This document shows positions 1 through 55,620 of a stretch of DNA of 55,620 nt, in pieces. Both the position numbers and the translations under genes were made by a program. The notes under the pieces were generated by a model that worked only from the letters and a program-made list of their open reading frames with translations, had not been told where the DNA came from and did not search any database. Numbering within the stretch: the first letter of the stretch is position 1; each line of letters starts with the position of its first letter. This DNA comes from an uncultured Burkholderiales bacterium (lineage in GTDB: Bacteria > Pseudomonadota > Gammaproteobacteria > Burkholderiales > Burkholderiaceae_C), in assembly GCA_903831655.1 (NCBI GenBank), contig CAIKYO010000126.1:1-55620 (forward strand), given 5' to 3'.

Positions 1-209
1 CCTACAATCAAGGCGTCTGCAGCGTCTTCTGAACTTTATACTTCCTTGAACCAATGCTCTTAGAGCCAGGGCTTGGAACATCGGTCAATGAGCGTGATCG
101 TCTCGCGTCAGATGAACCCAACGTTGACCTGACCTCGCCCACCTGAACCCCCGCGTTCAGGATGACGGTTCAGCATTCACTGCAGACACCACTTTGTAGA
201 ACCAACACC

Positions 210-1040
210 ATGCCCATCATTTTTCACCTCCCCCTATACGAAATCTTAGAACTCGGCTTACTGGGAATCATCTCGGGATTTTTAGCTGGACTGCTGGGCA
301 TTGGAGGCGGAGCGGTCATTGTGCCGATCGTCACCATGATTTTGGATTTCAACGATGTGGACTCAGGACTCTCCGTGAAAATGGCCATCGCCACATCAAT
401 GGCCACGATCATGTTCACGTCACTCTCCAGTGTTAGAGCTCACCACCTTAGCGGTAATGTGAAATGGGGACTGGTGGGCCGACTCGCGCCAGGTATTGTC
501 CTTGGGAGTTTCGTTGGAAGTTTAGGTATCTTTAGCTACATCAAAGGCAACGCTTTGTCGGTGATCTTTGCCTTGTTCATTGGCTTTTCTGCCACTCAGA
601 TGTTTTTAGATAAAAAACCTCCCCCCCAAAGGCAGTTCCCCTCTGGTTGGGGACAATGGTTGAGTGGTGGAGTCATCGGAATGATATCGGGCTTGGTGGG
701 CGCTGGGGGCGCATTCATCAGCGTGCCTTTCATGCTGTTTTGCAATGTGCCCATGCTCAATGCAGTTGCCACCAGCTCTGCGCTGGGGTTCCCAATTGCA
801 CTGACAAACTCATTGGGCTACACCATCAGCGGCTGGGACACTCCTAATTTGCCAGATTATTCTTTTGGCTACATTTGGTTGCCTGCGCTCTTGTTTATTT
901 CTTCCTTCAGCGTGATCACCGCCCCCTATGGAGCAAGGGCGGCTCAAAAGTTACCCGTCAAAAAGCTCAAGCGATTTTTTGCTTGTTTTCTATATTTGAT
1001 GGCCCTGTACATGATTTCTAAGATTTTTAGAAACACCTGA
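210..1040 (+). CDS. TauE/SafE (TSUP) family membrane permease
   Basis: A 276-residue polytopic inner-membrane protein. It has the two-repeat layout of the TauE/SafE family, which moves sulfite, sulfonates or other small organic anions. The glycine-rich motif AGLLGIGGG near the N-terminus recurs in degenerate form in the second half as SGLVGAGGA, as expected of this duplicated fold. An in-frame ATG at 162 would add 16 polar residues. The ATG at 210 is preferred because family members start shortly before the first helix, although neither has a convincing ribosome-binding site. It ends 9 bp from the convergent miaA. Substrate cannot be read from sequence. Confidence 0.85.
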   Translation: MPIIFHLPLYEILELGLLGIISGFLAGLLGIGGGAVIVPIVTMILDFNDVDSGLSVKMAIATSMATIMFTSLSSVRAHHLSGNVKWGLVGRLAPGIVLGSFVGSLGIFSYIKGNALSVIFALFIGFSATQMFLDKKPPPQRQFPSGWGQWLSGGVIGMISGLVGAGGAFISVPFMLFCNVPMLNAVATSSALGFPIALTNSLGYTISGWDTPNLPDYSFGYIWLPALLFISSFSVITAPYGARAAQKLPVKKLKRFFACFLYLMALYMISKIFRNT

Positions 1041-1049
1041 ACTGTACCC

Positions 1050-2147
1050 TTAACGATCTAAAGTTCCCCTGTACAAGGGCTTGATCTGATGGGGGAAAAT
1101 CTCCTCAATCCAGCGTTTGACCCCTTCAGGATCGTCTGCGTGAACGATGTGCCGCTCTGGCATGGATCGCAACCAAGTCAATTGCCGTTTGGCCAATTGC
1201 CTGGTCGCTGCAAGAGAGGTGCTCATGAAGTGCTCAAAGGGTGGCGAATCGATGAGGCTTTGAGTTAACGGATCCCCAACCCTTTGAGACTTCAAAGCCA
1301 AAAGGGCATTAGCATCTTTTAGCAACTCCCAAGCTTGTCTGTACCCCACACACCGCATGCTGGACATTTCAGCCTCAAGTCGATCATCTTCAAAGAGGCT
1401 CAACGCTTCCCATAAAAATCCCTCCTCTACCATTTGCGAATATCGCATGGCGATTCGATCATGCAACCATTTTCGATCCCGCGGTTCAAGGGAGATCACA
1501 CAAAGATCAAGGTCTGTGTCGGACAGTTTGGGTTTGCTTTTCCCGCCACTTTGAAAAGCAGACAACCTCTCGCCCGTCATGCGCCAAACTTCAATGGCAC
1601 GACCAATTCTTTGAGCATCATTGGGAGCCAAGCGTTGCGCAATCAAGGGGTCAACCTCCTGGAGTTGTTGGTGCATTGCAGGCCAACCCTTTTCTTGGGC
1701 CTCGGCCAAAATGGAGCGCCTGAGCTCTGGATCTGTGGTGGGCAGATCATCCAAGCCATTGATCAATGCTTTGTAATAGAGGAAGGTACCTCCCACTAAA
1801 ACTGGAATTTTTTGTCTGGCCCTGATGTCTGAAATAAGCTTCAACGCATCGTTTGCAAATTGAGCCGCACTGTAACTCTGCCAAGGCTCAATGATATTGA
1901 TCAAGTGATGAGGCACCAAAGATAAATCCTCATCTGACGGTTTTGCTGTCCCGATGTCCATGCCCTTGTAGACCAGGGCTGAATCCATGCTGATGATCTC
2001 AATGGGCCAAGTCTTGGCCAATTCCATGGCCAAACTGCTTTTACCCGATGCGGTAGGTCCTACCAGTGCCAGACCATTCCAATGTTTGAAAGAATGGGGT
2101 TGCATCATTGAGGCCACTTGCAAACACGCACGAAGTGACTCACTCAC
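1050..2147 (-). CDS. miaA: tRNA dimethylallyltransferase MiaA
   Basis: Transfers a dimethylallyl group to N6 of adenosine-37 in tRNAs reading UNN codons, the first step of (ms2)i6A synthesis. The P-loop GPTASGKS is at residues 30-37, followed by the DSALVYKGMDIGTAKP segment typical of the family. At 365 residues it is longer than the usual 300-320. The start used here is a GTG (complement of 2145-2147) overlapping the mutL stop by 4 nt, which argues for translational coupling. Two ATGs at residues 14-15 are the alternative starts. The mutL-miaA order is common in proteobacteria. Confidence 0.95.
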   Translation of the reverse strand: MSESLRACLQVASMMQPHSFKHWNGLALVGPTASGKSSLAMELAKTWPIEIISMDSALVYKGMDIGTAKPSDEDLSLVPHHLINIIEPWQSYSAAQFANDALKLISDIRARQKIPVLVGGTFLYYKALINGLDDLPTTDPELRRSILAEAQEKGWPAMHQQLQEVDPLIAQRLAPNDAQRIGRAIEVWRMTGERLSAFQSGGKSKPKLSDTDLDLCVISLEPRDRKWLHDRIAMRYSQMVEEGFLWEALSLFEDDRLEAEMSSMRCVGYRQAWELLKDANALLALKSQRVGDPLTQSLIDSPPFEHFMSTSLAATRQLAKRQLTWLRSMPERHIVHADDPEGVKRWIEEIFPHQIKPLYRGTLDR

Positions 2148-4129
2148 CGGCCTCGCATGAAGAGTGAATCGATGGCCTTCATGCTAAGCTCGTGCCAAGT
2201 CGGACGTCCATGGTTGCATTGATCCGCGCGCTCGGTTTGCTCCATTTGCCTCAGAAGTGCGTTCATCTCTGGCAAGGTTAGCTCACGGTTGGCTCGCACC
2301 GATCCGTGACATGCCATGGTCGAGAGCAATTCATTTCGGGCTTGTTCAACCACGAACTCTCCGTCATGAACGGACAATTCTTTGAGAACACTTCTAACCA
2401 AGGCGACCACATCGCCATCCACCAAAGCACTTGGAACCGCTCTGATGGCCAAGGTTTTACTCGACAAAGCGGACACATCAAAGCCCAGTGCACTCAAGGT
2501 CGTCGCATGCTCTTGAGCCAAAATACACTCAGCCTCGGTTGCTGAGAAAGTTTGAGCAATGAGCAATTGTTGGCTTGATACTCGGTTGTTGTCCCACTGC
2601 GACTTCAACCTTTCGTAGACGATTCGCTCATGAGCAGCGTGGATATCGACCAAGATGAGACCCCGGGCGTTTTGCGCCAAAAGATAAACGCCGTGCAATT
2701 GAGCCAAAGCTCTTCCAAGTGGCCATTCCTGTTCGTGACTGAGTTTTTCTTTCTCACGCCCCTCCACTGGCTCTGGGGGATGCACCCCACTCACCTCAAC
2801 CCCTTTGAGAGCATCAAGCTCTGTGGGTCTGTCGTTGGGGCGGGACCACAGGGCTTGGAGCTGAGAGAGGCTTTGCTCAGGCAATTTCATGCTGGCTTGC
2901 CGCCATTGAGACCCCATCTCCAAGGGGCTTGACTTTGAAGAAGGCTCAACTGGATGCTCAACTTCGTGGTCCAGTTCCTCCTTGAGGTTTGCACTCAAAG
3001 GCGTGATGCGTAGACCTTTGTTTGTTTCAGTGAAAGTAAGTCCTGATGAACCAGAGACCCCACCTCCTGGAATTGAGAAGGCAGCGCCCGTGTTGTCTTG
3101 CCCAACCCGTGGAGCGGCCAAGGCCCGTTGAACACCTCTCAAAATCAGTTGATGCACCTCTTTTGAATCTCGAAATCTAACCTCTATTTTGGTGGGATGC
3201 ACATTGACATCAACCCGCATGGGGTCCATCTCAATGAAGAGCACATAAACAGGTTGACGTTGGCCGTGCAACACATCTTGGTAAGCCACCTTCAAAGCAT
3301 GGTGAATGACTTTGTCTTTGACAAAACGCTCGTTGACATAAGCAAATTGATGGTCCGCACGACTTCTAGAAACATGGGGCAAACCCACTCTTCCTTTGAA
3401 CACCAAACCATTTTCTTGGTAATCGATGGCAACCGATTCGTTGACAAAATCTAAACCCAAAACATCGGCCATGCGGCGATCCATTGCCTCTTGTGGATTG
3501 ACATGCGCTTTCCAAGCGTGGACATTTTTTCCTTCATGCCAAACAGCAAAGCTCACATTGGGTCGAACCAAAGCATGGCGGCGAACCGCTTCAACACAGT
3601 GAGCCAATTCGGTCGCATCAGATTTTAAAAATTTTCGACGAGCTGGCGTGCTGAAAAAAAGTTCCCTCACCTCTACAGTGGTCCCGCGTGCGCGGCCGAC
3701 AACATCTAGTTCGCCCGATCTTGCATGCAAACACATGGCCTGAGATTGTTCCTCTGGCTTGGAGGTCAAAGTCAATTCAGAGATCGATGCAACCGCGGCC
3801 AAAGCCTCTCCTCTAAAACCCATGGAACTGACTTGCTCAAGATCGTGCAAATCTCTGATTTTGCTGGTCGCGTGACGCCTTAGTGCAAGACTCAATTGCT
3901 CCTGGGGTATGCCTATTCCATTGTCCTCAACAGAGATCAACCTGACCCCTCCTGCGGACAATCTAACTGTGATCTCAGTTGCATGGGCATCCAACGCGTT
4001 GTCCACCAACTCCCGCACCACAGAGGCGGGACGCTCTACCACCTCACCCGCTGCGATTTGACTGATGAGTTCATCATCAAGCGCCAGAATTGGCCGCCGA
4101 ACTTGTGCTTGAGAAATGGATTCAGTCAT
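2144..4129 (-). CDS. mutL: DNA mismatch repair protein MutL
   Basis: Mismatch-repair mediator, 661 residues. The N-terminal GHKL ATPase shows ELVDNALDA, DNGIGI and GFRGEALAA, then the transducer domain and a variable linker (about residues 340-460). The C-terminal domain carries DIHAAHERIVYE, fitting the DxHAxxExxxxE metal-binding motif of endonuclease-active MutL, plus ACHGSVRANR and CNHGRPT. This is the pattern of MutL proteins that nick DNA themselves, unlike E. coli MutL. It starts with ATG at 4129 and overlaps miaA. Confidence 0.96.
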   Translation of the reverse strand: MTESISQAQVRRPILALDDELISQIAAGEVVERPASVVRELVDNALDAHATEITVRLSAGGVRLISVEDNGIGIPQEQLSLALRRHATSKIRDLHDLEQVSSMGFRGEALAAVASISELTLTSKPEEQSQAMCLHARSGELDVVGRARGTTVEVRELFFSTPARRKFLKSDATELAHCVEAVRRHALVRPNVSFAVWHEGKNVHAWKAHVNPQEAMDRRMADVLGLDFVNESVAIDYQENGLVFKGRVGLPHVSRSRADHQFAYVNERFVKDKVIHHALKVAYQDVLHGQRQPVYVLFIEMDPMRVDVNVHPTKIEVRFRDSKEVHQLILRGVQRALAAPRVGQDNTGAAFSIPGGGVSGSSGLTFTETNKGLRITPLSANLKEELDHEVEHPVEPSSKSSPLEMGSQWRQASMKLPEQSLSQLQALWSRPNDRPTELDALKGVEVSGVHPPEPVEGREKEKLSHEQEWPLGRALAQLHGVYLLAQNARGLILVDIHAAHERIVYERLKSQWDNNRVSSQQLLIAQTFSATEAECILAQEHATTLSALGFDVSALSSKTLAIRAVPSALVDGDVVALVRSVLKELSVHDGEFVVEQARNELLSTMACHGSVRANRELTLPEMNALLRQMEQTERADQCNHGRPTWHELSMKAIDSLFMRGR

Positions 4130-4253
4130 GAAAGGAAGTCACCAAAGACCCAAAAAGGTTAAATCGAACGCCACGTCATTTTAAAGGGTTATTGCGGGCA
4201 GCCAATTGATCCACCCAATCAGCTCAGACAGAAAAGACAGGGATAATGCAGGC

Positions 4254-4910
4254 ATGGACACCCTCTATCCCTACTTAGATTTGCTCATCCACATTGATCT
4301 AGTTCTCAAAAGCTGGATCACAGAACACGGGGACTTGAGCTATCTTTTTATATTCTTGATCATTTTCGTTGAAACGGGGGTCGTTTTTTTCCCAGTTTTA
4401 CCAGGCGACTCGCTGCTCTTTATCATCGGGACCTTCTGTGGCCTGGGACTCATGTCGCCTGAGATTTCTCTGGCCGTTTGCTTGAGCGCTGCCGTTTTGG
4501 GAGACCAATTGAATTTTTGGATCGGCCAATACCTTGGGCAAAAAATCATTCACGCCAACTCCCCTTGGATCTCCAAGGACAAGCTCTCTCAAACCCAGCT
4601 CTTCTTTGAACGCTTCGGCTCATTGACGCTGGTGATTGCACGCTTCATTCCTTTTGTTAGAACCTTCGCCCCATTTTGCGCCGGACTGGGCTTGATGAAA
4701 CCACTGCAGTTTTCCCTCTTTAATATCTTGGGAGCCGTCCTTTGGGTCTTGGGTGTTGGAAGTTTGGGCTTCTTTTTAGGAGAAGTGCTTTGGATCAAAG
4801 AACACATTCAACTCGTGGTTTGGGCATTGATCTTGATTCCCTCCATCTTGGCCATTGCTTCGGCCTTTCAACGCAACCACGCTCAAGGGTCGAATCAAAT
4901 TCAACCGTGA
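4254..4910 (+). CDS. DedA family membrane protein
   Basis: A 218-residue inner-membrane protein of the DedA/VTT family, whose members are linked to lipid flipping and envelope homeostasis. Visible hallmarks are an acidic residue within VETGVVFFPVLPGD and the segment ARFIPFVRTFAPFCAGLG, with the conserved arginine and prolines of the re-entrant loop. A TTG at 4206 would add a 16-residue polar leader; the ATG at 4254 starts just before the first hydrophobic stretch and is preferred. It is divergent from mutL and probably monocistronic. Confidence 0.9.
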   Translation: MDTLYPYLDLLIHIDLVLKSWITEHGDLSYLFIFLIIFVETGVVFFPVLPGDSLLFIIGTFCGLGLMSPEISLAVCLSAAVLGDQLNFWIGQYLGQKIIHANSPWISKDKLSQTQLFFERFGSLTLVIARFIPFVRTFAPFCAGLGLMKPLQFSLFNILGAVLWVLGVGSLGFFLGEVLWIKEHIQLVVWALILIPSILAIASAFQRNHAQGSNQIQP

Positions 4911-5019
4911 ATTTATGCCCCGTAGAGGGTAAACTGTATGAATAAACCCAATCACATCGGTGGCAAGGTCAATTGGTAAGCCATTGATGTTCAATTAACT
5001 CACTCACTTTGGGACCGCC

Positions 5020-6369
5020 ATGAAACGCGACACCACTGCCTTAGATGATCAAAGCAAAGATACCACGACTGTGAATTGGAGTCGTGCTGACAGCTCTAGA
5101 GTTCCCTTTAACGCCTATACCAATCCCGCTCTTCATGCCAAAGAGTTGGCACGGTTTTTTTACGGCTCTCACTGGAACTATGTTGGTCTTTTGAGCGAAA
5201 TTCCCAATTGGGGTGACTTTAAAAAGACTTTCATTGGGGAGCGCGAAGTGATCATGGTCAAAGACATGGTGCGTCCCGCCATGAAAGATCTAGACCATGG
5301 CGTGCGAGTGGTTGAGAACCGATGCGCTCACCGAGGTGTCAGGTTCCTTCAAGAAAGCACTGGCAACAAACGCAGCTTTGTATGCCCCTATCACCAATGG
5401 GCTTACAAATTGAACGGTGATCTAGGCGGACTGCCCTTCAAAGATGGCGTGCAAACCCCTGAGGAAACTCAAGGCGGCATGCCCAATGACTTTGACCTCT
5501 CAGAGCATGGATTGACCCAACTCAAAGTGGAGGTTTTACATGGATTGGTCTTTGCGAGCTTTGACGCATCTGCCCCAAGCTTAAAGGACTACCTTGGCCC
5601 CGAAATTCTTCCCTGGATAGACCGAATATTCAAAGGAAAAACATTGACTCTTTTGGGCTACAACCGCCAGCGCATTCCTGGTAACTGGAAGCTCATGATG
5701 GAGAACATCAAAGACCCCTATCACCCAGGCTTGCTGCACACTTGGTTTGTGACCTTTGGGCTTTGGCGTGCAGATCAAAAAAGCAAAATGATCATGGACG
5801 CCAAAGGACGTCATGCAGTCATGGTATCCACTCGCAATGAGGGAGGAGGAGGGGCTGTGACGCAAGGCGTCACCAGCTACAAACCTGGCATGAAACTGCA
5901 CGATGACCGCTTGCTCGATATCGTGGGCGAACCTTGGTGGACCATCTCAGACCCCTCAGATCCACAAAAGTCCATCACGCCTTCTGTCACCATGATCACT
6001 CTCTTTCCAAGCGTCATCATTCAACAGCAAGTGAACTCTTTGTCGACCCGACAAATCATCCCCAACGGACATGGGTCGTTTGACTTTGTATGGACACACT
6101 TTGGCTTTGAGGATGATTCAGCTGAAATGACAAAACGCAGACTTCGTCAAGCCAATCTCTTTGGACCTGCAGGCTATGTGAGCGCTGACGATGGTGAGGT
6201 CATCGAATTGAGTCAATCTGGTTTTGAACAATGGAACAGCGATGGGCAAAACAGTGGCGAGACCATTTGTGAACTCGGTGGAAGAGAGGTACACGGCACA
6301 CAGCACATGGTGACCGAAACATTGATCAGAGGCATGTACGCCTATTGGAGAGAGGTGATGTCATCATGA
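5020..6369 (+). CDS. Rieske aromatic ring-hydroxylating dioxygenase, large subunit
   Basis: Catalytic alpha subunit (449 residues) of a ring-hydroxylating oxygenase. Rieske [2Fe-2S] ligands are visible as C102, H104, C122 and H125. The mononuclear iron site is D232-x2-H235-x4-H240 in the segment NIKDPYHPGLLHTW. The sequence around the iron site resembles the salicylate 5-hydroxylase / anthranilate dioxygenase branch (NagG/AndAc-like), but this is from memory and the substrate is an inference. It overlaps the small-subunit gene by 4 nt (ATGA). No ferredoxin, reductase or regulator gene lies beside it, so electrons must come from elsewhere. Confidence 0.92.
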   Translation: MKRDTTALDDQSKDTTTVNWSRADSSRVPFNAYTNPALHAKELARFFYGSHWNYVGLLSEIPNWGDFKKTFIGEREVIMVKDMVRPAMKDLDHGVRVVENRCAHRGVRFLQESTGNKRSFVCPYHQWAYKLNGDLGGLPFKDGVQTPEETQGGMPNDFDLSEHGLTQLKVEVLHGLVFASFDASAPSLKDYLGPEILPWIDRIFKGKTLTLLGYNRQRIPGNWKLMMENIKDPYHPGLLHTWFVTFGLWRADQKSKMIMDAKGRHAVMVSTRNEGGGGAVTQGVTSYKPGMKLHDDRLLDIVGEPWWTISDPSDPQKSITPSVTMITLFPSVIIQQQVNSLSTRQIIPNGHGSFDFVWTHFGFEDDSAEMTKRRLRQANLFGPAGYVSADDGEVIELSQSGFEQWNSDGQNSGETICELGGREVHGTQHMVTETLIRGMYAYWREVMSS

Positions 6370-6941
6370 GCCAAGCACAACACCAAAAAGAATCGCTTCT
6401 AAAGATTACCCCTATCAGTGACTTTTCAAAGAAGTTGAACTTGCAACAAGAAATCAATGACATCAATGCTCGTTATGCACAAGCATTGGATCAACAAGAA
6501 CTTGAGGCTTGGCCAGATTTTTTTATTGAACAAGGCCGTTATCAAATTCAAGCGCGTGAAAATGAGGACCGAAAACTCCCCCTCTCACTCATGGATCTCG
6601 AATCCCAAGGGATGATGAAGGACCGTGTATACGGAGTCACACAAACGATTTTTCATGCGCCCTACTACATGCGGCACATCATCGGTCAAGCTCTGGTTTT
6701 GGGCTCAACCACCCCAGATGCTTTGACTCAATCCATCGACATGCCAACTGATCAAGAACTCTGGGTTAGCCACACCCATTACGCCGTGTTTCGAACCAAA
6801 CCAGGTTCAGTCAGTGAAGTCTTCAATGTGGGTCAGTACAAAGATCTATGGCTCTCCACAGATGAGGGGTTGAAGTTGGCTTGGAGACGATGTGTCTATG
6901 ATTCAGAGCTGATTTTGAACTCTCTGATCTACCCCATTTGA
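6366..6941 (+). CDS. aromatic ring-hydroxylating dioxygenase, small subunit
   Basis: Beta subunit (191 residues) of the oxygenase encoded just upstream; it has the SnoaL-like alpha+beta barrel signature near its N-terminus (INARYAQALDQQELEAWPDFF) and assembles with the alpha subunit as an alpha3beta3 hexamer in known systems. The ATG at 6366 overlaps the alpha stop codon; a TTG at 6345 would extend into the alpha gene and is less likely. The pair forms a two-gene operon with nothing else in the same direction nearby. Confidence 0.9.
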   Translation: MSQAQHQKESLLKITPISDFSKKLNLQQEINDINARYAQALDQQELEAWPDFFIEQGRYQIQARENEDRKLPLSLMDLESQGMMKDRVYGVTQTIFHAPYYMRHIIGQALVLGSTTPDALTQSIDMPTDQELWVSHTHYAVFRTKPGSVSEVFNVGQYKDLWLSTDEGLKLAWRRCVYDSELILNSLIYPI

Positions 6942-6961
6942 GACCCCAAACCAGTGCACCT

Positions 6962-6976
6962 GAGCGTCAAACGCTC
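6962..6976 (+). terminator. weak candidate terminator after the oxygenase operon
   Basis: A perfect 6-bp inverted repeat GAGCGT/ACGCTC with a 3-nt loop, followed by TTGTCTCT. It sits in the 80-bp gap between the convergent oxygenase operon and amiC. The T-rich tail is interrupted and the stem is short, so this is only a candidate. Confidence 0.3.
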
Positions 6977-7021
6977 TTGTCTCTAGGCTCTCTAAACAGC
7001 GTCTCTGAGCCAGTGACAAGC

Positions 7022-8566
7022 TCACAGAGCTCTGGTTTTGATGGGCGGTGGATACTTTGAAAAATATCTCACCATCGCAGTTTTCACAGCCTTGACCAAG
7101 TCCAATTGAAAGGCCTCCGTGACCAAGAGCGCCTCCTCCTCTGGGTTGCTGATGAAAGCGGTCTCCAAGAGCAAGCTTGGGATATCTGGCGCCTTCAAAA
7201 CAGCAAAGCTCGCTTGCTCAACTTGTCCCTTGTGCAACGCTCCTACGTGGCGTATTTGGCCCAACAACTCAACACCCAACTTCAAGCTGTCTTTGATTTG
7301 AGAGGCTGTGCTCATATCAAGAAGCGTGCGCTGGAGAACCGCGTCTTTGGTTTTGATGTTGATGCCTCCGACCAAATCAGCCTTGTTCTCTTGGTTGGCC
7401 ATCCACTGCGCAGCAGCACTGCTGGCCCCTCCATCGCTCAAAGCAAAGACACTGGCTCCTTTGGCATTGGGTGTGATAAAAGCGTCCGCATGAATACTCA
7501 AGAGCAAATCGGCTTGCACCCTCTGGGCTTTTTCCACACGTTGATGAAGTGGTACAAAATAATCATCATCTCGTGTCAAGAAGGTGCGAACCTCAAACTC
7601 ACCTTTCTTGGTTTTGATCACCGTTTGATCAAGTGCTTTTTTAAGCTTCAAAGCTATTTGAAAGACCACATCCTTTTCTTTAACCCCATCCTTGGCAATT
7701 GCACCAGGATCCTCCCCTCCATGCCCTGGGTCCAAGGCAATGACGATCAATTGCTGATCAAGACCCATAGTGTTCGTTGAATGGGGTTGAGTGGCTTGTG
7801 CATCAACAGGCTCTGGTGACTGAGGCGGGTTGCTTTGTTTTCCACCAATGGGTTGGGCTTGAAGCTGGTTACTCTTTTGGTTTGACTGCGCCAACCAAGC
7901 GCTCAGCACATCCTCGCTTGGTTTTAACGCAAGGGGCTTGGAGGATTCAGTGCTCGCAGGCACAGTGGATTTCTGTGGCGCAGCTGAAACTAAAGATGAC
8001 ACAGAAGGGTTACCCACTGGCACGCCAGGTAAAGATTTTTTATCGTTTGGGCCCTGTGCCAGCCCTACTCCTTTGCGTTCAATCAAAAATGCAAGCAATG
8101 GGTCAACGGCTTGAGTGGGATAGAGGTCAATGACCAACCTGTTTCCATAATGGGCTTGATTGAGCCTTTCGTTGGCGATGGGCGTTAAGTTAAAGATTTG
8201 AGGCAAAACCATTTGCCTTAAATCAAACACCAAGCGCACGACACCAGGTGAAAACTGCCCCACTCGAACGCCTGAAATGTAGGGGTCATCGGCTTGAATT
8301 TGCCCCACCAATTCGCGAAGAGCGGGATTTAAATCCACACCCACAATGTCCAAGGCCATTCTGGGGGGATTGTCGATCAAAAGGGGTTGACTTTGTAGAG
8401 CAGTGTCAGACTCTATGGTGACACGTGTGTACTCCTTGGCAGGCCAAACTCTGACAGCCAAAATGGTGGCCCCTTGCGCCAAATCACTCACGCCCAAGGA
8501 CAAAGCCAAAAGCCCAGCTTGTTGCAACAAGGCTCTTCGGTCCAGTTTGTGCCCCACAGCGCTCAT
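7022..8566 (-). CDS. amiC: N-acetylmuramoyl-L-alanine amidase, AmiC type
   Basis: Periplasmic zinc amidase (514 residues) that splits septal peptidoglycan during cell separation. The N-terminus has a twin-arginine-like signal (R10-R11 followed by a hydrophobic stretch and AQG), as in E. coli AmiC. An AMIN domain spans about residues 34-150, then a Pro/Gln/Ser-rich linker to about 270. The Amidase_3 domain shows ALDPGHGGEDPG (zinc ligand His), SIHADA and the catalytic Glu region LLETAFISN. It starts 1 bp after the tsaE stop, so the two are surely co-transcribed. Confidence 0.94.
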   Translation of the reverse strand: MSAVGHKLDRRALLQQAGLLALSLGVSDLAQGATILAVRVWPAKEYTRVTIESDTALQSQPLLIDNPPRMALDIVGVDLNPALRELVGQIQADDPYISGVRVGQFSPGVVRLVFDLRQMVLPQIFNLTPIANERLNQAHYGNRLVIDLYPTQAVDPLLAFLIERKGVGLAQGPNDKKSLPGVPVGNPSVSSLVSAAPQKSTVPASTESSKPLALKPSEDVLSAWLAQSNQKSNQLQAQPIGGKQSNPPQSPEPVDAQATQPHSTNTMGLDQQLIVIALDPGHGGEDPGAIAKDGVKEKDVVFQIALKLKKALDQTVIKTKKGEFEVRTFLTRDDDYFVPLHQRVEKAQRVQADLLLSIHADAFITPNAKGASVFALSDGGASSAAAQWMANQENKADLVGGINIKTKDAVLQRTLLDMSTASQIKDSLKLGVELLGQIRHVGALHKGQVEQASFAVLKAPDIPSLLLETAFISNPEEEALLVTEAFQLDLVKAVKTAMVRYFSKYPPPIKTRAL

Positions 8567-8567
8567 C

Positions 8568-9056
8568 CTACGCCCCGACCTCAGTGAGTCCCGGAAAAGA
8601 GAATCGACTGTTGAAGCGCAAAGTCACCTCCCTTGAGCCCTCTGAGCTCACTTGGATGCGAATCTCCAAATCTGCCACAGGCAAAAGTGCCTCAACCCTC
8701 TCTGGCCACTCGTAGAGCTTCAAGCCTGGTGCCACAAATACATCCCTGAACCCGGCCTCCTCCCACTGGGAGGGGTCTGTGAAACGGTAAAAATCCATGT
8801 GAGAAATGACCCATGCATGCCCCTCGCGCTCGAGCTGATACGATTCAAGCAAGGCGTAGGTAGGGCTCTTGATGGTGCCCTTGACCCCCAAGGCCCTCAA
8901 AAGGGCTCGGACCAATGTGGTCTTCCCAGCCCCCAAGTCGCCCAACAAAGAAACACAAGCGTCGCTCAAACCTGGTTCAAGAGCAAGTTTTTGGGCAAAA
9001 TCCAGCGTAGCGTCCTCGTTGGGCCAAAATAGCTTTAATTCGTGAACTTCGCTCAT
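8568..9056 (-). CDS. tsaE: tRNA threonylcarbamoyladenosine biosynthesis ATPase TsaE
   Basis: Small P-loop ATPase (162 residues) that drives the TsaBDE complex in making t6A at position 37 of ANN-decoding tRNAs. Walker A is GDLGAGKTTLVRALL and the family segment SPTYALLESY follows. The ATG at 9056 is preferred over a TTG at 9062. It lies upstream of amiC, a pairing widespread in proteobacteria, and diverges from queG with almost no intergenic space. Confidence 0.95.
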   Translation of the reverse strand: MSEVHELKLFWPNEDATLDFAQKLALEPGLSDACVSLLGDLGAGKTTLVRALLRALGVKGTIKSPTYALLESYQLEREGHAWVISHMDFYRFTDPSQWEEAGFRDVFVAPGLKLYEWPERVEALLPVADLEIRIQVSSEGSREVTLRFNSRFSFPGLTEVGA

Positions 9057-9074
9057 TGTCAAGGATCATCCGTT

Positions 9075-10178
9075 TTGTTTAATCAAACTGCATTCATAGA
9101 AAAAATCAGGACAGTTGGATTTTCGCTTGGATTTTCTCAAATCGGCATCACCTCTGCTGATATTTCTCATGCTGAGCCTGCTTTTTTAGCATGGTTAGAC
9201 AAGGGCTTTCATGGCGAGATGCAGTACATGAGTCAACACGGAACCAAACGAACTCGACCAGCTGAGTTGGTACCTGGCACAGTGAGCATTGTGAGCGCCA
9301 GCATGAACTACTTGCCCAGCAATGGCGAGAGTTGGATCTCAAAGGAATGGCAAGCCCTCGAGCGTGCCGATCAAGGAGTCATCAGTGTTTACGCCAGAGG
9401 ACGTGACTATCACAAAGTGTTGCGCCAAAGGCTTCAAAAACTGGCCACTTTCATGGCGCAAGAGCTCGATCCATTGGGCTACCGCGTGTTCACCGACTCG
9501 GCTCCTGTGATGGAGGTGGAACTGGCCAAACAAGCTGGGCTTGGATGGAGGGGCAAAAACACGCTCTTGCTGAATCGCGAGGGGGGGTCGATGTTTTTTT
9601 TAGGAGAAATCTACCTAAGCGTTGATTTGAGCGCCCACGCCCCTACCCTCCCCACCGAATCGCACTGCGGGAGTTGCACCGCTTGCGTAGACGTGTGCCC
9701 AACCCAGGCCATTGTCGAGCCCTACTTGCTGGATGCGAGACGCTGCATTTCATACCTAACCATCGAACATCCTGGCTCCATCGATGTCGCTCTCAGGCCT
9801 TTGATGGGCAATCGAATCTATGGCTGTGATGATTGTCAGCTGATTTGCCCTTGGAATAAATTTGCCAAGCTCACCACCTTGAGCGACTTTGATGCGAAGG
9901 CTCATTTGACCCACCAGTCGCTCCTTAGCTACTGGTCTTGGAGTGAAGAGGAGTTTCTCAATCACACCCAAGGCTCACCCATTCGAAGAATTGGTTATGA
10001 GAGATGGCTCAGAAATCTCTGCATTGCATTGGGCAATGCGTTGCGTCAATCCCATTTGAGCGCAAACATTCACCAAGACATTCGAGCCGCTTTGAGTGAG
10101 CGCTTGACTTACCCAAGCGCGTTGGTCCAAGAACATTTGAACTGGGCTTTGCAACAACACACTTCATCATTGCCATGA
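9075..10178 (+). CDS. queG: epoxyqueuosine reductase QueG
   Basis: Cobalamin- and iron-sulfur-dependent enzyme that reduces epoxyqueuosine to queuosine at tRNA position 34. An N-terminal DUF1730 region is followed by two ferredoxin-like [4Fe-4S] motifs, CGSCTACVDVCPTQA and a later CDDCQLICPW. The start is uncertain. A GTG at 9042 would overlap the divergent tsaE and has no ribosome-binding site. The TTG at 9075 has AAGGA 9 nt upstream and gives the usual N-terminal length (367 residues), so it is preferred. The stop overlaps the next gene's ATG by 4 nt. Confidence 0.95.
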   Translation: MFNQTAFIEKIRTVGFSLGFSQIGITSADISHAEPAFLAWLDKGFHGEMQYMSQHGTKRTRPAELVPGTVSIVSASMNYLPSNGESWISKEWQALERADQGVISVYARGRDYHKVLRQRLQKLATFMAQELDPLGYRVFTDSAPVMEVELAKQAGLGWRGKNTLLLNREGGSMFFLGEIYLSVDLSAHAPTLPTESHCGSCTACVDVCPTQAIVEPYLLDARRCISYLTIEHPGSIDVALRPLMGNRIYGCDDCQLICPWNKFAKLTTLSDFDAKAHLTHQSLLSYWSWSEEEFLNHTQGSPIRRIGYERWLRNLCIALGNALRQSHLSANIHQDIRAALSERLTYPSALVQEHLNWALQQHTSSLP

Positions 10179-11248
10179 AGCGGTTCACCCACCAACTCAA
10201 GAGGAGGGGTTCGAGTGAGGTGTTGCAGTGGAGCAGCACCGAGGAGGAGACCTTATTGGAAAGCGCTCGCACACAAGGTATCGATTTACCAAGCAGTTGC
10301 GAAAACGGCACTTGTCGCACTTGCTTGATGAAGTCAATTGCCCCCCATCCTCTGGTGAGCTACAAGACCGATTGGCCTGGGGTGAGCCTTGAGGAGAGAC
10401 AAGCTGGTTATTTGTTGCCATGTGCAGCCCATGCCCATGAATCCATCACCTTTGAGGCAATCCCTTTGCTGCCAATGCAATATCAAAAGGCAATTTGCGT
10501 GGTCTTTGAAAACGATCAATTGTTGGTGCTGAGTAAACCCAGTGGTTTGTTATCTGTACCCGGTAAAGGTCCTGAGAAACAGGATTCTTTGACCACCCGG
10601 GTTCAAGCATTGAGAGGCCCAAATTTGCTGAATGTGCATCGTTTGGACCAATCCACATCAGGCCTCATTGTCATGGCCAAAGGCCAGGCTCATCACAGAA
10701 CCCTGTCCATGTCGTTTGCCAGTCAATCCGTTCATAAACGCTACTTGGCCGTGGTCAGTGGTCACATTGAGGCATCCAAAGATTGGCAAACAATTGATCT
10801 GCCCATTCACGCGCATTGGCCTGATCGACCTAAAAGACGTGTGCACGAAGATGGAAAACCCAGTCAAACTCGCTACAGAGCTTGGGCTAACAACGAGCAG
10901 AGCTCTTTGTTAGAAATTGAACCCTTGAGCGGCAGGACCCATCAAATCAGAGTTCACTTGCAAGCCATTGGACACCCCATCTGGGGAGATCAGCTGTATG
11001 CCCCACAAAATGTGGCCAACGCCAGCCCACGACTTTTGCTGCACGCTTGGAGCCTCACGCTCAAGGACCCCTTGAGCGGTGAAACACTCCACTTTCAGAC
11101 CCCCGCGCCCCTCTCAATCGGTATCCCCTCGACCAAAAGCCAAAATGCAGCTCACGATGATCCACCGCCCAAAGCGGTGCTAGAGCACATTCTTCATGCC
11201 TTGTGTTGGGATGAGATCATCCGTTTTTCCGATATTGGCAAGCCATGA
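10175..11248 (+). CDS. rluA: ferredoxin-RluA pseudouridine synthase fusion
   Basis: A 357-residue two-domain protein. Residues 1-95 look like a plant-type [2Fe-2S] ferredoxin: Cys42-x4-Cys47-x2-Cys50-x32-Cys83, with the core CENGTCRTC. Residues 103-320 are an RluA-type pseudouridine synthase without an S4 domain: KPSGLLSVPG, the catalytic HRLDQSTSG with Asp158, and GRTHQIRVH. The segments LLSVPG and the DLP-W-P-RP motif match true RluA, which in E. coli modifies 23S rRNA U746 and tRNA U32. A short C-terminal tail of about 35 residues has no recognised domain. The gene overlaps queG by 4 nt (ATGA). The fusion reads through one continuous frame. Confidence 0.9.
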   Translation: MKRFTHQLKRRGSSEVLQWSSTEEETLLESARTQGIDLPSSCENGTCRTCLMKSIAPHPLVSYKTDWPGVSLEERQAGYLLPCAAHAHESITFEAIPLLPMQYQKAICVVFENDQLLVLSKPSGLLSVPGKGPEKQDSLTTRVQALRGPNLLNVHRLDQSTSGLIVMAKGQAHHRTLSMSFASQSVHKRYLAVVSGHIEASKDWQTIDLPIHAHWPDRPKRRVHEDGKPSQTRYRAWANNEQSSLLEIEPLSGRTHQIRVHLQAIGHPIWGDQLYAPQNVANASPRLLLHAWSLTLKDPLSGETLHFQTPAPLSIGIPSTKSQNAAHDDPPPKAVLEHILHALCWDEIIRFSDIGKP

Positions 11249-11308
11249 TCTGATGCTTAGAATGTCCATTTAACACTTGAAAACACCACCGTCACCAAAG
11301 GATTTACC

Positions 11309-12490
11309 ATGAATGAAGTCGTCATCACCAGTGCCGTTCGAACGGCCATCGGCACCTTTGGTGGCCGCTTAAAGGACACTCCCGTGACAGAGATGGCAAC
11401 CACCGTTGTTCGCCACGCCATAGAGCGCTCCAAGATCGAGCCCAAGGACGTCGAACAACTGGTCATGGGACATGTGGTGAGCTCTCAACCCAGTGATTTG
11501 TACCTCTCACGCGTGAGTGCCATTAACGCACGTTGCTCTCCCAGTGTCACAGCTTTCAACGTCAATCGCTTGTGCGGCTCAGGTCTTCAGGCCTTGGTCT
11601 GTGCCGCTCAATCCATTCAACTCGGAGACACCCATGTGGCGGTATCTGCGGGAGCAGAGAACATGAGCAAAGGACCTTTCATCAGCAACTCCAATCGCTT
11701 TGGTCAACGCATGGGGGACTCCACTTTGGTTGACATGATGGTGGGCGCTTTGCACGATCCCTTTGAGAGAATACACATGGGTGTGACCGCAGAAAACGTG
11801 GCTCAGAAATGGGGGATCACGCGAGACATGCAAGATGCCCTCGCACTTGAGAGTCACCACAGAGCACAAAAAGCAATTGAGAACGGCTACTTCAAGGACC
11901 AAATCGTCCCCATGGAACTCAAGTCTCGCAAAGGCATTGAGGCTTGGCAAACCGATGAGCACGTGAGACTGAATGCGACGAGCGAGGACTTCAGCAAACT
12001 CAAACCCGTCTTCCTTAAAGACAATGGAACCGTCACAGCGGGAAACGCCTCAGGCATCAACGACGCAGCTGCAGCTTTGGTTCTGATGAATGCACAAACA
12101 GCGCAGGCTCGTGGCTTAAAACCCATGGCACGACTGGTGAGCTATGCGCATGCTGGGGTGGAGCCCAAATACATGGGCATCGGCCCCGTGCCCGCTAGCC
12201 TTGCAGCCCTTAAAAAGGCTGGACTGAGTGTGAGTGACTTGGATGTGATTGAAGCCAATGAAGCATTTGCGGCTCAAGCCTGCGCGGTGATCAAAGACCT
12301 TGGTCTAGACCCGGCAAAAGTCAATCCCAACGGTTCGGGCATTTCGCTTGGGCACCCCATTGGCGCAACCGGTGCGCTGATCACTGTCAAAGCCCTCCAC
12401 GAATTGCACCGCATCCAAGGGCGATACGCCTTGGTTACGATGTGTATCGGAGGGGGACAAGGGATAGCTGCAATTTTTGAAAGACTCTAA
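11309..12490 (+). CDS. acetyl-CoA C-acetyltransferase (thiolase)
   Basis: Biosynthetic/degradative thiolase of 393 residues, the standard family length. The nucleophile Cys89 lies in [11 protein letters not shown]. His349 is in GHPIGATG and Cys379 in MCIGGGQG, completing the active site. It condenses two acetyl-CoA or cleaves 3-ketoacyl-CoA; a role in polyhydroxybutyrate synthesis (PhaA/BktB-like) is possible but no pha genes adjoin it. AAAGGA lies 7 nt before the ATG. It appears to stand alone. Confidence 0.94.
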
Positions 12491-12576
12491 CCCTTAAAGT
12501 CACTTCAGAGGTGCATTCACCAAGCTCTGGGGCTCACAAAGCCTGACCCAGACCAACTTTGCACGAACGACAAAAA

Positions 12577-12599
12577 GCAACAAGAATCTATTTCTTGCT
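12577..12599 (-). terminator. candidate terminator downstream of the small protein gene
   Basis: On the minus strand the hairpin CAAGAA-ATAGA-TTCTTG (12597-12581) is followed after TTGC by TTTTTG. It lies about 55 bp beyond the stop of the small gene at 12652. The thiolase gene ends convergently at 12490. Low GC in the stem makes the call tentative. Confidence 0.3.
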
Positions 12600-12651
12600 G
12601 GGGCCCAGTCAAAAAACCAACCCCACTCAAATTTCGGTGGTGATTGCTCTT

Positions 12652-12849
12652 TTAAGCGTAGGTATTGACGTGACTACCCTGGGTGAGAGTAGCGATCAAT
12701 TGCGCCGTGGGCGCAGTCGAGGGAGCCGTAGCTGACGCGACTGGTGCTGGTGCTTGCATTGCGACCTTGGCTTGCTGCCACTGCGCCACGCTACTCTGAG
12801 CTGCACTCATCGCTTGTGCACCACCGCCTGAACCGATTCTCATTCCCAT
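12652..12849 (-). CDS. small uncharacterised protein ending in GSHVNTYA
   Basis: A 65-residue protein rich in Ala, Gln, Ser, Thr and Pro, with no signal peptide or membrane segment. The start at 12849 is supported by AAGGGG 8 nt upstream; longer readings from 12900 lack this. The C-terminus GSHVNTYA and the alternating small/Gln residues resemble short proteins annotated as putative motility proteins of the YjfB family, but I cannot confirm this. No flagellar or chemotaxis gene is nearby. It is divergent from the ATP-grasp gene with 207 bp between them. Confidence 0.6.
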   Translation of the reverse strand: MGMRIGSGGGAQAMSAAQSSVAQWQQAKVAMQAPAPVASATAPSTAPTAQLIATLTQGSHVNTYA

Positions 12850-13056
12850 GTTAATTCCCCTTGAGAGTGCTATCGAACACAACATGACGTCTTTAAACAC
12901 TTCTACACTGGGTGAATCGGATCGGATTGAGTTAACTTGAGTGATTGTTTTGTAAAGTAATTTGGCTCATTCTTGTAGTGGATCAATTGTCCAATGACCC
13001 TCAAATCTCCAGAAATGCTAAAGTGGTGAACTACAACAGCTGATTGAAAGTCATCC

Positions 13057-14304
13057 ATGTCTCACTTGCTCGTCATCGATTTACCTGGGGGAAACGACAG
13101 TGACATTTTGCAAGCCGCGCTCGACAGAGGCGACAGCTTCACGTTCCTGACCTCAGACTTGAATTTGTATCTGAGCCAACCCAAGGTGAAGGCCCTCCTT
13201 GAACAAGCTCATGAACTCGTTGAGGTCAAAGGCTTTGAGTGGGATGAGGTACTGAGGGCCGTGCAGAAATCCAATCAAAACAAAACCATCCAAGCGGTTA
13301 TTTGTTTGATAGAGATCCGTTTGCTGGAGGCCTCTAAGATTGCACGCGCTTTGAACTTGAGGTATTTGAACCATGAGAGTGCGGTGCTCTTGAGAGACAA
13401 ATTCAATGTCAGAGACCGTTTGGCCAAGCTAGGTATTGCCCAACCTCCCTTTGCGCTCGCCACCACCACCCAAGAGATCAAAGAAGCGGTGAAGCGGCTT
13501 GGGTTGCCAGTGCTCATCAAACCCGCCGACGGTTATGGCTCACAAAATGTTGTGGTGCTGCAAACCGAAATGGATCTTGACCCTTTGGTGAGCCCAGTTG
13601 AGATCATGCTCCCCTCTAGAGCGGACTACGGGCTGGGGGTGATGGCCAATGACCGACTGCTGGTCGAGCGTTACATGCAAGGCAGCTTCGTTGGCGTTGA
13701 CACCTTTAGCCTCAATGGAGAACATCGGTTTTTAGGGGTGAATGTAAAAAAAATGTTTCCTCCCCCCTCCTTTGCCATTGAGGGCGGGTGCTTCATGCCA
13801 AGAACCCAAGAACACGCCGAACTCGAGCATTATGTGTTCTCCATTTTGGATGCGGTGGGCTTTGATTGCGGAGCCACACACATTGAGATGATGTTGACAC
13901 AAGAGGGCCCCAGACTCATCGAGATCAATCCAAGACTCGTTGGAGCGAAAATCGCTCGCTTGGTTGGATTTGCCATGAACCGATCGATTCATTCAGACTT
14001 GATTGACATTCACTTGGGTCAATGGCCCAAAGACTTGGATACACCCAGACCCTACCAAGTGGCTGTGTCTCGTTGGTTTACCTCTGCGGTGAGTGGCGTG
14101 ATCAACGCCATCACTGAACCCACTTGGAGGGATCCCAATGTGAAATGCGTGGAAATCTTCAAACAAGCAGGAGACCGCGTCATTCCCGCTTTCGAAAACG
14201 CGGCACGCTTGGGCTATGTCATGACATGTGGGAGTGACGAAGCTCAGGCGGAACAACTGGCCATGCGCTTCATTGAGGACACCGACATCTCAATTCTCAC
14301 CTGA
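13057..14304 (+). CDS. ATP-grasp ligase of unknown substrate
   Basis: A 415-residue protein with an N-terminal Rossmann-like preATP-grasp region (about 1-110). The ATP-grasp core follows: the lysine segment LPVLIKPADGYGSQNV, a VERYMQGSFVGVD segment, and the metal-binding LIEINPRLVGAKIA. This layout is that of carboxylate-amine ligases such as dipeptide or amino-acid ligases and carbamoyl-phosphate-like enzymes. No partner lyase, transporter or peptide biosynthetic gene lies beside it, so the substrate is unknown. It is convergent with ribA. Confidence 0.85.
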   Translation: MSHLLVIDLPGGNDSDILQAALDRGDSFTFLTSDLNLYLSQPKVKALLEQAHELVEVKGFEWDEVLRAVQKSNQNKTIQAVICLIEIRLLEASKIARALNLRYLNHESAVLLRDKFNVRDRLAKLGIAQPPFALATTTQEIKEAVKRLGLPVLIKPADGYGSQNVVVLQTEMDLDPLVSPVEIMLPSRADYGLGVMANDRLLVERYMQGSFVGVDTFSLNGEHRFLGVNVKKMFPPPSFAIEGGCFMPRTQEHAELEHYVFSILDAVGFDCGATHIEMMLTQEGPRLIEINPRLVGAKIARLVGFAMNRSIHSDLIDIHLGQWPKDLDTPRPYQVAVSRWFTSAVSGVINAITEPTWRDPNVKCVEIFKQAGDRVIPAFENAARLGYVMTCGSDEAQAEQLAMRFIEDTDISILT

Positions 14305-14335
14305 GCCTAAGGCTTTGAGGGTACCGCAGCCTTGC

Positions 14336-14956
14336 TCAGTCCTTTGACTCCAAAGCTTCGGTCTGGGCGAAAAGGTGGCCCATTTTGATTTCTTTCGTTT
14401 CCAAGTAATTGGCATTGAAGGGATTCAATCCCACGTGGTGCTCAGCCCGCAACACATCAAAGCCCAAATGTTCGATCGCAACTATTTTTTCTGGATTGTT
14501 GGTGAGCAGCCTAAGAGCACGAACATGAAAGTGCTCTAACATGCCTTTGCAAACTTCGTAGCTGCGTTGGTCATCTTTGAAGCCCAAGAGGCGATTGGCT
14601 TGAACTGTATCAGCCCCTTTTTCTTGCAACTGATAGGCTTTGATCTTGTTCACAAGCCCAATGCCTCGTCCCTCTTGGCGCAGGTAGAGCAAAATGCCTC
14701 GACCTTCTTTGGCAATTTTTTCAAAAGCACTTTTGAGCTGTGGACCACAATCGCAACGCAGACTGAACAACGTGTCACCCGTCATGCACTCCGAATGAAT
14801 CCTTGCTAAAACAGGGGTGCTCTCATCCAAGTGGCCAAGTGTGATGGCCAAATGCTCCTTGCCTGTGCTCAACTCTTTGAACGCATGCAATTCAAAAGTC
14901 GCCCACTCGGTGGGCAACGCACAACTGGCTTGATATTCAATGACACTTTGATTCAT
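14336..14956 (-). CDS. ribA: GTP cyclohydrolase II
   Basis: Opens GTP to the pyrimidine precursor that starts riboflavin synthesis. The 206-residue protein is the stand-alone RibA form, without a fused RibB domain. The zinc site is visible as Cys-x10-Cys-x-Cys in CMTGDTLFSLRCDC, followed by LRQEGRGIGL, the family signature. The ATG at 14956 follows GAGG at 4-nt spacing, and this Shine-Dalgarno lies inside a hairpin (see 14959-14986). No other rib gene is adjacent. Confidence 0.96.
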   Translation of the reverse strand: MNQSVIEYQASCALPTEWATFELHAFKELSTGKEHLAITLGHLDESTPVLARIHSECMTGDTLFSLRCDCGPQLKSAFEKIAKEGRGILLYLRQEGRGIGLVNKIKAYQLQEKGADTVQANRLLGFKDDQRSYEVCKGMLEHFHVRALRLLTNNPEKIVAIEHLGFDVLRAEHHVGLNPFNANYLETKEIKMGHLFAQTEALESKD

Positions 14957-14958
14957 AA

Positions 14959-14986
14959 GGCCTCAATTCTAAATCGGAGTGAGGCC
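14959..14986 (-). promoter_or_regulatory. hairpin covering the ribA ribosome-binding site
   Basis: A perfect 7-bp inverted repeat, GGCCTCA and TGAGGCC, separated by 14 nt. On the ribA strand its 3' arm contains the GAGG Shine-Dalgarno, so folding would hide the ribosome-binding site. It does not show the conserved core of an FMN riboswitch. A second short dyad (TTCCC/GGGAA) lies just upstream on the same strand. Confidence 0.4.
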
Positions 14987-15110
14987 CTGGTTCCCTGAGG
15001 GGAAAAATCATGGACATTGTTCAACACGAGTACCCTCTCTGGCTCAGACCCTATGGATCCTAAAAAACAAAGGATGGATGCGCAAAGGCCACTCGTGTCC
15101 AAAGGCTTCT

Positions 15111-16136
15111 TTATGCGCCATTGGGCCGTTCGATGGCCAGACCAAACTCACGGGCTAACAAGGCATAGGAGGCTCTTTGCACGGCGTGATCATGCGCCCA
15201 AGTGATCACCACTATTTCATCGAGCTCCAATTGGTCTGCCAAGTCATTGAGTTTTTGAGCCACTTGAGAGGGCTTACCAATGAAAGCCTTTTGCTCAAGC
15301 TGTTTCAAATGTGGAATTTCAGCCTCTGAGAATGACTCCGCCGCACGCTCTGGACTGAGCATGGGTCCGATGCGCCCGAGTTGACGATCCAATTTCCAGC
15401 GAGCGCGGCTCGAAAATTGAAATCGAGCCTCCTCCTCAGTCTCTGCAGTGAGCGCCCACACACACACCACGGCTTTTGGCTTTGGATTTTCCTCTGTGGC
15501 TCTAAAGTGATGGCGGTACAACTCAAGCGCTTGCGCCGAGCCCGCGCCATCGGTGATGAAATGGGCATAGGCATAGGGTAGACCCAAGTGAGCTGCGAGT
15601 TGCGCGCCGTAATCTGAGGAGCCCAAGACCCAAATATCAGGCCTGCTTTGCGACTGAGGGTAAGCAAAGACGCCGTGTCCTGGATGCCCCACAGGCATGG
15701 TCTCTCCAGCAAGCCAGGCCTTGAGCTCTAAAATTTGTTGGGGAAAGCGATCGGAGGCATATCGATCAGGATTGAGAATTTGAGCAGTCCTTTGATCACT
15801 TCCAGGAGCACGCCCAACACCCAAATCGATGCGCCCCGGGGCCAATTCGTTGAGCACCCTGAATTGTTCAGCGACCTTTAAGGAAGCATAGTGGGGGAGC
15901 ATGACACCGGCACTGCCAATTCTGATCCGATCGGTCTTGGCCGCAATGGCCGCCATCAAAATCTCTGGGGCCGTGCCGACAATGCTCGGATGTGAGTGGT
16001 GCTCACTCACCCAAAAACGGTGATAACCCAAGTCTTGAACAAACTGGGCCAAGCCCACGGTTTGAGAGATCACTTGGCCGTGAGACACCCCTTGAGCCGC
16101 CACGGACTGATCAAGAACGGAGAGTTTCAAGGTCAT
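15111..16136 (-). CDS. LLM class flavin-dependent oxidoreductase
   Basis: A 341-residue luciferase-like monooxygenase of the single-component MsnO8/YhbW type. Visible family segments include FWVSEHHSHPSIVGTAPEIL near the N-terminus, RIRIGSAGVMLPHYASLKVAEQF and the GRIDLGVGRAPGSD turn that binds FMN phosphate. The C-terminal IVVITWAHDHAVQRASY is also typical. Substrate is not predictable. It lies 18 bp downstream of ettA on the same strand and may be co-transcribed with it. Confidence 0.9.
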   Translation of the reverse strand: MTLKLSVLDQSVAAQGVSHGQVISQTVGLAQFVQDLGYHRFWVSEHHSHPSIVGTAPEILMAAIAAKTDRIRIGSAGVMLPHYASLKVAEQFRVLNELAPGRIDLGVGRAPGSDQRTAQILNPDRYASDRFPQQILELKAWLAGETMPVGHPGHGVFAYPQSQSRPDIWVLGSSDYGAQLAAHLGLPYAYAHFITDGAGSAQALELYRHHFRATEENPKPKAVVCVWALTAETEEEARFQFSSRARWKLDRQLGRIGPMLSPERAAESFSEAEIPHLKQLEQKAFIGKPSQVAQKLNDLADQLELDEIVVITWAHDHAVQRASYALLAREFGLAIERPNGA

Positions 16137-16154
16137 GAGGAGAGCAGTCCTTCC

Positions 16155-17816
16155 TTACTTAAGTGCCTTGAATCTCACACGCTTGGGCTTGGCGCCCTCT
16201 TCACCCAAACGCTTGCGTTTGTCGGCCTCATACTCTTGGTAGTTACCGTCAAAGAAGTACCATTGAGAATCGCCTTCACAAGCCAAAATGTGAGTGGCAA
16301 TGCGGTCCAAGAACCAGCGGTCATGGCTGATCACCATCACGCAGCCCGCAAACTCAAGCAGCGCATCCTCCAAAGCTCGCAAGGTCTCCACATCCAAGTC
16401 ATTGGAGGGCTCATCCAAGAGCAAGGTGTTGGCACCCGCAATCAAGGTTTTGGCCAAGTGCAGCCTTCCTCTCTCACCACCGGAGAGGGTACCCACTCTC
16501 TTTTGTTGATCACCACCGTTGAAGTTGAAGCGACCGCAATAAGCACGGCTTGCCATTTCGAACTTGCCAACGGTCAAAATATCGAGTCCGCCAGAGACAT
16601 CTTCCCAAACCGTTTTCTCGTTGCTCAAATCATCTCGGGTCTGATCTACAAAGGCCATGCGAACTGTAGACCCAATCTTCACCTCTCCTTGGTCGGGTTG
16701 TTGGTGCCCGGCAATCATTCTGAACAAAGTTGACTTACCCGCACCATTGGGACCAATGATGCCCACGATCGCGCCAGGAGGCACCTTGAAGCTCAAGTTA
16801 TCGATGAGCAAACGATCTCCGAAGGACTTGCTGACACCCAAAAATTCAATGGCCTCGTTGCCCAATCGCTCTGCAACGGGGATGAAGATCTCAGAGGTTT
16901 CATTTCTTTGCTGGTACTCAAAACTAGAGAGCTCTTCAAACCTGGCAATACGAGCCTTGCTTTTGGCTTGACGCCCCTTGGGGTTTTGGCGCACCCATTC
17001 CAACTCCTTTTTAAGGGCCTTGGCGCGTGCTTCCTCACCCTTTTGCTCTTTCTCCAATCGATCTTGCTTTTGAGTCAACCAAGTGCTGTAGTTGCCCTTC
17101 CAAGGGATTCCGTGACCACGATCGAGTTCCAAAATCCACTCGGCTGCGTTATCAAGGAAATAACGATCATGGGTAATGGCCACCACCGTGCCAGAGAAGC
17201 GCTGCAAGAATTGCTCTAACCAATCCACCGATTCAGCATCCAAGTGATTGGTGGGCTCATCCAAGAGCAGCATATCGGGCTTGGAGAGCAGCAATCGGCA
17301 AAGGGCCACACGTCGTTTTTCTCCACCGGAGAGCTTATCAATCAACGCATCCCATGGGGGCAATCTGAGCGCATCAGCGGCTATCTCCAATTGGTGTTCG
17401 CTGTCCGTGCCTGCCGCAGCAATGATCGCCTCCAACTCCCCTTGTTCAGCAGCCAGTTTGTCAAAATCAGCATCTGGCTCGGCATAGGCCGCATAAATTT
17501 CCTCCAACCGGTTCTTGGCGGCCAGCACCTCACCCATCGCACCCTCCACCGCTTGTCTAACGGTCTGCGTTGGATCGAGCTCAGGCTCTTGTGGCAAATA
17601 CCCGATCTTTAGACCCGGCATTGGCGTGGCCTCGCCCTCAATCTCTTTGTCCAACCCAGCCATGATTTTGAGGAGCGTTGATTTTCCTGAACCGTTGGTT
17701 CCTAAAACGCCAATCTTTGCGCCTGGAAAGAAACTGAGCGAAATGTCCTTCAAAATGTGACGCTTGGGAGGAACGATTTTGCCGACACGATTCATCGTGA
17801 ATACATATTGGGCCAT
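16155..17816 (-). CDS. ettA: energy-dependent translational throttle protein EttA (ABC-F)
   Basis: A 553-residue ABC-F ATPase with two nucleotide-binding domains and no membrane segments. It binds the ribosomal E site and gates entry into elongation according to ATP/ADP. NBD1 has GTNGSGKSTLL, LSGGEKRRVALCR and LLLDEPTNHLD. The arm/linker follows, and NBD2 has GPNGAGKSTLF, LSGGERGRLHLAK and LLLDEPSNDLD. Length and the N-terminal MAQYVFTMNRVGKIVPPKR match EttA well. A hairpin-bearing leader precedes it. Confidence 0.96.
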   Translation of the reverse strand: MAQYVFTMNRVGKIVPPKRHILKDISLSFFPGAKIGVLGTNGSGKSTLLKIMAGLDKEIEGEATPMPGLKIGYLPQEPELDPTQTVRQAVEGAMGEVLAAKNRLEEIYAAYAEPDADFDKLAAEQGELEAIIAAAGTDSEHQLEIAADALRLPPWDALIDKLSGGEKRRVALCRLLLSKPDMLLLDEPTNHLDAESVDWLEQFLQRFSGTVVAITHDRYFLDNAAEWILELDRGHGIPWKGNYSTWLTQKQDRLEKEQKGEEARAKALKKELEWVRQNPKGRQAKSKARIARFEELSSFEYQQRNETSEIFIPVAERLGNEAIEFLGVSKSFGDRLLIDNLSFKVPPGAIVGIIGPNGAGKSTLFRMIAGHQQPDQGEVKIGSTVRMAFVDQTRDDLSNEKTVWEDVSGGLDILTVGKFEMASRAYCGRFNFNGGDQQKRVGTLSGGERGRLHLAKTLIAGANTLLLDEPSNDLDVETLRALEDALLEFAGCVMVISHDRWFLDRIATHILACEGDSQWYFFDGNYQEYEADKRKRLGEEGAKPKRVRFKALK

Positions 17817-17852
17817 GGGGATGATTTTCCTGTACTAAAAACTTGTGATCTC

Positions 17853-17868
17853 TGCTCTTGCGAGAGCA
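17853..17868 (-). promoter_or_regulatory. hairpin in the ettA leader
   Basis: A TGCTCT/AGAGCA stem with a 4-nt loop, about 40 nt before the ettA start. On the ettA strand an alternative pairing, ACTTG (17871-17867) with CAAGT (17845-17841), shares bases with it and is followed directly by TTTT. Two competing structures followed by a T tract is an attenuator-like layout, but the stems are short. Confidence 0.3.
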
Positions 17869-18035
17869 AGTACTCTATCACCTTTGTGCCCATACCCATG
17901 CGAATTTTTATGCAATTGCCCCATCTGCCGACCCCACGCCCCAAACGAAGCCCAAACCCAGGCCGCAGCGGTTTGAATGAAGGACACGGGGTGTTAGGCC
18001 CTGAAAACACCTTTGACTTCTGGCCAATGTTGGTT

Positions 18036-18064
18036 TTTTGCTCAAGAAATTGGTGATTTATAGT
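18036..18064 (+). promoter_or_regulatory. weak sigma70-like promoter for the rhlE-type helicase
   Basis: TTTTGC (18036-18041), a 17-bp spacer and TATAGT (18059-18064). The -10 element is good and the -35 element poor. The position fits a leader of about 195 nt before the ATG at 18266. Confidence 0.25.
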
Positions 18065-18265
18065 TATTCAAAGCTTTTTCATGAGAAAATCAAGTTCGGT
18101 TTAGGCAACCAGTCGCCTAAATATCAGCGTTCCGCTGGGGCCCAATGCCAGAATTCTCTGGTCACTTCCTGCCCACCCTTTAGTTTTCCGGTCACTTTTC
18201 TGGATGCCTTTTTATCAAAGGGCAATGATGACCGACCCACGCGTCCAAAGAAGGACGCTCACCTA

Positions 18266-20134
18266 ATGAAATTTGAAGAATTAAATTTGGCTCCTGCCAT
18301 CTTAAAAGCCGTACAAGAACAAGGCTACGACACCCCAACACCCGTACAAGTTCAAGCCATCCCATTGGTCCTTGAAGGTCACGATCTATTGGCCGGTGCA
18401 CAAACTGGAACCGGCAAAACTGCCGCCTTCACCTTACCCATGTTGCACAAACTCACCATGAGTCGCAGCAGCACCAACAAGTTTGGCGTCTACGGCATTC
18501 GGGCTTTGGTGCTTACACCGACTCGAGAGCTTGCTGCGCAGGTAGAGGAGTCGGTGAGAAATTACGGCAAACACCTCCAACTCACCTCAGCCGTGATCTT
18601 TGGTGGCGTGGGCATGAAGCCTCAAATCGACAAACTTAAAAGAGGCGTGGACATTTTGGTGGCCACACCCGGTCGACTCCTTGACTTAGAGCAACAAGGC
18701 TTCTTGGACTTGAGCACCGTGCAAATCATGATCTTGGATGAGGCCGACCGCATGTTGGACATGGGCTTTATCCACGATGTCAAAAAAATCTTGGCCCTCG
18801 TGCCCAAAGACAAACAAAGCCTTTTGTTTTCTGCAACCTTCAGCAACGAGATCAAAGAGCTTGCTGAGAATTTGCTGAAGAATCCCAAAAGCATTCAAGT
18901 CACGCCCCCCAATACCACCGTTCAACGCATCACACAGTTGATTCACCCGGTTGGGCGAGGCAAGAAAAAAGCCCTCTTGGCTCACATCATTCAAAGCAAC
19001 AATTGGAGTCAAGTTTTGGTGTTCACACGCACCAAATTCGGCGCCAATTCGGTGGCAGATTATCTGCAAAAAAATGGCATCAACGCCATGGCCTTGCACG
19101 GCAACAAAAGCCAGTCGGCACGAACTCAAGCACTGGACGGATTCAAATCCGGTGACATCAAAGCGTTGGTGGCGACAGACATCGCCGCTCGAGGCATTGA
19201 CATTGATGAGTTGCCACACGTGGTCAACTATGAAATCCCCAATGTGAGCGAGGATTATGTTCACCGCATTGGACGCACAGGACGCGCAGGCTCTGACGGT
19301 CAGGCCGTGAGTTTGGTGTCCTTGGATGAAGAAGGCTTCATGAAAGACATTGAACACTTCACCCACCAAACCATTGAAGTTCAAGTCATTGAGGGCTTCG
19401 CTCCCGAACCCGGCGAGAAGGCCGAGCCCATTGCCATGGGCAGACAAACGATATGGGGAGGCCTTGGTCGCCCCCCCTCTAGAGAGGTGATGGCTGCAGC
19501 AGCCAAGGCAGCTCGCTCAGAAATGATGGAGCGAATTCGAGAGAAAAAAGGCTCTCAACCAGCCAAAGGCAGACCCAATCACGCCAACGCTGACCGCTCA
19601 CAACGTCCCTCACGCCCCAACGGGGACGTGAAAACTGAGCGCGCCTATGGTGAGGGCAGAGAGGGCAATGCTGCGGCTCCAAGAGGACCTCGCTCTGGAC
19701 CCAATCCAGGACAAAACCGTTCACCCAACTCAAGAGGCCCCTCCAATCGGTCCTACGGCGGTGGTGGCCGAGACGGCGCAAGAAACCCCTTTAACGCCCA
19801 CCCAGATGCGCCACCCAGACAGCGACGCACCGATGGCAATGCAGAGTTCTCGCAACCGCGCGCCAATCCAATGCATGACGAGGACTTCCAACCCAGAGAG
19901 AATGCTCATTTGGGTACCCACAACGGTGTGAATGCCTTTGGACACAAAACGCAAAACAAATCCACCAGAACGCCTGATCCAACACGCACCAGTGTGGATT
20001 TGATGAGTGAGCGCCGTGGCCCAGGAGGCGGTGGTAACCGTGGCCGTGGTGGTCCAAAGCCATCAGGATCCTTTGGCTCTAAAAGGGGCCCTGGAGGCGG
20101 TGGCGGTGGTAACCGCGGTGGATTTGGACGCTGA
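18266..20134 (+). CDS. rhlE: DEAD-box RNA helicase, RhlE type
   Basis: ATP-dependent RNA helicase of 622 residues. From the ATG at 18266 the protein begins [13 protein letters not shown], with the Q motif at [11 protein letters not shown]. Motif I is AQTGTGKT, Ia [20 protein letters not shown] and [12 protein letters not shown], within about the first 370 residues. The remaining 250 residues are a disordered tail rich in Arg, Gly, Pro and Asn, ending in Gly-rich repeats. AAGGA lies 11 nt upstream of the start. RhlE proteins act in ribosome maturation and RNA decay. A long leader suggests post-transcriptional control. Confidence 0.93.
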
Positions 20135-20153
20135 GATCCAAGTTTGCATCCAC

Positions 20154-20178
20154 AAACAAACCTGATGGGTTTGTTTTT
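20154..20178 (+). terminator. Rho-independent terminator of the rhlE-type gene
   Basis: A perfect 9-bp stem, AAACAAACC and GGTTTGTTT, with a 5-nt loop, ending in TTTTT. It lies 20 nt after the helicase stop codon. The stem is AT-rich but the T tract is good. Confidence 0.65.
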
Positions 20179-20206
20179 CACAAAGCCCCCATCGAGGGGC
20201 TTTGTG
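20179..20206. terminator. second hairpin between convergent genes
   Basis: A perfect 11-bp stem, CACAAAGCCCC and GGGGCTTTGTG, with a 6-nt loop, directly after the previous terminator and 3 bp before the stop of the next minus-strand gene. It lacks a good T tract on either strand. It may back up termination or protect the 3' ends. Confidence 0.5.
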
Positions 20207-20208
20207 CT

Positions 20209-20643
20209 TTATGGGATCAATGTGATTCGAACTTTGGGGTAGCCCTCATCGAATTGTTCACATTGAACTTGGATGGGCGAGACCAAATCGAAGAAAGACT
20301 GGCTGCTCAAAATGGCCTGTGCTTGAAGGGTGATGGTCCTGAGCAAATGGCCATCGATTTCATTTTCGTGCATCAAGGCTGTTTTTGACGTTCCATCTGT
20401 CCAGCGAAAAGCCTCGTAGGTCTTCAGACTCTTGAGCTCATTCATGGTCGCAGCCATGCAAGCCACAATCTCAGGGCGTTCGCCTTGAATGATGAGATTT
20501 TTAAAATCTTTGGCCGTTTGATGGGTGATCGGAGCTCCTTTGGCCCAGGCAAATGAAGCGCTAAAGAGCAACGCAAGACCCACACAAAAACTCAAGATTT
20601 TGAGCCCGTGGAATGCAAAGGAATGGGGTTGCTGAGTGTTCAT
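20209..20643 (-). CDS. small secreted protein of unknown function
   Basis: A 144-residue protein with a signal peptide: a hydrophobic stretch (LKILSFCVGLALLFSASFAWA) with cleavage likely after AWA. The mature part has two cysteines and no motif I recognise. The ATG at 20643 overlaps the stop of the pstS-like gene by 4 nt, so it belongs to the porin/pstS-like operon. An upstream in-frame start at 20688 would lie inside the pstS-like gene and is rejected. The context suggests an envelope role in phosphate or solute uptake, which is inference. Confidence 0.75.
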   Translation of the reverse strand: MNTQQPHSFAFHGLKILSFCVGLALLFSASFAWAKGAPITHQTAKDFKNLIIQGERPEIVACMAATMNELKSLKTYEAFRWTDGTSKTALMHENEIDGHLLRTITLQAQAILSSQSFFDLVSPIQVQCEQFDEGYPKVRITLIP

Positions 20644-21718
20644 GGTCTTTGCACCAATTGACCTTTGGTGTCTCGCATCTGGGCCCAAGCCGCCTTGACC
20701 CGTGTGATCACACTCTCATCGTCCACCAACCAATAATCTTGCTCTTTGGCCAAGCTCGCTCCATTGCTGTAGATCCAGTTGAGCAATCTTAAGGTCTCGC
20801 GAGCATCGTTCAAATCATTTTGCAACTTGTGAACAATCAAATAAGACACGCCCACGATCGGCCAACTCTGAGCACCCGGCAAATTGGTGAGACTTTGGTA
20901 AAAGGAGGGACGAGACCACTGAGCTTGTTTGGCAGCTTGCTCAAAAGTCTTGAGGGAGGGAGACACAAATTGCATGGCCGCATTTTGCAACAAGGGCGTG
21001 TTGAGTTGATGCTGCTTGGCATACATGAATTCAATGTACCCAATGGAGCCCGGTGTGGCTTTAACCGCCATGGCCATACCCACATTGCCTCTCACAGACA
21101 TGCCAATGGGCCACATCACCTGTGAACCAATTCCGTATCTTTTATCCCATTCGGCACTCACTTGGGCCAAGTAATGAGTGAAGGTGAAGGTCGTGCCTGA
21201 GCCCTCTTCCTGTGAACCACCAAAATGGGCATCGACGGCAGTGTAAGTGTTGGGTTGATCTCCTTTAATGCAGGATCATCCCACTCAGTCAATTCACCCA
21301 TCATGATCTTGGCCAGCAAGTCGGGCGTGATTCTGAGCACATTGGAGGGCACACCGGGTAAATTGACCACGGGTGTGATGCCGCTCACCACCAAGGGGTA
21401 TTGAAACAAATCGTCGTGCACCAACTCCGACTGGGTGAGTGCAATATCGGTGACTGCAAAATCCACGGTTCTGGAAGTGATGCGCCTGATGCCTTCTGCA
21501 GAACCCACCGCTTGGTATTCAGCTCTGAGGGGCTGCGCCTTTTGAAAAGCATACAGCCAGGTGTCAATGATGGGCTGCGCAAACGTGGCACCCGCACCCA
21601 AAATGTCTGAATTGGCTTTTGCAACGGGCAAGGTCACGCTCAGCAAAGCACACAGCAACCAACCCAGGCTTTGAACACCACGGCCCTTGAGCCATGCATT
21701 GAACTTAGAAACTTGCAT
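20640..21718 (-). pseudogene. PstS-like phosphate-binding protein gene, frameshifted
   Basis: Encodes a periplasmic phosphate ABC transporter substrate-binding protein in two frames. The first part (ATG at 21718, stop at 21158) has a signal peptide, ILGAGATFAQPI and GSAEGIRRI, and ends properly at ILVVHR. The frame is then lost. The downstream frame continues EEGSGTTFTFTHYLAQVSAEW, NPGSIGY-like and WPIVGVSYLIVHK, as in PstS. Restoring one base, most simply a G in the GG at 21209-21210, fuses the two into a normal protein of about 359 residues. The gene overlaps the porin gene by 14 nt. Whether the lesion is real or a sequencing error cannot be told here. No pstCAB genes are nearby. Confidence 0.85.
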
Positions 21719-23141
21719 GTAAACGCACCCCCAAGATATTCACCGGACCTCGGTCTTGGTTATAGGCAGGATTTTTAATGTTCTGATAATCCAACGCCAT
21801 GCTCAAAGTTTCATTGAAAACCAAGTTGTAGAACACTTCAGTGATCATCTCGCTTGCGTAGTTGAGTCCTGAGTCACCAATCAAAATACCCATGCCCCCT
21901 GCTTTGAAATAACTTTGCGCATCCGCGCTCAAACGATTGGAGACCCAAGCCAGCCCCAAACTGTCATTGTGTCTTTTCCAAGCACTCCCTTTGAGCAACA
22001 GGCCTGAGGACAAGGATTGATTGACCTCAGTGAAATCAAACGCTTCCTTGGCGCCATCGTTTTGGCTGTACCGCACAAAGAGCCCCAAGTCATCACTCAT
22101 CTCTTGCTCAAAGTTAAGCGACCATCCTGAGCGTTTGTTCATTTGTCTGACCTTGGTGATGTCAACGCCAGTGCCGCCCAAGGCCCCTAGTTTCACCGCA
22201 TCGGCATACAAACCCATGTAGCCTTGGTTGACAAAACTCAAGAATTTAAATTTTCCAGGACGCTCCCCAAGTTGATGCCGCTCCTCAAACTCAGCCACCC
22301 ACTCGTGTTGATCGAATTGGGTATCGATTTTTTCATTGTTGGGTTGAGTCGAGAGGGCGAAATACCCACCTCTTAGGGTCCACCAATCTTGGGTCCACTC
22401 AAGTGCCGCACCCTGAGTAAAGCCCCATGAATCGGCTGCATAGTCAAATGCGCCAGCCTCAACCACGGTCCAATTGAAGAAATCAGACCTTGGATCGTGT
22501 GCATAAGTGTTGGTATCGAAGACATCAACCACGGAGAACTTTCCCAAGGTCAAGGTGAGGTTGTTGGCCGTGATGTTTTTCTCCATCTGATTGGCCTGGT
22601 CCTCCATGTGGAAGCTCTCCCCCCCCAAATCAAACGTTTGCCGCAAAAAGGCCCTGGGTAGCCTGTAGTAGGGATTTTGTGCTCCCACTTTGTAAGCCTC
22701 ACCGCTTGGAAAGCCAGCAACGCCAACGGTATTGCTCAATCCAAACCCTTGATCTATTTCTGGATTGAGGTAGGCCTCAGCCCCTCTCCAAAGTCTCAAT
22801 CCAAGATAAAGCGTGGTATCAAAGGTTTGCTTTGAAGATCGGGTGTTGGTCAAACTGTTGTCACCACTGTACTTCGCGCCAAACCCCGCATTGGATTGAT
22901 TCACCACCGTCACCTGACCTTTGGCAGACCACCAAGGTGCTTGCTCCATCGATTGCAAAACGTAGGAGCCCAACCCACCTTGTTCTCTGCTGACCGTGGG
23001 CACCCAAACGGGTGAGTCTGTGTCGGAGCCCACCCTTTGTGCAAAGCTTGGAACAAGGGTTAATGCACCCAGCAAACATCCCCACAGTCTCAACTGAAGC
23101 CTTGGCGCATTGAATTTGAGAGGGAGTTGGGAAAAGGGCAT
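21705..23141 (-). CDS. OprB-type carbohydrate-selective porin
   Basis: Outer-membrane beta-barrel protein, 478 residues from the ATG at 23141, with a signal peptide ending near PSFA-Q. The body has alternating aromatic beta-strand sequence, and the C-terminus (DYQNIKNPAYNQDRGPVNILG followed by a terminal Phe) matches the OprB family. Earlier in-frame codons back to 23210 put polar residues before the signal and are less likely. It is first in an operon with the pstS-like gene and the small secreted protein. The real cargo could be a sugar or an anion. Confidence 0.85.
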   Translation of the reverse strand: MPFSQLPLKFNAPRLQLRLWGCLLGALTLVPSFAQRVGSDTDSPVWVPTVSREQGGLGSYVLQSMEQAPWWSAKGQVTVVNQSNAGFGAKYSGDNSLTNTRSSKQTFDTTLYLGLRLWRGAEAYLNPEIDQGFGLSNTVGVAGFPSGEAYKVGAQNPYYRLPRAFLRQTFDLGGESFHMEDQANQMEKNITANNLTLTLGKFSVVDVFDTNTYAHDPRSDFFNWTVVEAGAFDYAADSWGFTQGAALEWTQDWWTLRGGYFALSTQPNNEKIDTQFDQHEWVAEFEERHQLGERPGKFKFLSFVNQGYMGLYADAVKLGALGGTGVDITKVRQMNKRSGWSLNFEQEMSDDLGLFVRYSQNDGAKEAFDFTEVNQSLSSGLLLKGSAWKRHNDSLGLAWVSNRLSADAQSYFKAGGMGILIGDSGLNYASEMITEVFYNLVFNETLSMALDYQNIKNPAYNQDRGPVNILGVRLHASF

Positions 23142-23275
23142 TGCAGAAATAAACGAACGATCGATTGATCGCCACTGTACAAATGGCGAGTGGAAGATCC
23201 CACAGGTCATTTGATACTATGTCAGCAATGTGTCATTTTGATTACAAGGGCAGCCCTTGTGCCCCCTGAATGTGC

Positions 23276-24247
23276 TTAGGGAGGCGCCAAAAGGGCCATC
23301 TGTGGGATGGGGGTCAACAAGGTGCCCTGTGTAAAGTGAGACTGCAGGTTGGCAACAGCCAACTGAGCCATGAAGCGCCTTGCCTCCTCCGTTACAGAAC
23401 CCATGTGGGGGGTGAGAACCACATTTTGCAAGGACTTGAATTCGGCTGCAATGTTGGGCTCGGAGGCAAACACATCCAAGGCTGCGCCAGCAATTTTTTT
23501 AGTTTGCAAGGCTTTGATGAGAGCAGTTTGATCCACGAGTTGGGACTGAGTGACATTCACCACATAACCCTTTGAGCCCAAGGCATCCAAGACGCTTTGA
23601 TCCACGATGACCTCTGATGAGGAGTTGGCGCTCACATCGCCTTGCGTGCTTGGAATGCAAACCACCAAAACATCCACTTGCTCAGCCAAGGTCTTGGGCT
23701 GAGCCACCCAAGACTCTTCAAAACCCGACACGGGTGCCTTGTCAAAGTAACTCACCCGCATGTTGAATCCTTGAGCTCTTTTGGCAATGGACTGACCCAA
23801 TGCACCAAAGCCCAGCAAGCCCAATCGCAATCCAGTGACTCGCTTGGTGACTGAGAACTCTCCGTCCAACCAATCGGAATTTCTCACAAATCGGTCAGCC
23901 TGGGGTACTTTCCTGACCAAACCTATGATCAAGCCCATCGCCAAATCGGCCACATCCTCATTGGCCACGTCAGGGGTATAGGCTACCTTGACGCCTTTTT
24001 TTATAGCGCCTTGTACATCCACACTTTGGTAGTCATTGCCTAAAATTGAAATCAATTCAACCTCAGGAAAAGTCGCCAAGAGTTTAAGATCAATTTTGGC
24101 TTGTCTTGAACCAATGATGGCCTTGATTCTTCCAAATGCCGAGGGATCGGTCATGTGTGAATGATCATGAACTTGGTACAACGCTTGAAGATCATTCATC
24201 AAAAAGGCAGGCAGTGGCGTGACTTGCAAAATTTCAATGTTTGACAT
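23276..24247 (-). CDS. D-isomer-specific 2-hydroxyacid dehydrogenase family protein
   Basis: NAD(P)-dependent dehydrogenase fold, 323 residues. The nucleotide-binding loop is GLLGFGALGQSIAKRA. The C-terminal catalytic region shows GAALDVFASEPN (acid Glu) and LTPHMGS (catalytic His). The catalytic Arg normally found in the NxxRGxxVDE segment is replaced: the sequence reads NVTQSQLVDQ, putting Gln in that place. The ATG at 24247 is chosen because GAGG lies 7 nt upstream; a start at 24283 would add 12 residues. The substrate is unknown. Confidence 0.9.
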   Translation of the reverse strand: MSNIEILQVTPLPAFLMNDLQALYQVHDHSHMTDPSAFGRIKAIIGSRQAKIDLKLLATFPEVELISILGNDYQSVDVQGAIKKGVKVAYTPDVANEDVADLAMGLIIGLVRKVPQADRFVRNSDWLDGEFSVTKRVTGLRLGLLGFGALGQSIAKRAQGFNMRVSYFDKAPVSGFEESWVAQPKTLAEQVDVLVVCIPSTQGDVSANSSSEVIVDQSVLDALGSKGYVVNVTQSQLVDQTALIKALQTKKIAGAALDVFASEPNIAAEFKSLQNVVLTPHMGSVTEEARRFMAQLAVANLQSHFTQGTLLTPIPQMALLAPP

Positions 24248-24460
24248 GCTTGTGACCTCACAGAAAAAACAAACTTGACCCAAGTTAAAGCAAGAATCCC
24301 ATGCATTGGAGTCTAGCCTAACAACACCGCGGGACTCAATGGGGATGAACCCATGAGCTCTTGTCCTAAATCGACTGCACCAGAAAAACTAAATTGAGCT
24401 TAACGACTAAAATCAATGTGAAATGTGCTCAGTTTTTATTTTTTGAATTGGAACCATTCA

Positions 24461-24847
24461 ATGCTTTTACTCCACACCATGCTCAGAGTGGGAAACTTGG
24501 AGCGCTCCATTGAGTTTTATACCCAAGTCATGGGCATGAAACTCTTGAGAGTGACACACCGCAATGAGCAAAAGTACTCTTTGGCGTTCTTGGGCTACGG
24601 CCACAATCCTGAACACGCAGAGATTGAGCTCACCTACAACCACGGCGTTGAGCATTACGAGCTGGGGACAGCCTTTGGTCATTTGGCCATTGGTGTTGAG
24701 GATATTTATGCGACTTGCGATCACATTCGCTCCCAAGGGGTCACGCTCACCAGAGAGCCCGGACCGGTCAAAGGAGGAGAGACGCTGATTGCATTTTTAG
24801 CAGACCCTGATGGCTACAAAATTGAATTGATCCAGCGCTCCATTTGA
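24461..24847 (+). CDS. gloA: lactoylglutathione lyase (glyoxalase I)
   Basis: Converts the hemithioacetal of methylglyoxal and glutathione to lactoylglutathione. At 128 residues it is the short bacterial form. Metal ligands fall at the same positions as in E. coli GloA: His5, Glu56, His74 and Glu122, which points to the nickel-activated class. The ATG at 24461 gives [13 protein letters not shown], the family N-terminus. A longer reading from 24425 adds unrelated residues. Confidence 0.96.
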
Positions 24848-24903
24848 ATTCAAAGTCGAAATAACCCAATCTATTAACTGAGACTCGATTAAAAAGGTAC
24901 ACC

Positions 24904-25548
24904 TTGAACCACGATGCACTCGCAGACATGCGGAAAAACTACGAAAAGGGTGAATTGAACCTGGATCACGCACCTTCCAATCCCAATGTGCTCTTTAGCA
25001 CTTGGCTTGAGGAGGCGGTGCAAACTCAAATACCTGAACCCTCAGCGATGACGCTGGCCAGCGTGGGCATTGACTTGCAACCCACCACAAGAATTGTGCT
25101 TCTCAAAGAGCTGCTTGAAAATGAGCTCATTTGGTACACCAACTACAACAGCAAAAAAGGTCATGAATTGGCCTCTAATCCCAAAGCTGCTTTGCAGTTT
25201 CACTGGGTCGAGTTGGAGCGAGTCGTTCGAATTGAAGGATGGGTACAAAAGGTCAGCGAGCAACAAAGCGATGCTTATTTCGAGAAGCGCCCCTACGGCT
25301 CCAAAATCGGTGCTTGGGCAAGTCCACAAAGCGCGGTGATTGAGTCCAGAGAGGTCCTAGACGCTGGCGTACGCCACCATCAAGCTTTGTGGCCACAAAA
25401 CCCACCCCGCCCCCCGCATTGGGGTGGTTACGCCCTCAAAGCGCAATATTGGGAGTTTTGGCAAGGTCGCCCCAGTCGACTCCACGACAGAGTGGCCTAT
25501 CGATTAGGGGCCGATGCGCGCTGGATCAAAGAAAGACTTGCGCCCTAA
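24904..25548 (+). CDS. pdxH: pyridoxamine 5'-phosphate oxidase
   Basis: FMN-dependent oxidase (214 residues) making pyridoxal 5'-phosphate from PNP/PMP. Family segments are TRIVLLKELLEN, the YTNYNSKKGHELASNP FMN-binding region, KIGAWASPQS and the C-terminal EFWQGRPSRLHDR with its substrate-binding Arg and His. The start is a TTG at 24904 preceded by AAAAAGG at good spacing. The next in-frame ATG (24928) would remove conserved N-terminal residues. It converges on msrA with a 3-bp gap. Confidence 0.95.
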   Translation: MNHDALADMRKNYEKGELNLDHAPSNPNVLFSTWLEEAVQTQIPEPSAMTLASVGIDLQPTTRIVLLKELLENELIWYTNYNSKKGHELASNPKAALQFHWVELERVVRIEGWVQKVSEQQSDAYFEKRPYGSKIGAWASPQSAVIESREVLDAGVRHHQALWPQNPPRPPHWGGYALKAQYWEFWQGRPSRLHDRVAYRLGADARWIKERLAP

Positions 25549-25551
25549 GGC

Positions 25552-26091
25552 TCACGCCTTTAGCTTGTTGGCAAAGGTTTTTTGAAACTTGGCCACTTTG
25601 GGAGATACCACGTGGGCACAATAGCCTTGGGTGGGGTGATTCAAAAAGAAGTTTTGATGGTACTCCTCTGCCTCATGGAAATTGCGCAAAGGCTCAATTT
25701 GCGTGGTGATCGCTTGAGGATTGATACCCATTTGTTGAACTGCAGATTTCATGAACTCTTCAATGACCTTTAAATCCTCTGCTCTTTCGTAGTAAATGCC
25801 ACTTCTGTATTGAGTGCCTACGTCATTGCCTTGCCGATTTAGAGTTGTGGGATCATGAATGACAAAGAAGATTTCCAAGAGTTCTGTCAAACTCACCTGC
25901 TCGCTGTCAAAGCGAATGCGCACCACTTCTGCATGCCCGGTGTGGCCCGAACAAACCGATTCGTAATTCGGTGATGGGTCATCCCCATTGCTGTAGCCGC
26001 TCACCACATCTTGCACACCCATCACACGGTCATAGACCGCCTCTAGGCACCAAAAACAACCGCCTGCCAAAGTTATGGATTCAAGGGACAC
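25552..26091 (-). CDS. msrA: peptide-methionine (S)-S-oxide reductase MsrA
   Basis: Repairs methionine S-sulfoxide in proteins; 179 residues. The catalytic Cys12 lies in GGCFWCLE, followed by SGYSNGD and the CSGHTGHAEVVRI segment. The start is a GTG at 26091 with GGGAG about 8 nt upstream. Being MsrA alone, with no MsrB fusion, it needs an external thioredoxin. It is separated from the upstream TorF-type gene by a strong terminator. Confidence 0.96.
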   Translation of the reverse strand: MSLESITLAGGCFWCLEAVYDRVMGVQDVVSGYSNGDDPSPNYESVCSGHTGHAEVVRIRFDSEQVSLTELLEIFFVIHDPTTLNRQGNDVGTQYRSGIYYERAEDLKVIEEFMKSAVQQMGINPQAITTQIEPLRNFHEAEEYHQNFFLNHPTQGYCAHVVSPKVAKFQKTFANKLKA

Positions 26092-26130
26092 GTTAAAACT
26101 CCCACATTAAGATAAATCGAAACTGAACCA

Positions 26131-26159
26131 AAACAATGGCCCGCTAGGAGCGGGCCATT
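26131..26159 (-). terminator. Rho-independent terminator of the TorF-type gene
   Basis: A perfect 11-bp GC-rich stem (AATGGCCCGCT with AGCGGGCCATT, 3-nt loop). On the minus strand it is followed by GTTTTGG. It stands 42 nt beyond the stop of the TorF-type gene and before msrA. Confidence 0.85.
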
Positions 26160-26200
26160 CTAGGTGAGCCTATCAAAGGCTTCGCCACATAAAAAACAGA

Positions 26201-27037
26201 TCAAAATCCTTTGACAAAACCCAACACCAAGCCAGGTTTTCCAGCAGAGTGCATGCCCGTCAAATCCGTTTGGAAATACCCACGCTTTGAAGTGGCATAG
26301 TAACTCGCAGAGATGACTGCATTGTCTCCCAAATCTTTACCCACACTCAACTTGTAATCGTTGACCGATTGCACCAATGGAGAAAAGCCCGAATCAACTG
26401 CTGTTGCAAATTGACTTTGGTTGTAATTTTTAAGATTCAAAACACCCACGTGAGCACCAAAGATCAGGCCTTGAAAGACTTGAGAGTAAGTCAAATCAAA
26501 ATAGGTTGTACCTTTGGTCGAGAGACTCGCACCACTCAAGTAGGCGTACCTAAAGTAATCGGAGATGCCGTAATTGACCTTCAAAGACAAGGGACCATTG
26601 CTCAGTCCCACATAAACTTCTGAATTGTTGATGGCTTTGTTGGCATAAAAAGCGCTAACAGAGTCAACGCCACTCTTGGGGTAGTAATAGTAAATGGCAC
26701 CGACGTCATAGCCCGTTCCGTACATGGCTGGGATGCTTCCCTTGTAGCCACCGTAGAAATCCATCTCAAGTGAACTGCCGTTGTACAAGTTTTGAGCAAC
26801 ATTGGAGTTCCAATTGCCAGCGTAAAGACCAGAGACATGCTCAAGATCGAAACCACCTTGCAAGGCAGGACCGTAGTTGGTTTGGGTAAAGCCCCTGAAT
26901 CTGTAATCAGCCACCAAAGACATGTTTCCTGTCACGGTGGTTTGCGCCTCCTCGGCGTGTAAGACATTCATTTGAGCCAAGAGTGAGCAAGCACTCAAGA
27001 GCAAAGAAGACATCAATCTTAGGTTCATTTTGTACAT
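26201..27037 (-). CDS. TorF family putative outer-membrane porin
   Basis: A 278-residue protein with a signal peptide (cleavage near LHA-EE) and a beta-barrel body with alternating Tyr/Gly strands. The start of the mature protein, VTGNMSLVADYRFRGFTQTN, is the hallmark of the TorF / TIGR02001 family of small outer-membrane proteins found in Burkholderiales. The C-terminus ends in Phe, as outer-membrane insertion requires. AAGGA lies 7 nt before the ATG. A strong terminator follows, so it is monocistronic. Its cargo is unknown. Confidence 0.9.
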   Translation of the reverse strand: MYKMNLRLMSSLLLSACSLLAQMNVLHAEEAQTTVTGNMSLVADYRFRGFTQTNYGPALQGGFDLEHVSGLYAGNWNSNVAQNLYNGSSLEMDFYGGYKGSIPAMYGTGYDVGAIYYYYPKSGVDSVSAFYANKAINNSEVYVGLSNGPLSLKVNYGISDYFRYAYLSGASLSTKGTTYFDLTYSQVFQGLIFGAHVGVLNLKNYNQSQFATAVDSGFSPLVQSVNDYKLSVGKDLGDNAVISASYYATSKRGYFQTDLTGMHSAGKPGLVLGFVKGF

Positions 27038-27410
27038 TTTTTAATCCTTAAAATTGAATGAGGATGCACATGCACCTCGGTGTAGATCGATTTTAAATCA
27101 GACCCAGACTTTGATCCACAAAAGCTCTGTCTGTTCAGGCTAAAAAGAAATTTAACGAGTCTTTTTCTGCCTAAAACAACACTCGATTGGTTGGAAAAAT
27201 GAAATAAATTAAAACTTTATGACTAATTTTATTGATCTCATTTGGCAATTCGGCTGAGCCAAAAGGCGCCCCCTCACTACCGGAGCCAAGCTTTGAGCGC
27301 CCCCACTGTGGTTACTCCAACTCCATGCAAGGGTCTGGGCCAGCAGAGGCAAAGACCATAGCGCGCTAGAATGGTGTGTCATTGAAAAGCAAACACCTCG
27401 GACACAAACC
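27038..27410. other. 373-bp divergent gap between the TorF-type gene and pcm
   Basis: No gene is supported. The stretch 27150-27240 is notably AT-rich and probably holds the TorF-type promoter. An imperfect hairpin pairs AGGC and AAAAAG (around 27137-27147) with CTTTTT and GCCT (27161-27172). A cysteine-rich open frame on the minus strand overlaps the start of pcm and is spurious. A TAGAAT near 27366 could be a -10 box for pcm, but no -35 element matches. Confidence 0.5.
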
Positions 27411-28064
27411 ATGGACCAACAGCAAGCTCTATTTAACATGGTGGAGCAACAAATCAGAACCTGGCAGGTACTTGATGCACACATCCTAGAAACGCTAAAG
27501 TCGCTCAGGCGCGACCTCTTTGTGCCTTCCGTGTACAAGGAGTTGGCCTACTCAGAGGCTGAACTCCCCATAGGGGAGGGAGAAATCATGTTGGAGCCCA
27601 AAACGCAGGCCAGGCTGCTGCATGACTTGGCCCCCAAGGCACACGAAACCATTCTCGAAGTGGGCTCAGGCACGGGATACCTCACTGCACTATTGGCGTT
27701 GCAAAGCCTTCGCGTGGTGAGCCTTGAGATCCATGCCAGCTTGGCCAAAGAGAGTCGACACAATTTGAGCAAGGCCGGCATCTCCAACGCCGAGGTCCTC
27801 AATTTAGATGCGAGTCAAAGTTTGAACTTGGACACCCATTTTGATGCCATCTTGCTCACTGGCTCATGTGATCACGCACCACAACATCTGCTCAATTGCC
27901 TCAAAATTGGCGGCCGATTGATGGGTATTTTGGGTCAAGAACCCATGATGCAAAACACTGTCATTACTCGCCTGGAAGCCGACGAATGGGACAGCAAAAT
28001 ACTGTGGGACGCATCATGCCCTCGTTTGCACGGATTCAAAGAACCTTCCAAGTTCCATTTTTGA
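27411..28064 (+). CDS. pcm: protein-L-isoaspartate O-methyltransferase family protein
   Basis: SAM-dependent methyltransferase (217 residues) of the Pcm family, which repairs isoaspartyl residues. Visible are the N-terminal MVEQQIRTWQVLD, PIGEGEIMLEPKTQARLL and the SAM motif ILEVGSGTGYLTALLA. The family's GxG motif I is intact. The classical Pcm active-site segment is slightly degenerate, as is common in the form found upstream of rhodanese and tolC. It leads a probable pcm-rhodanese-tolC operon. Confidence 0.9.
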   Translation: MDQQQALFNMVEQQIRTWQVLDAHILETLKSLRRDLFVPSVYKELAYSEAELPIGEGEIMLEPKTQARLLHDLAPKAHETILEVGSGTGYLTALLALQSLRVVSLEIHASLAKESRHNLSKAGISNAEVLNLDASQSLNLDTHFDAILLTGSCDHAPQHLLNCLKIGGRLMGILGQEPMMQNTVITRLEADEWDSKILWDASCPRLHGFKEPSKFHF

Positions 28065-28098
28065 TCCTCTACTTTTAACCCGTCTTTAAGTTGTATCT

Positions 28099-28443
28099 AT
28101 GATTGAACAATTGAGTCCCAAAGACTTGGCCCCTTGGGCACAAGAGCAATTGAGTTTAGGAAGAAAGCCTGTCGTCGTTGATGTCCGCGAGGATTGGGAA
28201 ATCAAACTCGCCTCCATCAAAGCCGAAGGGTTTGAGCTCAAGCACATCGTCATGAATGAGATTCCTGGAGCTCTAGACCAATTCAACGAAACACAAGCAA
28301 TTGCTGTGCTTTGTCACCATGGTGGTCGCAGCCAAAATGTAGCGCACTTCTTGCTCTCCAACGGCGTCAAACATGTATCCAACATCAGCGGTGGAATCAA
28401 TGCATGGTCTCATGAGGTTGATCCAAGCGTACCCGTCTATTGA
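28099..28443 (+). CDS. single-domain rhodanese sulfurtransferase
   Basis: A 114-residue rhodanese domain. The catalytic cysteine is Cys72 in AVLCHHGGRSQNVAHFL, and the domain ends with ISGGINAWSHEVDPSVPVY, typical of the family. It lacks a signal peptide and should be cytoplasmic. It starts 34 bp after pcm and ends 10 bp before tolC, so the three are one transcription unit. The sulfur acceptor is unknown. Confidence 0.92.
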   Translation: MIEQLSPKDLAPWAQEQLSLGRKPVVVDVREDWEIKLASIKAEGFELKHIVMNEIPGALDQFNETQAIAVLCHHGGRSQNVAHFLLSNGVKHVSNISGGINAWSHEVDPSVPVY

Positions 28444-28453
28444 AAGCCTCCGT

Positions 28454-29830
28454 ATGAAACGAATTCCTTTGGCTCTGGTTGTGAGCCTCTCAGTGGCCTT
28501 TGGCCAAAGCTCAGCTGCTCAAAACTTACTCGATCTTTGGGGTTCGGCGAAAAGCTACGACGCCTCTTATCAATCTGCCTTGGCCCTTTACAAGTCCAGT
28601 AAAAACAGAGCCGATGAAGGCCTCGCTGGTATTTTGCCAACCATGGCGCTGAGCACCAATTCAACTCGAAATTTGATTGACTACACCCCTGACGTGGTCA
28701 CCATCAACCCAAGCAACCCCTCCTCTAACGTGATTCCCTATCAGCGTTGGTTTGGTACACACATCGCCACTTTCACCGCTGTGCAACCCCTCTATCGCCC
28801 CGCTAACTATCAAACTTACTTGCAAAGTAAAAGTGTCCTGGCTCAATCGGTGGCTCAATTGGTGGCTGCTGAGCAGGATTTGATCGTTCGCATGTCTCAG
28901 GCTTACTTTGATGTGTTGGTGAGCCAAGAAACTTTGGAGTTCACGCGCGCTCAAAAAAGAGCCACAGAGGAGCAGTTGGCCTTTGCAAAACGAAACTTTG
29001 AAGTGGGCACAGCAACGATCACCGATACCCATGACGCTCAAGCTCGCTACGACTTGGTCGTGGCACAAGAGGTTGCCGCTCAAAACGATCTCAACGTCAA
29101 AAAAATGACGCTCGACCAATTGGTGGGGATGCAACAGACCAAGCCTATACCCATGGTGAGTGAAGCGCCTATCGAGCGTTTAATGCCCACCAACATCGAT
29201 GAGTGGGTGGCCAACTCCGAGAAATCACACCCCAACGTATTGAACGCAAAACTGAACTTGGACATTGCCAACTTAGAGGTGAAAAAGGCAGTTGCGGGTC
29301 ACCTGCCCACCGTGGACTTAACGGCTTCAATGACCGGGACTCGCAACCTGGATGGAACCAACACCTCTGGGCTATCAAGCCTGAGCACTCACGTTCTCAA
29401 TAAGTCAGTTGGCGTGGTGATCAACGTCCCAATCTTTTCTGGCTTTTATGTTGAAAACAGAATCAAAGAAACTGAAAACTTGGTGGACAAAGCGCGCTAT
29501 GACTTCGAGTTTGCCAAACGCACAGCCGCCTTGTCAACGCAATCAGCCTTTTTGAATTTGGTCTCAGGCATAGGTCAAGTCAATGCCTTGAAGGCAGCAG
29601 AGCGCTCGACTCAAAAGTCATTGGAATCCAATGAACTGGGCTACTCAGTTGGGTTAAAGCTCAACATCGATGTTTTGAATGCGCAAAGTCAACGCTACCA
29701 AACCAAACGAGACTTGGCTCAAGCACGCTACAACGTTTTGATGCAAGAACTCAAACTCAAACAAGCCAGTGGCATTCTCCAGGCCTCAGACTTGAACGAG
29801 ATCAACGACATGCTTGAACACCAGCCTTGA
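28454..29830 (+). CDS. tolC: TolC family outer-membrane efflux channel
   Basis: Outer-membrane/periplasmic tunnel protein (458 residues) serving efflux pumps and type I secretion. It has a signal peptide MKRIPLALVVSLSVAFG with cleavage near SSA-AQ. Two repeats of long coiled-coil helices follow, with SQAYFDVLVSQETLEF and the GTATITDTHDAQARYD turn as typical TolC segments. The ATG at 28454 is chosen over an upstream in-frame start inside the rhodanese gene. No pump genes lie beside it, as usual for a housekeeping TolC. Confidence 0.94.
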   Translation: MKRIPLALVVSLSVAFGQSSAAQNLLDLWGSAKSYDASYQSALALYKSSKNRADEGLAGILPTMALSTNSTRNLIDYTPDVVTINPSNPSSNVIPYQRWFGTHIATFTAVQPLYRPANYQTYLQSKSVLAQSVAQLVAAEQDLIVRMSQAYFDVLVSQETLEFTRAQKRATEEQLAFAKRNFEVGTATITDTHDAQARYDLVVAQEVAAQNDLNVKKMTLDQLVGMQQTKPIPMVSEAPIERLMPTNIDEWVANSEKSHPNVLNAKLNLDIANLEVKKAVAGHLPTVDLTASMTGTRNLDGTNTSGLSSLSTHVLNKSVGVVINVPIFSGFYVENRIKETENLVDKARYDFEFAKRTAALSTQSAFLNLVSGIGQVNALKAAERSTQKSLESNELGYSVGLKLNIDVLNAQSQRYQTKRDLAQARYNVLMQELKLKQASGILQASDLNEINDMLEHQP

Positions 29831-29844
29831 AGGCCTAGAGCCCT

Positions 29845-31188
29845 TTAAGTGACGGGTCTGGAGATCAACGGCCAAAGGGCTTGAACGGTTTTTTGAGTGG
29901 CACCCTGCTGGCTTTGCACAAAAGACAAGCCCTTTGCTTCAAGCTCAGCCGCTTGCTGGGGTGAATTGAGTAAAGCCAGTGCACACGACACGCCTAGACT
30001 CATGTTTTGAACACCCAAGGCAGCACCCTCTTGCTTGGCCTGAGTTGCAATTTTTTCAAAGTTATAGGTGTAGGGTCCCACCACCACGGGGCAGCAACAA
30101 GCCATGGGTTCGATCAGGTTTTGTCCACCAAAGGGCAAAAAAGATGCCCCCAGCAAACACACATGAGAACTTGCATAATAAAAATTCATCTCACCCAGCG
30201 AGTCCCCAATGAAGAGTGTTTTAACATTCGAGCGTTGACCAAAAACATCTTGCATTTTCTCCACACTCACCCAGTGGCTTCGGCGAAAACATTCAAATCC
30301 CAAGCGCTTACCCAGTGCCGCCACCTCATCAAAGCGCTGAGGGTGCCTTGGAACGATGGCCCACAGCACTTGAGTTTGCATCTCAAGTGTCAATTGGTTG
30401 ATCTCTTGCAAGAACAACTCCTCCTCACCAGGCCTTGAGCTCGCCAGGAGCACCATAGACTGATCTCTACTGGTCTTCCATCTCTCTCCAAGGGCGACAA
30501 GCACCGGATCGGGCTCAGCATCAAACTTCATACTGCCTAGTACGCCCTGCACCTTGGCACCCAAGGCTTGGAGGCGTTGTGCATCAGCAGGACTTTGACT
30601 CCAAACTTCACTCAAAGCACTGTATGTGGGCTTGGCCAAAGCGCTCAGGCGATTGGCGGCTTTGAGGCTTTTCTCGCTCATCCTCGCATTGACCAACACC
30701 AAAGGAATTTGCATCTGAGAGCAAGATTGAACCATGTTAGGCCAAACTTCGGTCTCAATCAAAATGCCAAGATGAGGTTTGAAGCGAGACAAAAAACCTA
30801 TCACGCACCAACTGACATCCCAAGGGTGCCATACCTGGTGATCTCTAGGCGTGAGGTACCGCTCCCCCTCTTGTCGACCCGTGGCTGTGGAGTGAGTTAA
30901 TAGAAATCGCAATTGCGGCTCGCGCGCTCTCATCGCTTCAATCAAAATCCCAGCCACCCGAGTCTCGCCCAATGAGACCGCATGGATCCAAATCCATCGA
31001 TCTGCATTGTGATTGGGGTCATTCGAATACCAACCCAGTCTCTCCCAAAACTTTGCAGCGTACAAGGGCTCCCTTCGTGATTTGAGCCCCAGTCGAATTA
31101 ACATCCATGGGAGTAAAAAAATCATCATCGCAGAGTACAGCCCCAAGACCCAACTTTGGAAAAAATTCAGTTGTGCTTTGGGCGTCAT
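29845..31188 (-). CDS. waaA: 3-deoxy-D-manno-octulosonic acid transferase
   Basis: Adds Kdo to lipid IVA in the inner leaflet. The 447-residue protein starts at the ATG at 31188, overlapping the waaC stop by 4 nt. An N-terminal membrane anchor (LGLYSAMMIFLLPWMLIRLG) precedes two GT-B Rossmann domains. Family segments are RIWIHAVSLGETRVA-like at about residue 65, ETEVWPNMV, and GQNLIEPMACCCPVVVGPYTYNF in the C-terminal sugar-nucleotide site. Longer readings to 31329 run through waaC and are not credible. Confidence 0.95.
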   Translation of the reverse strand: MTPKAQLNFFQSWVLGLYSAMMIFLLPWMLIRLGLKSRREPLYAAKFWERLGWYSNDPNHNADRWIWIHAVSLGETRVAGILIEAMRAREPQLRFLLTHSTATGRQEGERYLTPRDHQVWHPWDVSWCVIGFLSRFKPHLGILIETEVWPNMVQSCSQMQIPLVLVNARMSEKSLKAANRLSALAKPTYSALSEVWSQSPADAQRLQALGAKVQGVLGSMKFDAEPDPVLVALGERWKTSRDQSMVLLASSRPGEEELFLQEINQLTLEMQTQVLWAIVPRHPQRFDEVAALGKRLGFECFRRSHWVSVEKMQDVFGQRSNVKTLFIGDSLGEMNFYYASSHVCLLGASFLPFGGQNLIEPMACCCPVVVGPYTYNFEKIATQAKQEGAALGVQNMSLGVSCALALLNSPQQAAELEAKGLSFVQSQQGATQKTVQALWPLISRPVT

Positions 31189-32201
31189 GGCAGGTTCCCC
31201 GACACGCTCTGGGACTGGGCTAAGGCAGATTGAATGCTTTCCCAATGGCTCCATACCTCTTGCACACTGGGTGTGGGCTTGGCATACACACTCAACTGAT
31301 GCGTGCACGCTTTGGGGCCTGTGCGCCATGCGGTTGGGAAGTTATAGATTTGCACATGTGGCATTCCCAAAGCGACGCTGAGGTGACTGGGGCCACTGTC
31401 AACTCCAATGCTACCCACGCACTCCTTCATCTGCACGGCCAAATGGGTCAGTGAAGAGCGAGGCCAAAGCGTCGCCATAGGGATGCGCTCAAGCAAGCGT
31501 TTGGCAAGCATCTCCTCAGCATCACTGCCGTGCATCAAGCACACCTCATGACCACTCAAAGCCAGCAGCTGAGAGAGTTCTACCCAATTCTCAAAGGGCC
31601 ACGCCTTATCGGCTCTGGACGTGCCGGTGATGAAAACCACTTTCGCCTTTGATGTCGGGTTCGCTTGGGGCGACACCCATGGCCCTGAGCGCAAGCCAAA
31701 TTGAAGTTTTGAATGGGGCTCGTACCCCAAAGCTTTGGCACACAAGTACCTTGAACGATCGACTGCACCCAATTCTTTGGGGATTTCAATGGCTAGGTTA
31801 CTCAACCAAGCTGAGGGGCGTTCGTAGGAGGAGCCATTCGTTGCATTGGCCATGGCCACACGTGCACCACCTGGGTTCAGCCGGGCCATTCGAGCCACCA
31901 CACCTGACTTGGTCAGTCCTTGTAGATCAAGGACATGGTCATAGGGAAAGGCGCGAAGTTCATTCCAAAATTCCCTCATCCCTTGCCTTGCTGCGGCATC
32001 AAAGCCAGATTTTCTCCAGTGCCTTAAGGGACACTCAATGATTCGATCAACTGCAGCACTCAAAGTGAGGATGCCTGCAAAGGCAGGCTCCACAACCCAA
32101 TCGATTTGTGCATTGGGATAGGCACAACGAATGTCCCAAACTGCGGGCAATGCATGTATCACATCCCCCAAGGAGGAGAGTTTGACCACCAACACTCTCA
32201 A
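31185..32201 (-). CDS. waaC: lipopolysaccharide heptosyltransferase I
   Basis: Adds the first L-glycero-D-manno-heptose to Kdo2-lipid A; 338 residues, GT-9 family. The N-terminus RVLVVKLSSLGDVIHALPA is diagnostic, and the C-terminal SIGVDSGPSHLSVALG carries the ADP-heptose site. It starts with TTG at 32201, overlapping the manB stop by 4 nt (TTGA), and overlaps waaA by 4 nt. The three genes form a tightly coupled LPS operon. Confidence 0.95.
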   Translation of the reverse strand: MRVLVVKLSSLGDVIHALPAVWDIRCAYPNAQIDWVVEPAFAGILTLSAAVDRIIECPLRHWRKSGFDAAARQGMREFWNELRAFPYDHVLDLQGLTKSGVVARMARLNPGGARVAMANATNGSSYERPSAWLSNLAIEIPKELGAVDRSRYLCAKALGYEPHSKLQFGLRSGPWVSPQANPTSKAKVVFITGTSRADKAWPFENWVELSQLLALSGHEVCLMHGSDAEEMLAKRLLERIPMATLWPRSSLTHLAVQMKECVGSIGVDSGPSHLSVALGMPHVQIYNFPTAWRTGPKACTHQLSVYAKPTPSVQEVWSHWESIQSALAQSQSVSGNLP

Positions 32202-33613
32202 TGTGCGGCCTCAGAGAAACTTGCGTGGGGCATGACTTGTCTCAGCAAGCTCAACATCTCTTTCTCGATCGATGCGAGTGCCTCAGGGGTATGCCCCTCA
32301 AAGCGCAGAACCAACACTGGGGTCGTGTTTGAGGCCCGGATCAAACCAAACCCATGATCCCAATCAATTCTCAATCCATCTATCGTCATGAGCTGTGGGT
32401 TGTGCTCGGGCAAGGGCAATCCCTTTTCACGAACAGCATTGACCAATCCTTCAATCAACGTTGCCGACTCACCTTCTTTGATCGCAACGTTGAGCTCTGG
32501 AGTTGAGAAACTCCCCTCCAACGCATTCAAGACCTCACTGGCATGTTGAGCTTTGCTCAAAATTTCTAGCAATCTGGCTCCTGCATAGGTTCCATCGTCA
32601 AAACCATACCAACGCTCTTTGAAGAAAATATGTCCACTCATCTCACCACCAAGAGGAGAGTCGATCTCGCGCATCTTCGCCTTGATCAAAGAGTGGCCTG
32701 TCTTGTACATGACCGCCTCACCCCCCTGGGCACGAATGAAAGGTCCCAATCGTTGCGAACACTTCACATCAAACACGATTTTGCCTCCAGGCACTCTGGA
32801 GAGAACATCCTTTGCAAAAAGCTGCATTTGGCGGTCAGGGTAAATATTTTCCCCCTCCTGGGTCACCACGCCCAAGCGGTCACCGTCCCCATCAAAAGCA
32901 AATCCAATTTCTGCATCGTGCTCTTTAATTGCAAGCACCAAATCCTTTAAGTTCTCGGGCTTACTGGGGTCGGGATGGTGATTGGGAAAGTGGCCATCAA
33001 CATCACTGAAGAGTTCAATGACCTCACAGCCAAGTTTTCTAAAAATATCAGGTGCGCTTGCCCCAGCCACGCCATTGCCAGAGTCGATGACGATTTTCAT
33101 GGGGCGATGGAGTTGAATGGTGGTGCAAATTGCCTCTTTGTAAGAAGGCTCTATGTCAAACTTCTTGGGCTCAAGCGCTTTTTCAGAAAACGACTCCAAG
33201 GAAACGCCCAAATCGTTGAGCATGCTCATCCTCAATGCTTGAATTTCATCTCCATAGAGGGCTTTGCCCGACAAAACCATCTTAAAACCGTTGTAATCTT
33301 TGGGGTTGTGGCTACCTGTAATTTGAATACCACTCTTGCACAATGTACTTGCGCCAAAGTAGAGCATGGGTGTGGTACACATGCCCAGATCCAAGACTTG
33401 CACACCGCTCAAGGCCAAGCCCCTGGAGAGCGCTGCCATCAAAGCCGGGCCACTGAGCCTTCCGTCCCTTGCTACACAAACCTCACACTCACCCGCAGCA
33501 AGTGCAGTTCGACCAAAAGCAAAGCCCAAACGCAAAGCAAATTGCTCGTCGATTTGAGAGGGCACGACGCCTCGAATATCGTAGGCTTTAAAGACCACTG
33601 GATTGATGTTCAT
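32198..33613 (-). CDS. manB: phosphomannomutase/phosphoglucomutase
   Basis: Alpha-D-phosphohexomutase of 471 residues interconverting 6- and 1-phosphates of mannose or glucose for surface polysaccharide synthesis. The phosphoserine is Ser101 in TGSHNPKDYNG, the metal loop is DGDGDR, and the sugar-binding GGEMSGH is present, all as in the AlgC branch. It leads the manB-waaC-waaA operon. A tandem GAGGGTAAA repeat (33627 and 33648) lies just upstream. Confidence 0.93.
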   Translation of the reverse strand: MNINPVVFKAYDIRGVVPSQIDEQFALRLGFAFGRTALAAGECEVCVARDGRLSGPALMAALSRGLALSGVQVLDLGMCTTPMLYFGASTLCKSGIQITGSHNPKDYNGFKMVLSGKALYGDEIQALRMSMLNDLGVSLESFSEKALEPKKFDIEPSYKEAICTTIQLHRPMKIVIDSGNGVAGASAPDIFRKLGCEVIELFSDVDGHFPNHHPDPSKPENLKDLVLAIKEHDAEIGFAFDGDGDRLGVVTQEGENIYPDRQMQLFAKDVLSRVPGGKIVFDVKCSQRLGPFIRAQGGEAVMYKTGHSLIKAKMREIDSPLGGEMSGHIFFKERWYGFDDGTYAGARLLEILSKAQHASEVLNALEGSFSTPELNVAIKEGESATLIEGLVNAVREKGLPLPEHNPQLMTIDGLRIDWDHGFGLIRASNTTPVLVLRFEGHTPEALASIEKEMLSLLRQVMPHASFSEAAH

Positions 33614-33769
33614 GAAGGAGATTGTAGAGGGTAAAGTGAGTACCTTGGAGGGTAAAATTTAAGCTCCTTGGAACGCAATTTGGTCCGTATCGAGCCCCTC
33701 CAGAGTCTAGAGCTGAGCAGCATTTCGATGCGCTTTTGGGCTTGTCGAAATCAGTCCTAATGGGGTCCA

Positions 33770-34321
33770 ATGAAACCACCGAACACACTGAACCAACAAC
33801 ACGCAGGGACACGCTTTTTGATGAACCACCCCAATTCTTTGTCCCACTCAATCATTCAGACGCCTCTTGGTGAAATGGTCATTTGGGCTTCATCCCAACA
33901 CCTCATCGGAGCCTGGTTCACTGACCAACACAATTTGAACCCACAAGCACTTCATTCACCTCTTGTAAGCGGACAAGGCGTTCACCGTGAAGCAGACCTT
34001 TGGCTCAAAAATTATTTTGCAAAACGCGCTCCCAACCCAAACGATCTGCCTTTGCAAATTGATCAGGCAACTCCCTTGCAGCGCATCACGTGGCAAGCGT
34101 TGAAAGACATACCCAGTGGTGAAAAAATCAGTTATTCAGAACTGGCTCTCAAAATAGGCCGTCCCAAGTGCGCTCGAGCGGTGGCCAGTGCAGTGGCAAA
34201 AAATCCACTCCTCATCTTTTTACCCTGTCACCGGGTGGTGGGTTCTGACGGCACTTTGAGAGGTTATTCAGCCGGACTTCACAGGAAACAATCCTTGCTC
34301 TCGATTGAGCTCAAGGATTGA
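33770..34321 (+). CDS. ogt: methylated-DNA-protein-cysteine methyltransferase
   Basis: Suicide repair protein that removes O6-alkyl groups from guanine onto its own cysteine. The acceptor site IFLPCHRVVGSDG and the DNA-binding helix with its arginine (RPKCARAVASAVAKNP) are clear. Length is 183 residues from the ATG at 33770, which has GGGG 4 nt upstream. An ATG at 33821 giving 166 residues is an equally plausible start. It converges on the alpha/beta hydrolase gene. Confidence 0.94.
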   Translation: MKPPNTLNQQHAGTRFLMNHPNSLSHSIIQTPLGEMVIWASSQHLIGAWFTDQHNLNPQALHSPLVSGQGVHREADLWLKNYFAKRAPNPNDLPLQIDQATPLQRITWQALKDIPSGEKISYSELALKIGRPKCARAVASAVAKNPLLIFLPCHRVVGSDGTLRGYSAGLHRKQSLLSIELKD

Positions 34322-34330
34322 GAGCACCAC

Positions 34331-35215
34331 CTAAACGCTCTCCACCATCTCTCTCGTGCGCTTAAAAAGAGGACCCTTGGTGTCGAGAAGACTCTCCAAA
34401 ATTGAAAAATGATTCAACCCCGGCAAACTCTCACACACTGGGACCACCTCTTTGCCCCAAGCAGCTTGAATGAGATGGGTTTGTCGAATGAACTCTGCAC
34501 TCTCTTGCCCTCCAACAACAGCTGTGAGGTGCCCCGTTTTGGGAGCCGATATCCAAGCAGGACTGAGTGCACATGCACTTTGCGAGTCAAGTCGCAAATC
34601 ATCAGCGAGAAAAGGGGTTTGACGGATGGACTCCAGTTCAAACAAACCTGAAATAGACAACGCAGAATGAATCAAATCAGAGGGCAAACCTTTTTTAACC
34701 GCACCCCAAAGGGTGGTCATCAAAAGAGCCGAGAGATGTCCGCCTGCAGAGTGGCCCGTGACATGAATTTTTCGCCGATTGCCACCGAATTTTTGAATGT
34801 TTTCATAAACCCAAACCAAAGCTTGAACCATTTCAAGGACAATCTCTTTCATGCTCACCTGAGGACACAAGTCATAGCTCACCATGACCGTGCACGCATT
34901 CAGCGCCTGAAAAGCCGGTAACAAAAAGGCGTGGTCTTCTTTGTGTAACGCGCGCCAGTATCCACCATGAATAAAAACAACCACAGGCGCTAGACTTTCT
35001 TCGTGATCTAAGTGCCCATGCGATTGAGGGCTAGGATACACATCCAAAACGGCAAACGGTCCACTTGCATAACGAGCTTCGTGGCGAACGATCTTCGCGT
35101 CATTCAAAATCCTCAGTGAGTCGTTTTTCCAACGCGCCATGTGTTCCATTGCACTGGGCACCAACAAACGATTGTTGTACATGCTGTCAAACCATTGAGG
35201 CGTGTGAGTTTCCAT
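34331..35215 (-). CDS. alpha/beta hydrolase, arylformamidase-like
   Basis: A 294-residue esterase fold. The oxyanion-hole motif HGGYW, the nucleophile elbow GHSAGG and the late catalytic His in GLNHFS are visible. These match the HGGxW group that includes kynurenine formamidase and related carboxylesterases. No tryptophan-degradation gene lies nearby, so the substrate is open. It starts 15 bp after the HTTM-like gene on the same strand and is probably the third gene of that operon. Confidence 0.88.
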   Translation of the reverse strand: METHTPQWFDSMYNNRLLVPSAMEHMARWKNDSLRILNDAKIVRHEARYASGPFAVLDVYPSPQSHGHLDHEESLAPVVVFIHGGYWRALHKEDHAFLLPAFQALNACTVMVSYDLCPQVSMKEIVLEMVQALVWVYENIQKFGGNRRKIHVTGHSAGGHLSALLMTTLWGAVKKGLPSDLIHSALSISGLFELESIRQTPFLADDLRLDSQSACALSPAWISAPKTGHLTAVVGGQESAEFIRQTHLIQAAWGKEVVPVCESLPGLNHFSILESLLDTKGPLFKRTREMVESV

Positions 35216-35230
35216 TTTTTCTCCAATGTA

Positions 35231-36028
35231 TTAAAAAATGCGCCCTGACCAGTAAATAAGCGAGGGCATGGCGGCCAACCAAGCCCAAAAGAAGCGGTTC
35301 AAACCAAAAAACCAAAAAACCAAGAAATGAAAGACACAAGCCACGAGCACGTAAGCAAGCGCCACATCCAAACCAAATAGTGAAATGGGCGAGAGCCCCT
35401 CCCAAATGATAAATGACCAACTGCACAGTTTGGCCACCATGGGGCGACGAAACAAACTATGCTCAGACAAAGGTCCGTATACGCCTGCATCCAAAAATAT
35501 GATCATCGCCTGCCCTCCCCGCCACTCGGCACGTCTGAGCTTGACCCAACCGGATACAAAATAAGAACTGAGAAGCTGAATCCCGATGAAACCCAAGCCA
35601 GCAGGAGCCGCCATATAAGCCCAAGGCGAAGCAGACAAGCACAAATGAATCATGAGCCCACTGAGCACCACCAAGGTCATGAAGTCACTTCCTCCGTTAA
35701 ATGCACCTCTAAAGCGGAACAAAATCAAAACCTGGAGAACAAACAAACAGCTTATGAAAAAGCCCAGTGAAAAACCAGCCAACAAGGAAATTGAAGCGAC
35801 GAGCCTCAAAGCAAACAAAGCCGTTTGACCTTTATGAGGATCAAATAAAAAATCAAAAAAAACCATCACCGCTTTAGGTAATGTTGGCATCTCTTGCTTT
35901 AAAAGCGACCAATCCCAAACGGCTTTAGCTTCAAACGATTGTCTTAATTTGAAATACTCCAAAGTTTGCAGCAAAGTGCTCCATCCCACCAAGCACTCAA
36001 TCAACCGCAAGGCAAGATCAGCACTCAT
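35231..36028 (-). CDS. HTTM-like integral membrane protein
   Basis: A 265-residue protein with about six hydrophobic segments. The stretches FRFRGAFNGGSDFMTLVVLSG, SYFVSGWVKLRRAEWRGG and the C-terminal LNRFFWAWLAAMPSLIYW are those of the HTTM (vitamin K-dependent gamma-carboxylase-like) membrane domain. Only the core membrane domain is present; no C-terminal lumenal domain exists. It overlaps the upstream partner gene by 4 nt. Function is unknown. The HTTM assignment is by remembered motif and is not certain. Confidence 0.7.
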   Translation of the reverse strand: MSADLALRLIECLVGWSTLLQTLEYFKLRQSFEAKAVWDWSLLKQEMPTLPKAVMVFFDFLFDPHKGQTALFALRLVASISLLAGFSLGFFISCLFVLQVLILFRFRGAFNGGSDFMTLVVLSGLMIHLCLSASPWAYMAAPAGLGFIGIQLLSSYFVSGWVKLRRAEWRGGQAMIIFLDAGVYGPLSEHSLFRRPMVAKLCSWSFIIWEGLSPISLFGLDVALAYVLVACVFHFLVFWFFGLNRFFWAWLAAMPSLIYWSGRIF

Positions 36029-36606
36029 AGGACCATCTCCCTGGAGACAAGCATCACTTCACTTTGCAAGCATTCCTGTGGGTGATTGAGCCAAGGTTGC
36101 TCCATTCTGATTTCAAATTGAAAGACCAACTGAGTGCCCTCAACCTGGTAGGAACTCACCGCATCTCTGGCCAGGCTGGAGACCAATTGATAGGTCACCA
36201 AGGCACTCGCGTCTGCGTGCGCTGGCAACGCATTCAAATCTCCCACCAAGTGCTCTACCAAATTTTGATAACCCAAACGCAAATTCACCAAAGGATTGTG
36301 AAAGAGGTGCAACGCATGCCTTTGCACCCTGGGATACACCACTACCCAATCTGACCATTCGCTCCAAGAAGAGCTCACCTCTTCAACAAGTCGGCGTTGC
36401 TTGAAATGCACATACAACCGGGGAGCCATGCCCAAAGCGTGAAAGAACTTCCAATTTGGGAAAAAAGCGCGCAAAAAAAACCACCACCGCCCACTCAACT
36501 CTGGCGTTTTGGTGCTCATGCCAAACCACAAAAATAGAAAATAAATGATCAATACGACCAAACTCAGCTTCAAATCGACTCCTGAATCAATTGAAAACTC
36601 ATTCAT
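36025..36606 (-). CDS. membrane-anchored partner of the HTTM-like protein
   Basis: A 193-residue protein with one strong N-terminal membrane helix (LKLSLVVLIIYFLFLWFGM) and a soluble remainder. The RAFFPNWKFFHALGMAPRLYV segment resembles the short companions found next to HTTM-type proteins, but I cannot name the family. It overlaps the HTTM-like gene by 4 nt (ATGA), strong evidence of coupled expression and probable complex formation. It is divergent from the MASE1-like gene. Confidence 0.7.
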   Translation of the reverse strand: MNEFSIDSGVDLKLSLVVLIIYFLFLWFGMSTKTPELSGRWWFFLRAFFPNWKFFHALGMAPRLYVHFKQRRLVEEVSSSWSEWSDWVVVYPRVQRHALHLFHNPLVNLRLGYQNLVEHLVGDLNALPAHADASALVTYQLVSSLARDAVSSYQVEGTQLVFQFEIRMEQPWLNHPQECLQSEVMLVSREMVL

Positions 36607-36801
36607 TCGAGTTTACTAATGATCAAACTGATCGCGGCTTTCATTCAACAAAGGGTAAGTGCTAAATCCGACTTCATCAAAAACACCTAAACTGATTTCA
36701 CAAAAATATAACCCCAACCTGTTGATCAATGTGAGCTAAATCAACTCAAGCCTCAATTCTGACCTTTTTTGACCACCAAACGAACACTTCGCTGCCGCTC
36801 A

Positions 36802-37368
36802 ATGTCAGAACCCATCGACACACCTAGCATACCTCAATCAATCAAAGTTGTACTTCTTTGTGCGGTCCTTTATTGGTCAACCTATTGGGTCAATCAATTG
36901 TTGTTCTCCGCATTGCACTTCTCATGGGCTGCAACTTGGATTTATTTACCAACGGGTATGCGCTTGGTGTTGGTGCTCACCTGTGGCGTTTGGGGTTCAA
37001 TTGGCATCGTTTTGGCCTCCGCACTTTTGGGCTTTCAAGTGCATGAAAACTTAGGAGCCAACATCATCATGGTCACTGCTTTGATCTCTGGTCTGGCGCC
37101 CTACTTGGCCAGATTCATAGGCTTAAAGGGATTGGGAATTACAGACACCCTAGAGGCATTGAAGTGGTCAGACTTGTTGCGCTTGAGTTTCATTTGCTCT
37201 ATTTTGAACACACTATTGCATCAAATTTGGTATTCATGGGCGGACCTTGTTGGAGAGGATTGGAGCGAGCAGACTTGGGTCATGTTCAGTGGTGACTTTT
37301 TAGGCTCTATGCTGCTTTTGTATTTCTTAAAATGGTTAAAACCACTTCTCAAGCGCACTTCAAACTGA
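36802..37368 (+). CDS. MASE1-like integral membrane protein without effector domain
   Basis: A 188-residue protein with about five membrane helices. The segment WIYLPTGMRLVLVLTCGVWGSIGI resembles the start of MASE1-type membrane sensor domains, but no kinase, GGDEF or EAL domain follows. The ATG at 36802 is preferred to a TTG at 36769. Neither has a clear ribosome-binding site. The family call is tentative; it could be another unassigned membrane family. Confidence 0.65.
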   Translation: MSEPIDTPSIPQSIKVVLLCAVLYWSTYWVNQLLFSALHFSWAATWIYLPTGMRLVLVLTCGVWGSIGIVLASALLGFQVHENLGANIIMVTALISGLAPYLARFIGLKGLGITDTLEALKWSDLLRLSFICSILNTLLHQIWYSWADLVGEDWSEQTWVMFSGDFLGSMLLLYFLKWLKPLLKRTSN

Positions 37369-37475
37369 ATTCACCTCACCCCCCATTGAAAAATCACAAT
37401 TCTTTCGGTGTGTTGCAGAGTTGGTTACACTTGGATTGAATTCACAGTTACCTCTCGCCCCCCTCTCTCTTGACC

Positions 37476-38759
37476 ATGACCCGTCCATCCATGACCTCCC
37501 CAGACGCTCCCAATGGCGCTCAAAGCAAACATTCACAAACCCTAACTGGCCCCTTAAAGGGCATCAAAGTCGTTGAATTGGGGCAGTTGATTGCAGGTCC
37601 CTTTGCAGCAAAAACACTTGCCGAATTTGGAGCGGACGTGATCAAAGTGGAATCACCAAAAGGCGGTGACCCACTTCGTCAGTGGAGGATCATGCAAGGG
37701 GACACTTCCCTTTGGTGGCAAGTTCAATCGCGAAACAAGCGTTCCTTGGCACTGGATTTGAAACATCCTGAGGCTCAAGACATTGTTCGCGAATTGCTAA
37801 AGGGTGCCGATGTGTTGATCGAAAACTTTCGACCCGGCACGCTGGAGTCTTGGGGCATGGGCCCCGAGGAGCTGGCCGCACTCAACCCACGCTTGATCAT
37901 TCTCAGAATCAGCGGCTATGGACAAACGGGGCCCTACAAAGACAAGCCCGGATTTGGCGTGATTGCAGAGGCCATGGGTGGTATGCGTTACCTCACTGCT
38001 GAACCCTCGCGCGTACCCGTTCGAGTGGGCGTGTCCATTGGAGACACCTTGGCGGCTTTGCACGGTGTGATTGGTATCCTAATGTGCATCATTGAACGTG
38101 AGCGATCCGGACTTGGGCAAGTCATTGACATGGCGCTTTATGAGGCGGTCTTTAATTGCATGGAGAGCTTGCTGCCTGAATACAGTGCCAAAGGAATTGT
38201 TCGTGAGGCAGCAGGCAGTGCACTGCCAGGCATTGCTCCCACCAATGCATATCGCTGCAAGGACGGAGGCTACGCTTTGATTGCAGGCAATGGAGACAGC
38301 ATCTTCAAGCGATTGATGAACGCCATCGGACGCTATGACCTGGGACAAGATCCTCAACTCGAGCACAATGCGGGACGGGTCCAAAGGGTTCAAGAAATTG
38401 ATTTTGCCATCGAAGCTTGGAGCCTACAAAGAAGCGTTGATGAGGTGATGAACATTTTGGACCAAGCACAGGTTCCTGCAGGAAAAATCTACACGGTGGC
38501 CGATATTGCCAAAGACCCTCACTACCATGCCAGGGGCATGATCGAGCGCATTTCACTGCGCGATGGTTTTGAGCTTGATGTCCCCGGTCCAACACCTAAA
38601 TTGAGTCGCACCCCCGCCAATCGAGTGCATTTGGCTCCTGAGATTGGAGAGCACACACTGCAGACCTTAAGGGAGATTGGTCTTGATGAGCTGCAAATCA
38701 AAGCGCTCCTTGAAAAAGGCATTATTGCCTCGACTCCTCAAAACAAAGTTCAATTGTGA
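37476..38759 (+). CDS. class III CoA-transferase (CaiB/BaiF family)
   Basis: A 427-residue acyl-CoA:carboxylate CoA-transferase. The N-terminal LKGIKVVELGQLIAGPFAAK and GADVIKVESPKGGDPLR segments and the ENFRPGTLESWG segment are typical. The catalytic aspartate should lie in the region VIDMALYEAVFNCM. Substrates vary widely in this family and cannot be read here. The start is uncertain between TTG 37470, ATG 37476 and ATG 37491. Its stop overlaps the next gene's GTG start by 4 nt. Confidence 0.92.
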   Translation: MTRPSMTSPDAPNGAQSKHSQTLTGPLKGIKVVELGQLIAGPFAAKTLAEFGADVIKVESPKGGDPLRQWRIMQGDTSLWWQVQSRNKRSLALDLKHPEAQDIVRELLKGADVLIENFRPGTLESWGMGPEELAALNPRLIILRISGYGQTGPYKDKPGFGVIAEAMGGMRYLTAEPSRVPVRVGVSIGDTLAALHGVIGILMCIIERERSGLGQVIDMALYEAVFNCMESLLPEYSAKGIVREAAGSALPGIAPTNAYRCKDGGYALIAGNGDSIFKRLMNAIGRYDLGQDPQLEHNAGRVQRVQEIDFAIEAWSLQRSVDEVMNILDQAQVPAGKIYTVADIAKDPHYHARGMIERISLRDGFELDVPGPTPKLSRTPANRVHLAPEIGEHTLQTLREIGLDELQIKALLEKGIIASTPQNKVQL

Positions 38760-39913
38760 ACAGCACAACAAAGACAACTGCTTTCGTTTGGAAGAGTCAA
38801 AATGCAATTGCTTGCCCGTCGCAGTTTAAAGTCCTGAGCGACCAAAGCGGCGCTGATGAAGCTTTATCACTGGCCAGACAAGGCATGGGACTCTTGTGGC
38901 AAGGGGATTACCACTTGGCGCGTCAAATGCTCTTGGCCTTGGGCAAACGTGCAGCCATCCGAAAAAAAGCTCACCGCGCTCAAGCTGCAAAGACTCCAGC
39001 GGAACAATTCCACGCACACAGACTTCAGTTGACACAGCACCATCAGTTGCTCAACCGTTTGTGCATTCAAATTGAACCCGACGGCACGATTGCCCTCAAT
39101 AAAGCACCTCCCATCAAAGATGTTTTACAACACGTTTGGGGTACAACAACCCACAACCAGCAAGATGGTTCTGATTTGCCTTGGCGAGTGTCTCTCAAAG
39201 AGTTGCTGGGTTGGATTGGTGCGTACGAATGGTTCAAAAATGGCATCTCGGTTGCTGAGCTCGACTCTGCGGGCTCACAGCGCATTCACCCCCACTTCGG
39301 CGTATTTGCTCCTAGCCGCAAGGATTACCTTCAGTTGGTCCATGACGCCCCTTTGCCCGCCTCAAAAGAGGTGGTCTTTGACATCGGAGTGGGCACGGGC
39401 GTATTGAGCGCCATTTTGCTCAACCGGGGGATGCAACATGCAATCTGCACAGACTTGGAGAGCCGGAGTTTGGAGTGTGCACGAGATAATTTTCAAAGAC
39501 TGGGTTTGAGCCAAAAGTGCACACTGATTCAAACCGATTTATTTCCTGAGGGTTTGGCTGACTTGATCGTTTGCAATCCACCCTGGTTGCCTGGCAAAGC
39601 CAGAAGTCCGCTGGAGAGAGCCGTCTTTGATGAAGGCTCCCACATGCTCAAGGGCTACTTGGCCGGTCTTGGCTCACACCTCAAACCAAACGGTGAGGGT
39701 TGGCTCATCATCTCCGACTTGGCTGAGAGGTTGGGCTTGCGCTCACCCTGTGAAATTGAAGAGTGGGTGGCAATGCATGGACTTCAAGTAATTGAGCGTC
39801 ATAGCGTACTTTCCTCTCACCCCAAATCAAAAAATACCTCCGACCCTTTTCACCAAGCCCGCGCAAGTGAGATCACCTCACTATGGAGGCTTGGCGTATT
39901 GAATGCAACTTAA
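38756..39913 (+). CDS. class I SAM-dependent methyltransferase with N-terminal extension
   Basis: A 385-residue protein starting with GTG inside the stop of the CoA-transferase gene. Residues 1-200 are an unrecognised Gln/His/Ala-rich region with an Arg/Lys-rich helix around position 65. Residues 205-340 form a Rossmann methyltransferase with VFDIGVGTGVLSAIL (SAM site) and VCNPPWLPG, an NPPW motif like that of N5-glutamine and small-molecule N-methyltransferases (PrmC/TrmN6-like). Its target is unknown. Confidence 0.85.
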   Translation: MNSTTKTTAFVWKSQNAIACPSQFKVLSDQSGADEALSLARQGMGLLWQGDYHLARQMLLALGKRAAIRKKAHRAQAAKTPAEQFHAHRLQLTQHHQLLNRLCIQIEPDGTIALNKAPPIKDVLQHVWGTTTHNQQDGSDLPWRVSLKELLGWIGAYEWFKNGISVAELDSAGSQRIHPHFGVFAPSRKDYLQLVHDAPLPASKEVVFDIGVGTGVLSAILLNRGMQHAICTDLESRSLECARDNFQRLGLSQKCTLIQTDLFPEGLADLIVCNPPWLPGKARSPLERAVFDEGSHMLKGYLAGLGSHLKPNGEGWLIISDLAERLGLRSPCEIEEWVAMHGLQVIERHSVLSSHPKSKNTSDPFHQARASEITSLWRLGVLNAT

Positions 39914-39931
39914 AAAATTAAGAAATCGATC

Positions 39932-40543
39932 ATGAACACCAAACGCACATCCACACACCCCAACACCGATCCGAGGTACTGGAACGAAAGGTACCAGGAC
40001 GATTTCTTTGCCTACGGACAAGAGCCCAATGCGTACTTGAAATCGCATTGGCACCATGCTCCCAAGGGACGCGCTTTGTGCTTGGCTGACGGCGAGGGAC
40101 GCAATGGCGTGTTTTTGGCTCAAATGGGCTTTGAAGTCACTTGTTTAGACTTCTCCCTCGAAGCACAAAAAAAAGCCCTTGCTTTGGCTCAAAGCAAAGG
40201 CGTCCGAATTCATTATGAAATTCAAGATCTCAACCAATATGACCTGCAGCCATCCTCTTGGGATTTGATTGCCAGCATTTTCTTTCAACCCGCTGTGAAC
40301 ACACGGCAAAGACTTTACTCGCAATTGCAACAAGCGCTCAAACCCGGGGGCGTCTTCGTATTGGAGTGCAAGTGCGAAGAAAACTCAGATGCCAACAATC
40401 GATACCCAGGGGTTGCGCAGTTGAGCAAAGAGATAGAACCCTTGAAGGTCATACATGCCTTGGAGGCTCAACACCACTTGAATGAGGGTGTCTACCACCA
40501 AGGAGAGCAACGAACCACACAAATTTGTGCAGTTCGTTCCTAA
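39932..40543 (+). CDS. class I SAM-dependent methyltransferase, TehB-like
   Basis: A 203-residue methyltransferase. It begins YWNERYQDDFFAYGQEPNAYL, characteristic of the TehB/SmtA-like group. The SAM-binding loop is ALCLADGEGRNGVFLA, and the C-terminal half has LKPGGVFVLE. It starts 18 bp after the preceding methyltransferase and converges on a helicase gene with a 3-bp gap. Members are annotated in thiol or tellurite methylation, but the substrate here is not known. Confidence 0.88.
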   Translation: MNTKRTSTHPNTDPRYWNERYQDDFFAYGQEPNAYLKSHWHHAPKGRALCLADGEGRNGVFLAQMGFEVTCLDFSLEAQKKALALAQSKGVRIHYEIQDLNQYDLQPSSWDLIASIFFQPAVNTRQRLYSQLQQALKPGGVFVLECKCEENSDANNRYPGVAQLSKEIEPLKVIHALEAQHHLNEGVYHQGEQRTTQICAVRS

Positions 40544-40546
40544 TCA

Positions 40547-42565
40547 TTAACGGGCTTTGGGCTTAAAGCTTTTGGCAAAAGCGGGCTTGCCCACTTTAAC
40601 CACTGGAGCACCGCCTCTGGGGCCTGCATGAGCGTGTGAATGATCACGGTCTGAGCGATCTCTTGGCCCTTGACCTCCAAAGCCACCCTCGCGCTGTCCG
40701 CCAGCAAAACCACCCTCACGGTGTCCACCATCGCGATGTCCACCACCAAAGCCACCTTCGCGCTGACCTCCAGCAAAACCGCCCTCACGGTGTCCACCAC
40801 CAAAGCCACCCTCGCGCTGACCTCCAGCAAAACCACCTTCACGGTGTCCGCCACCAAAGCCACCACCGCCACCGCCAAATGACCTGCCTCTTGGGCGAGC
40901 ATTGGATGAGGGGCCGCCACGACGCTTGTCATCAAAGCCACGGGGACGCTCATTGCGTTGTGTGGGCTCAAGTCCAGGCACAACTTCGCATTGAATGGGT
41001 TGACGCGTGTAAGCCTCAATGTCACCAATCTTGCGACGATCTCTGAACTCAGCAAAAGTCACAGCCAAACCATCACGACCGGCACGACCTGTTCGTCCAA
41101 TGCGGTGAGTGTAGTCCTCGCTCTTCATGGGCAAGCCGTAGTTAAAGACGTGACTGATTGAGGGCACATCAATGCCGCGAGCAGCAACATCGGTGGCCAC
41201 CAAAATTTGAACTTGCCCGTTCCTCAAAGCCATCAACCTTCTGTTGCGAAGACCTTGACTCAAAGCGCCGTGCAAGGCCACTGCAGAAAAACCAACTTGT
41301 TGTAAGTCTTGTGCCAAACCATCGCACTCAACTTGAGTGCTCGCAAACACAATGGCTTGCTCAATGCTTGTATCCCTGAGCCAGTGATCCAACAGTTTTC
41401 TCTTGTGCTGTGAATTGTCAGCCCAAAACAGCAACTGCTTGATGTTGGAGTGTTTCTCTTGGGGAGAGTCAATTTGGATGCGCTGAGGCTCTCTCATCAC
41501 ACGAGCTGCCAGAGCTTGAATGCGGGGTGCGAAAGTGGCTGAGAACATCATGGTTTGATGACGCTCAATGGTGAGTTGATTGATCTCTGCCAAATCATCA
41601 GAAAAGCCCAAATCCAACATGCGATCGGCCTCATCAACCACCAAGAACTGCACGTCCTCGAGTTTGATGTGCATTGAACGCTGCAAGTCAATCAAGCGTC
41701 CAGGAGTGGCCACCACCAAGTCAGCATTTTGCAGCTTGGCAATTTGCAACGCATAGGGCATTCCACCCACCACAGTTGCAACACGCAATCCCTTGCAATG
41801 CTTGACCAGTCCGATGGCATCGTGTGCCACTTGCTGGGCCAACTCACGGGTAGGACACAACACCAATGCGCCAGGTGTGGCGGCCTTGAAGTTGCGGGCA
41901 TTGGTTGGATCTTTGCGCTTGGGACGCTTGGGAGGAGGCGCGCCCGTTGCTTCGGCTTGAGCCACCAAAGCTTCGAAAGCTTTCTGCTCAGCCTTGGATT
42001 TTTCATTCGCTTGCCACAACAAGGTGTGGATCACAGGCAACAAGAACGCAGCCGTTTTTCCAGAACCCGTTTGACTTGAAACCATCAAATCGGTGTGCTT
42101 GTCGTTGACCAAATCTTTCATGGCCAAAGGAATGACCTTGGTTTGAACGGAAGTGGGGGCTGTGTAACCCAAATCAAAGACAGCAGCCACCAACTCACGA
42201 GCCAAACCAAGGGCTTGGAAAGGGTTAGGCGCTTTGGGCTCAGCAGACACTGGCTGTTCAGTTGAAGAATGCTCTTGTGACACCTGAGCTTCAGGGGCTT
42301 GGGCTTTGGGCAATTTAGCAGGCTTGGCCGCTTTGCCAGATTTTTCTGGTGTATTTGAGGCGTTCATGGGCGTCTCCTGTGATTGAACCATCAAGGGCTC
42401 AACCACGCCGTGATCGGGGTGGTGAGAGCCTTCGGCTTGAAGGTGCTCGAGCTCTTGCGCATGAGCGTGCTCATGGCCATGATCGAATGCGTCTTCGGTT
42501 TTGTGTTGTAGGGTTTGATTGGGCTCAGCAATAGCCAAAGCCTCGACTTCAAATGAATCGGACAT
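40547..42565 (-). CDS. DEAD-box RNA helicase with His-rich N-terminus and repeat tail
   Basis: A 672-residue RNA helicase. After an extension of about 110 residues come the Q motif (GYTAPTSVQTKVIP), SQTGSGKT, PTRELAQQ, VDEAD, SAT and [10 protein letters not shown]. An insert of about 35 residues rich in Lys, Glu and Ala follows motif I. The tail is made of Gly-Arg-His repeats encoded by 54-bp units (see 40676-40866). The N-terminus contains a His cluster (HGHEHAHA). The start is uncertain: ATG 42565 has a weak ribosome site, while ATG 42367 has AGGAG 6 nt upstream and would remove the His-rich leader. Confidence 0.92.
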   Translation of the reverse strand: MSDSFEVEALAIAEPNQTLQHKTEDAFDHGHEHAHAQELEHLQAEGSHHPDHGVVEPLMVQSQETPMNASNTPEKSGKAAKPAKLPKAQAPEAQVSQEHSSTEQPVSAEPKAPNPFQALGLARELVAAVFDLGYTAPTSVQTKVIPLAMKDLVNDKHTDLMVSSQTGSGKTAAFLLPVIHTLLWQANEKSKAEQKAFEALVAQAEATGAPPPKRPKRKDPTNARNFKAATPGALVLCPTRELAQQVAHDAIGLVKHCKGLRVATVVGGMPYALQIAKLQNADLVVATPGRLIDLQRSMHIKLEDVQFLVVDEADRMLDLGFSDDLAEINQLTIERHQTMMFSATFAPRIQALAARVMREPQRIQIDSPQEKHSNIKQLLFWADNSQHKRKLLDHWLRDTSIEQAIVFASTQVECDGLAQDLQQVGFSAVALHGALSQGLRNRRLMALRNGQVQILVATDVAARGIDVPSISHVFNYGLPMKSEDYTHRIGRTGRAGRDGLAVTFAEFRDRRKIGDIEAYTRQPIQCEVVPGLEPTQRNERPRGFDDKRRGGPSSNARPRGRSFGGGGGGFGGGHREGGFAGGQREGGFGGGHREGGFAGGQREGGFGGGHRDGGHREGGFAGGQREGGFGGQGPRDRSDRDHSHAHAGPRGGAPVVKVGKPAFAKSFKPKAR
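40676..40866 (-). repeat. 54-bp tandem repeats in the helicase tail
   Basis: About four in-frame copies of a 54-bp unit, aligned at 40679, 40748, 40802 and 40856. They encode GGFGGGHREGGFAGGQRE with few changes. One copy carries an extra 15 bp (HRDGG). Divergence is mostly at third positions. The array is likely to vary in copy number between strains. Confidence 0.85.
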
Positions 42566-42607
42566 GTTTTTTTCTCGCACCCAAAAGGTGTGCGACTCCA
42601 TCTAGAG

Positions 42608-42692
42608 AGGTTGAAACAACATCAACCTTCAGACAGAGTTCTACGCTTGAGTTGAATTTGAAAAAGAGGCCAACCAGGGGTTGACTCTGTCT
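42608..42692 (-). promoter_or_regulatory. two inverted repeats in the helicase leader
   Basis: A 7-bp hairpin AGGTTGA/TCAACCT (42608-42614 with 42622-42628, 7-nt loop) is followed by a 9-bp inverted repeat AGACAGAGT/ACTCTGTCT (42631-42639 with 42684-42692, 44-nt spacing). Both lie within 130 nt upstream of the helicase start, in its probable 5' leader. Confidence 0.35.
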
Positions 42693-42752
42693 CAAAACCA
42701 GCGTGTACGGCCTCCATTAATGACGGGGCCCAAGGTGTGAGGGGAGATGCGC

Positions 42753-42776
42753 GAGTTCGCCAAATTGGACGAACTC
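42753..42776. promoter_or_regulatory. dyad-symmetric element between orn and the helicase
   Basis: A perfect 7-bp inverted repeat, GAGTTCG and CGAACTC, around a 10-nt centre that itself contains CCAAATTGG. No T tract follows on the orn strand. It may be an operator or an mRNA 3'-end structure. Confidence 0.35.
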
Positions 42777-42836
42777 ATAGATTATTGCACACCCTCGGGT
42801 TTTCACCAAGCTTTTTTTATGAAAGCTGTTGTTGAC

Positions 42837-43427
42837 TCAACTCAAATTCAAAAAATGAGTGCGGTAGTGAATGAGTTCATCGATGCTTTCATGGACATCG
42901 GCCAATGCGGTGTGCTTTTGCTGCTTTTTAAAGCTCGAGAAGGCGGAGGGTTTCCAGCGCTTGGCCAGCTCCTTGAGGGTGGAGACATCCAAGTTGCGAT
43001 AATGAAACCATGACTCGAGTTGAGGCATGTATTTAACCAAAAATCGCCGATCTTGACTGATGGTGTTGCCGCACATGGGAGAGACCCCCTTGGAGACGTA
43101 CTGCTTGATAAAGTCAATCAATTGCGCTTGGGCTTGGTTTTCATCCAAGGTCGAACTCTTGACTTTGTCAATCAAACCACTTTTGCCATGTGTGCCTTTG
43201 TTCCACGCATCCATCCCGTCTAAGAGCTTGTCATCTTGGTGCAAGACCAACACGGGGCCTTCAATTCGAGGCGTCAGATCTGGACCTGTGACGATGATGG
43301 CAATCTCCAAAAGCTTTTCCCGCTCAGGATCCAGCCCCGACATCTCGCAATCGATCCAGATTAAATTTTGATCATTTTTTTTAAGTGCTGCGCTTTCTGG
43401 AGCACTGGCTGGGACATTTGTATTCAT
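42837..43427 (-). CDS. orn: oligoribonuclease
   Basis: 3'-to-5' exonuclease that degrades 2-5-nt RNAs and linear pGpG; essential in many proteobacteria. The DEDDh motifs are visible: [11 protein letters not shown] (Asp and Glu), [15 protein letters not shown], and the C-terminal [18 protein letters not shown] with its His and Asp. The 196-residue form from the ATG at 43427 is chosen; it has about 15 residues before the domain. It is divergent from the M48 peptidase gene with 55 bp between. Confidence 0.95.
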
Positions 43428-43482
43428 CCCCCAATTGTCACCCAAGCTGGGCTGGTTTTAAAAAAAGACCTAAACTATAGGG

Positions 43483-44751
43483 ATGAATTCATCCAATTTA
43501 ATGACTTTGGCCTTTGTGGCCGCTTTGGGGCTCAATATCCTTGTGAAATTGTGGCTCATGACCCGCCAAAACCAGCATGTGGCCCAAAACCGCGCTGAAG
43601 TGCCCAAGAATTTTGCAAACACCATCACCTTAGACCAACACCAAAAGGCAGCCGATTACACCTTGGCAAAATCCAAAGTGGGACTGGTGGATTTGATCTT
43701 GGAGTCCATTGTGATGCTTGGTTGGACCTTGCTTGGCGGTCTAGAGTGGCTCAACCAGGCCCTCTTGAGCTGGATGGGCGCTGGACTCACTCAAGAGTTG
43801 GCCTTGATGGTGTCTTTCATGCTCATTGGAGGCTTGATCTCATTGCCGCTCAGTTGGTATCAAACCTTTGTGGTCGAAGAGCGCTTTGGATTCAACAAGA
43901 CGACTCCTCAACTTTGGCTCATAGACATGGTCAAAGGACTTGCTCTGGGCGCCATTTTGGGGCTACCTCTGCTCGCTTTGGTCTTGTGGCTGATGGAGAT
44001 GGGTGGCCAAGTTTGGTGGATTTGGGCTTGGGGAGCATTGGTGGGTTTTCAACTGCTCATGATGTGGATCGCACCCAATTGGTTGATGCCTCTCTTTAAC
44101 AAATTCACCCCTCTTGAGGACTCCCAACTCATTGAACGAATCACAGCACTCATGAACAAATCCGGCTTCAAAGCGAAGGGATTTTTTGTCATGGACGGCT
44201 CCAAGCGTTCGGCTCATTCAAACGCATTCTTCACTGGCATTGGTAGCAGCAAACGGGTGGTGTTTTTCGACACACTCTTGTCTCAACTCTCAGGCGATGA
44301 GATGGAAGCAGTATTGGCCCACGAGTTGGGACACTTCAAGCACAAACACATCATCAAAATGATGTTCACCAGTTTTGCGCTGACTCTGATAGGTCTGGCC
44401 TTGCTGGGTTGGCTCATGACGCACAGTTGGTTCTACACGGGCCTTGGTGTGTCTCCCAGTGTTTATGCAAGTGGCGCAGGACAAAACAACGCACTCGCCC
44501 TTTTGCTCTTTATGATGGTGGTGCCCCTGGTCACCTTTTTGAGTGCGCCCATCAGCAGCGCACGCTCTCGCAAGCAAGAGTTTGAGGCCGATGCGTATGC
44601 CGCTCACGTGAGCTCTGCCTCATGGCTTGCAAGCGCATTGATCAAGCTCTACCAAGACAACGCATCCACACTCACACCGGACCCATGGTTTGTGAAGTTT
44701 TATTACTCTCACCCCCCCGCCTCTGAGCGACTTGAGCGCATGCTCGCATGA
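43483..44751 (+). CDS. M48 family zinc metallopeptidase, Ste24-like
   Basis: A 422-residue integral-membrane protease. The zinc site HELGHFKHKH (HExxH) and the third ligand in EFEADAYA are intact, and several hydrophobic segments surround them as in the Ste24/CAAX-protease family. Bacterial members act in envelope quality control. A later in-frame ATG at 43501 is possible. The gene overlaps rsgA by 4 nt, an order that is common in Burkholderiales. Confidence 0.94.
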   Translation: MNSSNLMTLAFVAALGLNILVKLWLMTRQNQHVAQNRAEVPKNFANTITLDQHQKAADYTLAKSKVGLVDLILESIVMLGWTLLGGLEWLNQALLSWMGAGLTQELALMVSFMLIGGLISLPLSWYQTFVVEERFGFNKTTPQLWLIDMVKGLALGAILGLPLLALVLWLMEMGGQVWWIWAWGALVGFQLLMMWIAPNWLMPLFNKFTPLEDSQLIERITALMNKSGFKAKGFFVMDGSKRSAHSNAFFTGIGSSKRVVFFDTLLSQLSGDEMEAVLAHELGHFKHKHIIKMMFTSFALTLIGLALLGWLMTHSWFYTGLGVSPSVYASGAGQNNALALLLFMMVVPLVTFLSAPISSARSRKQEFEADAYAAHVSSASWLASALIKLYQDNASTLTPDPWFVKFYYSHPPASERLERMLA

Positions 44752-45659
44752 GTCAAACTCCCACCCAAATGCAACTCGGCTTGGTGGTGAGTAGCCATGG
44801 GAGACATGTCGTGGTTGAAACTGCCGAGGGGACTCGAGTGCTTTGTCACCCCAGAAAGAAGAACAATCTCGCCTTGGTGGGAGACCAAGTCCAGTGGATG
44901 GCCTCCACAGATGAAGGCGTGATTGAAGCGGTCTTGCCCAGAAAAAATGAACTCTACCGGCAAGATGAAATGAGGACCAAATCGTTTGCAGCCAACATCG
45001 ATTTGCTCTTGATATTGATTGCAGCCAAACCAGAATTCTCAGAGACACAACTCACCCGCGCCTTAATTGCAGCCCAATCGGCAGGCATACAGGCCATGAT
45101 CGTGCTTAACAAATCAGATTTGGTAGAGGACTTTGAGCGCTCTTGGGCACGCCTCAAAGACTACCCAGGGATGGGTTATCAGTTGCACAAACTCTCCATC
45201 AAACACGACCCCGATTCTTTTAGCGGCATCATGAAAGGCTTGCTCAACAAAACCACCTTGCTCCTGGGCCCCTCCGGTGTTGGCAAGAGCACCTTCATCA
45301 ACCACGCGATTCCCTCAGCCCTTGTGCAAACGCAAGAGATCAGTCAGGCCTTGAACTCTGGCAAACACACCACCACCTCTTCTACACTTTACTGGGTGGA
45401 TGCTGAAAAACGCACCGCGCTCATTGACTCTCCGGGCTTTCAGTCTTTTGGCATTCATCAAATTGACCCCGCCAAGCTCAGTCAATACATGCCAGACCTC
45501 GATAGGAACGCCAAGCAATGTCGCTTCTACAACTGCACCCACTTGCATGAACCAGGGTGCGGTGTGAGAAGTGCTTTGGAGCAAGGGGACATTTCCCCAA
45601 ATCGATACAAAATTTATGAACAGCTCTACGAAGAGCTCAGTCAACCCAAAAACTTTTAA
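44748..45659 (+). CDS. rsgA: ribosome small subunit-dependent GTPase RsgA
   Basis: Circularly permuted GTPase (303 residues) in late 30S maturation. An N-terminal OB fold precedes the G domain, where motif order is G4 (NKSD), G1 (GPSGVGKSTFINH), then G3 (DSPGF). The C-terminal zinc finger is CRFYNCTHLHEPGCGV. It starts with ATG overlapping the protease stop and converges on the CobD/CbiB-like gene. Confidence 0.96.
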   Translation: MSQTPTQMQLGLVVSSHGRHVVVETAEGTRVLCHPRKKNNLALVGDQVQWMASTDEGVIEAVLPRKNELYRQDEMRTKSFAANIDLLLILIAAKPEFSETQLTRALIAAQSAGIQAMIVLNKSDLVEDFERSWARLKDYPGMGYQLHKLSIKHDPDSFSGIMKGLLNKTTLLLGPSGVGKSTFINHAIPSALVQTQEISQALNSGKHTTTSSTLYWVDAEKRTALIDSPGFQSFGIHQIDPAKLSQYMPDLDRNAKQCRFYNCTHLHEPGCGVRSALEQGDISPNRYKIYEQLYEELSQPKNF

Positions 45660-45668
45660 TCGACAGAA

Positions 45669-46691
45669 TTACCCCAGCAATCGGGCCATGGTGAGCAAAC
45701 TCAGCAGGACAAACCACATCACAACGGTTCTCCAAACCAGTCCCACCACGCTCCTCAAATGCTCGGTCTCCGCCTCTTTGCCAGGGGTGCTTTGTCCACC
45801 CTTTAACGCACTCTCAGAGGACTCATCGAGTGAGCTAGCTTGGGGCGTGAGCAAGGCCAAGCCGCCCAAGCGCAAATTGAGCGCACCAGCAGTCGCTGCG
45901 AGCACTACGCCGTCATTGTCTTGCGGGAACTCAGAGGCATGGGTGCGCCAACTCTCAATGGCGTCCTCAAAATTCCCCACGATCGCAAAAGACAAAGCGG
46001 TGACACGAGAGGACATCCAGTCGATTCTCCCCCATGCCGTGTAGGCCAAGTGCTCAAGCGTCTCACTCACCCAATGGCCATCTGAGACAGCTGAAATTTG
46101 GTGGTCTGAGTCTTGGAGTGAAGGATGGTTCGAGTCCTCCTTGAACACACGAGCCATCAAGTGTGACATGCGATAGACCACTGCAGCTGCAGGCCCAAGT
46201 CCAACAGCAGCACCAATGGAGAACCAAAATAAAACTCCAAATACATGTTGGTGCGCAGCCAACACCGAATACTCGATGGCCAAACGAATCACCTCGCGTT
46301 TGGGCAGTTGAGAGGTGTCTGCCTTTTGCCATGCGGCCAAATGAACTCTTGCTTTTTCCTCGTCCCCAGCTTCAAGAGATTCTTTGATTTGCGTGAAATG
46401 ATGACTGAATTGGCGAAATCCCAAAGTGGAGTAAAGAATAGCAATGCTCCACAACCCACTCACCACCCACCCCAACGTCGACCAAAGAAGCCAGTGCATG
46501 GCAAAAGCAAACAACGCGGGCACCATCACGCACAAAGTCCACACCAAAAACGCATGGTGGTTTTGTCCAGCATCGAGTTGATCTTTGACCCAGCGACTCC
46601 ACTGCACCATCATGCGCTCAAGCCAGTTGTCCTCTTTCAAGGGGCGCAACTGCTCGATCAACAACGCAAATAAAAGTGATATGAGTGTCAT
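45669..46691 (-). CDS. CobD/CbiB (AmpE-like) family membrane protein
   Basis: A 340-residue inner-membrane protein whose N-terminus TLISLLFALLIEQLRPL and four to five membrane helices place it in the CobD/CbiB superfamily. The form found beside CoA pyrophosphatase in Burkholderiales is not in a cobalamin cluster, and none lies here, so a role in adenosylcobinamide synthesis is doubtful. It starts 17 bp after the NUDIX gene on the same strand. Confidence 0.82.
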   Translation of the reverse strand: MTLISLLFALLIEQLRPLKEDNWLERMMVQWSRWVKDQLDAGQNHHAFLVWTLCVMVPALFAFAMHWLLWSTLGWVVSGLWSIAILYSTLGFRQFSHHFTQIKESLEAGDEEKARVHLAAWQKADTSQLPKREVIRLAIEYSVLAAHQHVFGVLFWFSIGAAVGLGPAAAVVYRMSHLMARVFKEDSNHPSLQDSDHQISAVSDGHWVSETLEHLAYTAWGRIDWMSSRVTALSFAIVGNFEDAIESWRTHASEFPQDNDGVVLAATAGALNLRLGGLALLTPQASSLDESSESALKGGQSTPGKEAETEHLRSVVGLVWRTVVMWFVLLSLLTMARLLG

Positions 46692-46708
46692 GGGTCAATC
46701 TTATTGCA

Positions 46709-47422
46709 TTAAAGGGTCATCGCCTCGTGGGAACTTAAAAACTGATAGAGCCCCCTGATCATAGATGCAGTTGCCCCCCAAATAAAGGCCCCTTGCATGG
46801 CGGGGTGCGGTGCGATCGAGTACCACGAGCGAATCTGACCTTTGTATTCCAATCGATGCTGTTGATGGTGGGAGGGATTCATCAAAAAAGGCAATGGCAT
46901 TTCAAAAACGCCGGCGACCTCCTCTGGATTGATCTTGAGCTCAAAGTCTGGTTCAACCCAGGCCACCACTGGACTCACGCAGATGTTTGAGAAGGTCAAG
47001 TAATCGGGTAATCGACCCAGAATTTTGACATGTCTAGACTCTAAACCCACCTCCTCTTGGGCCTCTCGCAGTGCCGTGAATTCGATGCTTGGATCACTGT
47101 GATCGACTTTGCCCCCGGGAAAGGCCACTTGACCCGAATGGGTGCGCATGTGAGCGGCCCTCTGAGTCAATAAAACCCCCAAGTTGTCCGCTCTTCTCAC
47201 CAAGCCAATCAACACTGCGGCTTTTTGTTTGGGGTACCCTTTCGTGAGGTCCTCGAAATCATCTTGCCAAGTGCCTTTGTCTTGAGAGTTGGGGGACTTA
47301 AAGCAATGCTCCAGGCCTTCAAGGGTCAAGCGTTTTGAATCCAATGAAGGCAAATGCGCATCGGTTTTGAGCACCGGCACCATTTTTGGATCAAAATCAG
47401 GAACAGTTGAGAGTTTCAGCAT
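46709..47422 (-). CDS. CoA pyrophosphatase (NUDIX hydrolase, NudL-like)
   Basis: Cleaves CoA and its derivatives to 3',5'-ADP and phosphopantetheine. The 237-residue protein shows the NuCoA motif (LLTQRAAHMRTHSGQVAFPGG) running straight into the NUDIX box (GGKVDH, then ALREAQEEVGL). It lies between the CobD/CbiB-like gene and rplS on the same strand, 120 bp downstream of rplS. Confidence 0.93.
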   Translation of the reverse strand: MLKLSTVPDFDPKMVPVLKTDAHLPSLDSKRLTLEGLEHCFKSPNSQDKGTWQDDFEDLTKGYPKQKAAVLIGLVRRADNLGVLLTQRAAHMRTHSGQVAFPGGKVDHSDPSIEFTALREAQEEVGLESRHVKILGRLPDYLTFSNICVSPVVAWVEPDFELKINPEEVAGVFEMPLPFLMNPSHHQQHRLEYKGQIRSWYSIAPHPAMQGAFIWGATASMIRGLYQFLSSHEAMTL

Positions 47423-47542
47423 GGACAGAGATGAAAAAAAGCCGCTTCAAACCTGCGTTTGAAACGGCTCACTTGGATCCCCAAAAAGGGCAACACCAAC
47501 AAGCAGCCCATTGAACAACAGGCTACCCGCATGCTCAAAGCA

Positions 47543-47956
47543 TCAAGAAGCTTTGGCTTGACTTGCTGCTGCGGCTGCGGCTTGTGCGGCCTGGGCAGAC
47601 TTGCTGACCAACTTTTCTTTAATCCTTGCAGACTTACCACTGCGATTGCGCAAGTAATACAACTTGGCACGACGCACGTCTCCGCGGCGCTTGACTTCGA
47701 TGCTGGCAATCAAAGGGCTGTAGGTCTGGAAAGTTCTCTCCACGCCTTCGCCACTTGAGATTTTGCGAACAATAAAGCCACTGTTGAGGCCACGATTGCG
47801 CTTGGCAATCACAACACCTTCATAAGCCTGTACACGTTTTCTGGTTCCCTCAACCACGTTGACGCTGACAATGACAGTGTCGCCAGGTGAGAAATCAGGA
47901 ATCTTTTTACCCAAACGAGCAATTTCTTCTTGCTCAAGAATTTCTATTAAGTTCAT
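47543..47956 (-). CDS. rplS: 50S ribosomal protein L19
   Basis: Ribosomal protein at the 30S/50S interface, 137 residues. It opens [22 protein letters not shown] and contains [23 protein letters not shown] and the C-terminal [25 protein letters not shown]-type segment. A short Ala-rich tail (about 20 residues) extends beyond the E. coli length. It has its own strong promoter (48056-48084), so it is not only read through from trmD. Confidence 0.97.
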
Positions 47957-47994
47957 GTTTGCCTTGAATTCGATCTTGGATGCGCAACACTAAA

Positions 47995-48051
47995 GGCTCG
48001 GTCGGATGACAAGTTGTCTCCACTTGAGCGGCCACCTAGAGGATCGGAGCC
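47995..48051 (-). promoter_or_regulatory. structured leader of rplS
   Basis: Just downstream of the rplS promoter, GGCTC at the predicted 5' end (48051-48047) can pair with GAGCC (47999-47995). Between them lies an inner hairpin CAAGT/ACTTG (48010-48014 with 48022-48026). Stems are only 5 bp, so the structure is tentative. An autogenous control site is possible but not shown. Confidence 0.3.
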
Positions 48052-48055
48052 CTAG

Positions 48056-48084
48056 ATTATAAAACGTTTTTCACGGAATTTCAA
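48056..48084 (-). promoter_or_regulatory. sigma70 promoter of rplS
   Basis: On the minus strand, TTGAAA (48084-48079), a 17-bp spacer and a perfect TATAAT (48061-48056). Transcription should begin near 48050, giving a leader of about 95 nt before the rplS ATG. It lies in the 215-bp gap between trmD and rplS. Confidence 0.8.
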
Positions 48085-48171
48085 AGGTTGGCGTTGTAAA
48101 ACGCTCATATTCAAGGATTCAAGGTACCCAAAATGCATCCTTACGGACTACAAAAACCCAAGGAATACAAC

Positions 48172-48933
48172 TCAACTGGCTCCTTTTACCTTGCCTGGAC
48201 GCACGGGGGGTAACAGATCAGGTCTTCTGGCTTGGGTGAGCTTTAAGCGCTCACTTGCACGCCATTGCTCAATTTGAGCGTGGTGACCCGACATCAAAAC
48301 GCCAGGGACCTCCTGCCCCTGCCAAACCTCGGGTCGGGTGTAATGCGGACAATCCAAAAGTCCCTCAAGATTGGGGTTAAAACTGTCTTGTATGTGACTT
48401 TGAGGCTCACCCAAGACCCCGGGTCTCAACCTGGCCATGGAGTCAAGCAAGGCCAAGGCGGGAAGTTCGCCACCGGAGAGCACAAAGTCACCCAAACTGA
48501 TCTCGAGGTCCACATGTGTGTCAATGAAGCGTTGATCAATGCCCTCGTAGCGCCCGCAAACCCAAATGGCTCCGTCCTCTCGGGCCCCTTCACGCTCGAC
48601 CACCGAATGCGTGAGCTTTTCCCCCACTGGGGTAAAGAGCAAGACCGGTGTACTCCGAGGGTGAGCGCCCGAATGGGCTAGGATCCGATCTTCTCGGATG
48701 CTCTCCAAGCAAAGTGCCAGTGGCTCAGCCATCATCACCATACCGGGTCCTCCACCAAAAGGACGATCATCCACTCGGCGGTAAGGTCCAGAGGCAAAGT
48801 CTCTGGGGTTCCAGCACTTGACCTCTATGGAGGGCGGGGCATCAGCGGAGCCCTCAAACGCACGACGTGTGACACCCAAATTCAAAAAAGGGGTGAACAA
48901 ATCTTCAAACAAAGTGATGATGTCAATGCGCAT
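48172..48933 (-). CDS. trmD: tRNA (guanine-N1)-methyltransferase TrmD
   Basis: SPOUT-class methyltransferase that makes m1G37, preventing +1 frameshifting. The 253-residue protein starts MRIDIITLFEDLF at the ATG at 48933. It has FGGGPGMVM, YEGIDQRFIDTHVDLEISLGDFVLSGGELPA-type knot segments, and HYTRPEVWQGQEVP, all diagnostic. A longer reading from 48954 adds unrelated residues. It follows rimM in the rpsP-rimM-trmD operon. Confidence 0.96.
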   Translation of the reverse strand: MRIDIITLFEDLFTPFLNLGVTRRAFEGSADAPPSIEVKCWNPRDFASGPYRRVDDRPFGGGPGMVMMAEPLALCLESIREDRILAHSGAHPRSTPVLLFTPVGEKLTHSVVEREGAREDGAIWVCGRYEGIDQRFIDTHVDLEISLGDFVLSGGELPALALLDSMARLRPGVLGEPQSHIQDSFNPNLEGLLDCPHYTRPEVWQGQEVPGVLMSGHHAQIEQWRASERLKLTQARRPDLLPPVRPGKVKGAS

Positions 48934-49050
48934 GGGGAAAATTATCGCTTGCAAGACTCAAAGGGTAAGAAACGGCGACATGAAAGTACTGACAAGTGTG
49001 AAGCATACCCCAAGGGTTTCAAGGCTGCTTGGACGTTTTGTTTGAGCGAT

Positions 49051-49731
49051 TTAGTAATCGATTTGCCAGTCCACTTTGATCACACCGGACTTCAAATCAA
49101 CGTCATCGATGTATTGAGACACAAACGGGATCAAACAATCGGGTGTGGCCACGGGGGTTTTGACTTTTGCGCCGTCTTTGGACTTGTTGAGCGTTGCTTT
49201 GCCACCAGGAGGGTTCAAGTCGACTTGCGCTTGGAGCTCTTGTGAATGGACAAGAACATTGGACTTGTAGGCTTCCGATGGCGTGATCACCAAGACGCTT
49301 TGAGCGCCAGAACTCATGATCTCTCGGACCTCGCCAATCTCAAGACCTTAGCGGTTTTGAACCTTCAATCCCACCAAGTCAACCCAATAGAACTCATCGG
49401 CCTGGGGAGTTGGGAAACTGGTTCGGGAGATGAAAATTCGAGCACCCTTCAAGGTCTCTGCACCGTTTCGATCGGGACAGTCTTGGACCTTGGCCACCAC
49501 AAAATCGCTGTGATTTTTGGCCTCTTGAATTTTGAGCAGGGAAGGCCCAGGGATGGTTTTACTGCCCTTTAAGGGAGGCAAAACATACCATCTTTTAGAA
49601 GAAAAAAGAGCTTGGGGGTCACCGCTGAAGGGCAGTACTTTGAACCACCCCTTGATGCCCCAAGCATCTAGGATGCAGCCCACTTCGATGGCATCCGCTG
49701 GAAGTTCAGCGGGCTCAATAAAGGGCAGCAT
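49051..49731 (-). pseudogene. rimM: 16S rRNA processing protein RimM, interrupted by an in-frame stop
   Basis: RimM helps mature the 30S head and binds S19. The N-terminal domain (from ATG 49731: EVGCILDAWGIKGWFKVLPF) and the PRC-barrel domain (ending in PFVSQYIDDVDLKSG and VDWQIDY) are both present in the same frame. A TAA at 49348-49350 interrupts them between LKVQNR and GLEIGEVREIM. Relatives have Glu or Gln there, so a single base change (GAA or CAA to TAA) explains it. Without the stop the product would be 226 residues, slightly longer than usual. An ATG at 49315 could in principle restart the C-terminal part. A real nonsense mutation, a recoded stop or a sequence error all remain possible. 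Confidence 0.9.
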
Positions 49732-49748
49732 CTCTCGGTTGAGCTGAA

Positions 49749-50000
49749 TTAGGCTGTTTTGGCTGCAGCTTGTTTGATCAAACGCTCAACGGTGGGAGAG
49801 GCTTGTGCACCAACGCCAACCCAGTGGTTAAGGCGATCGTGAGCGATGCGAATGCTTTCCTCTGCACCTCTGGCAATGGGGTTGTAAAAGCCAATGCGCT
49901 CGATGAAGCGGCCATCGCGGCGCAAACGCTTGTCAGCGACGACGATGTTAAAGAATGGGCGGGCTTTTGAGCCCCCTCTAGCAAGACGGATGACGACCAT
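49749..50000 (-). CDS. rpsP: 30S ribosomal protein S16
   Basis: Small-subunit assembly protein of 83 residues, the standard length. [25 protein letters not shown]-type N-terminus and RIGFYNP are diagnostic. The ATG at 50000 has AAGGA 7 nt upstream; a longer in-frame reading to 50168 is leader sequence. It is first in the rpsP-rimM-trmD operon and is driven by the promoter at 50086-50114. Confidence 0.97.
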
Positions 50001-50019
50001 GGTGAATTCCTTGCGGGTG

Positions 50020-50064
50020 GTTGAACTTTTCAACGTTGAGACACGCGACATGGCCACCCGGCCA
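50020..50064 (-). promoter_or_regulatory. two hairpins in the rpsP leader
   Basis: A stem TGGCC/GGCCA with a 4-nt loop (50051-50064) and a stem GTTGAA/TTCAAC with a 3-nt loop (50020-50034) lie between the rpsP promoter and its ribosome-binding site. They occupy most of the roughly 80-nt leader. Confidence 0.4.
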
Positions 50065-50085
50065 GCGACACGCTGAAAACCCTCG

Positions 50086-50114
50086 ATTATAGCCCAAACC
50101 GGGGATTTTGACAA
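50086..50114 (-). promoter_or_regulatory. sigma70 promoter of the rpsP operon
   Basis: On the minus strand, TTGTCA (50114-50109), a 17-bp spacer and a perfect TATAAT (50091-50086), followed by CGAGGG. This is a near-consensus promoter about 85 bp upstream of the rpsP start. Confidence 0.82.
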
Positions 50115-50190
50115 ATCCGCCCCAAGCCCAGACCAAGGGCGAGCGTCAGATCTCACTGCACCCAGCAAGTCCTTGGGCTATCATTGCCCC

Positions 50191-50652
50191 ATGAAAAACA
50201 AAACCTTGGCCACCTGGCTTGCATTTTTAGGCGGCCCCTTGGGCTTGCACCGCTTTTATCTCTACGGCCGACATGACAATGTGGGTTGGCTCTTGCCCAT
50301 TCCAAGCGCTTTGGGAATTTGGGGCATGTTGAGGGTTCAGGCCTATGGCGTAGATGATGTGCTCAGTTGGTGGTTGCTGCCCATTTTTGGCTTTGCCTAT
50401 GCCGCTTGCGCCTTGAACGCGATCGTCATTGGGCTCACACAGTGCGAGACTTGGAACGCAAAATTCAACCCCACCCTTGAGCCCGAGGCAGCGCCGGGCA
50501 AAAGCTCATGGAACACCATTTTTGGGATCGTTTTGTCCTTGATCGTTGGCGCAACGGTGCTCATCTCCAGCATCGTCTACAGCTTTCAACGCTACTTTGA
50601 GGTCCAAATCGACGAGGCCCATCAAATCGCCAACGGACTCGATCAAGACTGA
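50191..50652 (+). CDS. TM2-domain-like membrane protein
   Basis: A 153-residue protein. The N-terminal TWLAFLGGPLGLHRFYLYG is the TM2-domain signature, with two further hydrophobic stretches (SWWLLPIFGFAYAACALNAIVIG and a late helix GIVLSLIVGATVLISSIVY). The ATG at 50191 is preferred to 50173. It is divergent from rpsP, and its 3' end overlaps folK by 10 bp tail to tail. Function is unknown. Confidence 0.8.
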   Translation: MKNKTLATWLAFLGGPLGLHRFYLYGRHDNVGWLLPIPSALGIWGMLRVQAYGVDDVLSWWLLPIFGFAYAACALNAIVIGLTQCETWNAKFNPTLEPEAAPGKSSWNTIFGIVLSLIVGATVLISSIVYSFQRYFEVQIDEAHQIANGLDQD

Positions 50653-51119
50653 TCCAACCAAGGTCCCAAGGCTCTAATGGTTTGATGGCTGACCCCTTTG
50701 AGCAAGTGCTCACTCACCTTTTGAGGAGCCAACTCCCTTAAAGGCATCAACACAAAAGCACGCTCTGACCACCTGGGGTGCGGCACTTGCAAGTGCTTGC
50801 TTGAAATCATGGCTTGGCCAAAAAACAACAAATCCAAATCCAATGATCTGGGTTGGTGGTGAAAATCACGCACCCGTCCCGCCTCAAGTTCGATGGATTG
50901 CATGAGTTTGAGCAAATCCGGGGCCTTGAGGGTGGTCATCACCTCACACACCGCATTTAAATAGTCTGGACCCGATGCCTCGTGAGGTGGAGATTCGTAA
51001 AGGCCAGAAGCTTTGGTGACCCAACACTGTTGGCTGCCATTTAGCGCGGCCAAGGCCTGCTGGAACGCATTAACGGGTGAGCCCAAATTAGCCCCCAAGG
51101 CAATGTAGGCGCAAGCCAT
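50643..51119 (-). CDS. folK: 2-amino-4-hydroxy-6-hydroxymethyldihydropteridine pyrophosphokinase
   Basis: Folate pathway kinase that pyrophosphorylates 6-hydroxymethyl-dihydropterin. From the ATG at 51119 it is 158 residues, the normal length. Landmarks are YIALGANLGSP, ETPPHE-like SPPHEASGPDYLNAV, and RPRSLDLDLL-type QPRSLDLDLLFFG with PHPRWSERAFVLMPL. A TTG at 51161 would add 14 residues. It follows pcnB on the same strand at 75 bp spacing, a standard pairing. Confidence 0.95.
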   Translation of the reverse strand: MACAYIALGANLGSPVNAFQQALAALNGSQQCWVTKASGLYESPPHEASGPDYLNAVCEVMTTLKAPDLLKLMQSIELEAGRVRDFHHQPRSLDLDLLFFGQAMISSKHLQVPHPRWSERAFVLMPLRELAPQKVSEHLLKGVSHQTIRALGPWLDQS

Positions 51120-51194
51120 GGGCTCATCTCGCAAAGGGGGATCGAGTAAAAGCGAGGTCAACTCAAGCTCTCATTGTTCTTTGGCGCAACGCGC

Positions 51195-52739
51195 TCATGT
51201 CGGGGAGATGGGCTCAGAACCCTTGGGCTTTCTGCGGCGCCGTCTTTTGGGGGCAGTCTTGGCGGAACCCTCATCTAAAGACTCTTTGCTCTCGCCCTCG
51301 CCCAAGATTTGTTTGTCTTGTGATTGAGTGACAGGTTTTGAACGGGTTGCCTTTGCACGCGAACTGCTTTGTCGTTGGTGCTCAACCCTGTAGTGCTCCA
51401 GCATCTCATCGCGCTCCTCATCAGAGGCCTCGCTGAACTGGGCCCACCACTCACCCAACTCTTGATCGATTTCTTGGGTTGCCGCTCTGAGGCGCATGAA
51501 GTCAAAGGCCGCGCGAAAGCGAGCTTGTTGGACCAAACCCCATGGGGATTGACCCAGTCGCTTTTCAAATCGAGGCTGCAAGCTCCAAATCTCTCGCATG
51601 TCCGCACCCAATTTACCCCGTCCCGATATGTCTCCAATGCGCGCATCAAAGACTTCATCGATGGCCTCTTGGAGCGCAGGATACATGGGTTGACCATTGG
51701 CCATCCTGCCCTCCCAAGAATGGCGCACATCTTGCCAAAGCACACAAGCGAGCAAGAAGCTGGGCGCCACACTTTTGTGCTCATTGACACGGCGATCGGT
51801 ATCGCTCAAAGCGGCATGAATCATGGGCTCAGCTGATTTGGCCAAGATCAAATCCAACAAAGGATAGACACCCTCACTCAAACCGTAGAGCCTCAACTGC
51901 TCAATGCTGGCGATCGCATGGCCAGTTTGGAGCAATTTGAGCATCTCATCGAACATGCGACTTTGTGGCACATCTTGCAGCAAGGGGAGCATGCGCTTTA
52001 AGGGAGCTGCGGTTTTGCTCTCCAACTTAAAGCCCAAATGAGCCAGCTTTCCAGCAAATCTCACCGCTCGCAAGATGCGCACAGGATCCTCTCGGTACCT
52101 CACCTGCGGCTCGCCAATCATGCGAAGCACTTTTTTCTTCGCATCCAAAATGCCTTTGTGATAATCCACCACCTCTTGTGTGCTGGGATCGTAGTACATG
52201 GCATTGATGGTGAAGTCTCTCCTGGCTGCGTCCTCATCCTGAGGACCCCAGACGTTGTCTCTCAACACGCGGCCACTGGAGTCCACCGCATGACTGACTT
52301 GGGCCAGTGCATGCTTGGAGGTTTTCTCATTGCCGCTGACTTTTTTAGCATCTGCAGACTCCAAATAAGCCCTGAAAGTGGATACCTCAATGACCTCGTG
52401 CTCACGCCCGCGACCAAAGACCACATGCACAATGCGAAAGCGACGACCAATGATGAAAGCACGCCTGAAGCAGGCCTTGACTTGCTCAGGTGTGGCATTG
52501 GTTGCAACATCGAAATCTTTGGGTCGCAACCCCAAGAGCAAATCCCTCACAGCACCCCCTACCACGTAGGCCTCAAACCCCCGCTCTTGCAAGGTTTTGA
52601 CCACAAACAAAGCGTGCTCATCAAGCGCGGTCGGGTCAATCCCATGCTCCTTGGGTCCGATGCGACGCTCAACACCCGTGGGTTGTCCTTTGGAGGACGG
52701 GGCGCGACCCATCAATCGGTTTACGAAATTTTTAATCAT
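51195..52739 (-). CDS. pcnB: poly(A) polymerase I
   Basis: Adds 3' poly(A) tails that promote RNA decay. The class II nucleotidyltransferase head has YVVGGAVRDLLLGLRPKDFDVATNATP with the catalytic Asp pair in DFDVAT, then RRDFTINAMYYDP and VRYREDPVRILRAVRFAGKL. The C-terminus is a basic tail (KRRRRRKPKG). Those features separate it from CCA-adding enzymes. Length is 514 residues. It overlaps the HAD gene by 4 nt (ATGA). Confidence 0.95.
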   Translation of the reverse strand: MIKNFVNRLMGRAPSSKGQPTGVERRIGPKEHGIDPTALDEHALFVVKTLQERGFEAYVVGGAVRDLLLGLRPKDFDVATNATPEQVKACFRRAFIIGRRFRIVHVVFGRGREHEVIEVSTFRAYLESADAKKVSGNEKTSKHALAQVSHAVDSSGRVLRDNVWGPQDEDAARRDFTINAMYYDPSTQEVVDYHKGILDAKKKVLRMIGEPQVRYREDPVRILRAVRFAGKLAHLGFKLESKTAAPLKRMLPLLQDVPQSRMFDEMLKLLQTGHAIASIEQLRLYGLSEGVYPLLDLILAKSAEPMIHAALSDTDRRVNEHKSVAPSFLLACVLWQDVRHSWEGRMANGQPMYPALQEAIDEVFDARIGDISGRGKLGADMREIWSLQPRFEKRLGQSPWGLVQQARFRAAFDFMRLRAATQEIDQELGEWWAQFSEASDEERDEMLEHYRVEHQRQSSSRAKATRSKPVTQSQDKQILGEGESKESLDEGSAKTAPKRRRRRKPKGSEPISPT

Positions 52740-53470
52740 TCTTTATCAAATAGCTCCAAAATGGGCCATCCCTTGTCTAGTGCGATGGCTCGCAACCTTT
52801 CGTCTGGATTGGTTGCAACGGGGTGATTGACCCAACTCAACAAAGGCACATCGTTGATGGAGTCGCTGTAAAAGGTCGTCTGCACATCGTCAATGGAGAT
52901 CTGTTGGTCATGCATCCATTGTTGCAGACGTTTGAGCTTGCCCTTACCCAGGGAAGGAATACCAGAGATTTCTCCGGTGATTTGTCCTTGATCGTCACGC
53001 TCTAACTCCACAGCAATCAAATCTTCGATGCCAAAATAGTCGGCAATGGGACGGGTGACCCACTCGTTGGTGGCGGTGACGATCATCAAACGGTCACCCT
53101 GCTCTTTGTGGTGCTTGATCAGATCCAAGGCCGCGGGTCTGATTTGTGGCTCGATCACCTCATTCATGAAGCGCATTTGCATGTGCTTGGCCTCTTGTGG
53201 GGGGCGAATGCGAATGGCCTGAGTTGTGAACCTGACGTAGGCTCTGATGTCAAGCACCCCGTTGCAATAATCTTGGTAGAACGCATCGTTTTGTCGAGCG
53301 AACTCTTCTTGATCCGTCCAACCCACGCGTGTGGTGAATGCACCCCAGGATTGATCTGAATCAATGGGGATCAAGGTGTGGTCAAGATCAAAAAGGGTCA
53401 AACGTGACTTGTTCAAGGAATTCTCAGTTGAAAAAATAAAATGAATGAAAGGGTGATTCAATTGACACAT
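52736..53470 (-). CDS. HAD-IB family phosphatase
   Basis: A 244-residue haloacid-dehalogenase-type hydrolase. The nucleophile motif LFDLDHTLIP (DxD), a MIVTATN motif II and YSDSINDVPLL motif IV place it in the SerB-like subclass IB. Members between hda and pcnB in Burkholderiales are commonly annotated as HAD-IB or histidinol-phosphatase-like. The ATG at 53470 is chosen because earlier codons lie inside hda; a TTG at 53416, just before the domain, is also possible. Confidence 0.88.
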   Translation of the reverse strand: MCQLNHPFIHFIFSTENSLNKSRLTLFDLDHTLIPIDSDQSWGAFTTRVGWTDQEEFARQNDAFYQDYCNGVLDIRAYVRFTTQAIRIRPPQEAKHMQMRFMNEVIEPQIRPAALDLIKHHKEQGDRLMIVTATNEWVTRPIADYFGIEDLIAVELERDDQGQITGEISGIPSLGKGKLKRLQQWMHDQQISIDDVQTTFYSDSINDVPLLSWVNHPVATNPDERLRAIALDKGWPILELFDKE

Positions 53471-53477
53471 AGACAAC

Positions 53478-54167
53478 TCAAATCTCTTTGAGCATGTCTT
53501 TGATGAGTGGAATGGTAATGGAACGCTTGGACTGCAATGAAAAACCATCGAGTTGATCAAGCCAGCCCACCAAATTGGTCAAATCCCGGCTAAAGCGTGA
53601 CATCATGTACTCCAACACATCGGCCCTCAACTCAAGCCCTCTCAGTGAGGCTTGTTGAACCAATACCGCCTTTCGCTGCGGCTCATTGAGCACATCAATG
53701 GCGCTCACCAAACCACTGGCAAAGCGCGTCCTTAAATCATCCCGAATCAAGAGGTCCGTGGGAGGAAGGGAGGCGCTCACCAAGATGCCTCTTTGAATAC
53801 CATCGGTGGGCAAGGAGGCGTTGACAAACCAATTGAAGCAGCTCGATTGAGCAGCTTGATCGTAGTCTTGGACATCATCCATCACCATGAGCTTGCAAGA
53901 GGGCTTAAAAGGCTCTAGTGGGCGAAGAGGATCAAAGTGATTCACCTGCAAACCCAACTCTCTTGCCAGGTGAGCGCTTGCTTGAAGCAAATGTGATTTC
54001 CCACTGCCCCTCTCGCCCCATAGGTAAAAACAATTGGGAAAAGATTCAAACTTCAATGAAGCAACCCAAGCCTTGAGTTCTTGGATTAATTGTGAATTGG
54101 GACCTTCAATGAAGTTGTCAAAACTTGCCAAAGGGTGGAGTTTAAAGTCCAGAGCAACTTGCTTCAT
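53478..54167 (-). CDS. hda: DnaA regulatory inactivator Hda
   Basis: AAA+ protein (229 residues) that with the beta clamp stimulates DnaA-ATP hydrolysis after initiation. The N-terminal QVALDFKLHPLASFDNFIEG contains a clamp-binding-like start; Walker A is GERGSGKSHLL and Walker B LMVMDDVQDY. The DnaA DNA-binding domain is absent, as expected. It overlaps the AI-2E-type gene by 4 nt and ends 7 bp before the HAD gene. Confidence 0.93.
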   Translation of the reverse strand: MKQVALDFKLHPLASFDNFIEGPNSQLIQELKAWVASLKFESFPNCFYLWGERGSGKSHLLQASAHLARELGLQVNHFDPLRPLEPFKPSCKLMVMDDVQDYDQAAQSSCFNWFVNASLPTDGIQRGILVSASLPPTDLLIRDDLRTRFASGLVSAIDVLNEPQRKAVLVQQASLRGLELRADVLEYMMSRFSRDLTNLVGWLDQLDGFSLQSKRSITIPLIKDMLKEI

Positions 54168-55249
54168 GGGGCTTTTTGATCACCCTCAAAAAATGAACTC
54201 TGGGTGTAGTAGGTTTTGAGCCATCTCACTGTGACGCTGAGCACAGCGCTCACAGGTAGCGCAATCATCACACCCACCAAGCCCACCCATTGAGCAGCGA
54301 CCAAGAGCGCGAAAATCACCATCGCAGGATGCAAACCAATGCGTTCACCCACCAAACGGGGGGTCAAGAAAAACCCCTCCAAGCCCTGACCCAATGCATA
54401 GACAATGCCCACCGATAGCAAAGCATGTCCTGGATCAAACTGGATCAAAGAAGACAAAAGCGCGAGCACAAAACCCGTGCCTATGCCCACATAGGGAATG
54501 AAGAGCATGAGTCCTGTGAGCATGCCAATGGGCAAAGACAAATGCAAGCCAACCACAGACAAAGCCGCGCTGTAGTAACAAGCCATGCAAAGCATCACAG
54601 CCAATTGCCCACGTAGGTATTGCCCAAGCAAGTGATCCACATCGGCAAAAAAAGCAATCAACAAGTCTCTGTAACGGGGCGGGATCCATTGCGCAGCTTT
54701 TTCGATGATGGCATCTTGATCGAGTAAAAAGTAAAACAACAACAAAGGAATGAGCACCAAGTTCCCAAGGACTGTGAGCGCGATGCTGCCCCCCAATCGC
54801 AAGGAGTCGAGCGCGTGGTTCAAAAGACCATTCCAAGACGAATCCAGATAATTCATCACAAGCGCCTTTAAGCTTTGGGTATCCAAGGCCAAATGGATTC
54901 CAAATACAGCGAGAATGGGCTCGAGCAAGACTTGCACTCTGGCAGCCATGGTGGGCAGTTGGTCCCTCAGTTGCGGCAACTCCTCGGCCACAATGGGTGC
55001 CAAGAGTGAGAACAAAGCAATCACACCCAACAAAAAAACGATTTCAATGATGCCCACACTGAGCGCTTTGGGACACCTGGGGCCCAACAAGAGAGCAATG
55101 CGTTTTCGAGCAGGCGTCAACGCATAGGCCAGCATCCAAGCGAGCACAAAAGGCATCAAAATAGGTGACAAAGAGCGCAAAGCCAAGCTCAAAAGCACCA
55201 GCACCAAAGCACCCATCACCAACTTAAATTGTGGGGAGAAAAGTGGCAT
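54164..55249 (-). CDS. AI-2E family (PerM-type) transporter
   Basis: A 361-residue inner-membrane protein with about seven to eight helices. FVLAWMLAYALTPARKRIA near the N-terminus and the C-terminal LFIPYVGIGTGFVLALL, then PRLVGERIGLHPAMVIFALLVAA, are typical of the AI-2E/PerM family. Despite the name, most members are not shown to export autoinducer-2. Together with hda and divergent purM it forms a conserved betaproteobacterial block. Confidence 0.92.
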   Translation of the reverse strand: MPLFSPQFKLVMGALVLVLLSLALRSLSPILMPFVLAWMLAYALTPARKRIALLLGPRCPKALSVGIIEIVFLLGVIALFSLLAPIVAEELPQLRDQLPTMAARVQVLLEPILAVFGIHLALDTQSLKALVMNYLDSSWNGLLNHALDSLRLGGSIALTVLGNLVLIPLLLFYFLLDQDAIIEKAAQWIPPRYRDLLIAFFADVDHLLGQYLRGQLAVMLCMACYYSAALSVVGLHLSLPIGMLTGLMLFIPYVGIGTGFVLALLSSLIQFDPGHALLSVGIVYALGQGLEGFFLTPRLVGERIGLHPAMVIFALLVAAQWVGLVGVMIALPVSAVLSVTVRWLKTYYTQSSFFEGDQKAP

Positions 55250-55413
55250 GCTGGAGGGCTCCTGTAGATCAACTTAGAATAGCCCCATTCTATCGACTAA
55301 TCGGCCTCTCACCCAAATGAGCAAGCCTTCGCCGATGCGCAAAACCCAAGCCTCCAAACCCTGGAACTGTGCTCAAGATATAAACCCCAAAGACACACAG
55401 ACACTAAACATCC

Positions 55414-55620
55414 ATGAACTCACCCATTACTTACAAATCCGCAGGCGTTGACATTGAGGCAGGCGACGCTTTGGTGGAGCGCATCAAACCCTTTGCAAAA
55501 AGAACCATGCGCCCAGGTGTATTGGCTGGTATCGGTGGGTTTGGAGCCATGTTTGAGATCCCTCCTGGTTACAGCCAGCCCGTCTTGGTCTCTGGCACTG
55601 ACGGCGTGGGCACCAAACTC
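55414..55620 (+). CDS. purM: phosphoribosylformylglycinamidine cyclo-ligase, N-terminal part
   Basis: The first 69 codons of AIR synthetase, step five of purine synthesis, cut by the window end. [20 protein letters not shown] and the ATP-binding [10 protein letters not shown] segment are diagnostic. The rest of the gene lies outside the window. It is divergent from the AI-2E-type gene with 164 bp between. Confidence 0.94.

Follow-up and report, generated by a model that had tools for sequence, protein, structure and literature searches.

In most bacteria, it is poorly settled which physiological donors supply QueG and MiaB with electrons. The pseudouridine synthase RluA targets tRNA position 32 and 23S rRNA position 746, and its catalytic aspartate has been shown in Pseudomonas (PMC7822408). 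For QueG, PMC4646009 places both [4Fe-4S] clusters near the protein surface, so that a partner protein could pass electrons to them, and PMC7585037 describes a class III relative, NpRdhA, that was driven by spinach ferredoxin and flavodoxin reductase. A preliminary description of the DNA analysed here pointed to a gene that joins a ferredoxin domain to RluA beside queG, and knew of no characterised example. The literature covered by our own search, which lay mostly outside subscription journals, likewise yielded no report of RluA or any other pseudouridine synthase fused to a ferredoxin, 2Fe-2S, Fer2 or other redox domain, PMC7641849 and PMC3063783 included.

A conserved ferredoxin–RluA fusion protein

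The window (the whole 55,620-nucleotide stretch, from an uncultured Burkholderiales bacterium) encodes an N-terminal [2Fe-2S] ferredoxin domain and a complete RluA-type pseudouridine synthase in one ATG-initiated frame without any interruption (Table 1). The frame, the residues and the queG overlap that the preliminary description had read from the DNA all held up: both domains score above their Pfam gathering thresholds (39.8 bits against 21 for Fer2 and 103.7 against 26.8 for PseudoU_synth_2), the ferredoxin ligands are Cys42-x4-Cys47-x2-Cys50-x32-Cys83, the HRLD motif of the RluA half contains Asp158, and the upstream neighbour is identified as queG by TIGR00276. AlphaFold2 predicts both domains with confidence (mean pLDDT 84.2, pTM 0.73), with pLDDT under 50 for residues 98–105, 314–327 and 341–357. 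Foldseek matched the fused protein to E. coli RluA (PDB 2i82; TM 0.89–0.90 on the target, 42% identity) and to plant-type ferredoxins (TM about 0.8).

Table 1. Genes and protein segments around the fused gene, with positions in the window.
Feature	Position	Strand	Details
miaA	1050..2147	-	Pfam IPPT
mutL	2144..4129	-	part of the queG–miaA block
dedA-like gene (VTT domain)	4206..4910	+	part of the queG–miaA block
ring-hydroxylating dioxygenase, alpha and beta subunits	5020..6941	+	Pfam; within the block, between dedA and amiC
amiC-type amidase	7022..8566	-	Pfam Amidase_3 and AMIN
tsaE	8568..9062	-	Pfam TsaE
queG	9042..10178	+	TIGR00276, 444.6 bits (cut-off 200); true start may lie further in
ATGA overlap, queG stop and fusion start	10175..10178	+	4 nt
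fused gene, [2Fe-2S] ferredoxin domain and RluA pseudouridine synthase	10175..11248	+	357 aa
Fer2 domain, residues 23–87	10241..10435	+	Cys42, 47, 50 and 83; signature NGTCR..C ... WPG.S; Pfam, alignments
interdomain linker, residues 98–105	10466..10489	+	low pLDDT (see text)
PseudoU_synth_2 (RluA) domain, residues 116–264	10520..10966	+	catalytic Asp158; Pfam; fold match 2i82
C-terminal tail of the fused protein, 45 residues	11111..11245	+	alignment, predicted structure
thiolase	11309..12490	+	Pfam; also downstream of rluA in many relatives

Both domains occur in one stop-free frame in 13 of 84 same-genus genomes (G000, G168, G182, G183, G184, G185, G187, G188, G189, G195, G201, G208 and G229), and each of the 13 is matched by both the Fer2 and the PseudoU_synth_2 model of Pfam. 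None of them departs from the four cysteines, from NGTCR and WPG or, in the RluA half, from HRLD (H155–D158). Among the outcomes that the preliminary description had named as counting against it were close homologues lacking the cysteines and a fusion absent from all relatives; these relatives instead carry the fusion, cysteines included. The cysteines are also invariant across the 18 fused and separate ferredoxin sequences of one alignment (A1), and CxxGxCxxC and WPG are present in all 38 ferredoxins from hand-picked loci of the family. By a simple Nei–Gojobori count on five pairs, dN/dS was 0.125–0.186 for the ferredoxin half and 0.080–0.183 for the RluA half, values that are rough because synonymous distances reach 1.5 (window/L041 pair). 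Purifying selection acts on both halves, and the fused protein is real and conserved rather than an artefact; the ferredoxin half probably binds a cluster.

In its genome, the fused gene is one of six with a PseudoU_synth_2 domain, and at 1e-20 no other frame there matches its type of ferredoxin; a weaker hit (2.1e-17) falls in a different, longer frame. We considered whether free RluA might arise from an internal ATG start and rejected this: Met102 is found only in the window, the other 12 fused proteins having no methionine at that column. Group means of net ferredoxin charge were uninformative about any shift upon fusion (-3.4 for the fused form with queG, n=11; -1 for the fused form behind miaA, n=2; -6 for separate ferredoxins, n=23, some from outside the genus; -2.4 for other family loci, n=38). 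The C-terminal tail contains a cysteine and is predicted to form one helix; of the other 12 fused proteins, only that of L041 has a tail this long. In L042, L044 and L046 the fused frame seems to begin at a TTG within the 3′ end of queG, with an overlap longer than the window's 4 nt.

Fused, separate and missing ferredoxins

In a further 31 of the 84 genus genomes the ferredoxin has a gene of its own. This gene immediately precedes rluA, on the same strand, in 26 of them, the two matches being less than about 90 bases apart: seven of these genomes have both genes in one frame, divided by a single TAA, while in L062 and L066–L068 they are two genes in different frames. In the remaining five, ferredoxin and rluA are separated by an oppositely oriented MFS gene (L158–L161, plus G202, for which the order was inferred over two contigs, L168 and L169). 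When ferredoxin positions were set against rluA positions by hand, the two were thus linked in 44 of 44 matching genomes (13 fused, 26 directly before, 5 with the MFS gene between). Fused genes, one-frame pairs with one TAA and different-frame pairs exist as intermediate forms within the genus.

The other 40 genus genomes have no ferredoxin match at 1e-20, which implies that the ferredoxin can be lost; 13 of these 40 are of good quality, the other 27 falling short of 90% completeness or exceeding 5% contamination. In L165, L170, L242 and L244, miaA is followed directly by rluA with no ferredoxin. The ferredoxin is dispensable beside miaA, queG and rluA.

Outside the genus, 191 of 299 family genomes match the ferredoxin at 1e-16 and 171 at 1e-24 or better (hand count). 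Among 40 loci hand-picked from the better family hits, rluA adjoins the ferredoxin in two, both of genus g87, and in one more (L217) the adjoining gene is RluA-type at 25% identity; none of the 40 has queG, miaA or mutL within about 3.5 kb, and we found no fixed neighbour among them. In two other genera the order is ferredoxin, MFS gene, rluA (L166, L167). A class-level search at 1e-16 matched 42 of 369 genomes, of which only the two from the same family go far below 1e-20; five of the other 40 were checked, and all are Fer2–FAD–NAD reductases. Taken together, the class and family matches suggest that this type of ferredoxin is family-specific and mostly not beside rluA, lying before it in the genus and in g87.

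The fusion itself was found nowhere outside the genus: not in 240 family genomes (119 with RluA matches at 1e-75), nor in 150 family genomes or 303 class genomes, these samples overlapping with one another. In the 240-genome search, only G000, G270 and G080 (the last a member of the genus) spanned both domains, with one stop between them in G270 and G080; several other stop-free hits reached only model positions 75–85, past the three-cysteine loop. A scan of a contig collection gave four loci, each with the RluA half only.

Several features of these loci recurred. The opposite-strand MFS gene between ferredoxin and rluA was seen in the genus and in two other genera (L031, L158–L161, L166–L169). 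In L008, L055, L058, L062, L067, L069, L245 and L246 of the genus, and in L036, L073, L074, L178 and L179 outside it, the separate ferredoxin is preceded by an RsuA-type pseudouridine synthase gene and is thus flanked by two pseudouridine synthase genes. One genome, G200, has two ferredoxin–rluA pairs (contigs C91 and C216); with a contamination estimate of 6%, it may be a mixed bin.

Gene order and the number of fusions

The gene order around the ferredoxin falls into three contexts. In context A, found in several lineages, the order is queG< tsaE> amiC> dedA< mutL> miaA> (fer>) (mfs<) rluA> thiolase>, where < and > mark opposite strands. Nine context A loci have queG in view (L158, L159, L160, L162, L164, L165, L169, L170 and L242; the L169 contig is without rluA, and the thiolase is not in view in L169 and L170). 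With the block in this orientation, miaA directly precedes the ferredoxin or rluA, and in all eight context A loci that keep the ferredoxin (L158–L164 and L169) it is miaA that precedes. Context B, that of the window's clade, is the same block inverted, so that queG occupies the place of miaA: miaA< mutL< dedA> dioxygenase> amiC< tsaE< queG> fer-rluA> thiolase>. Here queG lies directly upstream of the fusion in 11 genomes (the window's and ten others). In seven of the 11 the block could be followed as far as miaA at its other end; in the remaining four, the contig or the fetched stretch stopped short of it. In context C, neither gene precedes the separate ferredoxin, as seen up to 1.5 kb upstream of it or to the end of the locus in each of the 13 fetched genomes that have directly adjacent pairs (L164 excepted); an RsuA-type gene is upstream in several of these loci and in g87. 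None of the fetched loci with a separate ferredoxin has queG directly before it, and of 28 loci belonging to other genera (L009–L036), not one shows miaA within 1.5 kb upstream of rluA.

E. coli K-12 has the order queG< nnr> tsaE> amiB> mutL> miaA> hfq>, the internal order of which matches that of the genus block, while saying nothing on its own about orientation towards rluA. Since E. coli carries this cluster without a ferredoxin, the queG–miaA cluster is old. Context A is present in several lineages and context B in one clade; context A is therefore taken to be the older, and the inversion probably ran from A to B. The adjacency of queG to the fusion is secondary, produced by inversion of the queG–tsaE–amiC–dedA–mutL–miaA block. 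The preliminary description had presented the fusion as coupled to queG and had proposed tabulating how often the two sit together: they do in 11 of the 13 fused genomes, while the other two, G168 and G185, have miaA instead, and the fetched loci with a separate ferredoxin do not show the coupling either.

These two genomes form a second fusion group (L162, L163), arranged as in context A with miaA before the fusion. In the ferredoxin tree, the 11 queG-adjacent fusions form one group (97/97) and the G168 and G185 sequences (L050, L053) fall outside it. Neither single-gene tree rejects one clade of all fusions (p-AU 0.43 for the ferredoxin, 0.21 for RluA), and the RluA tree splits the queG-adjacent group yet does not reject its grouping (p-AU 0.41). 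The concatenation of ferredoxin, RluA and thiolase does reject a single fusion clade (p-AU 0.011), and two origins of the fusion within the genus are thus likely. The concatenated tree used 35 of 53 rows, 12 of them fused; rows were limited to those with rluA and a thiolase of more than 200 aa, for which reason the fused L048 is absent. The long-branched L165 was dropped from the concatenation and from the RluA topology tests.

Function of the fused protein

We favour, with moderate confidence, a bifunctional protein in which each half keeps its own job. A stop codon would have been lost between a small plant-type [2Fe-2S] ferredoxin gene and the adjoining rluA, giving a single protein whose RluA half, by homology with E. 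coli, would make pseudouridine at tRNA U32 and 23S U746. Its ferredoxin half, like the stand-alone ferredoxin of relatives, would receive electrons one at a time from a ferredoxin reductase and hand them to an acceptor with no special tie to this locus, the two halves would work independently, and the tether would chiefly fix equal expression of the two neighbours. Consistent with this are the retention of both domains, Asp158 and the four cysteines in 13 of 13 proteins with low dN/dS in both halves, the coexistence in one genus of one-TAA pairs, different-frame pairs and fusions, and a ferredoxin that is mostly away from rluA outside the genus and dispensable in 40 of 84 genomes within it. 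Less comfortably, two fusions together with the 44 of 44 linkage would then be a coincidence aided only by adjacency, and where the queG–miaA cluster precedes the ferredoxin, the immediate neighbour is always miaA (8 of 8 loci) or queG (11 genomes), both coding for anticodon-loop enzymes.

That last pattern is what gives some appeal to the idea of a tRNA-docked electron donor, in which the RluA half sits on the anticodon arm while the ferredoxin feeds QueG (epoxyQ34), MiaB (ms2i6A37) or both. In contexts A and B alike, the ferredoxin has an anticodon-loop enzyme gene before it and rluA after it, whether this is queG abutting the fusion or miaA in the loci of the other block orientation; the surface-near clusters of QueG, the NpRdhA precedent and the two fusions favoured by the concatenated tree fit as well. 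We nevertheless regard such a donor as unlikely. A single inversion explains the position of queG, the old cluster exists in E. coli K-12 without the ferredoxin, all 13 context C genomes lack either gene before their separate ferredoxin, and the ferredoxin has been lost from genomes that keep queG. By hand count, queG is present in 34 of the 40 genus genomes without a ferredoxin match (12 of 13 among those of good quality) and in 42 of the 44 with one, so QueG does not need this ferredoxin, and the two genes are not present or absent together as expected of a dedicated pair. Of the preliminary suggestion that the fused ferredoxin could supply QueG, the fusion, the cysteines and the intact RluA half therefore stand, while the link to QueG is weakened by the inversion, the miaA-adjacent fusions and the queG-bearing genomes that are ferredoxin-free. 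The more elaborate form, with RluA as an RNA dock for a ferredoxin that serves MiaB at A37 and QueG at Q34, positions 32, 34 and 37 being coupled and the fusion selected twice, seems to us rather improbable. MiaE, the diiron hydroxylase of position 37, was tried as an acceptor and rejected: none of 299 family genomes gave a hit over the cut-off and one gave a weak hit, in a search whose 14 control genomes gave no match either, so that it had no positive control.

A redox or iron switch, by which loss or oxidation of the cluster would alter the activity or RNA binding of RluA and so tune pseudouridine to oxygen or iron, would explain why the ligands are kept under purifying selection in all 13 fused proteins; but conservation of the ferredoxin extends to its separate, untethered forms, and the linker is predicted with low confidence in a model whose output (pLDDT and secondary structure) does not show the halves in contact. 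We consider such a switch, a form of which the preliminary description had raised as redox or oxygen sensing, improbable, the observations neither supporting nor refuting the sensing idea as such. Still harder to credit is mere read-through without consequence, with the ferredoxin half a decaying passenger: the want of a match in 40 of 84 genus genomes would suit a dispensable domain, but the invariant cysteines, NGTCR and WPG, the dN/dS of that half and its intact predicted fold do not suit decay. Least probable in our estimation is a role for the ferredoxin as partner of the ring-hydroxylating dioxygenase, whose genes lie about 3 kb away. The window's dioxygenase has no directly adjoining gene for a ferredoxin, reductase or other electron-transfer protein, its alpha gene is present at 76% identity or more in 11 of 11 genomes with the queG-adjacent fusion, and it lies in the same block as the fusion wherever the stretches permit; against this, G159, G161 and G169 carry the dioxygenase at 74% identity without a ferredoxin match, and no match to this dioxygenase turned up at 1e-100 in 27 of the 31 genomes whose ferredoxin is a separate gene. 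Across the genus, the alpha gene is found at 74–100% identity in 14 of 84 genomes. Since none of QueG, MiaE and the dioxygenase emerges as a dedicated acceptor, we prefer two independent activities. If the tether is functional after all, the protein offers a naturally occurring construct with which to find out what reductant the tRNA-modifying iron-sulfur enzymes use; if it is not, the locus is a worked example of a suggestive neighbour, queG, arising by inversion, and shows that fused and unfused forms need comparing before function is read off a fusion.

Among known proteins, the RluA half is closest to E. coli RluA (tRNA Psi32 and 23S Psi746), whose fold and catalytic motif it shares and whose dual-specificity model, NF007543, is the best equivalog hit of the fused protein; unlike E. 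coli RluA, the fused protein adds the N-terminal ferredoxin domain. It has the PseudoU_synth_2 domain and the catalytic aspartate in HRLD by which we recognised an RluA, and scores below the cut-offs of NF007543 (174.2 against 286 bits) and of the RluA subfamily model TIGR00005 (191.3 against 192.7 bits); the unfused RluA of L008 also falls below both (165 and 168.4 bits, respectively), so these models may be narrow for this family. With the plant-type [2Fe-2S] ferredoxins (PF00111, TIGR02008), the other half shares the Fer2 domain and fold and the order of cysteine ligands (C-x4-C-x2-C...C), but this type makes up a subfamily of its own with the WPG signature, joined to an RNA enzyme, and it misses the TIGR02008 (fdx_plant) cut-off of 81.15 bits both when fused (27.1) and as the stand-alone L008 protein (53.7). 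That stand-alone form also weakly matches YfaE, the maintenance ferredoxin of class I ribonucleotide reductase and likewise a small, stand-alone [2Fe-2S] protein, at 37.6 bits against the NF007985 cut-off of 75. The Fer2–FAD–NAD ferredoxin reductases have the Fer2 domain in common with the fused protein, but in the latter that domain comes without a flavin or NAD domain and is joined to a pseudouridine synthase.
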